Positions 1 to 54,575 of a stretch of 54,575 bases of DNA are shown here, piece after piece. The notes under the pieces were generated by a model that was not told where the DNA came from, made no database searches, and worked only from the letters and a program-made list of their open reading frames with translations. Source of the DNA: a virus; the IMG/VR virus record IMGVR_UViG_3300030116_004126, positions 1 through 54,575 of that record. One strand, written 5' to 3'. Made by a program: the position numbers and the translations under genes. The stretch's first letter is position 1. Every line of letters starts with the position of its first letter.

Positions 1-2
1 GT

Positions 3-656
3 GAAAACACAAGAGTAGCTAAGTTAATTGGTATTAATAAAGCTGCACGTACAACCTGCGTGAAGCCTGCAGGGACGACATCTCTGGTACTCGGAACTTC
101 ATCCGGTATTCATGCATGGCATAATGATTATTATGTCCGTAGATTACGTGTAGGAAAAAATGAAGCGATATATTCGTATCTATCGGTTCATCTACCCGAG
201 CTAATCAAAGATGAATATTTCAGACCACATGATACCGCTGTAATTGAAATACCACAACAAGCGCCAAAAGGTTCTATTGTCCGAACTGAGTCAGCGTTTG
301 ATTTACTCGAAAGAGTTAAACAAGTCTCTGATCAATGGGTTAAACCTGGTCATAGAGCTGGAAGCAACACTCATAATGTGTCTGCTACAATATCTTTGAA
401 AGAAGATGAGTGGGATAAAGCTGGTGAGTGGATGTGGAACAACCGTGACTGCTACAACGGTTTGTCAGTATTACCTTATGATGGTGGTACATATACTCAA
501 GCTCCGTTTGAAGATATATCTAAAAACGAATATAATGAGCGTATGAAACACTTGTCTATAGTTAATCTTGAAAATGTAGTAGAAATGAATGATAACACAG
601 ATCTATCAGGCGAGCTTGCTTGTGCTGGTGGTTCATGTGAAGTAACTAATCTTTAA
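3..656 (+). CDS. nrdJ: Class II (adenosylcobalamin-dependent) ribonucleoside-triphosphate reductase, C-terminal part (5' end outside window)
   Basis: The frame is open from the window edge and the true start lies upstream; 217 residues are visible. The segment CVKPAGTTSLVLGTSSGIH matches the conserved KPSGT...SGIH region near the active site of ribonucleotide reductases, and the following HNDYYVRR and RVGKNEAIY are typical of the monomeric B12-dependent RTPR type. The protein ends with a CAGGSC (CX4C) pair eight residues before the C-terminus region end, the tail dithiol that re-reduces the active site in class II enzymes. It would reduce ribonucleoside triphosphates to deoxynucleotides for phage DNA synthesis without needing oxygen. 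It is followed 11 nt later by the histone-like gene on the same strand. Assignment as class II rather than class I rests on recalled family patterns. Confidence 0.88.
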   Translation, partial: ENTRVAKLIGINKAARTTCVKPAGTTSLVLGTSSGIHAWHNDYYVRRLRVGKNEAIYSYLSVHLPELIKDEYFRPHDTAVIEIPQQAPKGSIVRTESAFDLLERVKQVSDQWVKPGHRAGSNTHNVSATISLKEDEWDKAGEWMWNNRDCYNGLSVLPYDGGTYTQAPFEDISKNEYNERMKHLSIVNLENVVEMNDNTDLSGELACAGGSCEVTNL

Positions 657-667
657 TTTAATTTATT

Positions 668-859
668 ATGAACGAAGTAACAAAATTGTATAATCAAATG
701 CTAGTAAACCTTGAAAAAGGTATTGATGATGTTGAAAAATTTGAAGACGGTAATAAGTCTGCTGGAACTAGAATTAGAAAAAATATGCAAGACGTTAAAA
801 ACTTAGCTCAACAAATAAGAGTTGAAGTACAAGAACAAAAAAACGCGGTTGTTGCATAA
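668..859 (+). CDS. Histone H1-like (Hc1-type) DNA-binding protein
   Basis: This 63-residue protein is helical, with a GNKSAGTRIRKNMQDVK core followed by LAQQIRVEVQEQKN. The pattern 'EKGNKxAGTRxRKxxQxxKxLAQxxR' is what I recall for the small histone H1-like (Hc1) family widespread in Bacteroidota, where it is thought to bind and compact DNA. The start at 668 follows an A/T-only leader without Shine-Dalgarno, usual for this host phylum. It sits directly behind the ribonucleotide reductase gene and ends just before a strong terminator. Role in the phage is inferred: genome compaction or interference with the host nucleoid. Confidence 0.68.
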   Translation: MNEVTKLYNQMLVNLEKGIDDVEKFEDGNKSAGTRIRKNMQDVKNLAQQIRVEVQEQKNAVVA

Positions 860-864
860 ATAAC

Positions 865-892
865 AAAGGGAGGTTAACGCCTCCCTTTTTTT
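865..892. terminator. Bidirectional rho-independent terminator between convergent operons
   Basis: A perfect 9-bp stem (AAAGGGAGG at 865-873 with CCTCCCTTT at 880-888) encloses the 6-nt loop TTAACG. It is followed by a T-run on the plus strand and, read on the other strand, ends in AAAGGG complement giving a short U-run. It separates the plus-strand nrdJ/histone pair from the end of the minus-strand late block; the TAA of the minus-strand PAP2 gene lies inside the loop. Confidence 0.9.
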
Positions 893-1419
893 ATATGATC
901 ATACATATCTTTACCTATCTGTTCGCCAAACTTACTATCTGATTTATAATGAGCTCTAGCAACTCTTCTACTATAAGATATATTATCTCCTGTTTTATTA
1001 AAAGCTTTTTTAGCTTTAGGATATTTATCGCTCAATACTCTTGCTATTAATATTCCTTGAACAGAGTGTCCTGACGGATACGATGGCGTTTTCATAGAAG
1101 CCATCTCTATATCTTTCATTTTAATATTATTTTTTTTAGCTATAACTTTAGGTCTAGGTCTATCAAAATGTTTTTTTAATTTTAATATTATTGGCGCTGA
1201 CTTTTCTATAATACTTGAAGCTATAGTTTCGTCATAATCTTTTATACCTTTTTCTTTAGCTACCTTTTTAAAAGCAGCTTCTATATTATCGTTATCTTTA
1301 ATAAACTTTTTGTTAATAGGTATTTTAGTTAGATCTTTAACTTCTTGTAATGTGTCAAAAGAATTATTAGATCTAGGTTTTTGTTTTAAATATTTCTTTA
1401 TGTCAAAGTTTTTAAACAT
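874..1419 (-). CDS. PAP2-superfamily acid phosphatase
   Basis: The 181-residue product carries all three PAP2 (vanadium haloperoxidase fold) signature motifs: KKHFDRPRP at about 82-90 (KX6RP-like), PSGHS at 115-119 with the catalytic-site histidine, and SRRVARAHYKSD at 150-161 (SRX5HX3D). The family hydrolyses phosphate monoesters of lipids, nucleotides or sugars. No signal peptide or clear membrane helix is visible, so a soluble cytoplasmic enzyme is more likely than a lipid phosphatase. It is the last gene of the minus-strand block and overlaps the upstream gene by one base (TAATG). Its substrate in infection is unknown; nucleotide recycling or envelope lipid modification are possible. Confidence 0.85.
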   Translation of the reverse strand: MFKNFDIKKYLKQKPRSNNSFDTLQEVKDLTKIPINKKFIKDNDNIEAAFKKVAKEKGIKDYDETIASSIIEKSAPIILKLKKHFDRPRPKVIAKKNNIKMKDIEMASMKTPSYPSGHSVQGILIARVLSDKYPKAKKAFNKTGDNISYSRRVARAHYKSDSKFGEQIGKDMYDHIKKGRR

Positions 1420-2132
1420 TAGTCTTCACCACATTTTTTACTAGGATTACCAACCTGTCTCCAGTCTTCTTTTTCAAACCAGTCTCTAAGTGTGGCTCCT
1501 TTTTTACGAGCACCTTTTACAAATGATTTACTAGATCTTTTATACTTACCACCTTTAGCTGCTTTGCTTTTAGCTCTAGTTACTTTAGCTCTTTCAGACT
1601 TACTCATGCTAGCTATCTTATCTTTAGGTAAACAAACTTTTTTAGTTCCTCCACCTTTAACTTGTTTAGCCGGGCTTGATTTTTCGTTTGCAGCTTTTAA
1701 TTTTTTCTTAGCAGCTCTAGCTAAACTAGCTTGCTGCATCTTACCCATAACCTCAGCTCTTTGCTCTAACACAGTTAGTATCTGTATTTTACGAGCATAA
1801 GGTTTATTTATGTTCATAACTTTAGCTATAGTTTTTCTAGCATCAGCAACAGTAGCAAACTTTATACCAACAGTGTCTTTAGGATTTTCGTCAGTATACA
1901 ACCTTCTATCAGATCCTTTTGGCTTTTTACCTGTGCCAACTTTTGGATCTGCTTTTTTCTTTTTTGTCGGTGGTCGATTTGTTTGCATGTTAATAAACCA
2001 ATTTGCTAATTGCTTATCTCTAGGTGTAGCGTCAGGTCTAGATTTTAATTTTCTAGCTTTTTCAACTGTAACATCTCCACCATATAGCTTTGATATTCTA
2101 GCCTTTAATACACCTCTATAAGCCTTACTCAT
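1419..2132 (-). CDS. Lysine-rich hypothetical protein with a WFEKEDW C-terminal motif
   Basis: A 237-residue, very basic protein, rich in Lys/Ala with the middle third almost entirely KK/AK/SK blocks. The C-terminal segment GARKKGATLRDWFEKEDWRQVGNPSKKCGED resembles the short 'WF..E.W..VG.P...CG' domain that I recall from large DNA viruses and marine phages (DUF5872-like); this is recollection, not a search result. It overlaps the upstream gene by 8 nt and touches the downstream one. High charge suggests DNA binding or packaging inside the virion, but function is unknown. Confidence 0.6.
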   Translation of the reverse strand: MSKAYRGVLKARISKLYGGDVTVEKARKLKSRPDATPRDKQLANWFINMQTNRPPTKKKKADPKVGTGKKPKGSDRRLYTDENPKDTVGIKFATVADARKTIAKVMNINKPYARKIQILTVLEQRAEVMGKMQQASLARAAKKKLKAANEKSSPAKQVKGGGTKKVCLPKDKIASMSKSERAKVTRAKSKAAKGGKYKRSSKSFVKGARKKGATLRDWFEKEDWRQVGNPSKKCGED

Positions 2133-2409
2133 CTTTCTTTTTACCTAATCGTTTTCTAACGATGTTCATTGTAGTCTTCATTTTAGCCGCGTAGCTAGGC
2201 CTTTTGCCTCTATTAAATACATATTGTTGATTTAAACTACCTATAATTTTAGCTAAATTACCTTTGCGGGTTTTAATTAACCAAGCAGCTAAAGCTTTAG
2301 GACTTAACTCTTTAAACTTGCCTTTAGCATCAGGTGCGTCAGAGTCGTGCCATGTTATAGACTTTTTAGTCTTCTTTTTATTTAATGGTGAAGAACTAAA
2401 TAATGCCAT
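2125..2409 (-). CDS. Small basic hypothetical protein
   Basis: A 94-residue basic protein with a central ELSPKALAAWLIKTRKGNL segment followed by IIGSLNQQYVFNRGK and ending in RKRLGKKKDE. I do not recognise a named family with certainty. Start at 2409 is fixed by adjacency: the ATG lies on the last base of the upstream stop region and the gene runs 8 nt into the next. Together with its neighbours it forms a run of four small, positively charged late proteins, suggesting virion-associated nucleic-acid binding. Confidence 0.65.
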   Translation of the reverse strand: MALFSSSPLNKKKTKKSITWHDSDAPDAKGKFKELSPKALAAWLIKTRKGNLAKIIGSLNQQYVFNRGKRPSYAAKMKTTMNIVRKRLGKKKDE

Positions 2410-2726
2410 TATTTTTTACTTTTACCCATTTTACCAGGTCCACCAGCTCTAGTACATCTAACACCCCAACCTGAAGCATAAGCACTAGGCCACACATCAA
2501 ATTTACGTTTAGCAGCAGCCTTACAAGCTCCACTAATTTTCTTCATTGGAGTGCTTTCTAAAACTTTATCAATTTTTTCAGCTTGGCCTGCGTGAGTATT
2601 ACTAGCCTTCTTCAACTCTTTTGAAACAGCTCTTAATGTTTTATTTTTAAATGGCGGCATTTCAGAAAGTCTTCTTCTGCCACAAGCTGTTTTAGGTATA
2701 GGATTATTTTTTTGATAGTATGCCAT
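2409..2726 (-). CDS. Small basic protein with FDVWPSAYASGW motif
   Basis: A 105-residue basic protein. Its C-terminal part, AAAKRKFDVWPSAYASGWGVRCT, contains the 'K.FDV.PSAYA.G' motif that I recall as a recurrent small domain in marine phages and large DNA viruses, of unknown function. Four cysteines and high Lys content are visible. It abuts the next gene (shared base at 2409). A virion or DNA-binding role is inferred only from charge and late position. Confidence 0.65.
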   Translation of the reverse strand: MAYYQKNNPIPKTACGRRRLSEMPPFKNKTLRAVSKELKKASNTHAGQAEKIDKVLESTPMKKISGACKAAAKRKFDVWPSAYASGWGVRCTRAGGPGKMGKSKK

Positions 2727-2730
2727 AATA

Positions 2731-3255
2731 TTAACAGTTCCATCTACGTCTAGCAGCTTTACCTCTTTCGCTGGTCCAGCTCTTTGATCTAGCGCAGAAC
2801 GATTTTCTTCTTTTTGCGTCTTTGCTACCAGGTTTTAACTCAGAAGGTTTTTTAGTTACAGCAGTCTGGAGCTTGCTACCTGGATTTTTACTTTTATATT
2901 CTCTAACTCCTTTTTCAGTCATACCGCCACCAGCTGCTCCACCTGTAGCGCTTTTATCTTTAGCTACTGGATTAAAGTTTTTACCTCTACCAATAGTTCT
3001 ACGTGGTTCAGCTTTTTTAAGTGGTACTTCTAAAACTTTATCACCTGGAAACTTATAATCTTTACCAGGCTTCATTATTTTTTCGTTACCTAAATTATCA
3101 CGACCATAAACAGGAAAGTCAACGCCCTTCATAGTAATATCACCTGAATCAATTAAGTTCATAGGTTTGTTTACATCTTTACTATCTCTTTTATAACCGT
3201 TTTTACTTGGCTTCATAGAGTTGTAAAGGCTTGGACCTTTCATTTTATAACCCAT
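2731..3255 (-). CDS. Basic virion-associated protein with N-terminal MKG motif and C-terminal CARSKSW...RRRWNC motif
   Basis: This 174-residue protein begins MGYKMKGPSLYNSMKPS, one of several late proteins sharing an F/Y-K-M-K-G start (see findings). The middle is Gly/Lys-rich and low complexity. The end, KRRKSFCARSKSW...KAARRRWNC, matches a short 'RKSFCAR...RRWNC' motif remembered from phages and giant viruses (DUF6321-like), where the paired cysteines may bind metal. The upstream neighbour is the DUF5675 gene, overlapping by one base. Function unknown; virion delivery of a basic domain is a reasonable guess. Confidence 0.62.
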   Translation of the reverse strand: MGYKMKGPSLYNSMKPSKNGYKRDSKDVNKPMNLIDSGDITMKGVDFPVYGRDNLGNEKIMKPGKDYKFPGDKVLEVPLKKAEPRRTIGRGKNFNPVAKDKSATGGAAGGGMTEKGVREYKSKNPGSKLQTAVTKKPSELKPGSKDAKRRKSFCARSKSWTSERGKAARRRWNC

Positions 3256-3722
3256 TAGTCGTAATCTTTATACGTTATAGTTACTTCTTCTCCGTCTGCT
3301 ATTGCTTTTGCAATACTAGGATAAATCCTTTTATACGCGTTAACACTTTTTCCAACAAAACCATCTGGTAATAACAAATTGTTTTCTTGCGCGTCACCAA
3401 CGATAAGACATCCAGCAGTATGCTCGTCAGTATTTCCGGTATGAATAAGAATATACTCAAAGTTAGGAACATCAGTGATATGAAGCATACCACGATGTAT
3501 ACCAGGATATTTCTTAGTGTATCTACCATGAAAGCCACCTTCGGTTCTTAATTCAATTTTATATGTACCAGCCGGTACGCGTGTTTCGCCTTTTACTTTC
3601 AAAGCTCTACGCTCGTCTTCAAGTGTGTAGCACATAAACTTTCTACCTAGATCTGTTAATTCAAATAACAAACCAGAAGTAGAGTCAGCTTGAGAACTAA
3701 ATCTTAATACTTCTAACTGCAT
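3255..3722 (-). CDS. DUF5675 family protein, putative lysis-associated protein
   Basis: A 155-residue protein with LEVLRFSSQADSTSGLLFE at the start, then CYTLEDERR, KGETRVPAGTYKIELR, GMLHITDVP, ILIHTGNT and TAGCLIVG. This order (TLED, I.AG.Y.I, L.I.NVP, ILIH.GN....GC) is the DUF5675 pattern. The H-x-G-N ... G-C pair recalls the catalytic His/Cys layout of L,D-transpeptidase-like folds, and phage members are often near lysis genes, but enzymatic activity is not established. No signal peptide. It overlaps the downstream gene by one base and follows the small beta-rich protein array. Confidence 0.75.
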   Translation of the reverse strand: MQLEVLRFSSQADSTSGLLFELTDLGRKFMCYTLEDERRALKVKGETRVPAGTYKIELRTEGGFHGRYTKKYPGIHRGMLHITDVPNFEYILIHTGNTDEHTAGCLIVGDAQENNLLLPDGFVGKSVNAYKRIYPSIAKAIADGEEVTITYKDYD

Positions 3723-4162
3723 TAGCTTCGTTTAAAATAAGCAAACTCTATTCTTACCTCTGCACCAGCAGCTTCTACTTTTACTCCACCAGGTTCTACG
3801 CCATCATCACTACCATCAAAAGGATTTAATGGAAAAAAAGCAAATTCCTCAGGTTGTAGTTTTATAAAATCTGTATCACCATCAGCGTTTGTTACTCTAA
3901 TAAAATCATTACTAGCATGAGAGCTAGTAGTTCCATCACTAGCAAGTTTTCCAGTATGCTTAATATATATATAATAAGTATCAGTAGTAGTTTCTCTTAA
4001 AATTATTCCAGCGCCATGACCTATATTATCATCTGTATTCATTGTAGATATATCAGCTAATGGAGCCGCTACAGTCAAAGCATCTGTTACAGAGTGGTTT
4101 AATGTTTTAGTAGCAAAAGCGTCAGTGCTAGTCAGCGTTAATGTTGTATTTAATGTTGCCAT
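3722..4162 (-). CDS. Small beta-rich virion protein, paralogue 1 of a tandem array
   Basis: A 146-residue Thr/Ala/Asp-rich protein beginning MATLNTTLTLTSTDAFATKTLN. It shares this N-terminus and a central 'F..V....GD...L...EFAFFPL' block with the neighbouring 124- and 130-residue products, showing local duplication. Composition (beta-prone, no cysteine, no membrane segment) suits a capsid decoration or fibre-associated protein. Overlaps the DUF5675 gene by one base. Function inferred from context only. Confidence 0.68.
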   Translation of the reverse strand: MATLNTTLTLTSTDAFATKTLNHSVTDALTVAAPLADISTMNTDDNIGHGAGIILRETTTDTYYIYIKHTGKLASDGTTSSHASNDFIRVTNADGDTDFIKLQPEEFAFFPLNPFDGSDDGVEPGGVKVEAAGAEVRIEFAYFKRS

Positions 4163-4174
4163 ATTTTTTATTTA

Positions 4175-4549
4175 TTAAGATGCAGCAGCCTGAAATATTC
4201 TTACCTCTAACGTTGGTGTTCCAGACTCAGCATCAGCTGCTAAATCTACATCTGAAGACCAAGGAAAGAAAGCATATTCACCTCCGGCTAACTCCATGTA
4301 TTCATCGCCACTATCAGCTTTTTCAATAGTAATTATTTCTGAAGCAGTAGTACTAGTATTATAAAGTAGTACGTAAGACTTTGTATAATTAGCAGCAGCA
4401 GCGAAAACTGTGCCAGTAGAAGACGTTACAACTTGAAAAGAAAAAGATTGTCCAAGAACTCGCAACTCATCCGTTAAAGATATATTTAACGTTTCGTCAG
4501 CTGAAATATCTGTACTAGATAATGATAGTGTTGTATTTAATGTTGCCAT
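4175..4549 (-). CDS. Small beta-rich virion protein, paralogue 2
   Basis: A 124-residue protein starting MATLNTTLSLSSTDISADETLN, nearly the same as its neighbour; even the start-region DNA is shared (GTTGTATTTAATGTTGCCAT occurs at both genes). The centre reads YNTSTTASEIITIEKADSG then YMELAGGEYAFFPWS. Same predicted role as the other three members: an exposed virion or decoration protein. Separated from its neighbours by 12-nt A/T-rich gaps. Confidence 0.68.
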   Translation of the reverse strand: MATLNTTLSLSSTDISADETLNISLTDELRVLGQSFSFQVVTSSTGTVFAAAANYTKSYVLLYNTSTTASEIITIEKADSGDEYMELAGGEYAFFPWSSDVDLAADAESGTPTLEVRIFQAAAS

Positions 4550-4561
4550 GTTTTTTTATTT

Positions 4562-4954
4562 TTAATTATCTTCAAATACGCAAAACTCAACAGTCATAGA
4601 TGTAGCTACACTAGGCGTGTATGAAATATCATCTTCACCATCCCAAGGAATAAAAGCCCAGTCACCAGCGTATAATCTTCCGTTAAAACTACCTATTCCT
4701 ATTTCTATAAACTCTGATGCTGTAGTAGAAGTGTTTAATATATATACCTTGTGTGCTTTATCATCTGTAAAATTAGCAGCGCTAAAAATTGTAACTGCTG
4801 CCGTAGCTGTAGTAGTGTGTCTACCAATACCGCTAGTTTCTGTTAATCCAGTACTAGCGCCAGCTGTTGTTAAAGTGGAAGACACTTGCATATTTAAAAC
4901 GTCAGATATTAAATCTGCACTAGCTATTGTTATTGTTGCTGTTGTTGTTGCCAT
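4562..4954 (-). CDS. Small beta-rich virion protein, paralogue 3
   Basis: A 130-residue protein with MATTTATITIASADLISDVLN at the start and the family core NTSTTASEFIEIGIG followed by RLYAGDWAFIPWDGEDD. The NTSTTASE-F/I-I...G.WAF.PW block aligns by eye with paralogue 2, so these are diverged tandem copies. No catalytic motif. Probably a surface-exposed structural protein. Confidence 0.67.
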   Translation of the reverse strand: MATTTATITIASADLISDVLNMQVSSTLTTAGASTGLTETSGIGRHTTTATAAVTIFSAANFTDDKAHKVYILNTSTTASEFIEIGIGSFNGRLYAGDWAFIPWDGEDDISYTPSVATSMTVEFCVFEDN

Positions 4955-4957
4955 AAT

Positions 4958-5308
4958 TTATATTTGTACTACGCCTACTTTTAAACTAGTTACAGCGCTG
5001 TATGTTATTTGAACTTTACCATTAGCATCGTTAAAAGCTGCAGTTGGAAAAGGTCCTATTATTTTAGTAACACCTTCATTACAAGCAACAACTTGATTAG
5101 CTTTTGTTAAAGTACCAAGAACTGGATCTTCAAAAGATGTAGTTTGAGCAGCTATAGTAATATTTATATCGTTGTCACTACCATGTGAATTAACAGCGAT
5201 TAAAACTTCTCTACCCGTGTTAACAAACTCGTCTCCGTCTGAAGTAGCCGAGGTATCAGCTGTAGCAACGCCAGCTTCAGCAGCTGTAGCAACTGTTAGT
5301 GTAGCCAT
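4958..5308 (-). CDS. Small beta-rich virion protein, paralogue 4 (most diverged)
   Basis: A 116-residue protein starting MATLTVATAAEAGVATADTSA with a later VTKIIGPFPTAAFND segment. It keeps the MATL start and Ala/Thr composition of the array but only weakly resembles the other three in the core, so membership of the same family is less certain. It is the first of the array to be transcribed, lying 4 nt after the T9SS-sorted protein gene's end. Confidence 0.63.
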   Translation of the reverse strand: MATLTVATAAEAGVATADTSATSDGDEFVNTGREVLIAVNSHGSDNDINITIAAQTTSFEDPVLGTLTKANQVVACNEGVTKIIGPFPTAAFNDANGKVQITYSAVTSLKVGVVQI

Positions 5309-5312
5309 GTTA

Positions 5313-7544
5313 TTATTGTTTTATTATTTTTTTATTTACTTTTATATTTTCGTGCTCTATTAACACGTTATAAACGCCAGGAGTTAAACTAAAGACATCT
5401 AAGACATTAACTTTCTTTTTAGATATAACTATATTCCCAAGCATATCAATGACTGTAATATCAACTTTTAGTCTACTATTGACGTATATATAATCACTTG
5501 TAGGGTTAGGATATGTAACTAAACCATATCTAATCTCTATTATATCTGTGGGTCCTGACCAACCATCTTGACAATACTCGTATAAACTTATACAGCTCGG
5601 GTCCCAAGCAACATCACAGCAATACTCATCTACATCTATTACCCACGCAAAGCAAGGGTTAGGAAGAGTATATATATCACCAACAGCACAACCAGCTGAG
5701 TATTCACAGGTCGAGTCAGGTACATTAACATCCGGATCGTAGTTAATAGCAGTCGGATCATTACAACCATAAACAGGATAGATGCAGCTACCATTATCAG
5801 TATTTGCGTCATCATCATAATTAAGTGCGGTGCTATCAGTACATCCATAATAATATTCAATACAACTTCCATTATCAGTATTACAAGTATCGCAGTAATT
5901 CCACATTGTAGGATCAATACAACCAAAAACTACTGGTATACAACTACCATCATCTGTATTTGCAGACAAGTTATAATTAAAGGCTACAGGGTCAGTGCAG
6001 CCCCAAACAACGGGTATGCACGAGCCGTCGTCTGTATTCGCTAATATATTATAGTTAAAAGCTGTACTATCAGTACAACCTAATACAACATCAATACAAG
6101 AGCCGTCATCTGTATTTGCAAGAACGTTATAGTTGATTGCTAAAACATCGGTACAGCCATAAACAAAAGGCACACAAGTACCATTGTCAGTATTTGCTAA
6201 AACATTGTAATTGTACATCGTTGAATCTGTACAACCATATACAAATGGTACACAACTACCGTTATCTGTATTAGCATTTATATTATAGTTAAACATACTA
6301 GCATCTGTACAACCATATATATAAGGTATACAAGTATCAGGCGCTGTAGCAAGTGGATCGTAGTTAAACATAACTGGATCCATGCAGCCGTATACAAAAG
6401 GTATACAAGAACCAGGCAGTTCTACGTTTGCTGCAGGATCGTAGTTATACGCAGTAGAATCCATACAACCAAGTACGATTAAAGTAGCGCAACTACCATC
6501 ATCAAAATCAGCATTAGAATTATACTCCAAATATATAGGGTTTGTACAACCCGCTAAGTAGTAACAAGTACTATCATCAGTGTTAGCTAAATAATCGTAA
6601 TTTAAAGCTATTGTATCTGTACAGCCATAAACTCTTTCAATACAAGTATTACCACAATAAGGATAACCTATTATTGGAAAAAATGGTGGTATAGGATTTA
6701 CAAAACCACCTTCAATATCTATAGCTACATAATCTTCAGAGTATAAACTATAACCACATTGTACAGCGGTAAAATCTGATTGTTGTGTTATTTCAAATAC
6801 CACTCTTACAGGATAACCTGCTGCTAAGTTAACAAAAAACGTAGTATCAAAACCATCTATCAAAGTGTAAGTTCCGATGTCTTGATAATTTAAAGGTGGT
6901 ACTAGGTTTGTCGCTTGTGATAACTTTAAACTAGACCCAGCCCAACCATTACCAGCTAAATCTGTTAATTCTAACTCATGCATGCAACTATCAATGTTAA
7001 TATCTGTATTAGCTGAGTCTAAGTAGTTATATGCTAATGAATCTGTACAACCGTAGATTTTTGGCGTAAAACACATACCTGTGTCTAATGTAGCCGCTAT
7101 GTCAAACTCTACATAGCTAGGGTCCATACAACCAAATACCGGTGGTGGTGGAGGACAGCCTGACGTATATATTGTATCGTACATAAAGTTACCAAAATCA
7201 GCCATAGGTAATTCCCAAATAGTATCTCCACATTGTTCTATATATACAGATCCATCATTACCGCCCCATAAACTACCAGCAATACCATCACCATAAGTAT
7301 CATTGATAACAAAATAAAAACTATCAATAGGCGCGCAAGCTGTAGCATATTGCGGTTCGTAATCTATAATACCCGTGTAAGGACCACCTTGCATTAACGT
7401 ATCACCAAAGAAAGTCATTATATACCAAGATGTTTCTTCTGGGTATTGATCAGGGTTTATAGTAACATTTAAACTCCAAGTACCTGGAGGACATTGTGCA
7501 AAGGCAATGTTAAATAAAAATAAAAATGTAATTAATCTTTTCAT
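5313..7544 (-). CDS. Secreted GCTD-repeat protein with type IX secretion C-terminal sorting domain
   Basis: This 743-residue protein starts with a signal peptide (MKRLITFLFLFNIAFAQ). It then contains about 14 units of a 24-26 residue repeat with the pattern YGCTD-x-x-A-x-NYN-x-x-ANTDDGSC; 12 run in an almost continuous array from about residue 306 to 615. Paired cysteines in each unit suggest a disulfide-stabilised stalk. The last 75 residues (YPNPTSDYIYV ... GVYNVLIEHE ... KKIIKQ) match the Por/T9SS type A sorting domain, which sends proteins across the outer membrane of Bacteroidota. Such repeats are known from secreted flavobacterial proteins. In a phage late block this suggests a protein displayed on the infected cell, or a captured host adhesin; whether it is in the virion is unknown. 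Confidence 0.85.
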   Translation of the reverse strand: MKRLITFLFLFNIAFAQCPPGTWSLNVTINPDQYPEETSWYIMTFFGDTLMQGGPYTGIIDYEPQYATACAPIDSFYFVINDTYGDGIAGSLWGGNDGSVYIEQCGDTIWELPMADFGNFMYDTIYTSGCPPPPPVFGCMDPSYVEFDIAATLDTGMCFTPKIYGCTDSLAYNYLDSANTDINIDSCMHELELTDLAGNGWAGSSLKLSQATNLVPPLNYQDIGTYTLIDGFDTTFFVNLAAGYPVRVVFEITQQSDFTAVQCGYSLYSEDYVAIDIEGGFVNPIPPFFPIIGYPYCGNTCIERVYGCTDTIALNYDYLANTDDSTCYYLAGCTNPIYLEYNSNADFDDGSCATLIVLGCMDSTAYNYDPAANVELPGSCIPFVYGCMDPVMFNYDPLATAPDTCIPYIYGCTDASMFNYNINANTDNGSCVPFVYGCTDSTMYNYNVLANTDNGTCVPFVYGCTDVLAINYNVLANTDDGSCIDVVLGCTDSTAFNYNILANTDDGSCIPVVWGCTDPVAFNYNLSANTDDGSCIPVVFGCIDPTMWNYCDTCNTDNGSCIEYYYGCTDSTALNYDDDANTDNGSCIYPVYGCNDPTAINYDPDVNVPDSTCEYSAGCAVGDIYTLPNPCFAWVIDVDEYCCDVAWDPSCISLYEYCQDGWSGPTDIIEIRYGLVTYPNPTSDYIYVNSRLKVDITVIDMLGNIVISKKKVNVLDVFSLTPGVYNVLIEHENIKVNKKIIKQ
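5696..6629 (-). repeat. Tandem coding repeats of the YGCTD...NTDDGSC unit
   Basis: Twelve consecutive units of about 72-78 nt encode the GCTD repeat. Protein spacing is regular while synonymous codons vary, so the array is old or diversified rather than freshly duplicated. The most alike neighbours are units near 5930-6290. Confidence 0.85.
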
Positions 7545-7888
7545 TAAAATTTACTTATTATTAATTCGTCTATGTATTCTTGTATCTCTTCTCTAGTAGC
7601 TACCATTTTAAAACTAAGATCTGCTTGATAACGTTTTACTTCTTCGCCATCATCAAACACAATGATAGTAGGTACAATAGCAATAGAATATTTAGTTTGT
7701 ATATCACCATCATCAATACTTAAACTTTTTTTATTAGCATCAGATAATTTATCAAACCACTCAACATCATTAGCTGAGTTCCAACCAGCATTAAAGTGTA
7801 TTACTTTTACTTGACCAAAAGCTGTAGCGGCCGTAAACACTAATACCATAATTAGTGCGTACAAATATTTTGCTATACACACTTTCAT
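7544..7888 (-). CDS. Secreted thioredoxin-fold protein lacking the redox cysteines
   Basis: A 114-residue protein with an N-terminal signal peptide or anchor (to about AFGQ, residue 26). It continues VKVIHFNAGWNSANDVEWF, where thioredoxins have 'F.A.WC..C'; here the WCxxC becomes WNSAN, with no cysteine in the mature part. The IVPTIIVFDDGEEVKRY block keeps the conserved cis-proline region of the fold (P73). A redox enzyme is therefore excluded; a periplasmic binding or chaperone-like role is more likely. It overlaps the T9SS protein gene by one base (TAATG), so the two are translationally linked. Confidence 0.72.
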   Translation of the reverse strand: MKVCIAKYLYALIMVLVFTAATAFGQVKVIHFNAGWNSANDVEWFDKLSDANKKSLSIDDGDIQTKYSIAIVPTIIVFDDGEEVKRYQADLSFKMVATREEIQEYIDELIISKF

Positions 7889-8163
7889 TATCGTAGCTGA
7901 TCGATCTTATCTTCTATACGTCTGATGTCTTCTTTTATTTCTTTAACATCTTCTTGTGTAGTCATAATAGTTTGTCGCACGTTTTGATCTTTCATATCAA
8001 ACTCCATACGAGTAATGTCAGGTTTAGGAAGCTCTTTTGCCTCAGATATATCTGCTTGTAAAGCAAACCACATACCAATAATAGTAGCCATACCAAAACC
8101 TATAGCTATTAATGTTTGTATACTAACTTTAAAACTAGTATTTTCGTTTAATTCTTTTGCCAT
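7888..8163 (-). CDS. Single-span membrane protein with C-terminal coiled coil
   Basis: A 91-residue protein with one transmembrane segment at about 16-36 (IQTLIAIGFGMATIIGMWFAL), then a charged coiled coil ending EDVKEIKEDIRRIEDKIDQLR. Such small N-in phage proteins can be spanin-like, holin-like or anchors; the sequence does not decide. It lies between the beta-barrel gene and the thioredoxin-like gene, within an apparent envelope cassette. Confidence 0.65.
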   Translation of the reverse strand: MAKELNENTSFKVSIQTLIAIGFGMATIIGMWFALQADISEAKELPKPDITRMEFDMKDQNVRQTIMTTQEDVKEIKEDIRRIEDKIDQLR

Positions 8164-8166
8164 ACC

Positions 8167-9201
8167 TTAGAATATTACATAGTTGATACCGCACTTAAAA
8201 TCATACCATTCACGATTCCAGTACTTGTTATATTTACCCTCAATAAACAAACCTAAATGCTTGTTTAGTTTATATCCAAATATCAGTCCACCAGAGTAAT
8301 CATACCACTGTCCACCTACAAAATTGTGATACGAGTATTCGTTACCATCATCATAGTGATACGGCATAAAATTACCCCATGAGTGTAACCAAAAATCTTT
8401 TTTATAATAATAGTAATCAAACCCTAAAACTATAGAGTATTGAAACTGATTATCTAGTTCGTTACGTTTTTTATTTACATAATCTTCTAATACTTGAGGT
8501 ATAACAACCTCTTCCCAAACAGCGCTGCTAGTAGCAACTACATCACCAGCTGGATTTTTATATTCGTTTTCAAATACATCTATACTATAACCCTCTTGTA
8601 TCGCTAGCTGTGTATAATGTATATAATCGTTTTCTAGCTTCCACTCCGCTAGTGGATCAAAACCGTAAGGCTCAGCAAGTCTTGTGACTCCACCAAAATT
8701 AAATGATAACTTCTTTTTACCACGTAATCTAAATCTTTGTGTAGCTTCGTAATATTCTATATCTGCAAAACCATCTTTTACATACTCAACTTTAGTTAAC
8801 CATTTATCTCTAACATACCTAATAAAATGTTGTTGATCAAAATACTCTACACCTTCTTGGCGTTTATAATCTACCTCAAATAAATATTCAAATGGTGACA
8901 ATCCGATCGTAGCAGCATCACCGTAAGCAGATTCAGTACCATCTTTAAAAGGTGTACTACCTTCGTATTGAAAGCGTTTTATTTTACGTATACCCATTGT
9001 TAATGAGTAATCGTAAGGCGTAAACACAGTGTCATAACTAAGAACTCCTTGATTTGTAGAATATATATCTCGATCTGCTAAAGAAGTTCCACCGTTAGCC
9101 GCCACGTAAAACGTAGAAAATTTAAATGTTTTCTTTAAAGTCTGTGCTCCTGCATTAAAGCAGAATAGTAATAAAATTATAATTATTTGTGATAAACGCA
9201 T
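8167..9201 (-). CDS. Outer-membrane beta-barrel-like protein with signal peptide
   Basis: A 344-residue protein with a signal peptide (MRLSQIIIILLLFCFNAGAQ) and many alternating aromatic/polar strands. The C-terminal third (FDYYYYKKDFWLHSW ... YDYSGGLIFGYKLNKHLGLFIEGKYNKYW) ends in NYVIF, a terminal phenylalanine typical of outer-membrane barrels recognised by the BAM machinery. I recognise no named family. It overlaps the giant gene's end by 19 nt. In a phage, an outer-membrane protein could block superinfection or remodel the surface; a tail role is also possible but would not need a signal peptide. Confidence 0.66.
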   Translation of the reverse strand: MRLSQIIIILLLFCFNAGAQTLKKTFKFSTFYVAANGGTSLADRDIYSTNQGVLSYDTVFTPYDYSLTMGIRKIKRFQYEGSTPFKDGTESAYGDAATIGLSPFEYLFEVDYKRQEGVEYFDQQHFIRYVRDKWLTKVEYVKDGFADIEYYEATQRFRLRGKKKLSFNFGGVTRLAEPYGFDPLAEWKLENDYIHYTQLAIQEGYSIDVFENEYKNPAGDVVATSSAVWEEVVIPQVLEDYVNKKRNELDNQFQYSIVLGFDYYYYKKDFWLHSWGNFMPYHYDDGNEYSYHNFVGGQWYDYSGGLIFGYKLNKHLGLFIEGKYNKYWNREWYDFKCGINYVIF

Positions 9202-12200
9202 TTTGCTGTTTTGTTTTTAGTTTCTACTATCATTTTACATCTGTTTCCGTCCTTTTTAATTTGAGAACATTGAACTTGTTTTATACCTTCAGCTTCTTTT
9301 CTTTTTCTCTCTGCTTCTGCTGCTTCTTCTTTTTTTCTTCTTTCCTCTTCTTTTTTAGCTTGCTTCTCAGCTTCTTTACGCTCTTTTTTCTTTTGATCAG
9401 CTATTTTTCTAGCCTCTACTTTAGACTCTAGATCTACATCTAAATCCCAAGTATTCCAACCCATAACTAAGGCTAGTCGTTGCCAAGCTTGAAGATCTTG
9501 ACTTATAGCAGCATTAGTATTTTGTATTTTACTAACAACCCTATCTAAAGGTATATTAGTTGTTGCTGAAACAACATTACCTATAACTTCCCATATAGGA
9601 TTATTAGGATCTGACAACTCCATTTCATCTATCGTAGCTTCATTGTAAGACCAAGACTTCATGGCTGTATTTAATTTTCTAATCTTAGAGCTAATAGGTG
9701 GAGATATTTTTAAAGCTTCTATTAATACCATATCACGCTGCATGTTCCAGCCTTTGCCTTCTTCTTCAACGTACTTTATAATAGTGTTCTTGATAGTAGA
9801 AGCTACAGAACCTGTAACACCCATACCTCTAAGTTGTGAGTCAAGAGCAGAGTTTAATATTCTAGTAATTTTAGCTTTGTTTTCTTCGTCTCTTTTTTCT
9901 ATTTGTTTATCTGTAAGATCTGTTTCTTCGTCATCACTTTCACCCATTAACACAGCAAAATAAGCCGACTGCAAAGCACCGAACACTATGTTTTGAACAG
10001 CACCGTAGTATATTATTTTAGAAACGTTAGTTGCAACATCACCTCTACCATTAACTAAATCTAGTACAGCTTTTTTAGTTTCACGAGCATACTGCATAGG
10101 CGTGTTAGCAAAAGCTAATATAATACGACCAAGACCACTCGCTTGTTGCTGAGATATTAAATCAGCTCTAGCAGACTGCTGAGTTTTTTCAGCTATTTCT
10201 CTAGTGTCTTTTAATGCTTGAGCCTCAGCGTCAACTAGCTCCATACCATCTTTAACGTAAGATTTTATTCTATTTCTATAAAAAGTAGCACCACCTGAAG
10301 CAATAGCAAAGCTATCCGCAATTTGTGTAGGTGTAAAACCTAGCTTAATTAAATACTGGAAAGCACCTTTAGCTTTGTTTTGAGCGCCATACGCTGCTAA
10401 CTGCTGTTGTAGTTCTGCCGCGTTAACATTTATCTTTAATCCAGCTCTTCTTTGTTTTAACCAATCAGAGTTAAATAAAAGAGCAAAATCTTGCCAAAAT
10501 TGTTTTTGATTAGCAAAAGCTGCTGCAGCTTTGAGCATATTGTTGTCTGACCAGTTAACATAGTTAACAGCAGACATTGTTTGAAGAACTGCAGATCTCA
10601 TGTTAAAGAACATAATTGCACCAACAGAGTTGTTAGTCCAGTTCATAAATCTATTAACTAACCTATTGCCTCCGTGATTTCTGTTGCTACCATTTTCCAT
10701 ACGCCACAATATATCTTCTAATGCTTCAACAAGATTGTCACCGTAAGTAGCTCTTATAGCATTAATGTTTTGACCAACTAGCTTTCCACCTTGCCAGTCA
10801 CCAAATATTGCAGCTCTATTAGCCTTAAATTCATCAAGATGATCTTTACCTTTATCTCTTACTATTCTTTCAAGATCAGAAGCTATTGTTTCAGCTGTCC
10901 AGTAATCGTTAGGTTTTATATAACCATCTGCTTGTTGAGAAACAACCATAAGCTCGCTAGCAAACTTTATTAACTTAGGATCTTTGCCTACCGCGCTAGT
11001 AAGTCTAGTAAACTCTCTAGGACTTAAACCTAAATCTTCGGCTTTTAAGCCCATGCGCTGCCATATCCAAACTCTTACAGCGTGCTCGTAAGTATAATTA
11101 GTTTTAAAGCCAGGTACTTTTTTCTTAAGCATTTTTACAGCCTCTTTGTTTTCTTTTTTCAAAGAGCTGTAATCTTCAGATATTTTTTGTCTTTCAAAAT
11201 CTTGTTTTTGTATAGCTTCACCGTAAACTCTAGATAGATTATTTAATAAAAACTCATGGTCTTTATTGCCATCTTCGCCTTTACCCATAAATCTATACAT
11301 AAGTCCCATGAAGTCCTCGGCTGATGGTGGTATATAAAACTTATCAAATATACCTTGAGCTGTTCTACCTCTCATACGAGCTTCAGCATCTGATATTTCT
11401 CTAGTAATGTCTAGACCCGCGTTTCTAGCTAACATCTCTCTAAACTGATCACCTAAAGTTTCACTCCACTTGACGCCAGCTTGATACATATTAAAATCAA
11501 TACCGATGTCTTCTAGAATTTCTTTTACAGCTTGAACATTTTGAGGAGCATCATCATCAAATAAAACGTCTGTTAAGTTCTTTTCGTTTACTATCTTCAA
11601 TGTTTCTAAAGCTTTAGCTTCAGCTGTACTATTTTCTAAACATCTTATATTTTCTAAAGGCAATGTTATACCTTGAGACTCTAACCACTTCTGTATAGGT
11701 TCAGCAGCTACTTTTGGTCTAGCTGTTACAACATATATATTATCAGGTCCATACTTATCGTACTTTTCTTTTAGTTTAGCAAAAGCAGGCCCTTGATCTC
11801 CGCCTTGAACTGTTCCAAACTCTGAAAAGTCAAATACAGCACCTTTATCTAACAATGCTTTACCTTCACTAGCAAACTGTTCAGCGTCTAACTTGCCAGC
11901 TTCAAATCCGTTAGTAAACTTTTCAACAGCAGTTTTAAACTTGTTCGTTATATTATCTCCATCAAACTCAAAGACCTTGCCATCAAACATGTCTTTGTAA
12001 TCTTGGACTTTTTGACCTAACTTACCTTTTACATCACCAGTTAGTATTATAGCTGTTTGCTGATAACCATTGCTAGCTATTTCTTCAAACTGATTGTTAG
12101 CATCAGATATAGATTTATCAGTGTTATCAATAACAACTCCTTTACCTTCTTTTATAGCAGCGTCTAATTCTTGTTTAGTTTTGACTACAACAAAACCTTT

Positions 12201-15200
12201 GTTTTCTAATCCTAAAGCTTTTATCACTTTGTCATTAGACATATTGTCAATACCAATTACGTGTATAGCTTTAAAGTTTGGTTTAGGATCATTTTTAGGA
12301 TTAGGTATTGTATACCAAGTTTTCTCATCTCCAAATCTAAGCGTGTCGTCCATATCGAACAAAGAAGCTCCACTATCAGGATTATAAACAAAATCTCCGT
12401 CAGTTATCTTTGAATATACTTCTCTAGATTCCTCCGTCATCACTGTTTCAACATCACCTTGTGTAAACTCTTGTCCTATTATTTTACCTGTCTTTTCATC
12501 AAGTAAAGGTTGAACATCTTTATTACCTTTAAATCTAATGTTGTAATATCTTTCAAGTGCTTTTCTACTTTTAGGTAAGGTGTATTGATAAAATATGTTA
12601 ACTAGCGCGTCAAAGTCTTTAGATATAATAGCAACTTTAAATTCTTCTTTTAATTGATCAAGGTCAACATCTGAATCTTCGTTTAAAACAAAATCAGTTA
12701 AAGACACAACAACATCAAAAGCAGGTCGCATGTGTTCCCATCTATGTGTTGCTTTTTTAACTACTTTATCTAAAGATTTATATTGAACAGGCGCGATGGC
12801 TTTTAATAAAGTACTCATATTACTTTTTAAAGAAACCATTAAAGCGCCAAACTGAGCATTACTACCTTGTTCTTTATAACTATTAAGCAACCTCATTAAC
12901 ACATCCCAACCTTCGTCAGCTTCTTTTTGACTTTCTTCATAAGTCCTTTTTTGACCAGCTTCTACATCCTGCGCTAATATCTTTGTTGATAATTCTTTTC
13001 CATCAACAATAACACCTTTAATACCGGTGCCATCACGTACGAGCATTGCGTCAAGATCAGCATCTGATAAACCAAGAGCTACTTTACAAACATCAACTAA
13101 ATGTTGCTTGTCTCTAAGTATTTGGTCACGCATAGTCTTTTTGTCACCATTTTTGTCGTAAGTTAAATTATTGTCTTTTACAACAAATACAGTTTTACCA
13201 TCTCTAACGTGATCACCTCTACCTATTTTCGTATTACCAGCTAGATGACCGGTGTACCATTTTAATATAGTATGAAGTGTTTTAGCTTTATCTCCATTGT
13301 TAAAGTTTAGCTCAGCTCGTATAGCTGTTATAGTAGATCGTATAGCGTCGTTAATAAAGTTAGAGTCGTCAAAAGCTTCTGTAAAACTTTTGTAATCTGT
13401 ACCTTTTAACATTTCTTTAGCATACTCATTTACCTGTTCTGACTCTGTTAAATACTCTATTGTTATATTTCCTATATCTGCTGGCGATTTGTCTTTTCTA
13501 ACTATTATGTCTGGATTTATTTTTTTGAAAAGATCTTTAGCAAAGTTTTTTAATTTAGTTTTACTAATTCTACCTTCTAATCCCTCTGTTATTACTCTAA
13601 TATAATCATCTTCAGTAGTAGAATTAAATAAACCTACCTGCAGTTGAGGCATAGCAGATATTATTATACTTCTTTCATCAACCTTCATTGTTCTCCAAGT
13701 TCTAGACCACTTAACATCTTGATCTCTCTGTAGTTGTAAAGCAACTTTGCCTAAGTTTATATCGCTTAAATAATCTTTATTGTCTTGAACAAAATCCGGA
13801 TCAGATAATAGTTGCATTGTTAAATCTTTTGTCATTTCAAAAGAAATAATTTCAAGTAAAGTAGTTTGCTTTGAAGCTGGCCTACCTTTTTTAGGTTTTA
13901 AGAAAAAGTCTACAAACTCTTGTTCATTATAATCTTTTTTAGTAAATATAGCATTACCAGCACCTTTTGCTGGTTTTACATCATCAGTTGTTATTGCGTC
14001 TAGTTTTTCCATCTGCTCTTTATTAGCCCTCTCAACAACCTTAACTATAAAGTCTTGCATACGTTTGTTCATCACCTCTTGAGGTATCATGTCGTATATT
14101 TGCTCGCCGTAGTTTGATAAAAAAGTTTGATATACAGGACTATTAGGACTTCCTAATATATTTTTAAGTAAATCAAAAAATCTAATTGTACCACTTTCTT
14201 TTATTTCATTAAAAAACTCAATAGTTCCAACACCGTGTTTTTTAGCAGCGGTAATTATTATAGGTTTTATAGCTCTTTTTATATCATCATCAAACTCAGC
14301 CTTATCGATACCATGCATTGTAAATATTAAATCTCCAAACGTCATGCCGTTATTAACCGCAGCGTCTAACATCGCCTCTGTGCTGTCCTCGGTTATTTCA
14401 GCGTCTCCTAATGGAACATCATCAACATTTACAGCTGTTAGCTCTGGATCAGCTTTAACTGTCTTTAAAACACCATCCATAACTTCAAATCTAAGCGTGC
14501 TAGTAAACCAACCGTATAAACTATCGTTATCTTCAGGTTTGAAATTTTGTAAGTGAGCTGTTATCTCTGAGAAAGCTTGCAGATAAGCTTCTTCGTAATC
14601 AAAGTTTGGTATGTTAGTAAACTTACCAAGTTTAGATTTTATATATTTTCCAATTAGTGGAAATATTTTATTAAAAGATCTTTCAAATCCTCCTTTTTTC
14701 CATGATTCATTTGTTTCACCAACTATTGTTTCATCAAATAAAGTTCTATCATCATCAGGGTTTACCTCATCTTTTGTTTCATACACAAAATCACCACTAG
14801 TATCATCAAAGTCTTCGTCGTAATCATAATCAAACCCACCAATTGACCACTTAACATCGCCTTCAGCTTCATCTTTTATGTCTTGTCTAGTGTCAGAATC
14901 TTCAGCAATATCACCTATAATAAAAGTTCCATCAGTCACTCTTTCGTACGTCTCATCTAAAAACTCAACAACTTTATCAGCGTCGTTTAAGCTTAAATCC
15001 TTTAATGGTGCGTCTTTGCCTAAAACTAAAGCATCCATTATCTCTCTAGCTAATCTACCTTCTACTATTAAAGGTCTTAGTTTTGGATATTGCTCCATAA
15101 TAACGGCTATAACTTCGTCTATGTTAGCGTCTGGTATAGCTGACATAAACTCTGACGCGTTAATATTTGCATCTTTTAAAGATGTATATGGAAGTAATCT

Positions 15201-18200
15201 TAATTTAGCTTCAAAAAATAAAGTAGGATTTGTGGCTTCAAGAGCTGCCATTATTAACTCTCCAAAAGATCTGTATTTAGCTCTACCTTTTTCAGTCTTC
15301 ATGTCAGCCTTTGTAACATTGTGTGTTGGCTCGTGTATACCAATTCCTAGTATTTCCTCTTTAGCCGAGTTTTCAACTATAATATAAGAGGTTCCATCAA
15401 CGTTAAATCCAAAGTTACCATTTTCTATACCTTTTTTTAATACGTCATACTTTTGTTGAGATATTGAGCCTTGTTCTAACTGCTTGTCAAGAAGAGCAAT
15501 AGCAGCTTCATTGTCATCAAGTATTTGTTCATCAGTAAATTTTCCAGTAGTAGCAGCGTTCTCTCTTACTTTGATTTCGTTATATATTTGAGTAGCTTCT
15601 TGCGTTAGCTCAAGCTTACTTGCTTTAGGATTTTTATTTCTAGCTAATTGAAAAGCTCTTTCAGCATCAAGCTCACCATCTGCTAAAGCTATAGTAAATG
15701 CAGAAAACGCATCTTTATCGGCAAATAAAGTTTCTCTTTGATTATCTAATTTTCTTATTTTGTCAATAAGAACTTTTTGTTTTCTAAGTTTATCTTCTCT
15801 AGTTAGTGAACTATCATTTTCAATATCATTTATAGATCTTTTAGCATCTTCTATTTTACTAGATAAACCTAAAAGTATAGTTTTAACCCAAGGCTTCATA
15901 CTAGCTATCTTAGTAGTTAGCTTGGTTAGCTCCGTATCTATTATTGCTTGAGTTTCTTTTATTTGTTTTTTTAATCTCTTACCTTGCTCTGTGTTTTCAC
16001 CAACTCTTTCTATTTCTAATTGATAACCAGAGATTTCTTTCATTAGATCTTGAACTCTAGCATTTCTAGTTCCAGGCGCTAACTTACCTAATATTATACC
16101 GCTTAAGGCTGGCGTCCAAGTAAAACCTATACCAAACAACGCTGAAGATAAAGTTACGTGATCCCAGTTTTCAAATATGTTTTTACCTGATACTATATTT
16201 TGAATAGTGTTAGCAGCTAACTCAGTACTAACTTCTAAAACCGGACCTTTAACCATTGATCCAGCAATATAACTTCTAGACAGAGTGCTTGTTATTCCCG
16301 TCGCCTGTATAGATCTTTTTATATCGTCAAAACCTTTAATAGCTTTATTTATTATTGGCAATGTAGCAACTCTAATAGTTAAATAATCGGTAAGACCAAA
16401 AGCAATAGACTGCATGTATTTATTAAAACCGCCTTTGTCTATATAACCCATAGATACTTCGTTGTCTACCTCATACATTCTAGAACCAAAACTGCCTACT
16501 CCTACTAAGTATGGGCCAACATAAGGAATTGCAAGAGTTACAAAGTTAGCAGCTTGCTCTCTAAGTGTTTGACCTGCAAAAATAAACATATTCTCTGCAG
16601 AGTCAAAAGCTTCACCAGCTGTTACATTACGCTTATACGTTGCTAATATATTTTGATACTCTTCATTGTATTTTTTTATACTAGCAAATTGTTTATCATA
16701 AAATCCTAGTGAAAGAAATTGAGTTAAACCGTAGCTTATATTCCTAGCTTGCAAGCCAAATTGTTTTGGTAAAAGAGCTATAAATTTATCTAAATTATCA
16801 TAGTTTTTCTTTAATAACTCAATACTAACGGCAAGATTTCCTACTTTATCTGCTATTTTATTTTGCTCTTGTTTTAATTTTTCTATTTTTTCATACTCAG
16901 CTACGTAAGCAAGCACAGCTACATCATAAATATACTTCTCTGTTGAGTTTTCAAACTCATAATCAGGATTACCAACCGCATCTCTATACTTATCTAGTAT
17001 TTGACCAACCCAGCTATCGTCTATAGTTTTACTTATAGCTTCTATCTCTGCTTGTATGCTATACCACTTTTCAACATTTTTATCTTTTAAAGCTTCAGCT
17101 TCATATATTAACTCACCTGTGGTATCGTCTGTTGCTATAAGAATCGAACTTCTAGGATCGTCTGTTGGCAAAGAGACGCCTTTGCTAAAATCTTGACCTT
17201 CTTTTAAGCCTTCAATGACATTTTCAATTATTGCTTTTCTAGCACTAATTTTTTTATCGTTTTTTATTTGAATTCTAGTAAGCGCTTCAGCTTGTAGTCT
17301 AGCTTCATTCATCTTAGGTAGTATACCATTTTGCATACTACCTCTAGCTTCTTCAATCTCTTCTTCAGTAAACTGATTAGTTTTCGCTAATAAATCTAAT
17401 TGAGCTAGAATAGTTAACTCATTAGTTTGATCTTTAGGTGTAAACTTTGGCTGAGACCCTTGTATAGTTTTTAACATACCAAGGGTTTTAGAGTTGTTCG
17501 TGATAGAAGGCTTCGCAAGATCCCATTTAAACGAAATAGCATCTACTTCTTCGTCTATTTTTTTCTTTTCTTCTTCAGATATATCAGTTTGTTCAGATAA
17601 TATTTCTATAAAATTACTACCGTCTTCACCTCTTTCTTCGTCAGACTCAGCTTTATAGGTTGACCACTCTTCGCTGGGATTTGCAACAAAAAAGTCTACA
17701 AGCATTTGTTGACTTAATAAATTATTTTTATTTAAACCAACATCACCTTCTATAAAACCTCTTGTAGAGCTTTCTCCTCCAAGCTTATGACCTGTAGGTA
17801 TATTGACAGTATTACCGTTAGGAGCTGTAACTTTTATCGCTCCAGTAGGTCTGTAGTTATTAAAACTATTCGCAGAGAATAGTCCGCTTCCACCACCATC
17901 TATATCATCATAAGGGAGTACATTAACAAATTTAGACTGTTCTATTTGGTTAAAACTATCTCTTGCTTCAACTTTTTCAAACTCATATTCTGGATAAGCA
18001 GCTTTCAAGTAATCAATAGTATCATCTACTGGTGTTTCAAATATATTTTTAGCTGTACTAGTGTTAGATTCAACGTCGTCACCAATTATAGGTGCAAAAA
18101 ATTCATCTGTATCTACTGTAACTTTGTTTTGAATATTTTCAAAGGCAGAATTTTTATTATTATTTTCTTGATCTTCTTTTGGTAGAACAGCATTATTTTC

Positions 18201-18641
18201 ATCAACCCAAGAGCCTTTTTCATTTTTCTTTATATTTGGATTTTTTGATTGCTTTATAAAATCTATAGTCCTTCTTATAAAGTTTCTTTTATTCTTTTTT
18301 TCTTCAATATCAACTTCAGGTACATCAACTTTTTGTAAATCCGAAGAAATATCTTCCGAACTGGATGCCATAGGTTCTTCTTCCACAGTGGCATCCACCT
18401 GTGGCTCTTCTTTTTTTATTTCTGCATATTCTAATGGATTTCTAAATAACACATCTCCTTGCTCGTTGGTTTCGCCAAGCTGCTCATCTAAGCCTTGTAT
18501 TTGATTTAACGGAGAGGCTTCTCCACTTTTTAGTTTTCTAACTAGATAAGAATCAGCGTCTTTACCTTTTAGTTTTAGTAACTCACTATAATCCATGATG
18601 ACGTCTTGGCCATCTTTTCCTTTAAATTTAAATGCAGACAT
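9183..18641 (-). CDS. Giant multidomain internal virion (large polyvalent) protein
   Basis: At 3152 residues this is the largest gene. The N-terminus (MSAFKFKGKDGQDVIMDY) loosely resembles the MKG-start proteins. An HExxH zincin motif, HEPTH, lies at 1103-1107. Around 1340-1390 the segment FDYEEAYLQAFSEITAHLQ ... SLYGWFTSTLRFEVMD resembles sigma-70 region 2. A HAD phosphatase appears split: motif I DMDDT at 2096-2100, later motifs VVTARP (T2306) and DDDAPQNVQAV (2362 on), with a kinase-like insert between. Hydrophobic stretches (near 715, 840 and 2890) could be membrane-active. The C-terminus is a small C-x8-C...C-x3-H zinc knuckle. Such proteins are carried in the head and ejected with DNA. 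Domain calls are by eye and individually uncertain; gene integrity is not. Confidence 0.8.
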   Translation of the reverse strand: MSAFKFKGKDGQDVIMDYSELLKLKGKDADSYLVRKLKSGEASPLNQIQGLDEQLGETNEQGDVLFRNPLEYAEIKKEEPQVDATVEEEPMASSSEDISSDLQKVDVPEVDIEEKKNKRNFIRRTIDFIKQSKNPNIKKNEKGSWVDENNAVLPKEDQENNNKNSAFENIQNKVTVDTDEFFAPIIGDDVESNTSTAKNIFETPVDDTIDYLKAAYPEYEFEKVEARDSFNQIEQSKFVNVLPYDDIDGGGSGLFSANSFNNYRPTGAIKVTAPNGNTVNIPTGHKLGGESSTRGFIEGDVGLNKNNLLSQQMLVDFFVANPSEEWSTYKAESDEERGEDGSNFIEILSEQTDISEEEKKKIDEEVDAISFKWDLAKPSITNNSKTLGMLKTIQGSQPKFTPKDQTNELTILAQLDLLAKTNQFTEEEIEEARGSMQNGILPKMNEARLQAEALTRIQIKNDKKISARKAIIENVIEGLKEGQDFSKGVSLPTDDPRSSILIATDDTTGELIYEAEALKDKNVEKWYSIQAEIEAISKTIDDSWVGQILDKYRDAVGNPDYEFENSTEKYIYDVAVLAYVAEYEKIEKLKQEQNKIADKVGNLAVSIELLKKNYDNLDKFIALLPKQFGLQARNISYGLTQFLSLGFYDKQFASIKKYNEEYQNILATYKRNVTAGEAFDSAENMFIFAGQTLREQAANFVTLAIPYVGPYLVGVGSFGSRMYEVDNEVSMGYIDKGGFNKYMQSIAFGLTDYLTIRVATLPIINKAIKGFDDIKRSIQATGITSTLSRSYIAGSMVKGPVLEVSTELAANTIQNIVSGKNIFENWDHVTLSSALFGIGFTWTPALSGIILGKLAPGTRNARVQDLMKEISGYQLEIERVGENTEQGKRLKKQIKETQAIIDTELTKLTTKIASMKPWVKTILLGLSSKIEDAKRSINDIENDSSLTREDKLRKQKVLIDKIRKLDNQRETLFADKDAFSAFTIALADGELDAERAFQLARNKNPKASKLELTQEATQIYNEIKVRENAATTGKFTDEQILDDNEAAIALLDKQLEQGSISQQKYDVLKKGIENGNFGFNVDGTSYIIVENSAKEEILGIGIHEPTHNVTKADMKTEKGRAKYRSFGELIMAALEATNPTLFFEAKLRLLPYTSLKDANINASEFMSAIPDANIDEVIAVIMEQYPKLRPLIVEGRLAREIMDALVLGKDAPLKDLSLNDADKVVEFLDETYERVTDGTFIIGDIAEDSDTRQDIKDEAEGDVKWSIGGFDYDYDEDFDDTSGDFVYETKDEVNPDDDRTLFDETIVGETNESWKKGGFERSFNKIFPLIGKYIKSKLGKFTNIPNFDYEEAYLQAFSEITAHLQNFKPEDNDSLYGWFTSTLRFEVMDGVLKTVKADPELTAVNVDDVPLGDAEITEDSTEAMLDAAVNNGMTFGDLIFTMHGIDKAEFDDDIKRAIKPIIITAAKKHGVGTIEFFNEIKESGTIRFFDLLKNILGSPNSPVYQTFLSNYGEQIYDMIPQEVMNKRMQDFIVKVVERANKEQMEKLDAITTDDVKPAKGAGNAIFTKKDYNEQEFVDFFLKPKKGRPASKQTTLLEIISFEMTKDLTMQLLSDPDFVQDNKDYLSDINLGKVALQLQRDQDVKWSRTWRTMKVDERSIIISAMPQLQVGLFNSTTEDDYIRVITEGLEGRISKTKLKNFAKDLFKKINPDIIVRKDKSPADIGNITIEYLTESEQVNEYAKEMLKGTDYKSFTEAFDDSNFINDAIRSTITAIRAELNFNNGDKAKTLHTILKWYTGHLAGNTKIGRGDHVRDGKTVFVVKDNNLTYDKNGDKKTMRDQILRDKQHLVDVCKVALGLSDADLDAMLVRDGTGIKGVIVDGKELSTKILAQDVEAGQKRTYEESQKEADEGWDVLMRLLNSYKEQGSNAQFGALMVSLKSNMSTLLKAIAPVQYKSLDKVVKKATHRWEHMRPAFDVVVSLTDFVLNEDSDVDLDQLKEEFKVAIISKDFDALVNIFYQYTLPKSRKALERYYNIRFKGNKDVQPLLDEKTGKIIGQEFTQGDVETVMTEESREVYSKITDGDFVYNPDSGASLFDMDDTLRFGDEKTWYTIPNPKNDPKPNFKAIHVIGIDNMSNDKVIKALGLENKGFVVVKTKQELDAAIKEGKGVVIDNTDKSISDANNQFEEIASNGYQQTAIILTGDVKGKLGQKVQDYKDMFDGKVFEFDGDNITNKFKTAVEKFTNGFEAGKLDAEQFASEGKALLDKGAVFDFSEFGTVQGGDQGPAFAKLKEKYDKYGPDNIYVVTARPKVAAEPIQKWLESQGITLPLENIRCLENSTAEAKALETLKIVNEKNLTDVLFDDDAPQNVQAVKEILEDIGIDFNMYQAGVKWSETLGDQFREMLARNAGLDITREISDAEARMRGRTAQGIFDKFYIPPSAEDFMGLMYRFMGKGEDGNKDHEFLLNNLSRVYGEAIQKQDFERQKISEDYSSLKKENKEAVKMLKKKVPGFKTNYTYEHAVRVWIWQRMGLKAEDLGLSPREFTRLTSAVGKDPKLIKFASELMVVSQQADGYIKPNDYWTAETIASDLERIVRDKGKDHLDEFKANRAAIFGDWQGGKLVGQNINAIRATYGDNLVEALEDILWRMENGSNRNHGGNRLVNRFMNWTNNSVGAIMFFNMRSAVLQTMSAVNYVNWSDNNMLKAAAAFANQKQFWQDFALLFNSDWLKQRRAGLKINVNAAELQQQLAAYGAQNKAKGAFQYLIKLGFTPTQIADSFAIASGGATFYRNRIKSYVKDGMELVDAEAQALKDTREIAEKTQQSARADLISQQQASGLGRIILAFANTPMQYARETKKAVLDLVNGRGDVATNVSKIIYYGAVQNIVFGALQSAYFAVLMGESDDEETDLTDKQIEKRDEENKAKITRILNSALDSQLRGMGVTGSVASTIKNTIIKYVEEEGKGWNMQRDMVLIEALKISPPISSKIRKLNTAMKSWSYNEATIDEMELSDPNNPIWEVIGNVVSATTNIPLDRVVSKIQNTNAAISQDLQAWQRLALVMGWNTWDLDVDLESKVEARKIADQKKKERKEAEKQAKKEEERRKKEEAAEAERKRKEAEGIKQVQCSQIKKDGNRCKMIVETKNKTAKCVYHK

Positions 18642-18643
18642 AC

Positions 18644-19951
18644 TTAGTCGGGTAAGTTTTGAGATTTTTTATTTATTTCTTGTAGCTGTGTTTTTGTAAA
18701 AGCTTTCAACTGATCAGTGTTTATGGTTCTAGATCCTGCGCTTTTACCCATTGCTATATTGTGTTCATTTTTTAATATATCAACATAATATTCAATTACA
18801 GATTCTTTGAGTTTATTTTTGTTTTTATTAAACATTGCTGGATCAAATATAAAATCAAGACTTGCTTGTGGAAAATTATTTTCAAACCAAACTTTAAAGT
18901 TAAAGCCAGCTTTATAATCAAAAGTCCAATCTTTTAATACAAACTCTTTTACAGAGTCACCATCAGACAACATCCTATTCAACATGCCTTCAGCAGCAGC
19001 TTCATTAAAAGGTTTACCGCTAGCAGCATTCATTCTAACATTTTCTGCATAGTCAACAAACTCTAACTCTGACTCTGTATCTTTTAATATTACGTTTTTG
19101 TTTAACTCATCATAAGGAACTAGTACAGTATCACCATCACTATTTAAAACATTAAAGTGAAGTTTACCTTGTATATAACTACTTTCGGCATTGCCACTAT
19201 ATACTTGTTCCATAAAGCTAATATTTTCTTTTCTTGAGGCGGCCGAATATATACCAGCACCTGTTTTAGAGTGGCCTTTGGTTTGAGACTCGATAGCTTC
19301 TTCAAAAAACATAGATTGTGCTTCTTTTACTGTAGCTATTTGCTTCATAAAACTAACAACATCTCCAGTAACTTTTTGCTCTGCTTCTGTGTCTTTACTT
19401 CTTCTAGCGGCAAACAAAGCTTTTTTAGCACCTTTAAATAAACCAGTCATTATTTTTGAACCACCAGGGATATCTGATATACCTTTTGAATCAGTAGCTA
19501 CGTAATGCTGTGTTGTTGTTCTAAGTTTATCTTTTAATAATCCTTCAAAAGCTTCCATATCTTTTCTAGGTACGTTAGGGTTTATAGCGTAACCATTTCT
19601 ATCTTTTTGAAAATCATCAAAATTAAATCTAGCAGCTCCTAATTTTGCTCGTCTTTCTTCTTCTACGGTTACCTCAGGTACATTTGAAGTTCTTTGTTTT
19701 GTAGGAGCACCAGGGCCACCTTGTAAGTTAGGACATAAATCTACTAGATTTACTTTTCCACCACCACCTCTACCTAATCCTTTGAAAGCATTACCAATAC
19801 CTTGAAATTTTGATTTTAAGTTGCTTCCAGCTTCTAACAAACCTTCTCTAATACTAGCAGCTTGCGCAGAAGTCATAGGAACATTTATATCAAGATAATC
19901 TTGGTACAATAAGTCTTTAGCTCCTTCTATTAAACTTTGATCTACAGCCAT
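18644..19951 (-). CDS. Putative internal virion protein
   Basis: A 435-residue protein with a Gly-rich loop near 58-65 (GLGRGGGGK) and otherwise mixed alpha/charged sequence; no membrane segment or catalytic motif is visible and I do not recognise the family. It lies 2 nt from the 3152-residue gene and 1 nt from the 217-residue internal protein, an arrangement like that of ejection proteins in short-tailed phages. Structural role is inferred from position. Confidence 0.6.
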   Translation of the reverse strand: MAVDQSLIEGAKDLLYQDYLDINVPMTSAQAASIREGLLEAGSNLKSKFQGIGNAFKGLGRGGGGKVNLVDLCPNLQGGPGAPTKQRTSNVPEVTVEEERRAKLGAARFNFDDFQKDRNGYAINPNVPRKDMEAFEGLLKDKLRTTTQHYVATDSKGISDIPGGSKIMTGLFKGAKKALFAARRSKDTEAEQKVTGDVVSFMKQIATVKEAQSMFFEEAIESQTKGHSKTGAGIYSAASRKENISFMEQVYSGNAESSYIQGKLHFNVLNSDGDTVLVPYDELNKNVILKDTESELEFVDYAENVRMNAASGKPFNEAAAEGMLNRMLSDGDSVKEFVLKDWTFDYKAGFNFKVWFENNFPQASLDFIFDPAMFNKNKNKLKESVIEYYVDILKNEHNIAMGKSAGSRTINTDQLKAFTKTQLQEINKKSQNLPD

Positions 19952-19952
19952 A

Positions 19953-20606
19953 TTATTTCTTTTTCTTTTTAGGTTTAGCTACACCACCAACAGCTTTCAT
20001 AGGCATACCAGCTAGATTAGCAAAACTACCACCTACATCACTAATCCCTTCACCTATTTGCTTCATAGCATCAGCTCTTAAGAAGTTAGCATCTCTAACA
20101 GCTTGTTGTTCCATACCAAGTAAAGTACCTACTTTATCTCTATTCATTTGTCTAGAAATAACTTCACCTTGTCTTTCCATAGCTTGATTTTGAGCCGCTT
20201 GTTGAGCCGCCATTTGTTGATTCCTAGACTCTTGTTGTCCAATGCTAGCCGAAGCTCTTTCAGCATCCATTGATTGTTGATTTGCTAAAGTTTGTGCTAG
20301 CGCTGCAATACCAGATCCACCAGCCGCTCCTTGTAAACCTTGCATTAAGTTTGCTTGTTGTTGCTCTTGTTGTCTTTTTTGAAACTCAGCTTGTTTTTGA
20401 TTAACAGTTAAATCTTCAAAAGTGTTTTCCATGTTTAAATATGGATTGCTAGTATCTAAAGCTTCATATTGATTCATTCTAGCTCTTAACTTTCTTTTAG
20501 CTCTACGCTGCTCTTCTTTAGCTTTTTTAGCGTTGCTTATACCCATAAAAGTTTTAGCTAAACCACCACCTATCGCTAAACCAGCTGCTACTACTGCAAA
20601 ACTCAT
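19953..20606 (-). CDS. Internal virion / DNA-ejection-type protein (Ala/Gln-rich)
   Basis: A 217-residue protein. It begins with a hydrophobic helix (SFAVVAAGLAIGGGLAKTFMG), then a strongly basic coil and a long Gln/Ala/Met-rich helix (QKRQQEQQQANLMQGLQG ... QNQAMERQGEVISRQM), ending PKKKKK. This build, an N-terminal glycine-rich membrane-active helix plus Gln-rich coil, is shared by internal virion proteins of podoviruses (T7 gp14-like) that form the ejection channel. Assignment is by architecture and by neighbours, not by detected homology. Confidence 0.68.
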   Translation of the reverse strand: MSFAVVAAGLAIGGGLAKTFMGISNAKKAKEEQRRAKRKLRARMNQYEALDTSNPYLNMENTFEDLTVNQKQAEFQKRQQEQQQANLMQGLQGAAGGSGIAALAQTLANQQSMDAERASASIGQQESRNQQMAAQQAAQNQAMERQGEVISRQMNRDKVGTLLGMEQQAVRDANFLRADAMKQIGEGISDVGGSFANLAGMPMKAVGGVAKPKKKKK

Positions 20607-20609
20607 AAT

Positions 20610-21044
20610 TTATTTGTTTTTAATGTATTCTTCATATTCTTCGTAACTTGTAGCAACAATATCTTTTTCTAATTGATCAACATCTTCTGTGTTGCTAGGG
20701 TTTTTGTGAGTGTTATACCAAACAGAATATTCGTGAGCATATAAAACTCTTCTTTCTCCAGGATTTGCTACAATAATACAAGGTGCAATATAGTCTGTTA
20801 TACCGCTATCACTAGCAACAGATAAATGACCTTGTAATAAAAAACACATGTGTCTGTGTTTGTGTATAGCACCTACAACTAACATACCTGGATTCATAAT
20901 CATCTCTCTAACATACACACCATCCATAAAGTAATGTTTTATAGGTAGTATCTTATTATTAGTAATTATAGGTTTATCTTTTGTACCTACAACTACTTCT
21001 GCATTTTCAAACGCAGCTTTAAGACTTCTTTCTATTTCGTTCAT
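20610..21044 (-). CDS. Cupin-fold protein
   Basis: A 144-residue protein with REMIMNPGMLVVGAIHKHRHMCFLLQGHLSVASDSG, the G..H.H....VL.G...V cupin motif 1 with two metal-binding histidines, followed by IVANPGERRVLYAHEYSVWY as motif 2. Cupins of this type recur among tail genes of marine phages. The fold is clear; whether it binds sugar, metal or only plays a structural part is not. A 41-nt A/T-rich gap separates it from the upstream 117-residue gene. Confidence 0.75.
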   Translation of the reverse strand: MNEIERSLKAAFENAEVVVGTKDKPIITNNKILPIKHYFMDGVYVREMIMNPGMLVVGAIHKHRHMCFLLQGHLSVASDSGITDYIAPCIIVANPGERRVLYAHEYSVWYNTHKNPSNTEDVDQLEKDIVATSYEEYEEYIKNK

Positions 21045-21085
21045 TTAATTAAATTTATCAGTAATATAATCACTCTTTGAGCGTT

Positions 21086-21439
21086 TTATTTACTACTTTC
21101 AAATATTTCAGAGCTTACATGGAACAACTCAGCTTCTTTAGTAGAGTCATTAACCATTTTAACTTCTGCAAAATAACCAACTAAGCTAGATAAATTAGCA
21201 GCGTTGTCTTTACTAAACATTATAAAATCGTCAACAGTAGGTATATTTGTAGAATTTCCAGTATCTACAACAATAACAAAAGTAGACACACTTATAGCTT
21301 GACCTAAAATAAACATGTTGTTAAGATGTGTAACTGATGTGTGCACACCTGTTGCGGTAGTTACACAATAATATATTGTATCACCTATTTCGCAAGACAC
21401 ATTTACTGGAAAGTCAAAATTTAATGTTACTAATGCCAT
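21086..21439 (-). CDS. Hypothetical small virion protein
   Basis: A 117-residue beta-prone protein beginning MALVTLNFDFPVNVSCEIGD, with TIYYCVTT and FIMFSKDNAANLSS later. It has no signal peptide or catalytic motif and I do not recognise it. It sits 1 nt after the 2377-residue tail protein gene, so it is probably an associated tail or fibre component. The MAL.. start and beta character loosely recall the small proteins at 3722-5308. Confidence 0.6.
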   Translation of the reverse strand: MALVTLNFDFPVNVSCEIGDTIYYCVTTATGVHTSVTHLNNMFILGQAISVSTFVIVVDTGNSTNIPTVDDFIMFSKDNAANLSSLVGYFAEVKMVNDSTKEAELFHVSSEIFESSK

Positions 21440-21440
21440 A

Positions 21441-24400
21441 TTAACTCGTTGGATTTGCTGTTACATTATGATTAAACGTGATTGTATCACCAGCTACAGA
21501 CGTTTTACCATTATGTTTTATTTTAATAATTCTTTTTCTTACAAAATTACCTAACAACCTGTCACCATCCTTTGCCTCTTGGTAAGCATCAGAAGTATAA
21601 GGACTTTCTATTTCCAAAATATCATCTTCAAAGTTTATTATAGGTTCAGTTGCAAGAAGCTTTCTTCTTCTTTCTTCTTCTGTTTGTTTTACAACAGAGT
21701 ATTTTTTACTACCTGAGCTAACTAAAGCTTGGTCAGCGTTTATTCTAGCTATATATCCACTTCCTGCTTTTCCATCTACAACATCTATTTCTTCAACTCT
21801 TTCTATGGTATAGTTTTCTGGATTTTCTGAAATTATTCTAACAGTAGGAAACTGTTTTATATGATAACCACTATCCGCTAAAAAAGTAGCAGTAAACAAC
21901 GTATCTAAAGTTTTTGGTTGATTACCAGATATATACGTTAACTGACTATTGCCATTAGTAGAGTTACTAGATGTGTTTGTTGTAAAAAAGTAATTAGGAG
22001 TTATAGTTACAGACGAGTTTGAAACCGTATTATTATTAACTAATAAACCACTTTGAGGAGCGCTAAGCATAGATGCAGAAGTGCTCCATTGTACACTATG
22101 AGATGCTTTCCAACAACCGCCATTTGGACCATCTGCATCAAAATGAAACCCCCAATAAACTTCTGATCCACCAGGTCCTGGTATAAACGCGTTAACAAGT
22201 CCATTATCAAGAAGTGAATTACCAGTATCGTTCCAATAAACTTCCACTAATACATAGTTATGAGAATCTCTTTCGTTAAGTCTAGGAGTTTGATCTGAAA
22301 ATCTTATATAAGATATCTCAGATGGTAACCAACCTCCTTCCCACTGATGTATACCCATCCAATCATTGCTTGCTGACGCAGCTTGTATGACAGTGTGAAT
22401 TACGGGATTCATAGAGCTTGGCCAAGAAAGACCAGAGCTAGCAGCTGGAGAGTTATTTGTAGAGTTTATTGTCCAAGGAGCAGTATTGTTCCAAGGTGGT
22501 GTTGCAGGTGCTAAGTTAGTTCTAAGATCAAAAATAGTACCAGATATGTTTTGCGGTGTGTTATTAGGCCATATAGAAGCATAAGCTGGATGTGGATCTC
22601 TTTTTTCTAGACCTGAACCACTAAAACCTGGATGCACAGCAGGGTGGCTATTATCCCATTGCCCAACTGGACCTGGATAATTAGGTATAAATAAATCTTT
22701 TGCTGTTAAACTCAAGTTTCCCTGCCAGTTACCTGTTGCTTGATTAAAAGTAATTTGACCAGTTGTCGCTAAAGGACTAAATGCTGGTCCAGAGTAATCA
22801 ATATGATACTCAGGATATAACAACATAGTACTATAATTACCAGGATTAGTAGTATTATTGTTAGGTGATCCTGCGGGTGATATTGGAACTATTGGTAAAG
22901 TACCAGATGTAGTAGGATATCCGCCAACAGTGCCAGCTCCTGCTAATGGAGATACAAGATTTGTTGTAGCAGCAGGTTGCTCAAAGTTTCTAAGAGGCTG
23001 AGCTGTTGTTCCTATACTTAATCCATGCACTAATTGCATGCGCTCTCCAACACCTTTAACAGTACACCAACCTCTTGTAGCTGATGTACCTTGTATAGAA
23101 GTACACCATCCAACAGGAGCTGTAAATTCTTGAATTACTTCAACAAAAGATTTTACTCCAGAGTCTGGTCCAATAGTTTCCCCGTCTTCATTTTCTACTG
23201 AAATAGCCTTAGATAAACCTATGCCTTGGACAGCAAACTCTCTAGGATCTACATTACCACGAGCAGAAGCAACGCCATCAGCACTTGTCCACTCTGTTTT
23301 ATCTCCTTGAATTTGATTATACCATTTACCTTCTTTATTTTTAAACTCCTGAACCCTACCTTCTTGTTGATCAGTAGTAATTGTTTCAACATGCCAACCT
23401 TCTTGAGCTACATTGTTATAGTACTCTATGTCATCTACGTTTTCTAATATTTTAGCTTGAGTTCCTTCGTAATTTAAAGTTTTAAAAGATTTAATAGTAT
23501 CTGGAGCGTCGTTAAATATAAAAGTTAAAGTAGATTTGTTTTGTGAATTAGTTAAAGCTCCAGAATAAAAATTATTAGTAGGATAATTGAAAGTTAATGT
23601 AGTTCCACTAAACACAGTTGACGCTGTTGATAATGTTATTTCGTTAAAACTATCTATTGAAACAACAGTTGTACCATTTGGTATACCGTCTCCCTCAATT
23701 AAAAAGCCTGGAGCTAAAAATTCAACAGAACTGCTTAACGTAAGTGTAGTACTAGAGACACCACTAGCAGCTAAAGTTCCAGTAAATCCAGTAGCTGTGA
23801 AAGTGTCATCTACGTGATGTCTATAAATTTCTCCACCAAAAGTAGTGTAATACTTGTTGCTTAAGCTAAATCCATTTTCTTTTATCCAAGACTTAAAACT
23901 AGTCCAACCTTGAGAGCTTATGCTATAAGAAACTGTTATACCTTCAACCGTGTTCGAGCCTCTATTTATTTTATCTATGCTATTAGTTATTGTTAAGTTG
24001 TAGTCTTGTTTTTTACTATCATAACTACCTACGGCAGACATTGTTCTTGTACCTAAGTTTTCAGAAAAATATGATTTCATACCTATCTCTGATATAGGAG
24101 TTAATCCATTTTGAGATAATCTAACAACAACTCCTCGCTTAGCGTCTGTAAAAAAGCTTTTAAAACCATAATAAGCAAATGACTCAGGGTTTTGTGATAT
24201 ACCATAATCTCCAGCAAAAGGAGTTGCATCACCTAAAACTCTATTAGTAGCTGTAAGTTGAGGATTTCCATCAGCGTTAAATAAAGCATCTTTATTAGTT
24301 AATACTTTTAAACATTTATCCTCACATAAAGCCAAAAGATTATTTTCCATAGTATGTATTTTTTGTATACTACCATATATTGGATTTAAATCTTTTGTAA

Positions 24401-27400
24401 TTTTTTCACCTTGAATAAATTGATTTATATCGTTTATACCAGATGTAGAGTTGTAAATACCAGAATATATCAAACCGCTTGCTCTTCTTTCTTCTTGATA
24501 GTTATCAAAAACTGTAGAAGCTCTAACACCTTTGTCTATAGTTGGAGCATTAAAATCATCTCTAATTCTATTAGACTCAACACCAACTTCTAAACCAGCC
24601 AAACCTCTTTGTGAAAAACAATTAAAATAAGATAGCCCTACTCTAATCTCATCTAATTGACCTAGGTGATTACTTTGACCAGGATGCCCAAATGGTAGTA
24701 AATTTATTATGTTACTTAAACCTTGAATTGAGGTGAAAGTACCAGCTATAAAGCCATTACCTTGAGGATTAGTTATAGAAGTTGAAGCATTAAAAGTAGG
24801 CATAGCTAGCTTCAAAGTTACACTACTAAAATCTTGTGGATTTGTAAATTTAAAATATATATCACTAGTCGTTGAGCTAGTTATATTTTGGTTAGCAGCA
24901 CCACCACCACCACTAGATATTAACTGAACGCTTATAACACCGTCGTCATTGTAGTCATCTATATAACCTACTACGGTTTGTGTACCTGCAGAATCAAAAG
25001 GATGAGTTTGTATAGTTAAAGCTGAAACATAAGAAGCAGAAGTTGTTAATTCTTGCATTACTCCTGTGCTAGTAATTTCATACGCTGTTACAATATCACC
25101 AACGTTTATTAAACCTTCACCTTTTGATCTAATTAAATTTGTATGACTAGCGTTTTTAGTTAAAATAGGATATGCTTTACTAGCCTCATAATATAACTCT
25201 ATGTCTTGTTCTCTTTTTGGTAAAACTTCAAAAACAGCACTATTTCTAGTAGCGTTAGGACCATTTCTTTGACCAAACTCTATTATCTCACCAAAAACAT
25301 TTAACTCTCCAGCAAGAGGACCACCTAAAACATTAAGGGCTGTTGTACCCATTTTTCTACGCATCTTAACAAAGAATTTACCTTGATGCTCTTCTTTTGT
25401 TTTTCTAACAACTTTTCTAAACTCATATCTAAAACCAAAAACTCTGTTTACTGGCGCTCCTGTATTAGTTCCCCAGTTAGCATAAGTATCATTGCTAGGA
25501 AATTTATAGTTTTTACAAGATATTCTATAATGAGGAAAGTCAGTGCCTCTACCAACATCTTGCGCTAAATGAAATCGATTATCAGTTATGCCATTAATAG
25601 TCATCCAGTTAGTTTGATTTACAGGAAAGCCAGCAGGAGCATTCTGTACTAAATTTCCTCCATGAAAGTTTTGAGGATTAGTAATAAGACTACCAGCCGC
25701 GGTAGCCGCAGCTGCACTGTGAAAGTATTGAACACCTGTTTGGGGATGTACACCTGCAACTTGTGTAACTCTCATTTGAAGCTCTGGTTGATTAGATAAA
25801 TAGTCAGTATACATTGTTCCACAGCTCAACATTTCCCAAACTCCGCCAGGTCTAAAATCCATAGCATCATGATTTGGTAAACCTGAACCTTGCGGATCCC
25901 ACGTGCCATCATCTCTTCTTCCACTAGAAATCCAAGCTTTTACGTTTTGTCTCGGATTTGGAGGCTCCGAGCCTGAATTAGCTTGCATGTTAGCGTAGTT
26001 AGCGTAAGTAACGTAGTTTCCAGCTTGAAACGGAGCTACACCATTAGCTAGTTTTTGATGGCCTATAGTAGTATAATATTCGTAAGTCTTTTTTAAAGAC
26101 TCTGGGACTTCGCTTTTTATAGATATAATCTTGTATGGTTCTGAATCATAATCATTTCTAAGAGTATCATAAGCATCACCACCAATTAATCCATCAACTT
26201 TAACTAATCTTAATAATGTTTCTTCATCTATTTTATTTCTATCTGCAGAATTAAAAGAAGCCCAAAACATATTAGGCTCATTTTCGCAAGGATAAACTCT
26301 ATCTACAGCTATGTTGTAGTATTCTGTAGCAGCTTCTTTTACATAAAACTTATAAGAGTCAGCCCAAAAAGGAGGATCGTTTCTAAGAACTACAGATATT
26401 TGATTTATTGTTCTATTTAAACTTTGATCAGCATTTATAGTACACTTTTCATTTGTTAGCACTGGAGTTTCTCTACCATACTTGTCTCTATAAACAACAC
26501 CTACTTGATATTTTCTATCTGATTTAACTGAAGGATGTCCAACAGTACTACCATTTTCTCTTTTATATTGACTAATAGATACGTCCATATCTATTTGTAT
26601 AGCGTTAACACCGTCTGTTAAGTCATAATTTTGTAAATAATTACCATATATTATTCTATTAGCACTTATTTCTTGTGTTATAGCTTTTCTAGGAACATTA
26701 TCAAAAGGTCTAATTAATTGATTTGAAGGTAAAGCAGCACCAACAGCTTCTTCTGTTATTTCTAATCTACCTCTGTGATTTTTATTTGTTAAGTCAGTAT
26801 ATTCTGTTACTAAGCTAGAGCTACCAGTGGCAAAATACTCTAAAGGAGTTTTTCTAAATTCATCAGAGAATCTATTAAAAGAATCAATAGTATATATATT
26901 TGGTGAAACAGAATCTTTGTATAATATCTCAACTTCTTTTACATCTTCAGGTATATCTGCAGGAACGAAATCTTTTAATAATATTCTTTTTATGCGATTC
27001 TGCATACCTGTATTATGACCTTCTTCTGCGTCTAAAGAAAAACTACCAGGTAAAAAAGCAGGTCTAGAGAAAGGGGCGTAAGAAGAATACTCTCCATCTT
27101 CATATTTATATCTATATGAAAACTTTGGAAAAGTTAATTCGTAAAGATCTTGATCGTCTTGTAAAACAATATTAAAAGCACCACTAGCATTAGGTTGATT
27201 ATTTGTAGCGCTGTTTACAGATATCTCTATAAAAGTAGTACCAGGAGTAGAAGTAGTATCTACGTTTATAATAGTACCAACAATTCTAACATCACCAGCA
27301 GGAACACCGCCAAGAACAGCGTTATTAGAAAGCTCTACAACATCACCAATAATATAATCTAAAGTAGCATTATGCTGTAGTTCTATCACGCTTCCGCCAA

Positions 27401-28574
27401 CAACACCGTCAGGGTTTATAGCTGTGTTTAAGGTAACATTAGTTGTGCCTGGTCTTTTTTCATCTTCTAAAGTAACAGCAAGAGGTTTATCAGGATTTTT
27501 TCTTATTACTGTTATATGCTCTTTTCTTATAGGAGTTTCAACAGCTGTGTATTGACCAAATGTACCACCGGCACCAGCTGATATACCTATAGTGTTTATT
27601 TGTAAGTTGGTATCATTTAAAGAAGGATCAATAAAGTTGTTTCCAGTTTCGTCTTCTACTTTTAAAAGAGTTCTACTTTGAAAAGGATTAGCACCTTGAG
27701 TTCCAGCTTTACATCGATCTATATTTATTTTTTTAGGCTCATCATTATTATCTGTAAAAAATAAAAGATTATCTATTACGTTAGCTGAGTGTATTCTGTT
27801 TAATATCTCTTTAGTTTCAAAAATACCCGTTGTCCCATTATCAGTAGAGTAAGCTAAAGGACCTCCAACATTAAAGTTTAAAGCTTTTTCATGATTAAAT
27901 TTATAAAAAGCACCAGCAGCTTGTTGTGCAGATGTGATATGAGGTCTATAAGAAGACATCAGTATTAATCTTTGAGTAAGAACACCTGCTGTTGGCTCTT
28001 CTATAGAGAGCACAGTAGTAGGACCACCTGGCCAAAGAGGGATACCATTTCCATCATAAGCCATCATTTCCATACCTACACATATACCTGTTCCATCTTC
28101 TACGGCTACCTGTGAAAAAGGTGTAGCTACAGCAGGTATTATAAGTGGATGTGAAGTAGTAAAAGTAGATATACTTCTTGGTGGAGTAGCTAAAACCTCA
28201 TGTACATCTGAGAATATTACATCTGTAGTTCCATATCCGTTAGGGGATGTAGGTGCGGTATATCTTAAAATAGCGTCTGTTTTTATACCATTTATAGACT
28301 TATGTATAAAAGTTTGATTTAAAGCACCTTGAACAAAATAATAAACACAATCAGCAGCTTCGTCAACTACGTATCCTAAGCAGGTAGCATCATCGCTAAC
28401 CATGTTCGTAACTTCTACATTACCTCTTATACTTTGTACAGAGCCAACATTAGAGCCTTCAGAAGTACTTACTTCTATATTTAAAGCGTCTCTATATTCA
28501 CCTTTAGGTAAAATTCTTTCATCAAGATCTTTGTTCATTCGACCTTGAGTAAAACTATTTTTAATTTCAGGCAT
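21441..28574 (-). CDS. Large tail/nozzle-type structural protein (stabilisation protein-like)
   Basis: A 2377-residue protein. The N-terminus, NSFTQGRMNKDLDERILPKGEYRDALNIEVSTSEGSNVGSV, matches a start that I recall from large tail proteins of marine and crAss-like phages ('F..G.MNKD.DER..P.GEYRDA.N..'), which form the tail nozzle or stabilise the portal complex. It continues as beta-rich sequence, including FRKVVRKTKEEHQGKFFVK and, late, Ig-like and Trp/Pro-rich segments (about 1600-2250) that may contact the receptor. No tape-measure-like coil is present. Length exceeds that of simple nozzle proteins, so fusion with receptor-binding domains is likely. The neighbours are ring/adaptor genes upstream and internal virion genes downstream. 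Confidence 0.78.
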   Translation of the reverse strand: MPEIKNSFTQGRMNKDLDERILPKGEYRDALNIEVSTSEGSNVGSVQSIRGNVEVTNMVSDDATCLGYVVDEAADCVYYFVQGALNQTFIHKSINGIKTDAILRYTAPTSPNGYGTTDVIFSDVHEVLATPPRSISTFTTSHPLIIPAVATPFSQVAVEDGTGICVGMEMMAYDGNGIPLWPGGPTTVLSIEEPTAGVLTQRLILMSSYRPHITSAQQAAGAFYKFNHEKALNFNVGGPLAYSTDNGTTGIFETKEILNRIHSANVIDNLLFFTDNNDEPKKINIDRCKAGTQGANPFQSRTLLKVEDETGNNFIDPSLNDTNLQINTIGISAGAGGTFGQYTAVETPIRKEHITVIRKNPDKPLAVTLEDEKRPGTTNVTLNTAINPDGVVGGSVIELQHNATLDYIIGDVVELSNNAVLGGVPAGDVRIVGTIINVDTTSTPGTTFIEISVNSATNNQPNASGAFNIVLQDDQDLYELTFPKFSYRYKYEDGEYSSYAPFSRPAFLPGSFSLDAEEGHNTGMQNRIKRILLKDFVPADIPEDVKEVEILYKDSVSPNIYTIDSFNRFSDEFRKTPLEYFATGSSSLVTEYTDLTNKNHRGRLEITEEAVGAALPSNQLIRPFDNVPRKAITQEISANRIIYGNYLQNYDLTDGVNAIQIDMDVSISQYKRENGSTVGHPSVKSDRKYQVGVVYRDKYGRETPVLTNEKCTINADQSLNRTINQISVVLRNDPPFWADSYKFYVKEAATEYYNIAVDRVYPCENEPNMFWASFNSADRNKIDEETLLRLVKVDGLIGGDAYDTLRNDYDSEPYKIISIKSEVPESLKKTYEYYTTIGHQKLANGVAPFQAGNYVTYANYANMQANSGSEPPNPRQNVKAWISSGRRDDGTWDPQGSGLPNHDAMDFRPGGVWEMLSCGTMYTDYLSNQPELQMRVTQVAGVHPQTGVQYFHSAAAATAAGSLITNPQNFHGGNLVQNAPAGFPVNQTNWMTINGITDNRFHLAQDVGRGTDFPHYRISCKNYKFPSNDTYANWGTNTGAPVNRVFGFRYEFRKVVRKTKEEHQGKFFVKMRRKMGTTALNVLGGPLAGELNVFGEIIEFGQRNGPNATRNSAVFEVLPKREQDIELYYEASKAYPILTKNASHTNLIRSKGEGLINVGDIVTAYEITSTGVMQELTTSASYVSALTIQTHPFDSAGTQTVVGYIDDYNDDGVISVQLISSGGGGAANQNITSSTTSDIYFKFTNPQDFSSVTLKLAMPTFNASTSITNPQGNGFIAGTFTSIQGLSNIINLLPFGHPGQSNHLGQLDEIRVGLSYFNCFSQRGLAGLEVGVESNRIRDDFNAPTIDKGVRASTVFDNYQEERRASGLIYSGIYNSTSGINDINQFIQGEKITKDLNPIYGSIQKIHTMENNLLALCEDKCLKVLTNKDALFNADGNPQLTATNRVLGDATPFAGDYGISQNPESFAYYGFKSFFTDAKRGVVVRLSQNGLTPISEIGMKSYFSENLGTRTMSAVGSYDSKKQDYNLTITNSIDKINRGSNTVEGITVSYSISSQGWTSFKSWIKENGFSLSNKYYTTFGGEIYRHHVDDTFTATGFTGTLAASGVSSTTLTLSSSVEFLAPGFLIEGDGIPNGTTVVSIDSFNEITLSTASTVFSGTTLTFNYPTNNFYSGALTNSQNKSTLTFIFNDAPDTIKSFKTLNYEGTQAKILENVDDIEYYNNVAQEGWHVETITTDQQEGRVQEFKNKEGKWYNQIQGDKTEWTSADGVASARGNVDPREFAVQGIGLSKAISVENEDGETIGPDSGVKSFVEVIQEFTAPVGWCTSIQGTSATRGWCTVKGVGERMQLVHGLSIGTTAQPLRNFEQPAATTNLVSPLAGAGTVGGYPTTSGTLPIVPISPAGSPNNNTTNPGNYSTMLLYPEYHIDYSGPAFSPLATTGQITFNQATGNWQGNLSLTAKDLFIPNYPGPVGQWDNSHPAVHPGFSGSGLEKRDPHPAYASIWPNNTPQNISGTIFDLRTNLAPATPPWNNTAPWTINSTNNSPAASSGLSWPSSMNPVIHTVIQAASASNDWMGIHQWEGGWLPSEISYIRFSDQTPRLNERDSHNYVLVEVYWNDTGNSLLDNGLVNAFIPGPGGSEVYWGFHFDADGPNGGCWKASHSVQWSTSASMLSAPQSGLLVNNNTVSNSSVTITPNYFFTTNTSSNSTNGNSQLTYISGNQPKTLDTLFTATFLADSGYHIKQFPTVRIISENPENYTIERVEEIDVVDGKAGSGYIARINADQALVSSGSKKYSVVKQTEEERRRKLLATEPIINFEDDILEIESPYTSDAYQEAKDGDRLLGNFVRKRIIKIKHNGKTSVAGDTITFNHNVTANPTS

Positions 28575-28577
28575 TTA

Positions 28578-29474
28578 TTAGTGTTTTAAAATTTTAGATT
28601 TACCTCTAAATACTTGAGTTATCTCTTCAAGCTTGATATTTGATAATCTAAGCTTAGCTTTTCTTGTTGTAGCAAATCTTTCTTTTTTAAGTCTTGCTAC
28701 TATATACTCTGGTACATCAGCCTTAGCAGAAAGTATACCATAGGATATGTGCTTATACATTGCTTCTTCTGCAAATTTATGAACTTGCATTTCAGCGTCT
28801 GAACCCATAGTATCACTTATATATTTTAATGTAATAGTTTTTCCAGCTAAAAAAGATGAAAAGTGTATTTTACCTTGTAATTCGTCAATATAAAAAGATC
28901 CGTTAACTTGAGAAAACTGCGGATCTAAACCATATCTTCTACCTCTTAATTGATCGTACAAATCAGTGTCTGCGTTTTGATCTATTTGAGTATTAATTAA
29001 ACTATTGGGTATGTCTTTATATTTATCCCAAGTGTCTGATATGTGATTAGTAGGATCTTGTTCTTCTAATACTGAACCACTAAATTGATACACTCCATCT
29101 GAATCTTGTTTTATAGCAAAAGGATTACTAGTTTTTATAGCAGGATATATTATGTGCTCAATACCGTGGCCATCGTGCCAAGTTATTTTAACATAGTTAA
29201 CATAATCTTGTGGTAACACCATAGTGAGTGAAGCAGGTAGTTCTATTTCTTGAGACTTTGTAGATTTAAAAGTATCAAAGCTTAGTTCTTGCAAAGCTCT
29301 TCTAGCGTGGAAAGCTACGTCAACCCTTGAAGCTTTATCTATAAGTTTGTCTTCACCAACATATACAACTAAAAAAGCGTTTATTATGTCTGTTAGACTT
29401 GTAAATTGATAACCTCCAAAGTCTGAGCCAGTATAATAACTCTGTTGTGATTGTCCTTGTAAAAATCCAGCCAT
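28578..29474 (-). CDS. Tail ring / tubular A-like protein
   Basis: A 298-residue protein with FTSLTDIINAFLVVYVGEDKLIDKASRVDVAFHARRALQELSFD near the start and HKFAEEAMYKHISYGILSAKAD near the end. The layout (helical DVAFHARRALQELSFDTF, then beta-rich PQDYVNYVKITW) is what I recall for ring or tail-tubular proteins placed directly before the nozzle gene in short-tailed phages. The gene lies 3 nt from its downstream partner. Role by context and recalled pattern. Confidence 0.68.
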   Translation of the reverse strand: MAGFLQGQSQQSYYTGSDFGGYQFTSLTDIINAFLVVYVGEDKLIDKASRVDVAFHARRALQELSFDTFKSTKSQEIELPASLTMVLPQDYVNYVKITWHDGHGIEHIIYPAIKTSNPFAIKQDSDGVYQFSGSVLEEQDPTNHISDTWDKYKDIPNSLINTQIDQNADTDLYDQLRGRRYGLDPQFSQVNGSFYIDELQGKIHFSSFLAGKTITLKYISDTMGSDAEMQVHKFAEEAMYKHISYGILSAKADVPEYIVARLKKERFATTRKAKLRLSNIKLEEITQVFRGKSKILKH

Positions 29475-29478
29475 TTAA

Positions 29479-30192
29479 TTAAGAGTTTTGTCGTTGTACT
29501 TTTTGCGCTTGTTCTTGTTCTGCTATTTGAACTATACCTGGTTTGTTAACTAGTATTCCAGCAAATTCTAATATCTTATCAACTAAATGAGTTTCTTCAG
29601 AGTGATGAAGTTCGTAGTCTTGAGAGGTATTAGCATTATACAGTGGGAACTGTCCTTGATTTTGAGGTAGTAAAACGTAATTCCATATAACTTCTCTAGG
29701 TTTTTTAAGGTAATTACAGGTTACGCTAGTACCGAATTTTTGTTCAAAATCACCATTAGAATCATTTCCAAATACTTGAATATCAATACCATCTCTAGTA
29801 TAATAAGGAAAACGACTTTGAGGCCTTAATATTGGCACTGCGTTTAAGTTTCTAAAATCTCTTTGTGAAATATATTGAGCTTCTATATTGTTGTACATTA
29901 CCATGCCTAGCTTATAAACATCGTTAGGTAAAGTAGTTCCATTTATAACAGCAGCGTCTCTTACTTCAAAGACACTTATTTTTTCTTTTATAGTTTCAAC
30001 AGGATCTGCATATTGATAATTATTTCCAGGGTTTCGTTCTAATCTATTTAGATCGTGAAAATAGTTTTCAAAAATATGTAGTTGTGCTTGATTGGCTAAC
30101 AGGTTGTATTCAATAGCAGTCATATAACCTCTTTGCTCTTTGTTTAGTAGTGCTAAAACTCTTTGATATACTGTATCTGCGCTTACTGCCAT
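29479..30192 (-). CDS. Head-tail connector / ring protein
   Basis: A 237-residue protein starting MAVSADTVYQRVLALLNKEQRGYMTAIEYNLLANQAQ, followed by FENYFHDLNR and a later beta region with TSVTCNYLKKPREVIWNY. The N-terminal 'V...L...Q.GYM...EYN..AN.AQ..IFE.YF' pattern recurs in connector proteins of marine Bacteroidota phages. Lying 4 nt before the ring protein gene, it is probably the adaptor between portal and tail. It is preceded by a strong hairpin at 30216-30244. Confidence 0.66.
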   Translation of the reverse strand: MAVSADTVYQRVLALLNKEQRGYMTAIEYNLLANQAQLHIFENYFHDLNRLERNPGNNYQYADPVETIKEKISVFEVRDAAVINGTTLPNDVYKLGMVMYNNIEAQYISQRDFRNLNAVPILRPQSRFPYYTRDGIDIQVFGNDSNGDFEQKFGTSVTCNYLKKPREVIWNYVLLPQNQGQFPLYNANTSQDYELHHSEETHLVDKILEFAGILVNKPGIVQIAEQEQAQKVQRQNS

Positions 30193-30215
30193 TTAGTTAT
30201 TTTTTTTTATAGTTA

Positions 30216-30244
30216 AGTAACCACCCTTTCGTAGAGTGGTTACT
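30216..30244 (-). promoter_or_regulatory. Stable hairpin in the leader of the connector gene
   Basis: AGTAACCAC at 30216-30224 pairs with GTGGTTACT at 30236-30244, a 9-bp stem around an 11-nt loop, 24 nt upstream of the ATG at 30192. On the minus-strand transcript it is followed by an A-run, not a U-run, so it is not a standard terminator. It may mark an RNA processing or stability site separating expression of neighbouring structural genes. Confidence 0.55.
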
Positions 30245-30257
30245 CTACTATAGATAA

Positions 30258-31088
30258 TTACGCGTTTAATCGCTTTTCAATATTGGAGTAAACCTCCATA
30301 CCTTCGTCTGTTTTAAACCAAGCGGCTAAAGCAGAGTAAGGGTGTTCGTCAAAAGGAATAGTCATTAGTTTTCTATCATTTGATCCCCATACAAAATTAC
30401 GTTGATCTGCAGATATTTTAATTATTCCAGCTTCTGTAGCTTTAATACCAAAGTTTCTTAATTGAACATTATCATCTGTAGCTAACTCTAAGAACAATCT
30501 AGGGTTTCTTTTAGCAAATAATAATAAATCTCTTTTAAGCTCTTTAGAACTCATCTCTGATACGTTAGATCCAACCTCTGCTCTCATTATAGCTTCTGCT
30601 AAATCAATATCAATACTTCTAGCTAAGTTTAAAGCTTCTATTTCAAACTCTAACCAGTCTAATTGTGTTTCTGCAATTTTAACAGGTTTGTGTTCGTAAT
30701 ATAATCTATCTCTATCTGGGTGATACAAAGATAAAAGTTTTTGTAAAACAGTTTTTTCTTTAGGTACATAAAGACTACCACCTCTAAAAACAATGTGAGA
30801 AAGTCTATGTTCTCCTTGCATCTCATCTACAAATGGTGTTTTTTGATTTTGACAATATTTAAGTTCTCTTTCGTAACCCTTTTCTTCGTCGAACCAAAAT
30901 ACACCTGCTGATCTAATCGAGTGTGATAAAGGTTTTTTATTACCTTTTAAATAATAAACTCTGTCTTTTATTTCCCAGCTAGGTTTTTTAACTTCAGGTT
31001 GAGCAACTGGTTTTTTTACAATAACCTCTTCAACCTCTTTTACAGCTTCTACTTCAGGCGCTGCAACCTTTGTTTGTTTTTTTGCCAT
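30258..31088 (-). CDS. Hypothetical virion/assembly protein
   Basis: A 276-residue protein whose first 40 residues are an Ala/Val/Glu/Lys linker (KKQTKVAAPEVEAVKEVEE). The body is a mixed domain containing VYYLKGNKKPLSHSIRS, FWFDEEKGYERELKYC, LLSLYHPDRDRLYYEH and LLLFAKRNPRLFLEL. The order just behind the capsid gene and its terminator, before the connector, points to a head-completion or structural role. I do not recognise a named family. Confidence 0.62.
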   Translation of the reverse strand: MAKKQTKVAAPEVEAVKEVEEVIVKKPVAQPEVKKPSWEIKDRVYYLKGNKKPLSHSIRSAGVFWFDEEKGYERELKYCQNQKTPFVDEMQGEHRLSHIVFRGGSLYVPKEKTVLQKLLSLYHPDRDRLYYEHKPVKIAETQLDWLEFEIEALNLARSIDIDLAEAIMRAEVGSNVSEMSSKELKRDLLLFAKRNPRLFLELATDDNVQLRNFGIKATEAGIIKISADQRNFVWGSNDRKLMTIPFDEHPYSALAAWFKTDEGMEVYSNIEKRLNA

Positions 31089-31108
31089 GATATAATATAA
31101 TAAAAATT

Positions 31109-31139
31109 AAAAAAAAAGATCGAGGACCGAAGCCCTCGA
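31109..31139 (-). terminator. Rho-independent terminator with UUCG tetraloop after the capsid gene
   Basis: On the minus strand TCGAGGGC-TTCG-GTCCTCGA forms an 8-bp stem (one G-U pair) capped by the extra-stable cUUCGg tetraloop and followed two bases later by nine U. It lies 14 nt beyond the major capsid stop, so it should end part of the transcripts there and raise capsid mRNA relative to downstream tail genes. Confidence 0.9.
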
Positions 31140-31152
31140 CCTAAATATTGAT

Positions 31153-32664
31153 TTACTTCATCAACATGAAGTTGTTAGCACCTTGAGTAACTAAACATCT
31201 TTCAGTTAAGAAGTGAATTTGCATTGCATCTAAAGCAGATGTAGCAGCACCAACAGAACCAGTAACCCAAGACTTCATTCTTCGGTTGTCAGTTTGTGAT
31301 GCACGGAAACGCACGTGTAAGAAAGGACGCTTAAGGTTTTTACCTAAAACTTGATCATATACAGAAGACGTTCCAGCTGGAATAATAACTCCTCTAATAG
31401 CAGAAGATCCAGCAGCATCGTTAATACCACCACGAGTAGCTTTATCGTTTAAGTAACGGAAGTCAGACTTATAGAAGTCGTAAGATCCTCTACGGAAACC
31501 AGAGAAACCTAAGTTCAATGCCATATCTTCAGAGTTATTAAACACACCGTAAGATGTACCACCAGCTCCGTAAGAGTTCATTGAAGCTAACATATCGTCC
31601 ATAGCTAGAGACGTAGCTCTGTTTACGAATAACATGTTTTCTTCGATAGCACCTTGCTTGTCAAACTCTGCTAGTATAGCGTCAAACTCAGCTAAGTCAG
31701 TAGCAGCATTAACACCAGTAACACCAGTAGTAATATTACCTCTTGACTCAATAGCAGCAAATAAACCTTCAGTACCTACGTTTCCAGCACCAGCAGCAGA
31801 TCCAGTAATAAGATTAGATCCATCAGCAACAGAAGCCGCAACGTTAAGCTCAGATTCTAACATAGCCATTTCTAAGTAATCAGTGAAACGAGCTCTTGTA
31901 TCAGCTTCAGCTTTTAAATACCATAAGTATCCAGAAGCGCCAGCTTCAGAAGTAATCTCTACCCAACCAATACGAGATGTATCAGATCCTGATACTTCGT
32001 AGTAGTCTTTCATAATGATAGGCTTGTTAGTAAAAGTTTTAAAGTCAGGCTCGTTAGCACCTCTACCATCTTCTTGAGTAGTAGCAGTACCACCAGTCAT
32101 ATACTTAGCACCTTTACCAAACTCAGAACCGTATACTAAAATAGTAGTTCCTTTTGAAGTAGTGTTAGCTGCTAAGTTTGCTTGCCCATAAGGAGCAACG
32201 TCAATAACTGCATTAGCAACTGTTACAACTAAACATTTGAATACACCGTCAGAGTTAGCAACGATAACAGTATCGTTAACACGGATACCATGATTAGCAG
32301 CTGTGAAACCAGAAGTTTCATCAATATCAGCCTCAATAGTAATCTGCGATGTAGCAGCTGTACCAGGGTTAGCACCACCAGTAGCTGATGATACTTGTCC
32401 TTTGTATGATAGGTGTAATCTACCTTGTTCAGACCATATAACTTGATCAGCTGTCATAGCCTCTTCTGCACCAACTTGAGAAAGGAAGCCAGAAATTGTA
32501 CGAGGTCCAAAAACCTCAGCTTCTTGCTCCATCAAATCAGGCAGGTATTGCTGAGCCCAACCCGCAGTTGCCTCAGCTGTAAAATCGATGTAGTTTGTTT
32601 CTAATGTTTGCTTTTGTGGAGCAGGTACACTATTTAACAAACCACCGGGATTTGAAATTGCCAT
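31153..32664 (-). CDS. Major capsid protein
   Basis: A 503-residue protein starting MAISNPGGLLNSVPAPQKQ, with an Ala/Gly/Thr-rich body, RLHLSYKGQ, a DYYEVSGSDTSRIGWVEI segment and an RASQTDNRRMKSWVTGSVG region near the end. Length, acidic N-terminal helix (LPDLMEQEAEVFGPRTISGFLSQ) and position after the scaffold-like gene fit an HK97-fold major capsid protein of the gp23/crAss-like size class. It is flanked by its own strong terminator, as expected for the most abundant virion protein. Codon choice (many GCT/GTA, ordered) also suggests high expression. Confidence 0.82.
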   Translation of the reverse strand: MAISNPGGLLNSVPAPQKQTLETNYIDFTAEATAGWAQQYLPDLMEQEAEVFGPRTISGFLSQVGAEEAMTADQVIWSEQGRLHLSYKGQVSSATGGANPGTAATSQITIEADIDETSGFTAANHGIRVNDTVIVANSDGVFKCLVVTVANAVIDVAPYGQANLAANTTSKGTTILVYGSEFGKGAKYMTGGTATTQEDGRGANEPDFKTFTNKPIIMKDYYEVSGSDTSRIGWVEITSEAGASGYLWYLKAEADTRARFTDYLEMAMLESELNVAASVADGSNLITGSAAGAGNVGTEGLFAAIESRGNITTGVTGVNAATDLAEFDAILAEFDKQGAIEENMLFVNRATSLAMDDMLASMNSYGAGGTSYGVFNNSEDMALNLGFSGFRRGSYDFYKSDFRYLNDKATRGGINDAAGSSAIRGVIIPAGTSSVYDQVLGKNLKRPFLHVRFRASQTDNRRMKSWVTGSVGAATSALDAMQIHFLTERCLVTQGANNFMLMK

Positions 32665-32692
32665 TTTTAAATAGTTTTAAATGTTAAATAAA

Positions 32693-33793
32693 TTATTTTT
32701 TGTTTTTAATTTTAAACTTAAAGCTAGCAGCATCATCACCTAAAGCACGTACTTTAACACCACCTATTTCTTGTGAACTATGTCCTTGCCTTGGCGACAT
32801 ATCGATATTCTTGCTTTTAGCAATACTATCTTTTAACGCGTCAGCACGACCTTGCTCATAGAAGTGTTTAGCAACTGCATCTGGGTTCATAGCTGTAAAT
32901 AATGATTTATGATAACCCGCGGCGTCTTCCATAACATTTTCTTTATTCAAAAACTTTTTGACAAAATTGTTAATATCGCTTTGAGTTTCTTTAACCTTAT
33001 CTACGTTATTGACGTTAAATCTAAACTTTTTATCTCCGACGTTATATTCAAAACCTTTGAAATTATCGTTAAAAACGTTATCTGTTTTATTATTAAAAGT
33101 TTCAACTTGAGCGTCAATAATCTTTTGATTAGCTTCTAACTCTTCGTTATACTTGCTGAAGAAATCAATAGCTTCTTGCTGCTCTTTAGTGAGCTTGCCT
33201 CCAGCTTTGATATCTTCATAATATTTAGACTTCAAACTATCTAAGTAGGATTTAGCCTCAGCAACTTGCTCTTTCATGGCTAATTTCTTTCTTTTGATAT
33301 CTCGTTCTTCGTCCACTTCCTCATTATAAGCGAATTGGTCGTCCATCATAAACTGAACTTCTTCATCGCTTAGATGTGGTTTAGTTTTCTTGTAGTAAGT
33401 TTCTAATGCTGTTAAATTGTCTAGCTCATCATAATTTTGATTAAGCTGAACATAGTCATTAAGATCACCACCAGTTTCTTCCATAAAGTCTACTAACTTC
33501 TGAATATTCTCTGGTAGTGTTGGAAGTTCAACTGGTTGCTCTGGAGCTACTGGAGCTTCAACAGTATCTGTAACTTCTGCTACAGGTTCTTCAGTTACTT
33601 CTTCTACTACGTTTTCAACTTGCTCTTCTTGCAGTTGCTCAGAAGGTGGTGGTTGTCTAAGATCAACTTTGATTACACCGTCTTCGTTAATAACCGGAGC
33701 ATTGTCGCTAACGTCTACTTTTACTACATTATCATCCGTAGATGATTCTTGCGGTTGAATCTCTTCAACTACATTTTCGTTATTTTCTTCCAT
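32693..33793 (-). CDS. Scaffold-like head assembly protein
   Basis: A 366-residue, highly charged protein. Residues 1-110 are Glu/Val/Pro-rich and disordered; the middle is a coiled coil (LAMKEQVAEAKSYLDSLKSKYYED); the end is basic (FKFKIKNKK). Charge-rich, helical, Glu-rich proteins immediately before the capsid gene in transcription order are typical of phage scaffolds, which fill the procapsid and leave before packaging. No protease motif is visible here. Assigned from composition and synteny. Confidence 0.72.
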   Translation of the reverse strand: MEENNENVVEEIQPQESSTDDNVVKVDVSDNAPVINEDGVIKVDLRQPPPSEQLQEEQVENVVEEVTEEPVAEVTDTVEAPVAPEQPVELPTLPENIQKLVDFMEETGGDLNDYVQLNQNYDELDNLTALETYYKKTKPHLSDEEVQFMMDDQFAYNEEVDEERDIKRKKLAMKEQVAEAKSYLDSLKSKYYEDIKAGGKLTKEQQEAIDFFSKYNEELEANQKIIDAQVETFNNKTDNVFNDNFKGFEYNVGDKKFRFNVNNVDKVKETQSDINNFVKKFLNKENVMEDAAGYHKSLFTAMNPDAVAKHFYEQGRADALKDSIAKSKNIDMSPRQGHSSQEIGGVKVRALGDDAASFKFKIKNKK

Positions 33794-33825
33794 GATATAA
33801 TATTATAAAATTGTTTTTGTATTTT

Positions 33826-34617
33826 TTAATTAACTGGAGGTCTTAGTGGTTGTGGCTTAATAATCGACGGCTGCTTTCTATCACTAAATCTTCGAGCATC
33901 ATGCATTTTTTGCTTTTGAATCGCATCTTCCATAGATTGCTTCTCTCTTTGCTTTCTTAGCGCCTCTTCCATATTAATCCTCTCAAACTCCATCTTCGTT
34001 TTTGCCATTTCGCTATTCATTTGATTAATACTCTGTTTCAGATCATCATAAAGTTTGTTTCCATCTACTAAATAGCCAACTTGTTGCTTTTGTTTAGTTG
34101 GAGATATTTCTTTATCTCCATCTTTTTTCTTCTTCTTTCTATCTTTTTTTGTTTCTTTATTGTATGGTGATAGCTTACCATATCCTGGTGGTGTAAACGT
34201 TGGCACAGGTGCTGGAGGAGGTTTTGGCATTTCCTTTTTTTGTTTAGTTGGAGGTTTTGTTGTACCTTGAATTTTATCTTCAAGCTTACTAACCTGAGCC
34301 ATAAGCTTTTTAGCTTTTTTTGTATCTCCAGCTTTATTAGCTTTAGCAGCTTCGTCTTCTAAACGTTGCATTTTTTGCTTATCTGTTTCTTTTTCTACAC
34401 CAGTAACAGCTTTATCTTTTTGCATACGTCTAGCATCAGCAGGAGTAAAACCCTCTTCAATTAACTCGTCAAGAGTTTTTAAATCAGCAGACTTCTGTTT
34501 AGCAGCAGACCTCTCAGCTTTTGAAGCATATATAGCTTTTCGCTGAGCGTCTGACTTGTATTGTTTTGCTATTGAAGTTCCCGAGTGAAGCGGAAACCCT
34601 TTCATTTTAAATGCCAT
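33826..34617 (-). CDS. Lysine-rich protein with MAFKMKGFP start motif
   Basis: A 263-residue basic protein starting MAFKMKGFPLHSGTS. The body is Lys/Ala/Asp coil (AQRKAIYASKAERSAAKQK), then a Pro-rich stretch (PKPPPAPVPTFTPPGYG) and Lys blocks, ending in a Met/Gln/Arg-rich helix. It shares its N-terminal motif with its two downstream-in-map neighbours and others. A virion-internal, DNA-associated role is inferred from charge and position between portal and scaffold genes; no enzyme motif is visible. Confidence 0.66.
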   Translation of the reverse strand: MAFKMKGFPLHSGTSIAKQYKSDAQRKAIYASKAERSAAKQKSADLKTLDELIEEGFTPADARRMQKDKAVTGVEKETDKQKMQRLEDEAAKANKAGDTKKAKKLMAQVSKLEDKIQGTTKPPTKQKKEMPKPPPAPVPTFTPPGYGKLSPYNKETKKDRKKKKKDGDKEISPTKQKQQVGYLVDGNKLYDDLKQSINQMNSEMAKTKMEFERINMEEALRKQREKQSMEDAIQKQKMHDARRFSDRKQPSIIKPQPLRPPVN

Positions 34618-34619
34618 AT

Positions 34620-35471
34620 TTACTTTATTTTCTTTTTTAACTTATCTAATTGTTTATTCATTTTTTCTAACGTCTCCATTGTTACAGATCCCTGTATAGT
34701 GTTAGGTACTTTAATTCTAGTTGAATCACCAACTTCACCAGTAGTATTATTAGCAATAAAAGTTTTAATTTCTTTAAGTTTATTATTATAAGCTTTTACT
34801 TTATCGTTATTTTTATCTATTTTTTTATTAGCTTTATCTATTTTTTTATTAGCTTTCTTAACATCCTTTGAAGTTTGTCTAGCAGGAGAAGGGTATTTAG
34901 CTTTGAATTCAGCTTCTACACCTTTTGCTTTACTGAAAGCTTTTTTCGCTTTATCCATTTTTTTCGTTGCCTTCTTAGCTTGCTTTGGATTTAACTCGTA
35001 TCTTTCTACCGTTTCTCCAGTTTCATCAACTACCATGCTAGCGTCTTTTCCTTTTTTCTTTATGTACTTATTCGCTTTATCAGTAAGCTTGTTAGCTTTT
35101 TTTACAAATTTTTTAGCTTTTTTAGTAGCTTTTTTAACTTCTTTTGCAGTTTGAGTAGCAGGAGAACTTTTTTTGTCAGCAGCAGCTTGCTTCATTGATT
35201 CTTTTTTGTTTCCATCACCATCAAGATCTAAAAAGTCAGGTTTAGCTTGTTTAGCCATAGATTCTTTTTTCATCTTCATAGCTTCTTTAAGCTTTGCCAT
35301 AGATTCTTTTTTCATCTTCATGCCTTCTTCTTCTTTCATTTTAGCCATAGCTTCTTTTTTCATTTTAGCCATAGCTTCTTTCTTCATCTTCATGGCAGAA
35401 GCTTCTTTTAAGTAAGATCCAGTGCCTTTCTGCATTGGAAATCCTTTCATTTTAAACGGTTTGTAGTCCAT
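34620..35471 (-). CDS. Lysine/methionine-repeat protein with FKMKGFP start motif
   Basis: A 283-residue, extremely Lys-rich protein. It starts MDYKPFKMKGFPMQKGTGS, followed by five to six copies of a KMKKEAMAK-type heptad-like repeat (about 25-70), then FLDLDGDGNKKESMKQAA, an EF-hand/dockerin-like calcium loop seen in other marine phage basic proteins. Long A-K-K coils follow, with two 'SPA(R/T)QT(A/S)K(E/D)VKKA' repeats. The C-terminal 70 residues are more ordered (RIKVPNTIQGSVTMETLEKMNK). Probably a histone-tail-like DNA-binding virion protein; function unproven. Confidence 0.66.
   Translation of the reverse strand: MDYKPFKMKGFPMQKGTGSYLKEASAMKMKKEAMAKMKKEAMAKMKEEEGMKMKKESMAKLKEAMKMKKESMAKQAKPDFLDLDGDGNKKESMKQAAADKKSSPATQTAKEVKKATKKAKKFVKKANKLTDKANKYIKKKGKDASMVVDETGETVERYELNPKQAKKATKKMDKAKKAFSKAKGVEAEFKAKYPSPARQTSKDVKKANKKIDKANKKIDKNNDKVKAYNNKLKEIKTFIANNTTGEVGDSTRIKVPNTIQGSVTMETLEKMNKQLDKLKKKIK
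35255..35396 (-). repeat. Short tandem coding repeats (KMKKE-S/A-MAK units)
   Basis: Repeated 21-33 nt units with the core ATTCTTTTTTCATCTTCAT alternate with GCCATAG blocks, coding K-M-K-K-E-(A/S)-M-A-K. Unit lengths vary, suggesting slippage-driven expansion or contraction within the gene. Confidence 0.75.
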
Positions 35472-35497
35472 TGTTCTTTTTATTATTAATAACGTTA

Positions 35498-36094
35498 TTA
35501 TCCTAAATTATAAGAAGGCGTTGTATCGTGCCCTTTATGTTTTATATACCTAGTTGTAGAAGCGGTTGTTTTACCACTACTTTTTCCTTTAGTATTTATT
35601 TTTTGTTGTCTTTCAATAGCTTCTTTAGCTTCTTTAAGAAGTCTATTTTTTCTCTCTTCTTCTGTTTCTTCTTTTTCTTCTTCTGGCAAAACATTAGGAA
35701 CTTCTTCTATTTTATTTTCCTCTTTTATGTTTTCAGCTAACTCTTCATTTTCTGTTTTATTTGGCTCAGTAGGATCTACTTCATTTTCAGAAGGATCACT
35801 TTTTTTAGCAGTTCTACCAGTTAGCTTATCGTATTTTGCTTGACGCTTGTCAGCGACTTCTCTAGCTTTTTGTATTCTAAATCTTAAATCAGCTAATCTA
35901 TCTTTTTGAGCATCACTAGGATTTTCGCCATATTTATCTGTTAACTTTTTAAGATTATCTTCTAATCTACTAAGTTCATTTTGAGCAACGCGGTTTTTAT
36001 TTCTACGTCTTTTTACTCTACGAGTTTCTTTGTATGCTTCCTGATGAAGAGCTGTGCCTGTCATCATTGGAAATCCTTTCATCTTATAAGCCAT
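35498..36094 (-). CDS. Charged coiled-coil protein with MAYKMKGFP start motif
   Basis: A 198-residue protein starting MAYKMKGFPMMTGTALHQEA. Next comes a basic patch (TRRVKRRRNKNR), a coiled coil (LSRLEDNLKKLTDKYGENP), an acidic Glu/Asn stretch (SDPSENEVDPTEPNKTENEE) and a second coil. The N-terminal motif and charge pattern group it with the two preceding entries. It lies 2 nt beyond the portal gene. Likely head-associated; specific function unknown. Confidence 0.66.
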   Translation of the reverse strand: MAYKMKGFPMMTGTALHQEAYKETRRVKRRRNKNRVAQNELSRLEDNLKKLTDKYGENPSDAQKDRLADLRFRIQKAREVADKRQAKYDKLTGRTAKKSDPSENEVDPTEPNKTENEELAENIKEENKIEEVPNVLPEEEKEETEEERKNRLLKEAKEAIERQQKINTKGKSSGKTTASTTRYIKHKGHDTTPSYNLG

Positions 36095-36096
36095 AA

Positions 36097-38505
36097 TTAT
36101 ATATTTTCTCCTAATATACTTCTAAGCATATTATCACTTGTCTCTTCAAAGTTTTTAGGTGGAGTACCTGTTTGCCTTTGATTTATAAGTTCACTTTGTT
36201 GTGTAGCTTGTATCTTAGTTCTTTTATCTTTTCTATCTTCTCTAAAATTATCTGCATTAGATCTAACACTCATCTCAGCTTGTTTTAAATCCATGTTGTA
36301 CTGGTGAGCGTGTTCTACTAAATCTTTTTTAATTTCAGCTTCTTGTTGCATTGTTTGTAATTTTAGTTGAGCTTTTAATTGCTCTAACTTCATTTCACCT
36401 TCTTGTATCTGCAACGCTTTTGTAGTTTCAGCTTGAGCTGCACTTTGTTGTGCTAAAGAATTAGCCTGTGCTTGCATTTGTATATTCTGTTGCTGCATAG
36501 CTTGATCTTGCTGCATTTTCTTTTTTCTACGTATTTTAAGAAGTTGATTTGCTAATTTTACATTTTTAATATTTCTAACATCAATAGCATCTTCTAAGTC
36601 TAAAGTACCTTGGCCTAAAGCTACTTGTATATTATTCTCGAGCATTTGTTTTTCTTCTTCGTCAGGCTCAAGCTCTAAGAATATTCCAAAATCATAAAGA
36701 TGTAGTTCTTCTATTTCTTTAAGCGTAGCTATATTATGATTACCTATAGCTTGAACAAAAGCATCTTTTGTTGGTGAATACTCTAATATATCGGATATTC
36801 TAAGAGATAACGCTTCGCAAACCTCAGCTGTTAAAAACATACCTGCTTGAAGTATATGCCTAGTTGCAGTATTACTATTTGCAGCCGCAAGTTTTTGAAC
36901 ACCCACTAAAGCATTTTTATCAGGAGTAGAACCATCTTTAGCTTCATTAAGACCTGTCACATCACGTATCATTTGTAGATAATAATTGTACGTTGTAATT
37001 AAAGACTGAAGCTTATTACTACCTGAATTTGATTGTATTTCTTGTATAGGTATTTTACCTGGATTCATATCACCTTCAGAAGTAAATGATCTACCAATAA
37101 TACTACCAGTTTGGAAGAACATGTTTAACGCTTCTTGTGGATTATAATTTGTACCATTACCTAAATCTATTTCAGCTAAACCATCAGCGTCTAAATAAAC
37201 ACCATCCGGCATCATACGTGACATAACTTGTTGAAGCTTTAAATGTGTCAACTGTATCATGTCTGCAAAAGTAGTAACTCTACTAACTAAGCTTTCAATT
37301 TTACCTTTGTACATCCTAGGTGCTACAATTTGATAATTCATTTTAACTTTAGTATAGTCGCTCTTTGGCCTCATTTGATTTTTAGCAGGCTCCCAACGAA
37401 GCATGCGATCACCGCCTACTATTTTAGCACCTTCAAATAATACTTCAACAGCTCTTTCCATTTTATCAAAACGACCTTCAATACCTGGAGGTGGTTGAAA
37501 GCTATCATCTTTTTCTATTGCTTTATCAGCACCACTTGCTGTTTTCTTAATTTTATAAACTTCGTTCATATAAGTTTTATAATTAAAATATAAAACTTGA
37601 ACTTTGTTTTCGTCAGTAGTAGGCATGTTGTACCTAGTGTTTCCTCTAGCAGAAGAATACTTACTTGACTTTGTTTTTTTAATTTCTTTTAAATCTTCAG
37701 TAGTTAAAAATGGAAACTCTCTAACTAATTCGTTTATAGGTATTTCTTTTACTTCACCAACATAGTATATATCTTCAAAATAAGGAGACTCAGTATAAGA
37801 ATAAACTATATCAGCAGGATCAACATAATCTACAGTAACACCTTGAGAAGGATTAAATCCAGTTTTAACACAACCTATACCTATAACAGCTAAATCTCTG
37901 TAAAATCTCTTTCTTGTTAATTCAAATCTATTACCTTCTAATAAAGTTGATATAGCTGATTCTTCAGCTATTTCTATATTCTGTTTGTAAGAAAGTTGCA
38001 TGTGAAGATCTAACTCTTCTTTTGTTTCAGGAAGTTCTTCTATAGGACTTTCAGATATATTAACTCCAAATTTTTCTTCAGCTGTTTTAGTTAAATCCTT
38101 AGTTAGCATATCAGCTAACATTACGTTCATGTATTCTGTTCTCTTAGCTACACCAAAAGGATCTTGAGAATACGCATTAACTTTATAACCTCTTTCCGCT
38201 ATACCATTAACAACAATATCTACAAATTTAGGAATAATAGGTACAGGTTTCCAGTCTAAGTTTAAATATGATAAATCACCATTAATAGATAATTCATCTT
38301 TATATTTTTGTATATTTTGTTCACCTCTAGCGTAAAGTCTTAACTCGTGAAACCTATTTATATTATGATAATATTTTCCATTATAAGATTTATCAAACCA
38401 CTCTATCTCTATAGCGTTAGCTATTTTTAAACCATACTCTAAACTTAGTTTCTCTATGTCACTAACAACTTGACTTGGAAAATAATTTGAACCTGTGTTA
38501 TACAT
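36097..38505 (-). CDS. Portal protein
   Basis: An 802-residue protein immediately behind the terminase gene. The N-terminal part (FPSQVVSDIEKLSLEYGLKIANAIE, WFDKSYNGKYYHNINRFHELRLYARGEQ) and WKPVPIIPKFVDIVVNGI correspond to the conserved start of crAss-like/marine Bacteroidota phage portals. The middle holds the clip/stem region with RDVTGLNEAKDGSTPDKNALVGVQ, and the C-terminal 170 residues are a Gln-rich helical barrel/coil (KKMQQDQAMQQQNIQMQ). The portal dodecamer is the DNA entry channel and terminase docking site. Length about 800 is normal for this lineage. Confidence 0.85.
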   Translation of the reverse strand: MYNTGSNYFPSQVVSDIEKLSLEYGLKIANAIEIEWFDKSYNGKYYHNINRFHELRLYARGEQNIQKYKDELSINGDLSYLNLDWKPVPIIPKFVDIVVNGIAERGYKVNAYSQDPFGVAKRTEYMNVMLADMLTKDLTKTAEEKFGVNISESPIEELPETKEELDLHMQLSYKQNIEIAEESAISTLLEGNRFELTRKRFYRDLAVIGIGCVKTGFNPSQGVTVDYVDPADIVYSYTESPYFEDIYYVGEVKEIPINELVREFPFLTTEDLKEIKKTKSSKYSSARGNTRYNMPTTDENKVQVLYFNYKTYMNEVYKIKKTASGADKAIEKDDSFQPPPGIEGRFDKMERAVEVLFEGAKIVGGDRMLRWEPAKNQMRPKSDYTKVKMNYQIVAPRMYKGKIESLVSRVTTFADMIQLTHLKLQQVMSRMMPDGVYLDADGLAEIDLGNGTNYNPQEALNMFFQTGSIIGRSFTSEGDMNPGKIPIQEIQSNSGSNKLQSLITTYNYYLQMIRDVTGLNEAKDGSTPDKNALVGVQKLAAANSNTATRHILQAGMFLTAEVCEALSLRISDILEYSPTKDAFVQAIGNHNIATLKEIEELHLYDFGIFLELEPDEEEKQMLENNIQVALGQGTLDLEDAIDVRNIKNVKLANQLLKIRRKKKMQQDQAMQQQNIQMQAQANSLAQQSAAQAETTKALQIQEGEMKLEQLKAQLKLQTMQQEAEIKKDLVEHAHQYNMDLKQAEMSVRSNADNFREDRKDKRTKIQATQQSELINQRQTGTPPKNFEETSDNMLRSILGENI

Positions 38506-38510
38506 ACTTT

Positions 38511-40724
38511 TTATTTAATTAACGTTGAGAACTTCCCATCGTTGTTATATTTTGATATATTAATATTTAATGCAGCTCTTTGTTTTTCTGGATGTGGTCT
38601 GTATAAATTTTTATTACAAGCCATAATAGCTAAACCAGAACTTATAGCAGCATCAAACTTTGTTCTTTTATTTATGTCAAACTTAGACCAATCGTTTAAT
38701 GTTTCGTTGAAATACATATCACCGTATTGCATATCATCAATTAGTCCAACGTGTTTTTGAATATACATTTCAATAGCAGCAGCGTGAGCTTGTTTAATAT
38801 CTTCACTTGAGTTTGGTATACCACCAATCTCTTTTTCTGCTACTGATAATTTATTCCAAATTTTATCCGGTCTGTTCATACTAAAACCTCTATAACCTCT
38901 ACGCCTTAAATAGTACAACAACCTTGGTTTATTATTTTCTGCTAATAATGGCATACCGTAAAACACTAACGCCATTAACACATCTTCAAAAAACATTTCA
39001 GCGGTTTGTGGTCTAGCTATATATTCTAAAAAGAAGTGGTTTGGTGGTGCGTCTTCCATAGAAAACTTTGTTAATCCATGAAGTGATCCTTTTGATCCAC
39101 GGCCGTCCACAGTACCGCTAATATCATAGCTATCACAACCAAACGCACCAATATGTTCATTACCTGGGTATTTAATTCCATTTTTTACTATTACACTATT
39201 TTGTAGATTTATAGATGGAAACCAACTAATTTTAAATCTACCAGCTGGATCTGGGTAAAACATTACATTAGTATCTTTAACTCCATTTATCCACTGAAAG
39301 TTACCAATATTTAAAACTCCAGCACTTCTGTTTCCTTCGTTATAATCTATTTGTTCGTATATTTTAACTAGGTTAAATATACTATTTTTTGTTTCATCTC
39401 TAAACGCGTGTTCTTCAGTTCTTGGAAACTGTCTGTAAAATTCGTTTAAAGCGTCTTGATCTCCTTTTAGTCCATCAGCTTCGTTTTGCCAGTGATCAAT
39501 AACACCAATATCTATTAGTTCACCGTCGGGTCCATAACACTCTCGTGTTGGGGTATCGAAAACTGGTCGTCCAAACTCATCAATAAAACCTTCATAGTTC
39601 CATTCCATTGGGATAAACAGAGAATATAAACCAGAGCGTGTTTGACCATTTCTATTTCTTTTTGTGACATCGCTGTCGTTATACAATTTTTTAAAGTTAT
39701 CGCCACCTTTGTCTAAAGCGTTTGATGTTGATCCCATCATACACTTACCTATAATTCTACTACCAAGACGTAAACAAGTTTTTGTTACACGCCAGTTGTT
39801 TAGAATATTATCAGGTCTCTCCCATTTACCACTTTCATCGTGTACTAGCAGGTTAAGCTTTTCTCCATCGTAGCTGTTATCACCTGTATTTTTCCAATCA
39901 ATAGTAGTGTCAAGTCCAACCAACTCCTCTTGCTTCTCGTTGACAGTAATCTTTTTACGCGTAAACTTACTTGCAGGTACGCGATAAGCAAGTTCAGACT
40001 TAGGTCTATCCATACCGTCTTGAATCGGTTTGAAAAAGAACGGATAGTTAATCGAGATAGGAACAACCTTATCTGTAAACATTTTTTTAGCATCAGCACC
40101 ACTTTTAGATAATATACCATACCTACTATCACTTGATATAGTAGCCTGATTAACAGCCTCAGCAGAGCTCATAAACGAAAAACCACTACGTCTGTTTTTT
40201 AAATAACACATACCGTAGCAGCGTTTATCAGCTTTGCAAGCTTCCCAAAATATAAAGAACAGCCTGTTGGCCTCTCTAAAATCTGGAGCACCAACATCTA
40301 TTTTACTCCACTGTAAATACATATAGTGACTACCTGTTATATAAGTAGGTTCACTATCGTTCATAAACCAAAAGCCTTGATCTCTACGCTTAAACTCCTC
40401 GTCTATAAAATCATACCACTGATCTTTGCTTTCTTCTGGATAATTTCTCCAGTCAAAGATGTTTTTAAGTTTGCTTAATTCTTTTGGGTATTCTATTTTT
40501 TGCCACTTGTTGTCGTGCATGTACACGTCTTGTGGTTTAGCTGGCAAGCCAATTTGCAAACCTTGAATCTCCACCACTTGTCCAATGCGACCAGTTTTAG
40601 AGATAACCACGATATCATGTTCTTTATTGTATCCATATTTCCATAAACGTTTTTTGTTAAGTCGACTTATTGTTGTCTTCTTAACTGGTTCAACTATTTT
40701 ATATAAACTTTGTTCGTAACTCAT
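38511..40724 (-). CDS. Terminase large subunit
   Basis: A 737-residue packaging motor. A deviant Walker A, KNRRSGFSF, lies at about 176-184; Walker B, LNLLVHDESG, at 290-299 with the catalytic DE; and a coupling-type MMGSTSN follows near 330. The C-terminal nuclease region has FGCDSYDISGTVDGRGSKG, giving a conserved Asp for metal binding. The N-terminal YITGSHYMYLQWSKID is characteristic of this terminase group in marine and crAss-like phages. It overlaps the small upstream gene by 4 nt (ATGA), the standard small/large terminase coupling. Confidence 0.9.
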   Translation of the reverse strand: MSYEQSLYKIVEPVKKTTISRLNKKRLWKYGYNKEHDIVVISKTGRIGQVVEIQGLQIGLPAKPQDVYMHDNKWQKIEYPKELSKLKNIFDWRNYPEESKDQWYDFIDEEFKRRDQGFWFMNDSEPTYITGSHYMYLQWSKIDVGAPDFREANRLFFIFWEACKADKRCYGMCYLKNRRSGFSFMSSAEAVNQATISSDSRYGILSKSGADAKKMFTDKVVPISINYPFFFKPIQDGMDRPKSELAYRVPASKFTRKKITVNEKQEELVGLDTTIDWKNTGDNSYDGEKLNLLVHDESGKWERPDNILNNWRVTKTCLRLGSRIIGKCMMGSTSNALDKGGDNFKKLYNDSDVTKRNRNGQTRSGLYSLFIPMEWNYEGFIDEFGRPVFDTPTRECYGPDGELIDIGVIDHWQNEADGLKGDQDALNEFYRQFPRTEEHAFRDETKNSIFNLVKIYEQIDYNEGNRSAGVLNIGNFQWINGVKDTNVMFYPDPAGRFKISWFPSINLQNSVIVKNGIKYPGNEHIGAFGCDSYDISGTVDGRGSKGSLHGLTKFSMEDAPPNHFFLEYIARPQTAEMFFEDVLMALVFYGMPLLAENNKPRLLYYLRRRGYRGFSMNRPDKIWNKLSVAEKEIGGIPNSSEDIKQAHAAAIEMYIQKHVGLIDDMQYGDMYFNETLNDWSKFDINKRTKFDAAISSGLAIMACNKNLYRPHPEKQRAALNINISKYNNDGKFSTLIK

Positions 40725-40999
40725 TTCGATCTGCCTTCCGCGAAGCCTTTAAATACTCTGTCTTTTTTCTCTTCAGATGTCTTTCCTTCCAAAATATTTT
40801 CTTCTTCTTGTATACGGTTGAGTATTTCAAATGCATCAAATATAGCTAACTTTTTAGTAGCTGCAGCATTTTTCAACCTATCAGCAGAAACATCATCATC
40901 TGTGTTAGTAATGATTTTTTCTTTAGCTACATTGATTAGCTCTTCAACCGCTCTGTGCCCAGCTTGGATTATAAGTTTCTTCGTTTCCTTGATATTCAT
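40721..40999 (-). CDS. Putative terminase small subunit
   Basis: A 92-residue all-helical protein (MNIKETKKLIIQAGHRAVEELINVAKEK ... KKLAIFDAFEILNRIQEEEN). It overlaps the large terminase by 4 nt, lies immediately before it, and its length and helical content suit a DNA-recognition subunit. The sequence 'AADRLKNAAATKKLAIFDAFEIL.RI..EE' is one that I recall next to terminases in marine phages. It overlaps the upstream gene by 56 nt in another frame. Function inferred from synteny. Confidence 0.66.
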   Translation of the reverse strand: MNIKETKKLIIQAGHRAVEELINVAKEKIITNTDDDVSADRLKNAAATKKLAIFDAFEILNRIQEEENILEGKTSEEKKDRVFKGFAEGRSK

Positions 41000-41537
41000 A
41001 TTTAATTGTAATATATTTAGAGTAAACTCTATATAACTTTTCCCCGTCTATTATAAACTCGTATTTAGAAAAAGGTTCAAAACCTACTACTTGACCAACT
41101 TCTAAACTATCATCAGTATATTTTACAATACCTTTTGTTTCGTGTTCTATATCTTTATTAAACTTATCTTCAGATTTAATAGGTTGTACAAAACAAAAAC
41201 CATCCAACGGCTTCCAATTATCTTTATTTTTATAAAGAAATATTTGGTCTTGGCTTATAATAAACTTGTTATCTTTAAAAAAAGATTTGCTATTTTTTTC
41301 TCTACCTCTAACGTCGTACCATCTGCGAAATACATTGTGGTGTACTATAACAGTATCACCAACTTTTATACCTAAGCTATCAGCATATATAGGCACGCTT
41401 AAAACTTTAGCATATCTATTTACGTATTGATGATTTTGTATTTCAGAGTTTATTATTAACTCTTTATCACCAACGTTAACAGTATTCTTATATCTTGATC
41501 CTAGAGGTTCAACTATAAAGCTATGTACGCTTTTCAT
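40944..41537 (-). CDS. Double GroES-like beta-barrel protein
   Basis: A 197-residue protein with two similar halves. The first is FIVEPLGSRYKNTVNV ... VGDTVIVHHNVFRRWYDV; the second is GFCFVQPIKS ... KGIVKYTDDSLEVGQVVGF ... IIDGEKLYRVYSKYITI. Each follows the co-chaperonin order: barrel strand, mobile-loop region, 'V..GD.V...', then 'E.Y.V....I'. I recall related proteins beside terminase genes of marine phages annotated as GroES-like. It could be a capsid-specific co-chaperonin or merely share the fold. A separate GroEL/GroES pair is also present. Its last 56 nt overlap the small terminase gene. Confidence 0.62.
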   Translation of the reverse strand: MKSVHSFIVEPLGSRYKNTVNVGDKELIINSEIQNHQYVNRYAKVLSVPIYADSLGIKVGDTVIVHHNVFRRWYDVRGREKNSKSFFKDNKFIISQDQIFLYKNKDNWKPLDGFCFVQPIKSEDKFNKDIEHETKGIVKYTDDSLEVGQVVGFEPFSKYEFIIDGEKLYRVYSKYITIKYEYQGNEETYNPSWAQSG

Positions 41538-41764
41538 TAGTACTCCAGGTTATACTCTACAGATATAGCCATATTCTTATTAAAGTCTTTCCAAGGTAAA
41601 ACATCCTTGTTTTTCTTTATGTATATAGAATATTTATCTTCTTCTTCGAGTATATCGCAAATAACATGACCACCGTAAACTTCTTGTCCAACAGCGTAAT
41701 GCATTGCGTCTATTTTATAATCCTTTCCAATTGTTATCTTTCTTATCAGCTTTGTTGTTATCAT
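41537..41764 (-). CDS. Small conserved phage protein (ITIGKDYK...MHYAVGQ type)
   Basis: A 75-residue protein with LIRKITIGKDYKIDAMHYAVGQEVYGGHVICDI, a pattern that I recall as a conserved unknown in marine phages next to terminase. I start it at 41764 (MITTKL) because the frame is open further to 41791, but the upstream residues look less protein-like and lie over the next gene. The start at 41704 would remove the conserved ITIGKDYK. It shares one base with the downstream gene. Confidence 0.6.
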   Translation of the reverse strand: MITTKLIRKITIGKDYKIDAMHYAVGQEVYGGHVICDILEEEDKYSIYIKKNKDVLPWKDFNKNMAISVEYNLEY

Positions 41765-42032
41765 TTTCTTCATTATATTTAATTGATCCATCTATAACAT
41801 TTATGTTAGATGTTCCGTATTCTTTTATTAATTCTTTTTCCATATTATTTAGTTCTTGCTGATGATTAGCTATTATGTGTAACATAGAGTGTTTTTGAGA
41901 CTCTAGCTTACCTATTTCAAACTGAATGCTATCAATAGACTTAATTATGTTTTGAATTTTTTCTAAGTGTTTTTCGCTAATTTTTTCTGCGCGTGGTTTT
42001 AAATCCACCTTTGGTGTTTTTCTTTTTGCCAT
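41715..42032 (-). CDS. Coiled-coil conserved hypothetical protein
   Basis: A 105-residue protein with a basic start (MAKRKTPKVDLKPRAEKIS), a long coiled coil (KIQNIIKSIDSIQFEIGKLESQKHSMLHIIANHQQELNNMEKE, broken here only by description) and a C-terminal EYGTSNINVIDGSIKY strand pair. The coil plus 'EYG..NINV.DG.I.Y' ending is recalled from marine phages. Function unknown. It overlaps the following gene by about 50 nt. Confidence 0.62.
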   Translation of the reverse strand: MAKRKTPKVDLKPRAEKISEKHLEKIQNIIKSIDSIQFEIGKLESQKHSMLHIIANHQQELNNMEKELIKEYGTSNINVIDGSIKYNEENDNNKADKKDNNWKGL

Positions 42033-42055
42033 GATTTTATTTAATTAAATTAATA

Positions 42056-42766
42056 TTATAAACTATTTCTATTTTTTATGTCTGCTTCTATTAAAGCTAT
42101 ATTTGCATCACTTACTAGTTCGTTGAAAATAACTACTTCAAAAAACTTAGCTCCAATAGCTGTAGCAGCTGTAGCACCTAGTCTAATTATTGAAAATGTT
42201 CCACTAGCTCCACTTTTTGGAAAACCACCGCCTAAAGAAGTATCATCTTCAAAAAAATCAACGTTATTACTACTATCTCTTTCAATTCTAAATAAAGCTT
42301 TACTAGTACTAGGGGCAGTTGATGCTATTGGTATACTATCAGAAACTCCTCCAAATTTAAATCTAAACCTAGTGTCAACATCACCATGAGACATTCTAAA
42401 AAAGTTTGTTCCACTACCTTGAAGTATTGTTTCAGCATTTAAATCATCCGCCACATCTAAAACCATGAATATAGTAAAAGCACCTGTTAAATCTATTTCA
42501 GTAGTAAAGTTTGCTTCTGGTACGCCACCAACATCTTGCTTTAAATGTAATGCTCCGTCAATAAATTCTACTTTATCGTTTGTACCAGCTGAAGCATCGT
42601 CTATAGGATTACCTTGACCACTACTATCAGCCCATGTAATTCTATCGCCATCGTCTGTTTGGCCCGTGTTAAACTTTAACCAAGTTTGTATACCAGATAC
42701 ATTTGCTATACTAAACGAATCTTCTAAAGCTGCACCACTTGTTATGCTATTACCCAAACCTAACAT
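42056..42766 (-). CDS. LamG/concanavalin-like virion protein
   Basis: A 236-residue beta-rich protein. ISGIQTWLKFNTGQ (an 'LWL.ad' LamG entry), ITWADSSGQGN, AFTIFMVLDV, FRMSHGDVDTRFRFKFGG and FFEVVIFNELVSDANIALIEADIK follow the strand order of the LamG/pentraxin jelly roll, ending with its usual 'E.i.yn..ls..e...i' helix. Such domains bind glycans or form virion surface appendages. No signal peptide, consistent with a virion part. Confidence 0.72.
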   Translation of the reverse strand: MLGLGNSITSGAALEDSFSIANVSGIQTWLKFNTGQTDDGDRITWADSSGQGNPIDDASAGTNDKVEFIDGALHLKQDVGGVPEANFTTEIDLTGAFTIFMVLDVADDLNAETILQGSGTNFFRMSHGDVDTRFRFKFGGVSDSIPIASTAPSTSKALFRIERDSSNNVDFFEDDTSLGGGFPKSGASGTFSIIRLGATAATAIGAKFFEVVIFNELVSDANIALIEADIKNRNSL

Positions 42767-43360
42767 CTATTTTCCAAAGTAACAGATTATACCGCCATCA
42801 GAATCATCAGCACTTATTGACACTGAAGTCCATCTACCATATATAGTTGATCCTTTTGGAAATACTTGTGAACTATCGATAGCCATACCACCAGCACCTT
42901 GAAAACCTATTTTTCCTTGTTTTTTAAATGCAAGAGTAACACCATCGCTTATAGATTGACTTGGTAATGATATTTCTTTAGTATTATCGCCATCTGGATC
43001 TAAACCAGCAACATTTCCTAAAAAAACACCTGTTGAAGCTAGAAATATTTCGTCACCTACTTCTATGTTATCATTATTACCTGTACCAGCGTTCTCTTGA
43101 TCAAATATAACTTTTGTTGAACTACTAGTTGCTCCATCTACTGTTCTAGTGTAGTGGCCACTATCATGAGCTGCAGCTCCAATAGTAGGAAATACATCAG
43201 CATCATCAGAGGTTAACACGTCGAGCGATGTATCGGCTAAAAACTGAATAGCTACAATACGTAAAGTTTCTGGAGGTGAAATTGTATTTGCGGTAGCGTC
43301 TGCAAACGCAGAGCCAAACTGACCAAAGCCGTATGCTACTTCTGTTGAATTTTGTCCCAT
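42767..43360 (-). CDS. Hypothetical virion surface protein
   Basis: A 197-residue Gly/Asp/Ser-rich beta protein ending GRWTSVSISADDSDGGIICYFGK, the kind of closing segment that I recall from small marine phage head proteins. It contains VFPTIGAAAHDSGHYTR and KKQGKIGFQGAGGMAID. It lies directly against the LamG gene and 1 nt from the holin-like gene. Function inferred as structural. Confidence 0.65.
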   Translation of the reverse strand: MGQNSTEVAYGFGQFGSAFADATANTISPPETLRIVAIQFLADTSLDVLTSDDADVFPTIGAAAHDSGHYTRTVDGATSSSTKVIFDQENAGTGNNDNIEVGDEIFLASTGVFLGNVAGLDPDGDNTKEISLPSQSISDGVTLAFKKQGKIGFQGAGGMAIDSSQVFPKGSTIYGRWTSVSISADDSDGGIICYFGK

Positions 43361-43361
43361 T

Positions 43362-43784
43362 TTATTTTTCTTTTATTTGTTCGTTTTTCTTTGAACTTCC
43401 GCCGAAGAAGAAGTCTATTATTGTATTTACTTTAGCGCTCATAGCGCCAAATATTGTTGATATAAAGCTTATTTCAAATTCACCTAAGTCTATCGACTTT
43501 GTAACGAAATAATTAAACATTACAAAGGTGATACCAAAATATGCTATAGTAAATAACGTTGCTAGAACCTTTTGAATAATAGCATCGTCCTTATACATAT
43601 CTCTCGCGCTTTTTCTATCTTCAACCTCTTTTGCAAACGCTTCGCGCTCTGCTTCAAGTAATAAAGATTTAAGAGCAAGCTTAGCTTCGTCTCTTTCTTT
43701 ATCAGTCGTGATAACTTTGTCGAGTATACCTTCTGCATTTTCTACTACCTTACCAAAAAGGCCACCTATTAAATTGTTTATCAT
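43362..43784 (-). CDS. Holin-like membrane protein
   Basis: A 140-residue protein. I start it at MINNLIGGLFGKVVENAEG (43784) since that ATG lies 2 nt beyond the previous stop; the frame is open to 43805. The N-terminal half is an amphipathic charged coil (DKERDEAKLALKSLLLEAERE, EDRKSARDMYKDD). The second half has two to three hydrophobic spans (VLATLFTIAYFGITFVMFNYF, FISTIFGAMSAKVNTIIDFFF) and a basic tail. This matches the 3-TM gene-transfer-agent-type holin family. Holins permeabilise the inner membrane at lysis. Confidence 0.75.
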   Translation of the reverse strand: MINNLIGGLFGKVVENAEGILDKVITTDKERDEAKLALKSLLLEAEREAFAKEVEDRKSARDMYKDDAIIQKVLATLFTIAYFGITFVMFNYFVTKSIDLGEFEISFISTIFGAMSAKVNTIIDFFFGGSSKKNEQIKEK

Positions 43785-43786
43785 AA

Positions 43787-44149
43787 TTAGTAGTTTGGCT
43801 CCCAAGGTAATCTAGCATCACCTTCTTCGAGCATTTCACCAAAATAGTTTATCATACCGTCTTGTCTAGGAAACTTAGCGCCATCCCAGTAAACATAGTT
43901 ATCGTCATAATTAAGTCTACCAAGCTTCATGTCTACAGCGTGTCTCATCTCATGCATCACTGTATTTCTATATTCTTCACTACCTGGCTCTATATCTATG
44001 CTTATATATATAGATCCATCATTATTAGCTTCGCCTTTAATACCTTCGCCTAAAGATTTTCTAATTATAGGTGTTTCAACACCTGTATTAGATTTTTTAT
44101 TTTTAGGTATATTAAAACCTCTATTTGATGATCCTAGTTTAAATGCCAT
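43787..44149 (-). CDS. Zincin-like metallopeptidase with MAFK start
   Basis: A 120-residue protein starting MAFKLGSSNRGFNIPK. At 58-76, SEEYRNTVMHEMRHAVDMK contains HEMRH (66-70), the HExxH zinc-peptidase motif, and an acidic GEMLEEGDARLPWE follows that could supply the third ligand. The size is that of compact phage zincin domains. The N-terminus resembles the MKGF motif of other late proteins, so it may be carried in the virion. Substrate unknown; cleavage of virion proteins or host wall peptides are options. Confidence 0.7.
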   Translation of the reverse strand: MAFKLGSSNRGFNIPKNKKSNTGVETPIIRKSLGEGIKGEANNDGSIYISIDIEPGSEEYRNTVMHEMRHAVDMKLGRLNYDDNYVYWDGAKFPRQDGMINYFGEMLEEGDARLPWEPNY

Positions 44150-44150
44150 A

Positions 44151-44672
44151 TTAATTTACATCTCCTGGTTTAAATTTTCTCAATGCTCTTAGCTTTTTCT
44201 TTTGCTTTTCAAGCTTAGCAATATCTTTTTCTTGTTGCTTTCTATCTCCTTTTTCATTGAACATATCTTCTTTGATAAAATCTATTCTGTCATCAAGATC
44301 TGTTATTTTTTCGCTAATGTTGAAGTCGTCACCCATTGTTTTATCTCCTTTAAAAACCCAGGTACCTTCATACTCGCTTGGTTGTAATGTATTAACGTCG
44401 TCTTTGTCTTTACCTTTATTTTTTTGTGGAGTTGCAGATCTTAGCGAATCAGCTAATGCTTCTCGTTTTTTACGAGCTTCTTCCATTAACTTTGAGTAGT
44501 TAACTGTACCAGGCTTATAACCTTTTTTCTTAGCTTCGTCTTTCGCTGCTTGCATTATCTCGCCAGATCGCTTTTCATAGGTAGCATTGTTACCACCTGT
44601 TATTGGATCTTTTCCAGGATAATCACCACTTTTTTGAGTAAAGCCACTAAAGCCTTTCATTTTAAATCCCAT
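44151..44672 (-). CDS. Lysine-rich protein with MGFKMKGFS start motif
   Basis: A 173-residue basic protein starting MGFKMKGFSGFTQKSGD. It continues as Lys/Ala/Glu coil (QAAKDEAKKKGYKPGTVNY) and includes an EYEGTWVFKGDKTMGDDF beta segment and a final coil (RKQQEKDIAKLEKQKKKLR). It belongs by its N-terminus and charge to the family-like group at 33826-36094. No enzyme motif. Shares one base with the winged-helix gene. Confidence 0.65.
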   Translation of the reverse strand: MGFKMKGFSGFTQKSGDYPGKDPITGGNNATYEKRSGEIMQAAKDEAKKKGYKPGTVNYSKLMEEARKKREALADSLRSATPQKNKGKDKDDVNTLQPSEYEGTWVFKGDKTMGDDFNISEKITDLDDRIDFIKEDMFNEKGDRKQQEKDIAKLEKQKKKLRALRKFKPGDVN

Positions 44673-45112
44673 TATCTGTCTTTGTCTTTTATCATATCGT
44701 CAATAGCTTTATTATAAACTTTATCAGTATATGATTGGTTATTGTAGAATATACTTCTGCTTGATACAGGTAAATCTTCTTCTGCTAGCAATACTCTATA
44801 TATTCTACTTATTAATTGGCTGCACTTAAATGAAGTCTTATATATGCTATATTTTATCGTTGTACGATTTCTATGTCTCCAAACTTCTATCCAGCCTTCT
44901 TTTCTTAGACGCTCCCACCTTTCTTTATCCCAAGAATATGTGTAAGCTCCGTCTATAAATTCTTGTCTTGTAAACCGACCTTTGCAGTCTAAATATATTA
45001 GTAGCTCAAGATCAGCATCTTTTAACCCGTAAGTCTTACAGGCCCATTTTCTAACGAGCCTGTAATACTTAAGGATTTGTAATTCACGTAAATCGTGACT
45101 AGTTAATCTCAC
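44672..45112 (-). CDS. Winged-helix (MarR-like) protein
   Basis: A 146-residue basic protein. LKDADLELLIYLDCKGRFTRQEFIDGAYTYSWDKERWERLRKEGWIEVWRHRN reads as helix-turn-helix plus wing: a 'L...e...L..L...g.f...d......W...r...L...G.I' pattern as in MarR-type domains. It could act as a DNA-binding regulator of late genes or be a structural protein of wHTH fold, as reported in some marine phages. No dimer helices are obvious beyond TTIKYSIYKTS. Confidence 0.58.
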   Translation of the reverse strand: MRLTSHDLRELQILKYYRLVRKWACKTYGLKDADLELLIYLDCKGRFTRQEFIDGAYTYSWDKERWERLRKEGWIEVWRHRNRTTIKYSIYKTSFKCSQLISRIYRVLLAEEDLPVSSRSIFYNNQSYTDKVYNKAIDDMIKDKDR

Positions 45113-45115
45113 TTA

Positions 45116-45565
45116 TTATGATAAAGTGTGAGCTGTCAAGTGACGTCTGATTTGAACGCTAGTAACATTTTCAATTGGAAAAACAGAGTTTACCGCGTCA
45201 AAAACAGGCGCTGGGTTAGTTGTAGAGCTAACAGCTGTACATAAAGCAGCAAAATCTTTTACTACATCAGCTTCTTTACCTTCTGCAACACCTAGTCTTA
45301 CAAAAGTTTGCTCTAAAGTTTTAAACTCTTTTACAAAAGCAGTAGTATCATCACTGTCTTGTTCAACAGTTGAAGAAATACCATTTTCAAATCTACCAGC
45401 TTCTTTAAAATAAATATACACAAAATCTTCTTCAGCGAATACAGAAGTAATAGCTGAAGCAGGAAGTGCACATAAGTCGATGTTAGTACCATCGTCTGCA
45501 GATGTTACAGAGCTAGAGTCTACTGCTCCAGCGTGAAACACCATTAATTTGTCTCCTACAATCAT
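45116..45565 (-). CDS. Small virion (decoration-like) protein
   Basis: A 149-residue protein with VGDKLMVFHAGAVDSSSV at the start, ITSVFAEEDFVYIYFKEAG in the middle, and VTSVQIRRHLTAHTL at the end. It resembles its upstream neighbour in order (KL-v/l-F.. start, 'v.A..l.l.F' strand, 'F..ai...' helix), suggesting old duplication. Repeated leader DNA lies in front of both (45626-45649 and 46024-46047). Probably a virion protein; family unknown. Confidence 0.62.
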   Translation of the reverse strand: MIVGDKLMVFHAGAVDSSSVTSADDGTNIDLCALPASAITSVFAEEDFVYIYFKEAGRFENGISSTVEQDSDDTTAFVKEFKTLEQTFVRLGVAEGKEADVVKDFAALCTAVSSTTNPAPVFDAVNSVFPIENVTSVQIRRHLTAHTLS

Positions 45566-45625
45566 TTTCTTTTTTTTTAGGATTAATAAATAATTTGTTT
45601 TAGATTTTAAGTCTAAGGATTACGG

Positions 45626-45649
45626 TTTATAGTTTATGTTTAATCTACT
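45626..45649 (-). repeat. 24-nt leader repeat, copy A
   Basis: The plus-strand sequence TTTATAGTTTATGTTTA-A-TCTACT recurs with one mismatch at 46024-46047. Copy A lies in the 100-nt gap before the 149-residue gene, 61 nt from its start. It could be a minus-strand late promoter or a duplicated leader. Confidence 0.6.
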
Positions 45650-45665
45650 TAGTAATTATTACACG

Positions 45666-46022
45666 CTATGCAGCTAATGTAACACTACAATCAGAAACAT
45701 GTCTACTAAAAAACTCGCTATTATCAGCATCAACCATAATATTAAATCTATTGTTAGCTTTATTAAAAAATTCTTCTACTACTTCTTTAAATCTTCCGTT
45801 AGCAATAGTTAATGTAACAAGATCAGTAGCATCACCTGTAGCTACATCTGTTATAAACATTGGGTTAAAACGTAAAGCTAACGTTGTAGCATTAACAGGA
45901 TGTATACCTCTAAGACTACTTAAAGGATATATAAAAGCGTCATTAGCAGCATCCATGCCGTCTCCTGTTGCAAAGAATAAAAATTTATCTGCAGCTTCTA
46001 AGCTATAATTACTTGGGCTCAT
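45666..46022 (-). CDS. Small virion (decoration-like) protein
   Basis: A 118-residue protein with EAADKFLFFATGDGMDAAND, ATTLALRFNPM, DLVTLTIANGRFKEVVEEFFNKAN and FSRHVSDCSVTL. The 'D..TLTI..G.fKEV...i...n' block is one recalled from small structural proteins of marine phages. It lies between groES and its possible paralogue. Its start is preceded by copy B of the leader repeat, which overlaps the end of groES. Confidence 0.64.
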   Translation of the reverse strand: MSPSNYSLEAADKFLFFATGDGMDAANDAFIYPLSSLRGIHPVNATTLALRFNPMFITDVATGDATDLVTLTIANGRFKEVVEEFFNKANNRFNIMVDADNSEFFSRHVSDCSVTLAA

Positions 46023-46023
46023 T

Positions 46024-46047
46024 TTTATAGTTTATGTTTATTCTACT
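46024..46047 (-). repeat. 24-nt leader repeat, copy B
   Basis: The sequence TTTATAGTTTATGTTTA-T-TCTACT, 23 of 24 bases identical to copy A, lies 1 nt upstream of the ATG at 46022 and covers the stop codon of groES. Confidence 0.6.
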
Positions 46048-46295
46048 ATTACAACGTCTCTTGCTTTAATTACATAATATAACTTATTTTTCCAAGTTAT
46101 ACCATGACCAGCAGCTTTATCGTAATATATTATATCACCGTCTTTAAGTCCTTTAGCTAAATCACCAGTAGATATTATAGTTGCTCTTAAATATCTATTG
46201 TCTTCGTCTAAGTCTTCAGTTAATAATAGCCCACCTACTTTCTTAGGCTCTATTTTATCTCTGTCTATTATAATATAATCGTTAATTGCTTTCAT
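46038..46295 (-). CDS. groES: Co-chaperonin GroES
   Basis: An 85-residue protein matching the GroES layout: IIIDRDKIEPKKVGGLLLT (strand plus mobile loop with the hydrophobic GGLLL contact for GroEL), RATIISTG, LKDGDIIYYDK and LYYVIKARDVVIVE. Shorter than the cellular 95-97 residues because of a trimmed roof loop region. It overlaps the upstream groEL by 14 nt, so groEL is transcribed first; cellular operons usually have groES first. With GroEL it should fold the capsid or other large virion proteins. Confidence 0.88.
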   Translation of the reverse strand: MKAINDYIIIDRDKIEPKKVGGLLLTEDLDEDNRYLRATIISTGDLAKGLKDGDIIYYDKAAGHGITWKNKLYYVIKARDVVIVE

Positions 46296-47847
46296 TTACT
46301 CTTACGTTTGAAATTACACAATCAGCAGAGATAATAGTTGAAACTACACTAACCGCATTTTTTAGCGCCGATTTTGTAACCAAAACCGGATCAATGATAC
46401 CTTCTGTTATCATATTGACTTCTTCTCCAGTTATTACGTTAACGCCATTACCTTCTTTTTCTGGATAGCCTAATGTATCAAAACCAGCATTAGACATTAT
46501 AGTAGCAAAAGGAGACTTAATAGCATTAAGTAATATCTTCTCACCCTCGTTAGAGGGTTCGATTTTTTGAGAAGCATTGAGTAACGCTACACCACCGCCG
46601 GGAACAATGCCTTCTTTCAGTGCAGCTTTAGTCGCATGTATAGCGTCCTCAACACGATCTTTCTTTTCTTTTAACTCTACTTTTGAATCAGCACCAACTT
46701 TAACGATACCTACACTACCAGATAACATTGCTAAACGATCTTCTAACTTCTTTTTGAAAAAGTCGTTTTTTTCGTTAGCTATTTTTTTAGCAACTTCATC
46801 TATACGCTCACCTACAACTTCGTGCATGTCTTCTATTGTGATGACAGTATTGTTGCCGTCTGTTTCTGCATATTCAACGATGCCAAGATCATCTGGAGTC
46901 ATAGAGTCTAAATCATCACCAAGTTCTTCGTTAAACAAAGTAGCGCCTGTTAATATAGCTAAATCTTCGCATGTGTCTTTTTTAGTAGGACCAAAGCCAG
47001 GTAAATCTACGATGTTTACTTTAATAACGCCTTTAACTTTATTCATTAACAATGCTGATTTAACTTGTTGTGACACTGGCGCTATAATCAATAAAGATTT
47101 ATTATTTTTAATAACATACTCTAATATACCTTGTATTTTACGTACGTTAGGTATTTCTGATGTACAAATAAGTACGTGTGGATTTTCTAGCTCTGCCTTT
47201 TGCTTTTCTGTATTAGTAACAAAATGAGGTGAAGTTAATCCACAATCGAACTGCACACCATCTACGCTTTCTACGTAGGTATCACCAGTTTCCGATGTTT
47301 CCATTAATACAACTCCGTCTTTACCTACGGTATCGTAAGCCTCTGCTATAATACCACCAAGCTCAGAATCATTGTTGCAAGATATAGAAGCAACGTTATT
47401 CAACATCTTACCACCAACTTCTATTGATATAGAGTCTAAATATTCTAATACTTTATCAGTACCAGACTGTAAACCTTGTTTTATTTCTCTAATAGTAGCT
47501 TTGTCCATAGAATTATAGACATGTGTAAGTAATGATTCAGCGAGGACGGTTGCCGTAGTGGTACCGTCCCCGGCCTGCTTTACAGTATTATTAGCAGCTT
47601 CTTTGATTAGAGTGGCTCCGATGTTTTCAACCGGATCAAAAAGTACTACAGATTGTGCAACTGTAACACCATCCTTAGTTATTACCGGATTACCACGAGC
47701 GTCTTCATAGATTACACACTTACCAGACGCGCCGAGAGTTGATTTTACCGCTTTTGCCAGCTTATTTACGCCAGCTATTACTTTATTTTTGGCATTATCG
47801 CCAAAATTGAGATCTTTTACGATCTCACTAGGAAGATTATATTCCAT
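46282..47847 (-). CDS. groEL: Chaperonin GroEL
   Basis: A 521-residue chaperonin. Key elements are [25 protein letters not shown], the ATP-binding [16 protein letters not shown] (93-108), a full apical domain and [12 protein letters not shown] of the equatorial domain. It lacks the Gly-Gly-Met tail of bacterial GroEL and is slightly shorter than the usual 545-550, as in other phage chaperonins. ATPase aspartate at D95 is kept. The short A/T-rich leader (TTAATTTAATTTAATAAA) before the ATG has no Shine-Dalgarno. Phage-encoded GroEL is known in some large phages but is uncommon. Confidence 0.95.
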
Positions 47848-47873
47848 TTTATTAAATTAAATTAAATTACTGC

Positions 47874-48170
47874 TTATTTTTCAAAAGTTTTTACTACTTT
47901 AGGCCCTTTTGTAGCCTCTAATTTCTTAGTAAAGTGCTCGATACTGCCATCAATTGCTTTTTCTGCACCTTCCATAGTTTCTCTACGCGTTACATCTGCC
48001 CACTCGTCGTCAGCATCAGGTCTAGAAACTTCAGTTTGGTAGTAGCCGTTTGGTAATTGGGTAATTCGCCAGTTTGTTTTGTCAGCGAGGTGTTCCCATT
48101 GTTTCTTAGTTTTTTCGTTTACTTGTGGATTACCGGTCCACGAACTTGTTTTGTAATACAAATACGTCAT
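47874..48170 (-). CDS. Hypothetical protein, first gene of the minus-strand block
   Basis: A 98-residue protein, MTYLYYKTSSWTGNPQVNEKT, with WRITQLPNGYYQTEVSRPD and MEGAEKAIDGSIEHFTKKLEA. No recognised family or motif. As the gene next to the divergent control region it should be the first transcribed of the late block, 26 nt before groEL. Confidence 0.62.
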   Translation of the reverse strand: MTYLYYKTSSWTGNPQVNEKTKKQWEHLADKTNWRITQLPNGYYQTEVSRPDADDEWADVTRRETMEGAEKAIDGSIEHFTKKLEATKGPKVVKTFEK

Positions 48171-48379
48171 TTTAATTGGTTTTTAGGTTAATATTAGTTT
48201 TACATTGAATATAATCACATAAGGTGTAGGGTACTTAAAAAAAAGACATTATAAATATAGAAGTAAAGTGTAGCCCCCCACCTGTAGGCCAGCCCGCCCC
48301 CCTGCAAAAGCTCATTTTTTTTGCCCGGGCCGCCATTTACGTTTCGTTTTTGCAATTATTTTTCTGCAAACAGCAAACC
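48171..48379. other. Divergent intergenic control region with GC-rich C-tract island
   Basis: This 209-nt gap separates the minus-strand late block from the plus-strand early arm. Its left part is A/T-rich. From 48271 to 48335 it becomes GC-rich, unlike everything around it: two runs of six C (48274-48279 and 48297-48302) and the 8-bp palindrome GCCCGGGC (48323-48330), with T8 just before the palindrome. Then TTTTTGCAA and TTTTCTGCAAA repeat loosely up to the first promoter-like element. No ORF crosses it. It may hold late promoters, a replication origin or a packaging site; the sequence does not say which. Confidence 0.6.
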
Positions 48380-48405
48380 AAATACGACTAACGTTAGATA
48401 ATATA
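48380..48405 (+). promoter_or_regulatory. Early-arm promoter-like element, copy 1
   Basis: AAATACG, nine variable bases, AGATAATATA. Ends 38 nt before the ATG of the 40-residue gene. First of eight copies, all on the plus strand; it lies at the start of the early arm, next to the GC-rich island. Confidence 0.75.
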
Positions 48406-48443
48406 ATCGAATATAAAATAAAAACTTTTAACTTTTTCTAATT

Positions 48444-48566
48444 ATGCGAACAGAAATTCTAGCAACTATCGACGACTTAAACCAATACTTAAACGGATAC
48501 GTAACAGACGAAGGCCTTGCCGATACTCTAAAAGAATTATTACGTAAATTAAAAACTACAAACTAA
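48444..48566 (+). CDS. Tiny helical hypothetical protein
   Basis: A 40-residue protein, MRTEILATIDDLNQYLNGYV followed by TDEGLADTLKELLRKLKTTN: two amphipathic helices, no known family. It lies between copies 1 and 2 of the promoter-like element; the stop codon TAA overlaps the beginning of copy 2. Being alone between two such elements supports its being a real gene. Confidence 0.6.
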   Translation: MRTEILATIDDLNQYLNGYVTDEGLADTLKELLRKLKTTN

Positions 48567-48590
48567 ATACGACTAACAATAGATAATATA
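48565..48590 (+). promoter_or_regulatory. Early-arm promoter-like element, copy 2
   Basis: AAATACG-N9-AGATAATATA, starting within the TAA of the 40-residue gene and ending 45 nt before the ATG at 48636. Confidence 0.75.
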
Positions 48591-48635
48591 ACTGAATATA
48601 AAATAAATTATTAAACTAAATTAAATTAAATTATT

Positions 48636-48863
48636 ATGACTAAATTAACTAAAAAAAGATTTGTTATTTCAAAATCTCTAATCGGCAAAAATGTTATCAT
48701 TACATTTACTAACAAGAAAAATGAGACTTACTCATATAATCACGATGATATTTACTCAGTACATCAAGAAAAACTTGAGTCAATGGAGTGTTTCCAGAAA
48801 TATGGTAATTACACTAACTCAAATGTTATACCAAAATGGTGTCGTGACTTACAAGTAAAGTAA
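48636..48863 (+). CDS. Hypothetical early protein whose stop codon lies in a ribozyme stem
   Basis: A 75-residue basic protein: MTKLTKKRFVISKSLIGKN, VIITFTNKKNETYSYNHDD, then ESMECFQKYGNYT. Preceded by repeated TTAAATTAAATTA leader typical of Bacteroidota starts. No known family; the VIITFTNKKNETYSYNHDDIY segment looks like a small SH3-like beta domain. Its TAA (48861-48863) is inside stem I of the hammerhead ribozyme, so self-cleavage would trim its mRNA 44 nt after the stop. Confidence 0.66.
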   Translation: MTKLTKKRFVISKSLIGKNVIITFTNKKNETYSYNHDDIYSVHQEKLESMECFQKYGNYTNSNVIPKWCRDLQVK

Positions 48864-48913
48864 TACTGACGAGACTTTAATAGTCGAAACGCATAGGAAC
48901 GTGCGTCTATTAC
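48860..48913 (+). ncRNA. Hammerhead self-cleaving ribozyme (type I topology)
   Basis: All core elements are present in order. Stem I is GTAATA (48860-48865) paired perfectly with TATTAC (48908-48913). CTGACGA (48866-48872) is the CUGANGA box. Stem II is GACT-TTAAT-AGTC (48873-48885), closed by the required G-C. GAAA follows at 48886-48889. Stem III is ACGCA (48889-48893) with TGCGT (48902-48906) around the loop TAGGAACG, ending with C48907 as the cleavage-site base (UGCGUC, an NUH triplet GUC). Both ends lie in stem I, i.e. type I. Cleavage is predicted between 48907 and 48908. The 5' strand of stem I includes the stop codon of the preceding gene. Confidence 0.92.
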
Positions 48914-48916
48914 AAA

Positions 48917-48966
48917 ACAGTGACAAATGCCTGTTACTATACTTAACCTTAATAGGCTAATGTCAC
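48917..48966 (+). ncRNA. Predicted folded RNA segment directly after the ribozyme
   Basis: GTGACA (48920-48925) pairs with TGTCAC (48961-48966); inside, GCCT (48929-48932) pairs with AGGC (48954-48957) across a small AAT/TAA internal loop. An alternative hairpin AACAG/CTGTT (48916-48934) competes. The hairpin loop contains the palindrome TTAACCTTAA-like sequence. No ORF covers it. It would be the 5' end of the ribozyme's 3' product, upstream of the 36-residue gene. Role unknown. Confidence 0.5.
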
Positions 48967-48981
48967 ACTAAACAAAATTAT

Positions 48982-49092
48982 ATGTTACTATACATTTTAG
49001 AAATTATTACATTACTTACAGTTATTGGTACAATTTGTTACTTAACAGAAAAATTTATTATAGAAAGTGAGAGTGAGGCCAATGACTCTTGA
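48982..49092 (+). CDS. Tiny single-span membrane protein
   Basis: A 36-residue product: MLLYILEIITLLTVIGTICYL is one hydrophobic helix, followed by a charged tail TEKFIIESESEANDS. Too short for family recognition. It lies downstream of the ribozyme and shares no promoter-like element of its own, so its mRNA may be released by ribozyme cleavage. Possibly an early protein acting on the host inner membrane. Confidence 0.5.
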   Translation: MLLYILEIITLLTVIGTICYLTEKFIIESESEANDS

Positions 49093-49138
49093 TAATTACT
49101 AATACATAAACAAATTACCTACTTTTAAACTACAAACT

Positions 49139-49164
49139 AAATACGTTACTCGTTAGATAATATA
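49139..49164 (+). promoter_or_regulatory. Early-arm promoter-like element, copy 3
   Basis: AAATACG-N9-AGATAATATA with a diverged spacer (TTACTCGTT). Ends 31 nt before the preferred ATG at 49196. Confidence 0.75.
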
Positions 49165-49195
49165 AATGAAATTAAACTTTAAAAAATATACAATT

Positions 49196-49453
49196 ATGAC
49201 TTATACTAGATTACACCGAGAATTACTTAAACAACAGTTAATGAACTATGATTACTCAAATACACCTGAAGACAAATCAATACTTGTTGAGTTAGATTAC
49301 TTACATGTTACAGTGTCAACTGAAGGTAAAAATGGTTTTACTCACTACAAATCTTCAAGTAGTTCTATTGAAAAATTAGTAGAGTTAATGAATAAAAGAG
49401 TTACTCAGAATCCTGACTTTGATTTAATAATAGTTGATAAAGTTACAAACTAA
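49196..49453 (+). CDS. Hypothetical early protein
   Basis: An 85-residue protein, MTYTRLHRELLKQQLMNYD, with ILVELDYLHVTVSTEGKNG and a final DFDLIIVDKVTN. An in-frame ATG exists at 49166, but I choose 49196: the leader ACTTTAAAAAATA before it is the same as that before the next gene (49521), whereas 49166 falls 1 nt after the promoter-like element. No family recognised. Confidence 0.66.
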   Translation: MTYTRLHRELLKQQLMNYDYSNTPEDKSILVELDYLHVTVSTEGKNGFTHYKSSSSSIEKLVELMNKRVTQNPDFDLIIVDKVTN

Positions 49454-49477
49454 ATACGACTATATATAGATAATATA
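49452..49477 (+). promoter_or_regulatory. Early-arm promoter-like element, copy 4
   Basis: AAATACG-N9-AGATAATATA, beginning inside the TAA of the previous gene, 43 nt before the ATG at 49521. Confidence 0.75.
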
Positions 49478-49520
49478 AACGTAAATAAAATAATAATAAA
49501 CTTTAAAAAATAATTAAATT

Positions 49521-49766
49521 ATGTCTTATCAAAAATCTCAAATTCAAATTCTAAAATTAAATAACAAAACTTATTTACCATTTCAACTACATCAGTTGCC
49601 AAAATACTTTAATACATCAACAACTGACTATTTTAATCACAAAGGCTATTGCTATATATCACTAAACGATATACTCGATAATAATCCATACTTTAATCTT
49701 CAAACATTTAAAGATAATTTAACTTTCGATAAAAATATGCCGATGCAATATACTTCAGCTAAATAA
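49521..49766 (+). CDS. Hypothetical early protein
   Basis: An 81-residue protein starting MSYQKSQIQILKLNNKTYLPF, rich in Tyr/Asn/Phe, with a YFNHKGYCYISLNDILDNNPYF stretch. No motif or family recognised. Preceded by an A/T-only leader and promoter-like copy 4; ends 6 nt before the next small gene. Confidence 0.65.
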   Translation: MSYQKSQIQILKLNNKTYLPFQLHQLPKYFNTSTTDYFNHKGYCYISLNDILDNNPYFNLQTFKDNLTFDKNMPMQYTSAK

Positions 49767-49772
49767 TATAAA

Positions 49773-49916
49773 ATGAAAGTATACATCAATAACATCAAAT
49801 CAACTTGGAAAATCTATAAACAAGGTAGATGGCCTAAAAGAAGCATGAATATATACAAATACATGCTATTGTATACTGTAAAGTATGTTAAGTGTAAGTT
49901 AACATATACAAAATAA
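49773..49916 (+). CDS. Tiny basic hypothetical protein
   Basis: A 47-residue basic protein, MKVYINNIKSTWKIYKQGRW then PKRSMNIYKYMLLYTVKYVK. Lysine/tyrosine-rich with one weakly hydrophobic stretch. It follows the preceding gene by 6 nt, and its stop runs into promoter-like copy 5. Probably real because the arm leaves no other unused space; family unknown. Confidence 0.5.
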   Translation: MKVYINNIKSTWKIYKQGRWPKRSMNIYKYMLLYTVKYVKCKLTYTK

Positions 49917-49940
49917 ATACGATTACTAATAGATAATATA
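49915..49940 (+). promoter_or_regulatory. Early-arm promoter-like element, copy 5
   Basis: AAATACG-N9-AGATAATATA, only 9 nt before the ATG at 49950, so if it is a promoter the message is nearly leaderless. Confidence 0.75.
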
Positions 49941-49949
49941 ATAAAAGTT

Positions 49950-50165
49950 ATGAATAAAACATTACAAAAATACAAGATACATTACTGGTATGCTAAGCGA
50001 TATGGCGATATAGATATTATGTTAACATACTATAATAAAATAGAAGACTTGTTAGCACAAGAAATATACGGTGAATTTGGCTATGATACTTGTAGCCCAA
50101 GTGAAAAGCGATGGGTATCAGTAAAAGCACAAGAATTATTACTAAAAAATGAAAATTACAATTAA
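49950..50165 (+). CDS. Hypothetical early protein
   Basis: A 71-residue protein, MNKTLQKYKIHYWYAKRYGD, with IEDLLAQEIYGEFGYDTCSPSEKRWVSVKAQ: helical, Tyr-rich. No recognised family. It overlaps the start of the next small gene by 17 nt, indicating translational coupling. Confidence 0.65.
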   Translation: MNKTLQKYKIHYWYAKRYGDIDIMLTYYNKIEDLLAQEIYGEFGYDTCSPSEKRWVSVKAQELLLKNENYN

Positions 50166-50286
50166 AAATAAAAGAGGTATACGACGTCAAGTTGATTTAG
50201 AACTAGGTAGAATAGTACCTAAAACTAAAATATACAAGAACAAAAAGAAATATACTCGTAAAATAAAACATAAGAATTATGACTAA
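50149..50286 (+). CDS. Tiny basic hypothetical protein
   Basis: A 45-residue, strongly basic protein, MKITIKNKRGIRRQVDLELG then a Lys/Tyr tail. It overlaps genes at both ends (17 nt before, 8 nt after), typical of this arm. A nucleic-acid or ribosome-binding role is possible from charge alone. Confidence 0.5.
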   Translation: MKITIKNKRGIRRQVDLELGRIVPKTKIYKNKKKYTRKIKHKNYD

Positions 50287-50512
50287 ATTAGAATTACAAC
50301 AATTATTAAAAAGCATGGATCACTATACTCAATACTCAGATGATTATAGTGTCGTTGAACACGGTAGAAAACAAAGAGATTTTATACTTGAACAACTAGA
50401 TAAACTATTTGATAAAAAGTCTGAAGGTCTAGAGTTTTACAATGAAAATACACCTGATGGCATGGGTTATACTAAAGATTATATTAACGAATTAAAAGCA
50501 GAAGGAAACTAA
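50279..50512 (+). CDS. Hypothetical early protein
   Basis: A 77-residue acidic helical protein: MTKLELQQLLKSMDHYTQYS, then HGRKQRDFILEQLDKLFDKK and YTKDYINELKAEGN. No known family. It overlaps the preceding gene by 8 nt and ends 1 nt before the next. Confidence 0.63.
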   Translation: MTKLELQQLLKSMDHYTQYSDDYSVVEHGRKQRDFILEQLDKLFDKKSEGLEFYNENTPDGMGYTKDYINELKAEGN

Positions 50513-50513
50513 T

Positions 50514-50657
50514 ATGACTTATATTTACAAACATATAGAAAAAGATAAAGTTACTATCATTACCACAACGGTAGATGATGATAACAACGTAGAAACAACA
50601 CAAGAAGAAGTGTTAATTAAACAGTGGGAAGAACAAGAACTAGATAAATACTATTAA
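50514..50657 (+). CDS. Tiny acidic hypothetical protein
   Basis: A 47-residue protein, MTYIYKHIEKDKVTIITTTV, then DDDNNVETTQEEVLIKQWEE: a beta hairpin-like start and acidic helix. Acidic small early proteins often inhibit host enzymes, but nothing here identifies a target. Lies 1 nt after the previous gene and 3 nt before the next. Confidence 0.5.
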   Translation: MTYIYKHIEKDKVTIITTTVDDDNNVETTQEEVLIKQWEEQELDKYY

Positions 50658-50660
50658 ATT

Positions 50661-50939
50661 ATGAATAAAATTAAATTAAGTGTAGCAGCACTACTAATTG
50701 CAGGCGCAAGCTACGGACAATCTACTTATGAAGACGTAGATATTAAAGAAACTGTAGAACAAAGACAAGCGTTAGATTATAGAATAAACGACTTAATTAA
50801 CGCTATACGTATGGACGCTTGGTACGGTAAAGTATCAGAAGAAACAGCTAAGTATTATATACGAGAGCTAGCAGCGATACGAGACGTAAATGTAATAGTA
50901 ACAAACGGTATAGCAATATACGGTGTAAACGAAGAATAA
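50661..50939 (+). CDS. Small exported protein with signal peptide
   Basis: A 92-residue protein starting with a clear Bacteroidota-style signal peptide, MNKIKLSVAALLIAGASYGQ, predicted to be cut after GQ or YG. The mature 72 residues are helical and charged (ETVEQRQALDYRINDLINAIR ... YYIRELAAIRDVNVIVTNG). An early-expressed periplasmic or surface protein in a phage is a good candidate for superinfection exclusion or envelope stress control; function unproven. Confidence 0.66.
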   Translation: MNKIKLSVAALLIAGASYGQSTYEDVDIKETVEQRQALDYRINDLINAIRMDAWYGKVSEETAKYYIRELAAIRDVNVIVTNGIAIYGVNEE

Positions 50940-51025
50940 TGATAGACGGAATACCAGAAATAATAGTCATAATAATATGCATACTTTTCGTATGGAGAAT
51001 AAGAGTTTGGTTTGATGAAGACTAA
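50939..51025 (+). CDS. Tiny single-span membrane peptide
   Basis: A 28-residue peptide: MIDGIPEIIVIIICILFVWR is a single membrane helix, then IRVWFDED. It overlaps the preceding stop by one base (TAATG), suggesting co-translation with the exported protein. Small size limits confidence. Confidence 0.42.
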   Translation: MIDGIPEIIVIIICILFVWRIRVWFDED

Positions 51026-51034
51026 TTACAAATC

Positions 51035-51060
51035 AAATACGACAAGTGTCAGATAATATA
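51035..51060 (+). promoter_or_regulatory. Early-arm promoter-like element, copy 6
   Basis: AAATACG-N9-AGATAATATA, 26 nt before the ATG of the zinc-ribbon gene at 51087. Confidence 0.75.
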
Positions 51061-51086
51061 TATGACAAAAGCTAATTAAATAAAAT

Positions 51087-51299
51087 ATGAATTATTGTAG
51101 ATGTGGTGAGCCCGTACACCCAGTTAGACAAAAATACGGGTATAAAACATGTGTAAGTTGTAGTGGAGTCGAGCGTGTAGCTTCAGCTCCAGTTATAAAC
51201 CATAAAACTGGTAACACAATACAAATAGTTACTCAAGAAGTAGCAAAAGCATTACACAAAGCAGGTAGACGTAAAGGTTACGGTACTTGCCTTAGATAA
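51087..51299 (+). CDS. Small zinc-ribbon protein
   Basis: A 70-residue protein with CRCGEPVHPVRQKYGYKTCVSC: cysteines at 4, 6, 22 and 25 form a CxC-x15-CxxC treble-clef/DksA-type zinc site. It is followed by SGVERVA and NHKTGNTIQI, a pair I recall in small phage zinc proteins, and a basic tail (HKAGRRKGYGTC). Could bind host RNA polymerase or nucleic acid. Its stop is followed at once by a lone AAATACGA half-element and the folded region at 51303-51373. Confidence 0.68.
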   Translation: MNYCRCGEPVHPVRQKYGYKTCVSCSGVERVASAPVINHKTGNTIQIVTQEVAKALHKAGRRKGYGTCLR

Positions 51300-51302
51300 A
51301 TA

Positions 51303-51373
51303 CGAGCGTGGCGCGTGAGACGTGTTGTGTATGAGGTTCTTAGCCCTCCCTTCTTACTCACTTGGCCACCTCG
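51303..51373. ncRNA. GC-rich predicted structured RNA element
   Basis: An unusually GC-rich stretch between two genes. CGAG-C-GTGGC (51303-51312, one bulged C) pairs with GCCACCTCG (51365-51373), nine base pairs. Inside, GTGAG (51315-51319) pairs with CTCAC (51357-51361), and GAGG (51333-51336) with CCTC (51345-51348). On the plus strand a TTTTATT follows, so it could end as a terminator. It is preceded by AAATACGA but lacks the second half of the promoter-like element. May be a small RNA, an mRNA end or a degenerate tRNA-like relic. Confidence 0.5.
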
Positions 51374-51405
51374 TTTTATTAAGTAACAAATTAAATTAAA
51401 TAGAT

Positions 51406-51594
51406 ATGGTAGTATTAACAGTATTAGATTTTGAAGATGGTTTAGTATATCAGTATGATATAGAAACTGACAAAGAAATGATGGAAAGTGAAGACTTTGA
51501 AAAGATTATGATTGACCAAGGTCATAGATTAGATGATTGTGAGTGGATGTCTCACTCAGATGGAAGAGTTAACAGAATTAAAATTGAACTATGA
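51406..51594 (+). CDS. Hypothetical early protein
   Basis: A 62-residue acidic protein: MVVLTVLDFEDGLVYQYDIE, then EMMESEDFEKIMIDQGHRLDD and WMSHSDGRVNRIKIEL. A compact alpha/beta domain by eye; family unknown. It overlaps the next gene by 4 nt (ATGA). Confidence 0.64.
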   Translation: MVVLTVLDFEDGLVYQYDIETDKEMMESEDFEKIMIDQGHRLDDCEWMSHSDGRVNRIKIEL

Positions 51595-51809
51595 TTAGAG
51601 CAGACTTTGAAGTATTAGACAAACAAGAGTTTGGAACAGAAATCTTTTGGTTAGATGAATTTGAAGGAGAAGCAAAAGGAGGCTTATGGTTTCGAGCGTT
51701 TGACTTAAATAAATTTATACAAAAAGTACAAACCGACAACAAGAAAGTTGTTGGTATAAGATTTGAAGGAAATAATTTAGAACTAATATATACAGAAAAT
51801 GAAGTATAA
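51591..51809 (+). CDS. Hypothetical early protein
   Basis: A 72-residue protein: MIRADFEVLDKQEFGTEIFW, LDEFEGEAKGGLWFRAFDL, then KVVGIRFEGNNLELIYTENE. Acidic, beta-rich; no known family. Coupled to both neighbours by overlaps of 4 and 11 nt. Confidence 0.63.
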   Translation: MIRADFEVLDKQEFGTEIFWLDEFEGEAKGGLWFRAFDLNKFIQKVQTDNKKVVGIRFEGNNLELIYTENEV

Positions 51810-52305
51810 AATAACAACAGTAGACGAAGCAATGATAATGTTCGACATGCTAGGCATCAAGAACGTTTCAACTAGACGACAAAAGAAAAATGGCACACAG
51901 GTGTACGAATTACCTATACAACAAATGTGGCAGACTTGCAATCCAAAACCTTTACGTTTTGCTTGCTATAGATCAGGTTATGTGCGCAATGTAAGTGAAT
52001 ACAACTCAAGCGCTTATCAAATTAACAAAACTAAAAAGCAACCAGCAGGTGAAGGCTATCACTTTGAGCATGTAGAACGTATACTTATACCTAATTATGA
52101 TGAGCGAATAGTATATTTAGCTAATTTTATACTAAGAAATTACTATCAAAAACCCACATACTTAATGAACGACTATACTATTAAGTGTTTAAAAGAGGCT
52201 TATTTCGAGCAAAACAAAACAGGTTTACCATTTGGTGAAGAATGTGAGTCAGAAGTATTCGACGTAAAAGTAATTATTAACGGACAAAGATACAATTTAT
52301 CATGA
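51799..52305 (+). CDS. Hypothetical early protein
   Basis: A 168-residue protein, the largest of the early arm here: MKYKITTVDEAMIMFDMLGI, STRRQKKNGTQVYELPIQQ, KPLRFACYRSGYVRNVSEYN, YHFEHVERILIPNYDERIVY. Basic in the first half. I recognise no family or catalytic motif. It overlaps the next gene by 4 nt. Confidence 0.64.
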   Translation: MKYKITTVDEAMIMFDMLGIKNVSTRRQKKNGTQVYELPIQQMWQTCNPKPLRFACYRSGYVRNVSEYNSSAYQINKTKKQPAGEGYHFEHVERILIPNYDERIVYLANFILRNYYQKPTYLMNDYTIKCLKEAYFEQNKTGLPFGEECESEVFDVKVIINGQRYNLS

Positions 52306-52481
52306 GTTTAGAAGATATTATAGAAGAAACTACAAGCAGAGCATTAAGAGTTATTGATGATGCTTTATATGAGTTAATAAATAAAGATGAAGATGATCCA
52401 GATGAGTTTTATGAAGACTATAAAGAAGCGTTTGGGCATGTAGTAGAACAATTAAAAAAGTTTCATTATGCTGAAGATTAA
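52302..52481 (+). CDS. Small acidic helical hypothetical protein
   Basis: A 59-residue acidic protein, MSLEDIIEETTSRALRVIDD then ALYELINKDEDDPDEFYEDY, all helix by eye. No known family. Starts within the stop of the 168-residue gene (ATGA) and overlaps the next by 14 nt. Confidence 0.56.
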   Translation: MSLEDIIEETTSRALRVIDDALYELINKDEDDPDEFYEDYKEAFGHVVEQLKKFHYAED

Positions 52482-52602
52482 GAATATATTTAAGTACGAA
52501 CCTGAACTAGTTAAAAATTTAAAAGAGTATGACAAAAAAGAGAAAGCTAAACAGCAAAAATCCAAAGTACAAAACAAAAGCAGAAGTAAAAGCAACAACT
52601 AA
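52468..52602 (+). CDS. Tiny basic hypothetical protein (overlapping ORF)
   Basis: A 44-residue basic protein, MLKIKNIFKYEPELVKNLKE, then a Lys/Gln/Ser tail. Its last 74 nt are also covered in another frame by the next ORF. Both have ATG starts; I cannot tell whether one or both are translated. Confidence 0.4.
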   Translation: MLKIKNIFKYEPELVKNLKEYDKKEKAKQQKSKVQNKSRSKSNN

Positions 52603-52672
52603 AGAAGTTGACAAAAGGGTGCTAATAGCAGAGGCTAAAGGCGCTAAAGTGTATGCTACGTTTTACAAATAA
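52529..52672 (+). CDS. Tiny basic hypothetical protein (overlapping ORF)
   Basis: A 47-residue basic protein, MTKKRKLNSKNPKYKTKAEV, then DKRVLIAEAKGAKVYATFYK, whose end looks like a real small domain. Overlaps the preceding ORF by 74 nt in a different frame. It ends 8 nt before promoter-like copy 7. Confidence 0.45.
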   Translation: MTKKRKLNSKNPKYKTKAEVKATTKEVDKRVLIAEAKGAKVYATFYK

Positions 52673-52680
52673 TACAAACC

Positions 52681-52709
52681 AAATACGAACACTAACAGAT
52701 AATAATATA
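52681..52709 (+). promoter_or_regulatory. Early-arm promoter-like element, copy 7 (variant)
   Basis: AAATACG-N9-AGATAATAATATA: the second box carries three extra bases. Ends 20 nt before the ATG at 52730. Confidence 0.7.
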
Positions 52710-52729
52710 AACCAATTAAATAAACCATT

Positions 52730-53104
52730 ATGACTAAAGTAGAATTAGAAGTAAAGATTGAAGCTTTACAAAAGTTACTAGGTGAAAAAGTAACAGAACA
52801 AACAAATTATCAAAACCAAATAAACGAGTTGCAGCAAAAGCTAGATAACTTAAACAAACCAAAGCTTACTAGCTCTCAGTTTAATCAAGTTGCAAAAGCA
52901 ATTGAAACCGCTGTTATGAACTACCCACTTGACGACATTGACAACTATAGCATTGACTATGGCATTGACTATGATAACAGAATAACTTGTGAATCATTTA
53001 CCTTTGACTCTGCCGATGACTTAGCTGAAGACATAACTCAAGGTGTTGAGTACTTGTTTGAAATAATAGATGATGAAGATGATAACCAATTAAACCAAGA
53101 CTAA
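52730..53104 (+). CDS. Coiled-coil acidic early protein
   Basis: A 124-residue protein. Residues 1-45 form a coiled coil (KVELEVKIEALQKLLGEKV ... NQINELQQKLDNLN). The rest is acidic with YSIDYGIDYDNRITCESFTF and a very acidic end (IIDDEDDNQLNQD). Possibly a DNA-mimic or oligomeric regulator; not recognised. The gene starts after promoter-like copy 7 and a TTAAATAAACCATT leader. Confidence 0.63.
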   Translation: MTKVELEVKIEALQKLLGEKVTEQTNYQNQINELQQKLDNLNKPKLTSSQFNQVAKAIETAVMNYPLDDIDNYSIDYGIDYDNRITCESFTFDSADDLAEDITQGVEYLFEIIDDEDDNQLNQD

Positions 53105-53105
53105 T

Positions 53106-53297
53106 ATGAAAGACGGTATTTACGAAAGCGATAACGCTAGATACTTTGTACAAAACGGTAAAGTACTAATGCATTTAAAAGGTATCGGTTGGTACAAAAC
53201 AACTAAACATTTTAACTTCGGTAAGTGGGTGTCAGATCTTAACTCAGCAATGAGTTCTAACTTTGACCACGCATACTCACTAGCAAAACAGTGGTAG
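53106..53297 (+). CDS. Hypothetical early protein
   Basis: A 63-residue protein, MKDGIYESDNARYFVQNGKV, with MHLKGIGWYKTTKHFNFGKW. Small beta sheet likely; no known family. Starts 1 nt after the previous stop and ends 1 nt before the next start. Confidence 0.62.
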   Translation: MKDGIYESDNARYFVQNGKVLMHLKGIGWYKTTKHFNFGKWVSDLNSAMSSNFDHAYSLAKQW

Positions 53298-53298
53298 T

Positions 53299-53409
53299 AT
53301 GAGTCCATGGGAAGTTATGAGACCTAAGCTCAAGGAGCTTGGATACTCAGATGAACAAATAGATGAAATGACACTAGCAGAATTATTTGAATTATTAGAA
53401 CATGAGTAA
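53299..53409 (+). CDS. Tiny helical hypothetical protein
   Basis: A 36-residue protein, MSPWEVMRPKLKELGYSDEQ, then IDEMTLAELFELLEHE: a small three-helix, SAP- or UBA-like pattern ('L..LGYS...I..M....L'). Overlaps the next gene by 8 nt. Confidence 0.5.
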   Translation: MSPWEVMRPKLKELGYSDEQIDEMTLAELFELLEHE

Positions 53410-53653
53410 GTTACCAAAATGGTTCAACGGTGAAGTATACACCGAGGGAGCCGAAGTACAGAACAGATTTGGTGGTGACAGTTGCTACCTAAATGCAGAA
53501 GAATTAAGTATGTACGATTTTATTATGGGTTGCTCTATGGTATTTGAAACAATGCCTAGTAAAGCTAATAATAAAATTATAGACGAGTTTCACAAAGGCC
53601 TTAACTGGTTTAGAAAGTATAATCCTGAAGCTTATATGACGTTACTTGATTAA
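53402..53653 (+). CDS. Hypothetical early protein
   Basis: An 83-residue protein: MSKLPKWFNGEVYTEGAEVQ, NRFGGDSCYLNAEELSMYDF, then a helical end. The pattern 'P.WF.GE.Y..G.....F.G....L...E..MYD' is one I recall from phages and their hosts as a conserved unknown. Function not known. Confidence 0.64.
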   Translation: MSKLPKWFNGEVYTEGAEVQNRFGGDSCYLNAEELSMYDFIMGCSMVFETMPSKANNKIIDEFHKGLNWFRKYNPEAYMTLLD

Positions 53654-53764
53654 ATGAAAGATATAATATTAAACCATAGGTTATACTTCACGATCGGCTG
53701 TTACGCTATAATTATATTAGTTATAATAGTGTCGTGTTGTGTAACTCATAAATTTAAAAAATAA
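53654..53764 (+). CDS. Tiny single-span membrane protein
   Basis: A 36-residue product, MKDIILNHRLYFTIGCYAII, continuing ILVIIVSCCVTHKFKK: one hydrophobic span with a basic end. One of three such tiny membrane proteins in this arm. It starts right at the previous stop and ends 1 nt before the next gene. Confidence 0.46.
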   Translation: MKDIILNHRLYFTIGCYAIIILVIIVSCCVTHKFKK

Positions 53765-53765
53765 T

Positions 53766-54038
53766 ATGGAGATAACAGGAGAACAAATAGAAAACTATAT
53801 TACAACTCAATTAGAGTGTAAACCAAGACATAACTGTGAGGCGTTAGCTGTAGCAATTAACCATATTGCACATGAAGTTGAATACGACTCATTTGCGCTT
53901 ATGCAGTTATTATTAGAGAATAAACCAATCGACGCTTTGCATACACATAGTTATGGTTTTCACACTAGAAATGGTAGATCAATAATTGAAGCTATGCAAA
54001 ACACTTATTATGAGGAGATACAAGATTATGTCGACTAG
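53766..54038 (+). CDS. Hypothetical early protein
   Basis: A 90-residue acidic helical protein, MEITGEQIENYITTQLECKP then NCEALAVAINHIAHEVEYDS. No known family. Overlaps the next gene by 11 nt. Confidence 0.62.
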   Translation: MEITGEQIENYITTQLECKPRHNCEALAVAINHIAHEVEYDSFALMQLLLENKPIDALHTHSYGFHTRNGRSIIEAMQNTYYEEIQDYVD

Positions 54039-54387
54039 AGCACAAATTAGATTTGCTACACGTGAAGAAGGAGTATCGTTTAGCGAACACCCAAATGTTA
54101 TACACGCACAGTTCTACTGTCATCACGACGGTTATCCAGAAGGATTAGGTGTAGAAATAGCAGAGTGTTTTACTAGGTATGGTAAAATATATAGTTGGGA
54201 AATAGAAAATCTAAATAACAAACACGGCGATCTTGATTACATATATTATGTATGGCAACATCCAGAAAAATCTACATGGATAAGTATATTTGAAGTTGGC
54301 TATGATGAAGATGATAAATGTATATTTGTAGGCAAACCGAGTAATCTTATAGATAAATACAAACCAAATACGAACACTGATGGATAA
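54028..54387 (+). CDS. Conserved hypothetical protein (STRAQIRF type)
   Basis: A 119-residue protein starting MSTRAQIRFATREEGVSFSE, then AQFYCHHDGYPEGLGVEIAE and YIYYVWQHPEKSTWISIFEV. This 'STRA.I.......Q.Y.H.DGYP.GLG' pattern is a conserved unknown in phages and bacteria, as I recall. An upstream in-frame ATG at 53986 would overlap the previous gene by 53 nt, so the ATG at 54028 is preferred. Promoter-like copy 8 begins inside its 3' end. Confidence 0.7.
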   Translation: MSTRAQIRFATREEGVSFSEHPNVIHAQFYCHHDGYPEGLGVEIAECFTRYGKIYSWEIENLNNKHGDLDYIYYVWQHPEKSTWISIFEVGYDEDDKCIFVGKPSNLIDKYKPNTNTDG

Positions 54388-54391
54388 TATA
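54366..54391 (+). promoter_or_regulatory. Early-arm promoter-like element, copy 8
   Basis: AAATACG-N9-GGATAATATA (first base of the second box is G), lying inside the 3' coding end of the preceding gene and only 3 nt before the next ATG. Confidence 0.72.
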
Positions 54392-54394
54392 GTT

Positions 54395-54575
54395 ATGACA
54401 GAACAACAATTAAATCAACTAGTAGATAAACTAGCAGGCGCTATGATTAAACGTATCTACGGTTACGAACAAAATGATGCTAGAGATAGAATGTCTTATT
54501 ATGCTGACGACTTAAACGATCACGCGGTTGGCGAGTTAGCTAGGCTAATGACACTAATGAACTTATATGAAGATC
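54395..54575 (+). CDS. Hypothetical early protein, 3' end outside window
   Basis: Sixty residues are visible: MTEQQLNQLVDKLAGAMIKR, IYGYEQNDARDRMSYYADDL, ending in a helical LARLMTLMNLYED at the window edge. No family recognised. It follows promoter-like copy 8 by 3 nt. Confidence 0.58.
   Translation, partial: MTEQQLNQLVDKLAGAMIKRIYGYEQNDARDRMSYYADDLNDHAVGELARLMTLMNLYED

Follow-up and report, generated by a model that had tools for sequence, protein, structure and literature searches.

The function of hammerhead ribozymes in phages has been an open question since 2010-2011. In prophages, clusters of hammerheads flank single genes or short blocks of genes, and it has been suggested that they divide long phage RNAs into mRNAs of one gene each (Perreault et al. 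2011, PMC3088659). Such tandem prophage hammerheads cleave in vitro, and the Agrobacterium set does so in E. coli as well (PMC3088659). In the haloviruses HF1 and HF2 the hammerhead HHphage lies shortly upstream of an early phage gene, and a transcript 5′ end has been reported in connection with its cleavage site (PMC3088659). What prokaryotic hammerheads do is still described as an open question (PMC6155905).

The ribozyme studied here is of this known class and stands in a known kind of place. It was found in the window, the whole stretch of 54,575 nucleotides that was analysed, which is part of a virus record of 59,564 bases. Compared by the text of the paper, the prophage clusters likewise have hammerheads beside single phage genes, together with a proposal of mRNA processing. 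They differ in having several copies per genome, whereas this virus record has only one, and our cases were taken from virus contigs and phage isolates, with arrays of up to nine. HHphage is also found shortly upstream of an early phage gene, but it has a variant architecture tied to salt dependence, is located 13 bases before a helicase gene and has no reported stop-codon overlap. The earlier note had regarded the placement of our ribozyme as undescribed. This was not upheld for its position next to a single gene, which is known from prophage hammerheads (PMC3088659). The text of that paper makes no mention of stop codons or of an overlap with them. Systematic stop-codon fusion was likewise not described in the literature searched, which covered few subscription papers or preprints, and it may not have been described before. 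The parts that may be new are therefore the subtype consensus, the regular use of the same bases by ribozyme and stop codon, the long arrays and the cultured hosts.

The terminase of the virus is nearest to those of Bacteroidetes phages (63% for an uncultured podovirus, 45% for the Flavobacterium Elemovirus and 36-39% for Cellulophaga phages), and Tenacibaculum phages are also among its relatives. Structural genes and groEL are read leftward up to 48170, and small genes are read rightward from 48444. The ribozyme is placed between two of the latter in the ORF list, a 75-codon gene (48636..48863, plus strand) and the gene of a membrane-like peptide, which indeed has 36 codons and lies downstream (48982..49092, plus strand), where it would be the first gene in the 3′ cleavage product. 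A similar frame follows the ribozyme in the related loci L015, L019, L020 and L022. No significant match to the 75-codon gene product was obtained in Pfam or PHROG, and no function could be assigned to the flanking proteins via Pfam or PHROGs. Among cultured phages we found neither DNA similarity to the whole locus nor relatives of the 75-aa protein. Upstream of the 75-codon gene lies a promoter-like direct repeat (48554..48595, plus strand, family D1), whose role as a promoter is putative, and the next copy (49128-49169) is located past the 36-codon gene. The repeat motif, ACAAAYYAAATACG-n-TAGATAATATAA, is found at 48369-48410, 48554-48595, 49128-49169 and 49441-49482, with further copies at 49904-49945, 51024-51065, 52671-52704 and 54355-54396. 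These repeats stand upstream of small rightward genes and, judged by sequence, probably represent a phage-specific or unusual early promoter.

Every base that had been assigned to a complete hammerhead is in place on the plus strand at 48860-48913, in this marine phage, and the topology is type I as claimed, with stem I open and stems II and III closed. Stem I has 6 bp (GTAATA 48860-48865 with TATTAC 48908-48913), and the TAA of the 75-codon ORF (48861-48863) lies within its 5′ strand, as the earlier note had stated. The catalytic core CUGACGA (CUGANGA, 48866..48872) corresponds to C3U4G5A6N7G8A9 and is followed by stem II of 4 bp (GACT/AGTC, 48873-48876 with 48882-48885), which encloses the five bases of loop II, TTAAT (UUAAU), within 48873..48885. 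G12A13A14 is found at 48886-48888. Stem III (ACGCAT/GTGCGT, 48889-48894 with 48901-48906) is closed by the pair A48889-U48906 (A15.1-U16.1), and the GUC cleavage triplet ends in the cleavage nucleotide C48907 (H17), which places the predicted cut at 48907/48908.

When the 551 bases around the element were searched with the Rfam model RF00163 (Hammerhead_1), the match covered exactly 48860-48913 with 25.9 bits and an E-value of 4.4e-4 (1.1e-5 in the whole virus record). This score is lower than the gathering score of 34, so that the hammerhead is not listed in a default Rfam scan. The check proposed in the earlier note was thus positive for a match on the exact element and negative for the threshold, which counts against the reading as a working ribozyme. 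Its relatives and the tandem phage hammerheads are likewise below this threshold, and the Rfam cut-off hides a large phage hammerhead subtype. The element agrees with RF00163 in its core, its three stems, the GUC triplet and an open stem I; it differs from it in a fixed 6-bp stem I, a UNAnU loop II and A/AA flanks outside the 45-position Rfam model. RAGATH-1 (RF03152) gave a weak match at the same place (23.7 bits), far under its cut-off of 56.3 bits. In contrast to these scores, a phage-specific covariance model (R1), trained on 22 hammerheads from other phage contigs and including neither the window hammerhead nor any locus of the 75-aa family, scored the element at 61.8 bits (E 1e-12). A strict descriptor (stem I of at least 6, stem II of at least 4 and stem III of at least 5 bp) occurs once per 1599 Mb of first-order random sequence of the window's composition, or about 7e-5 times per window. 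According to the Rfam, pattern and R1 scans it is the sole complete hammerhead in the 59,564-base record. One-mismatch pattern matches were considered as a second hammerhead in the window and rejected: they lie mostly on the strand opposite to the early genes, and the stems are formed by none of them. In thermodynamic folding that ignores tertiary contacts, the occupancy of the full fold was modest to low, with competing structures that draw on the coding region. It was about 5% or less once the folded stretch reached about 100 bases, which also counts against a working ribozyme.

Viral contigs were scanned with the pattern CTGANGAGAN9TCGAAAC, which gave at least 120 stretches. Among the matches listed, 112 unique sites with flanks were chosen only by the core and two stem II pairs. 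Stems I and III could be formed at 85 of these 112 sites, compared to a mean of 6.2 (maximum 11) when downstream flanks were swapped between sites, a test that is independent of selection for pairing in these stems. The remaining 27 sites had no downstream partner; these are partly chance matches and perhaps partly type II or III hammerheads. For instance, the cores in L132, L146 and L098 lack a downstream GUC strand and adjoin a Shine-Dalgarno-like sequence, and are possibly type II or III hammerheads of other phages. At least 152 distinct hammerheads of one subtype were collected from viral contigs, representing dozens of other phages. Stem I has 6 bp in 137 of them. Stem II and its loop span 13 bases in nearly all, a length fixed by the scan pattern for its own sites, with which further copies from the same contigs agree. 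Within the 137 hammerheads, the position directly 5′ of stem I (-7) is A in 98% and the first stem I base is G in 95%, while the two positions directly 3′ of stem I are A in 89% and 75%; the A and AA were never selected for. Loop II has the consensus U-N-A-n-U. The window hammerhead has all these features: A48859, a 6-bp G..C stem I starting at G48860, the UNAnU loop and AA at 48914..48915. Fast natural hammerheads require a contact between loop II and stem I (PMC6155905). The conserved unpaired A, AA and UNAnU would fit such a tertiary contact, and A48859 and the AA at 48914-48915 are likely partners of loop II.

Other phages of the subtype have two to nine hammerheads each. The longest array has nine in 4.3 kb (contig G049), most of which overlap or abut the stop of the preceding gene. 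Stem I is identical in 43% of pairs within contigs versus 4% between contigs, a difference to which the way of finding the contigs contributed. For stem II there is no greater likeness within contigs, but the search pattern raises its similarity between them. In several contigs, stem I and the leader are common to different genes.

A relative of the 75-aa protein is encoded at 45 loci in viral contigs (56-79% identity), and a hammerhead is present at the stop of the same gene in 13 of them, all with strong R1 matches. Weaker, decayed matches to R1 were absent from the related records at E<=0.01; a candidate 1 kb downstream in L005 reached only 16.5 bits and was not counted as secure. In an alignment of 12 of these hammerheads (10 distinct), stem I and the core apart from N7 were invariant, 99.4% of cells were paired and five pairs, two in stem II and three in stem III, showed compensatory changes on both sides. 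A separate set chosen by a pairing descriptor (A1) had two-sided changes in all three stems, but its pair counts are descriptive; the fair tests are the orthologous set (A2) and the flank swap. The comparative sequence evidence strongly supports the identification as a hammerhead. The ribozyme was absent at the gene in the other 32 loci, which counts against our reading and indicates that it is dispensable. At these loci, the stop is accompanied instead by a promoter-like motif or a small hairpin.

Cultured phages also gave R1 matches: Flavobacterium phages of Elemovirus A, B, C and D, Cellulophaga phage phi18:3 and Pelagibacter phage HTVC131P have a single copy each. R1 scans of Cellulophaga phage Calle_2 and Tenacibaculum phage Gundel_1 gave no match, and Streptomyces phage R4 was rejected as a candidate as neither the locus nor the whole record contains a complete type I hammerhead. 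In Elemovirus A, an unannotated forward ORF of 21 codons ends at the ribozyme with its TAG at -8. The Elemovirus hammerhead is overlain by the reverse-strand GenBank CDS gp68 (L180:2962-3069; NC_055852.1 17275-17382). This annotation is probably spurious, showing that the element is liable to be annotated as a protein gene. With Elemovirus (Flavobacterium sp. BAL314) and phi18:3 (Cellulophaga baltica), isolates are available in which the role of the element can be tested in infected cells.

Stop codons are placed regularly around the ribozymes. With C3 of CUGA as the reference, 75 of 152 hammerheads had the stop of their best upstream ORF (at least 60 codons) at -9..+1, compared to 170 of 2649 CTGA sites taken at random from these loci; the proportions are approximate because gene calls were simple ORFs. 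The favoured stops share bases with the ribozyme: TAG at -8 uses A-7 and G-6, TAA or TGA at -9 ends in A-7, TGA at +1 belongs to the CUGA core, and TAA or TGA at +11 to the UNA of loop II. Past the cut, the first start codon (ORF of at least 40 codons) follows at a median distance of 27 bases, mostly 20-35. The order of stop codon, ribozyme, about 27 bases and start codon offers a concrete and testable role in the making of mRNA ends. As a tentative and rather doubtful generalization, stop-codon-fused hammerheads could be a modular cut-and-stop device of phages, in which conserved bases would give a stop in every frame (A-7/G-6 for UAG or UAA/UGA, the CUGA core for UGA, loop II for UAA/UGA), each early gene would be released as its own mRNA with a 5′ leader shared inside one phage, and cleavage would be timed by the terminating ribosome.

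From the motif, its conservation and covariation and its regular placement between stops and starts, we infer cleavage, a tertiary contact and effects on mRNA. We consider it likely that the element works as a type I hammerhead, belongs to a phage-specific subtype (UNAnU loop, A/AA flanks, stems I and II of 6 and 4 bp) and self-cuts the transcript of the 75-codon and 36-codon genes at C48907/U48908 into defined mRNA ends. The transcript would be cut while being made, and one cut would determine both where the first mRNA ends and where the second begins. Hammerhead chemistry leaves a 2′,3′-cyclic phosphate on the upstream product and a 5′-OH on the downstream product. The upstream mRNA is thus predicted to end 44 bases past its stop, in stem-loops II and III, and the mRNA of the peptide would start with a 5′-OH and a 74-base leader containing a conserved hairpin. 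Of the predicted functions, cutting of the message directly after its stop is the best supported.

It is a real possibility, although we lean against it, that the ribozyme mainly makes a 3′ end by trimming read-through transcripts behind the stop, with the downstream product being incidental. Terminator-like sites were absent from 48170-50000, in line with a region that lacks intrinsic terminators. Moreover, a promoter-like motif and not a direct cistron follows the ribozyme in L010 and L043, so that separating two cistrons cannot be its only use; what all cases would have in common is a 3′ end fixed behind the stop, with the 5′ end being fixed only where a cistron follows. An incidental downstream product is however difficult to reconcile with the close spacing of the next start in most cases, and with L015, L019, L020 and L022, where the peptide gene starts 27 bases past the cut with no promoter-like motif between. 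A ribosome that terminates at the TAA would occupy stem I and the core, and cleavage and translation termination would therefore exclude each other in time. The element could then be a translation-sensitive switch, with terminating ribosomes blocking stem I and only untranslated or cleared messages being cut, deciding between decay and stability. This would agree with half of the 152 hammerheads having the stop within or next to stem I or the core, and with the structures competing with stem I that the coding region supplies. We nevertheless think it rather unlikely, as close relatives with almost the same ribozyme have the stop at -9, -8 or -5. These several offsets mean that a precise position of the stop in stem I is not required, and for the turn-taking of ribosome and ribozyme they speak for compact packing over regulation by a tuned distance.

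The shared stem I and leader within contigs, with stem II showing no such excess, would also be expected if the ribozymes were boundaries of gene cassettes, short repeats at which small early genes recombine and for which cleavage is secondary. Recombination alone does not demand covariation in stems II and III or a kept catalytic core, and we hold this to be quite unlikely. That the hammerhead is decayed or due to chance, and inactive, is very improbable: the score under the Rfam threshold and the AU-rich stem I would fit, but they are opposed by the low number expected per window, the invariant core and compensatory stem changes of the orthologues and the high score with the independent model R1. 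A self-cutting hammerhead that processes the message behind the stop remains our preferred reading.

The leader of the predicted downstream product carries a conserved hairpin or palindrome, GTGACA..TGTCAC with inner GCCTGTTA/TAATAGGC (48919..48970, plus strand). It occurs in relatives both with and without a hammerhead, and it is a separate module since the leaders of some relatives consist of 27 bases without it. The near-palindrome GTGACA-NNA-GCCTgTTAcTa..TTAATAGGC-TNA-TGTCAC was found at 48919-48970, at L002:7852-7895 and at about 40 places in L004-L047, often twice per phage, and could act as a hairpin in RNA or, in DNA, as the binding site of a dimeric protein.

Other small elements were observed at stops in the related loci. 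In four loci without the ribozyme (L005:5198-5225, L018:5215-5235, L009:3070-3095 and L034:5205-5230) the stop lies inside a small hairpin, which shows a compensatory change between L005 (CACAGT/ACTGTG) and L018 (CACACT/AGTGTG) and competes with the GTGACA hairpin. A small tRNA-like element abuts stops at L014:6482, L018:6700, L021:6313, L026:6331, L036:6587 and L041:5745. It has an acceptor-like stem and a perfect T-arm (GGTGGTTCGATTCCACC) but no anticodon arm, and was not called by ARAGORN or Rfam when L014, L018 and L036 were scanned. A pseudoknot-like element, AGTCCAGTTAGTT-N-CTGGTAAATCAAATATGAA-N, is located just past stops at L003:3872, L007:3803, L010:6693 and L013:6358, and also at L023:5211, L032:6443, L037:6382 and L044:5211. 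It gave no Rfam match at the gathering score; its outer helix covaries (CCAG/CTGG, and CCTG/CAGG in L044) and its second helix is variable. In L060 and L116, the leader is nearly identical at several genes of the phage. At several junctions of L060 and L116, a second GTCTAA lies a few bases further on, and its pairing with the stem I strand TTAGAC that cleavage sets free could give the new mRNA a 5′-terminal hairpin.
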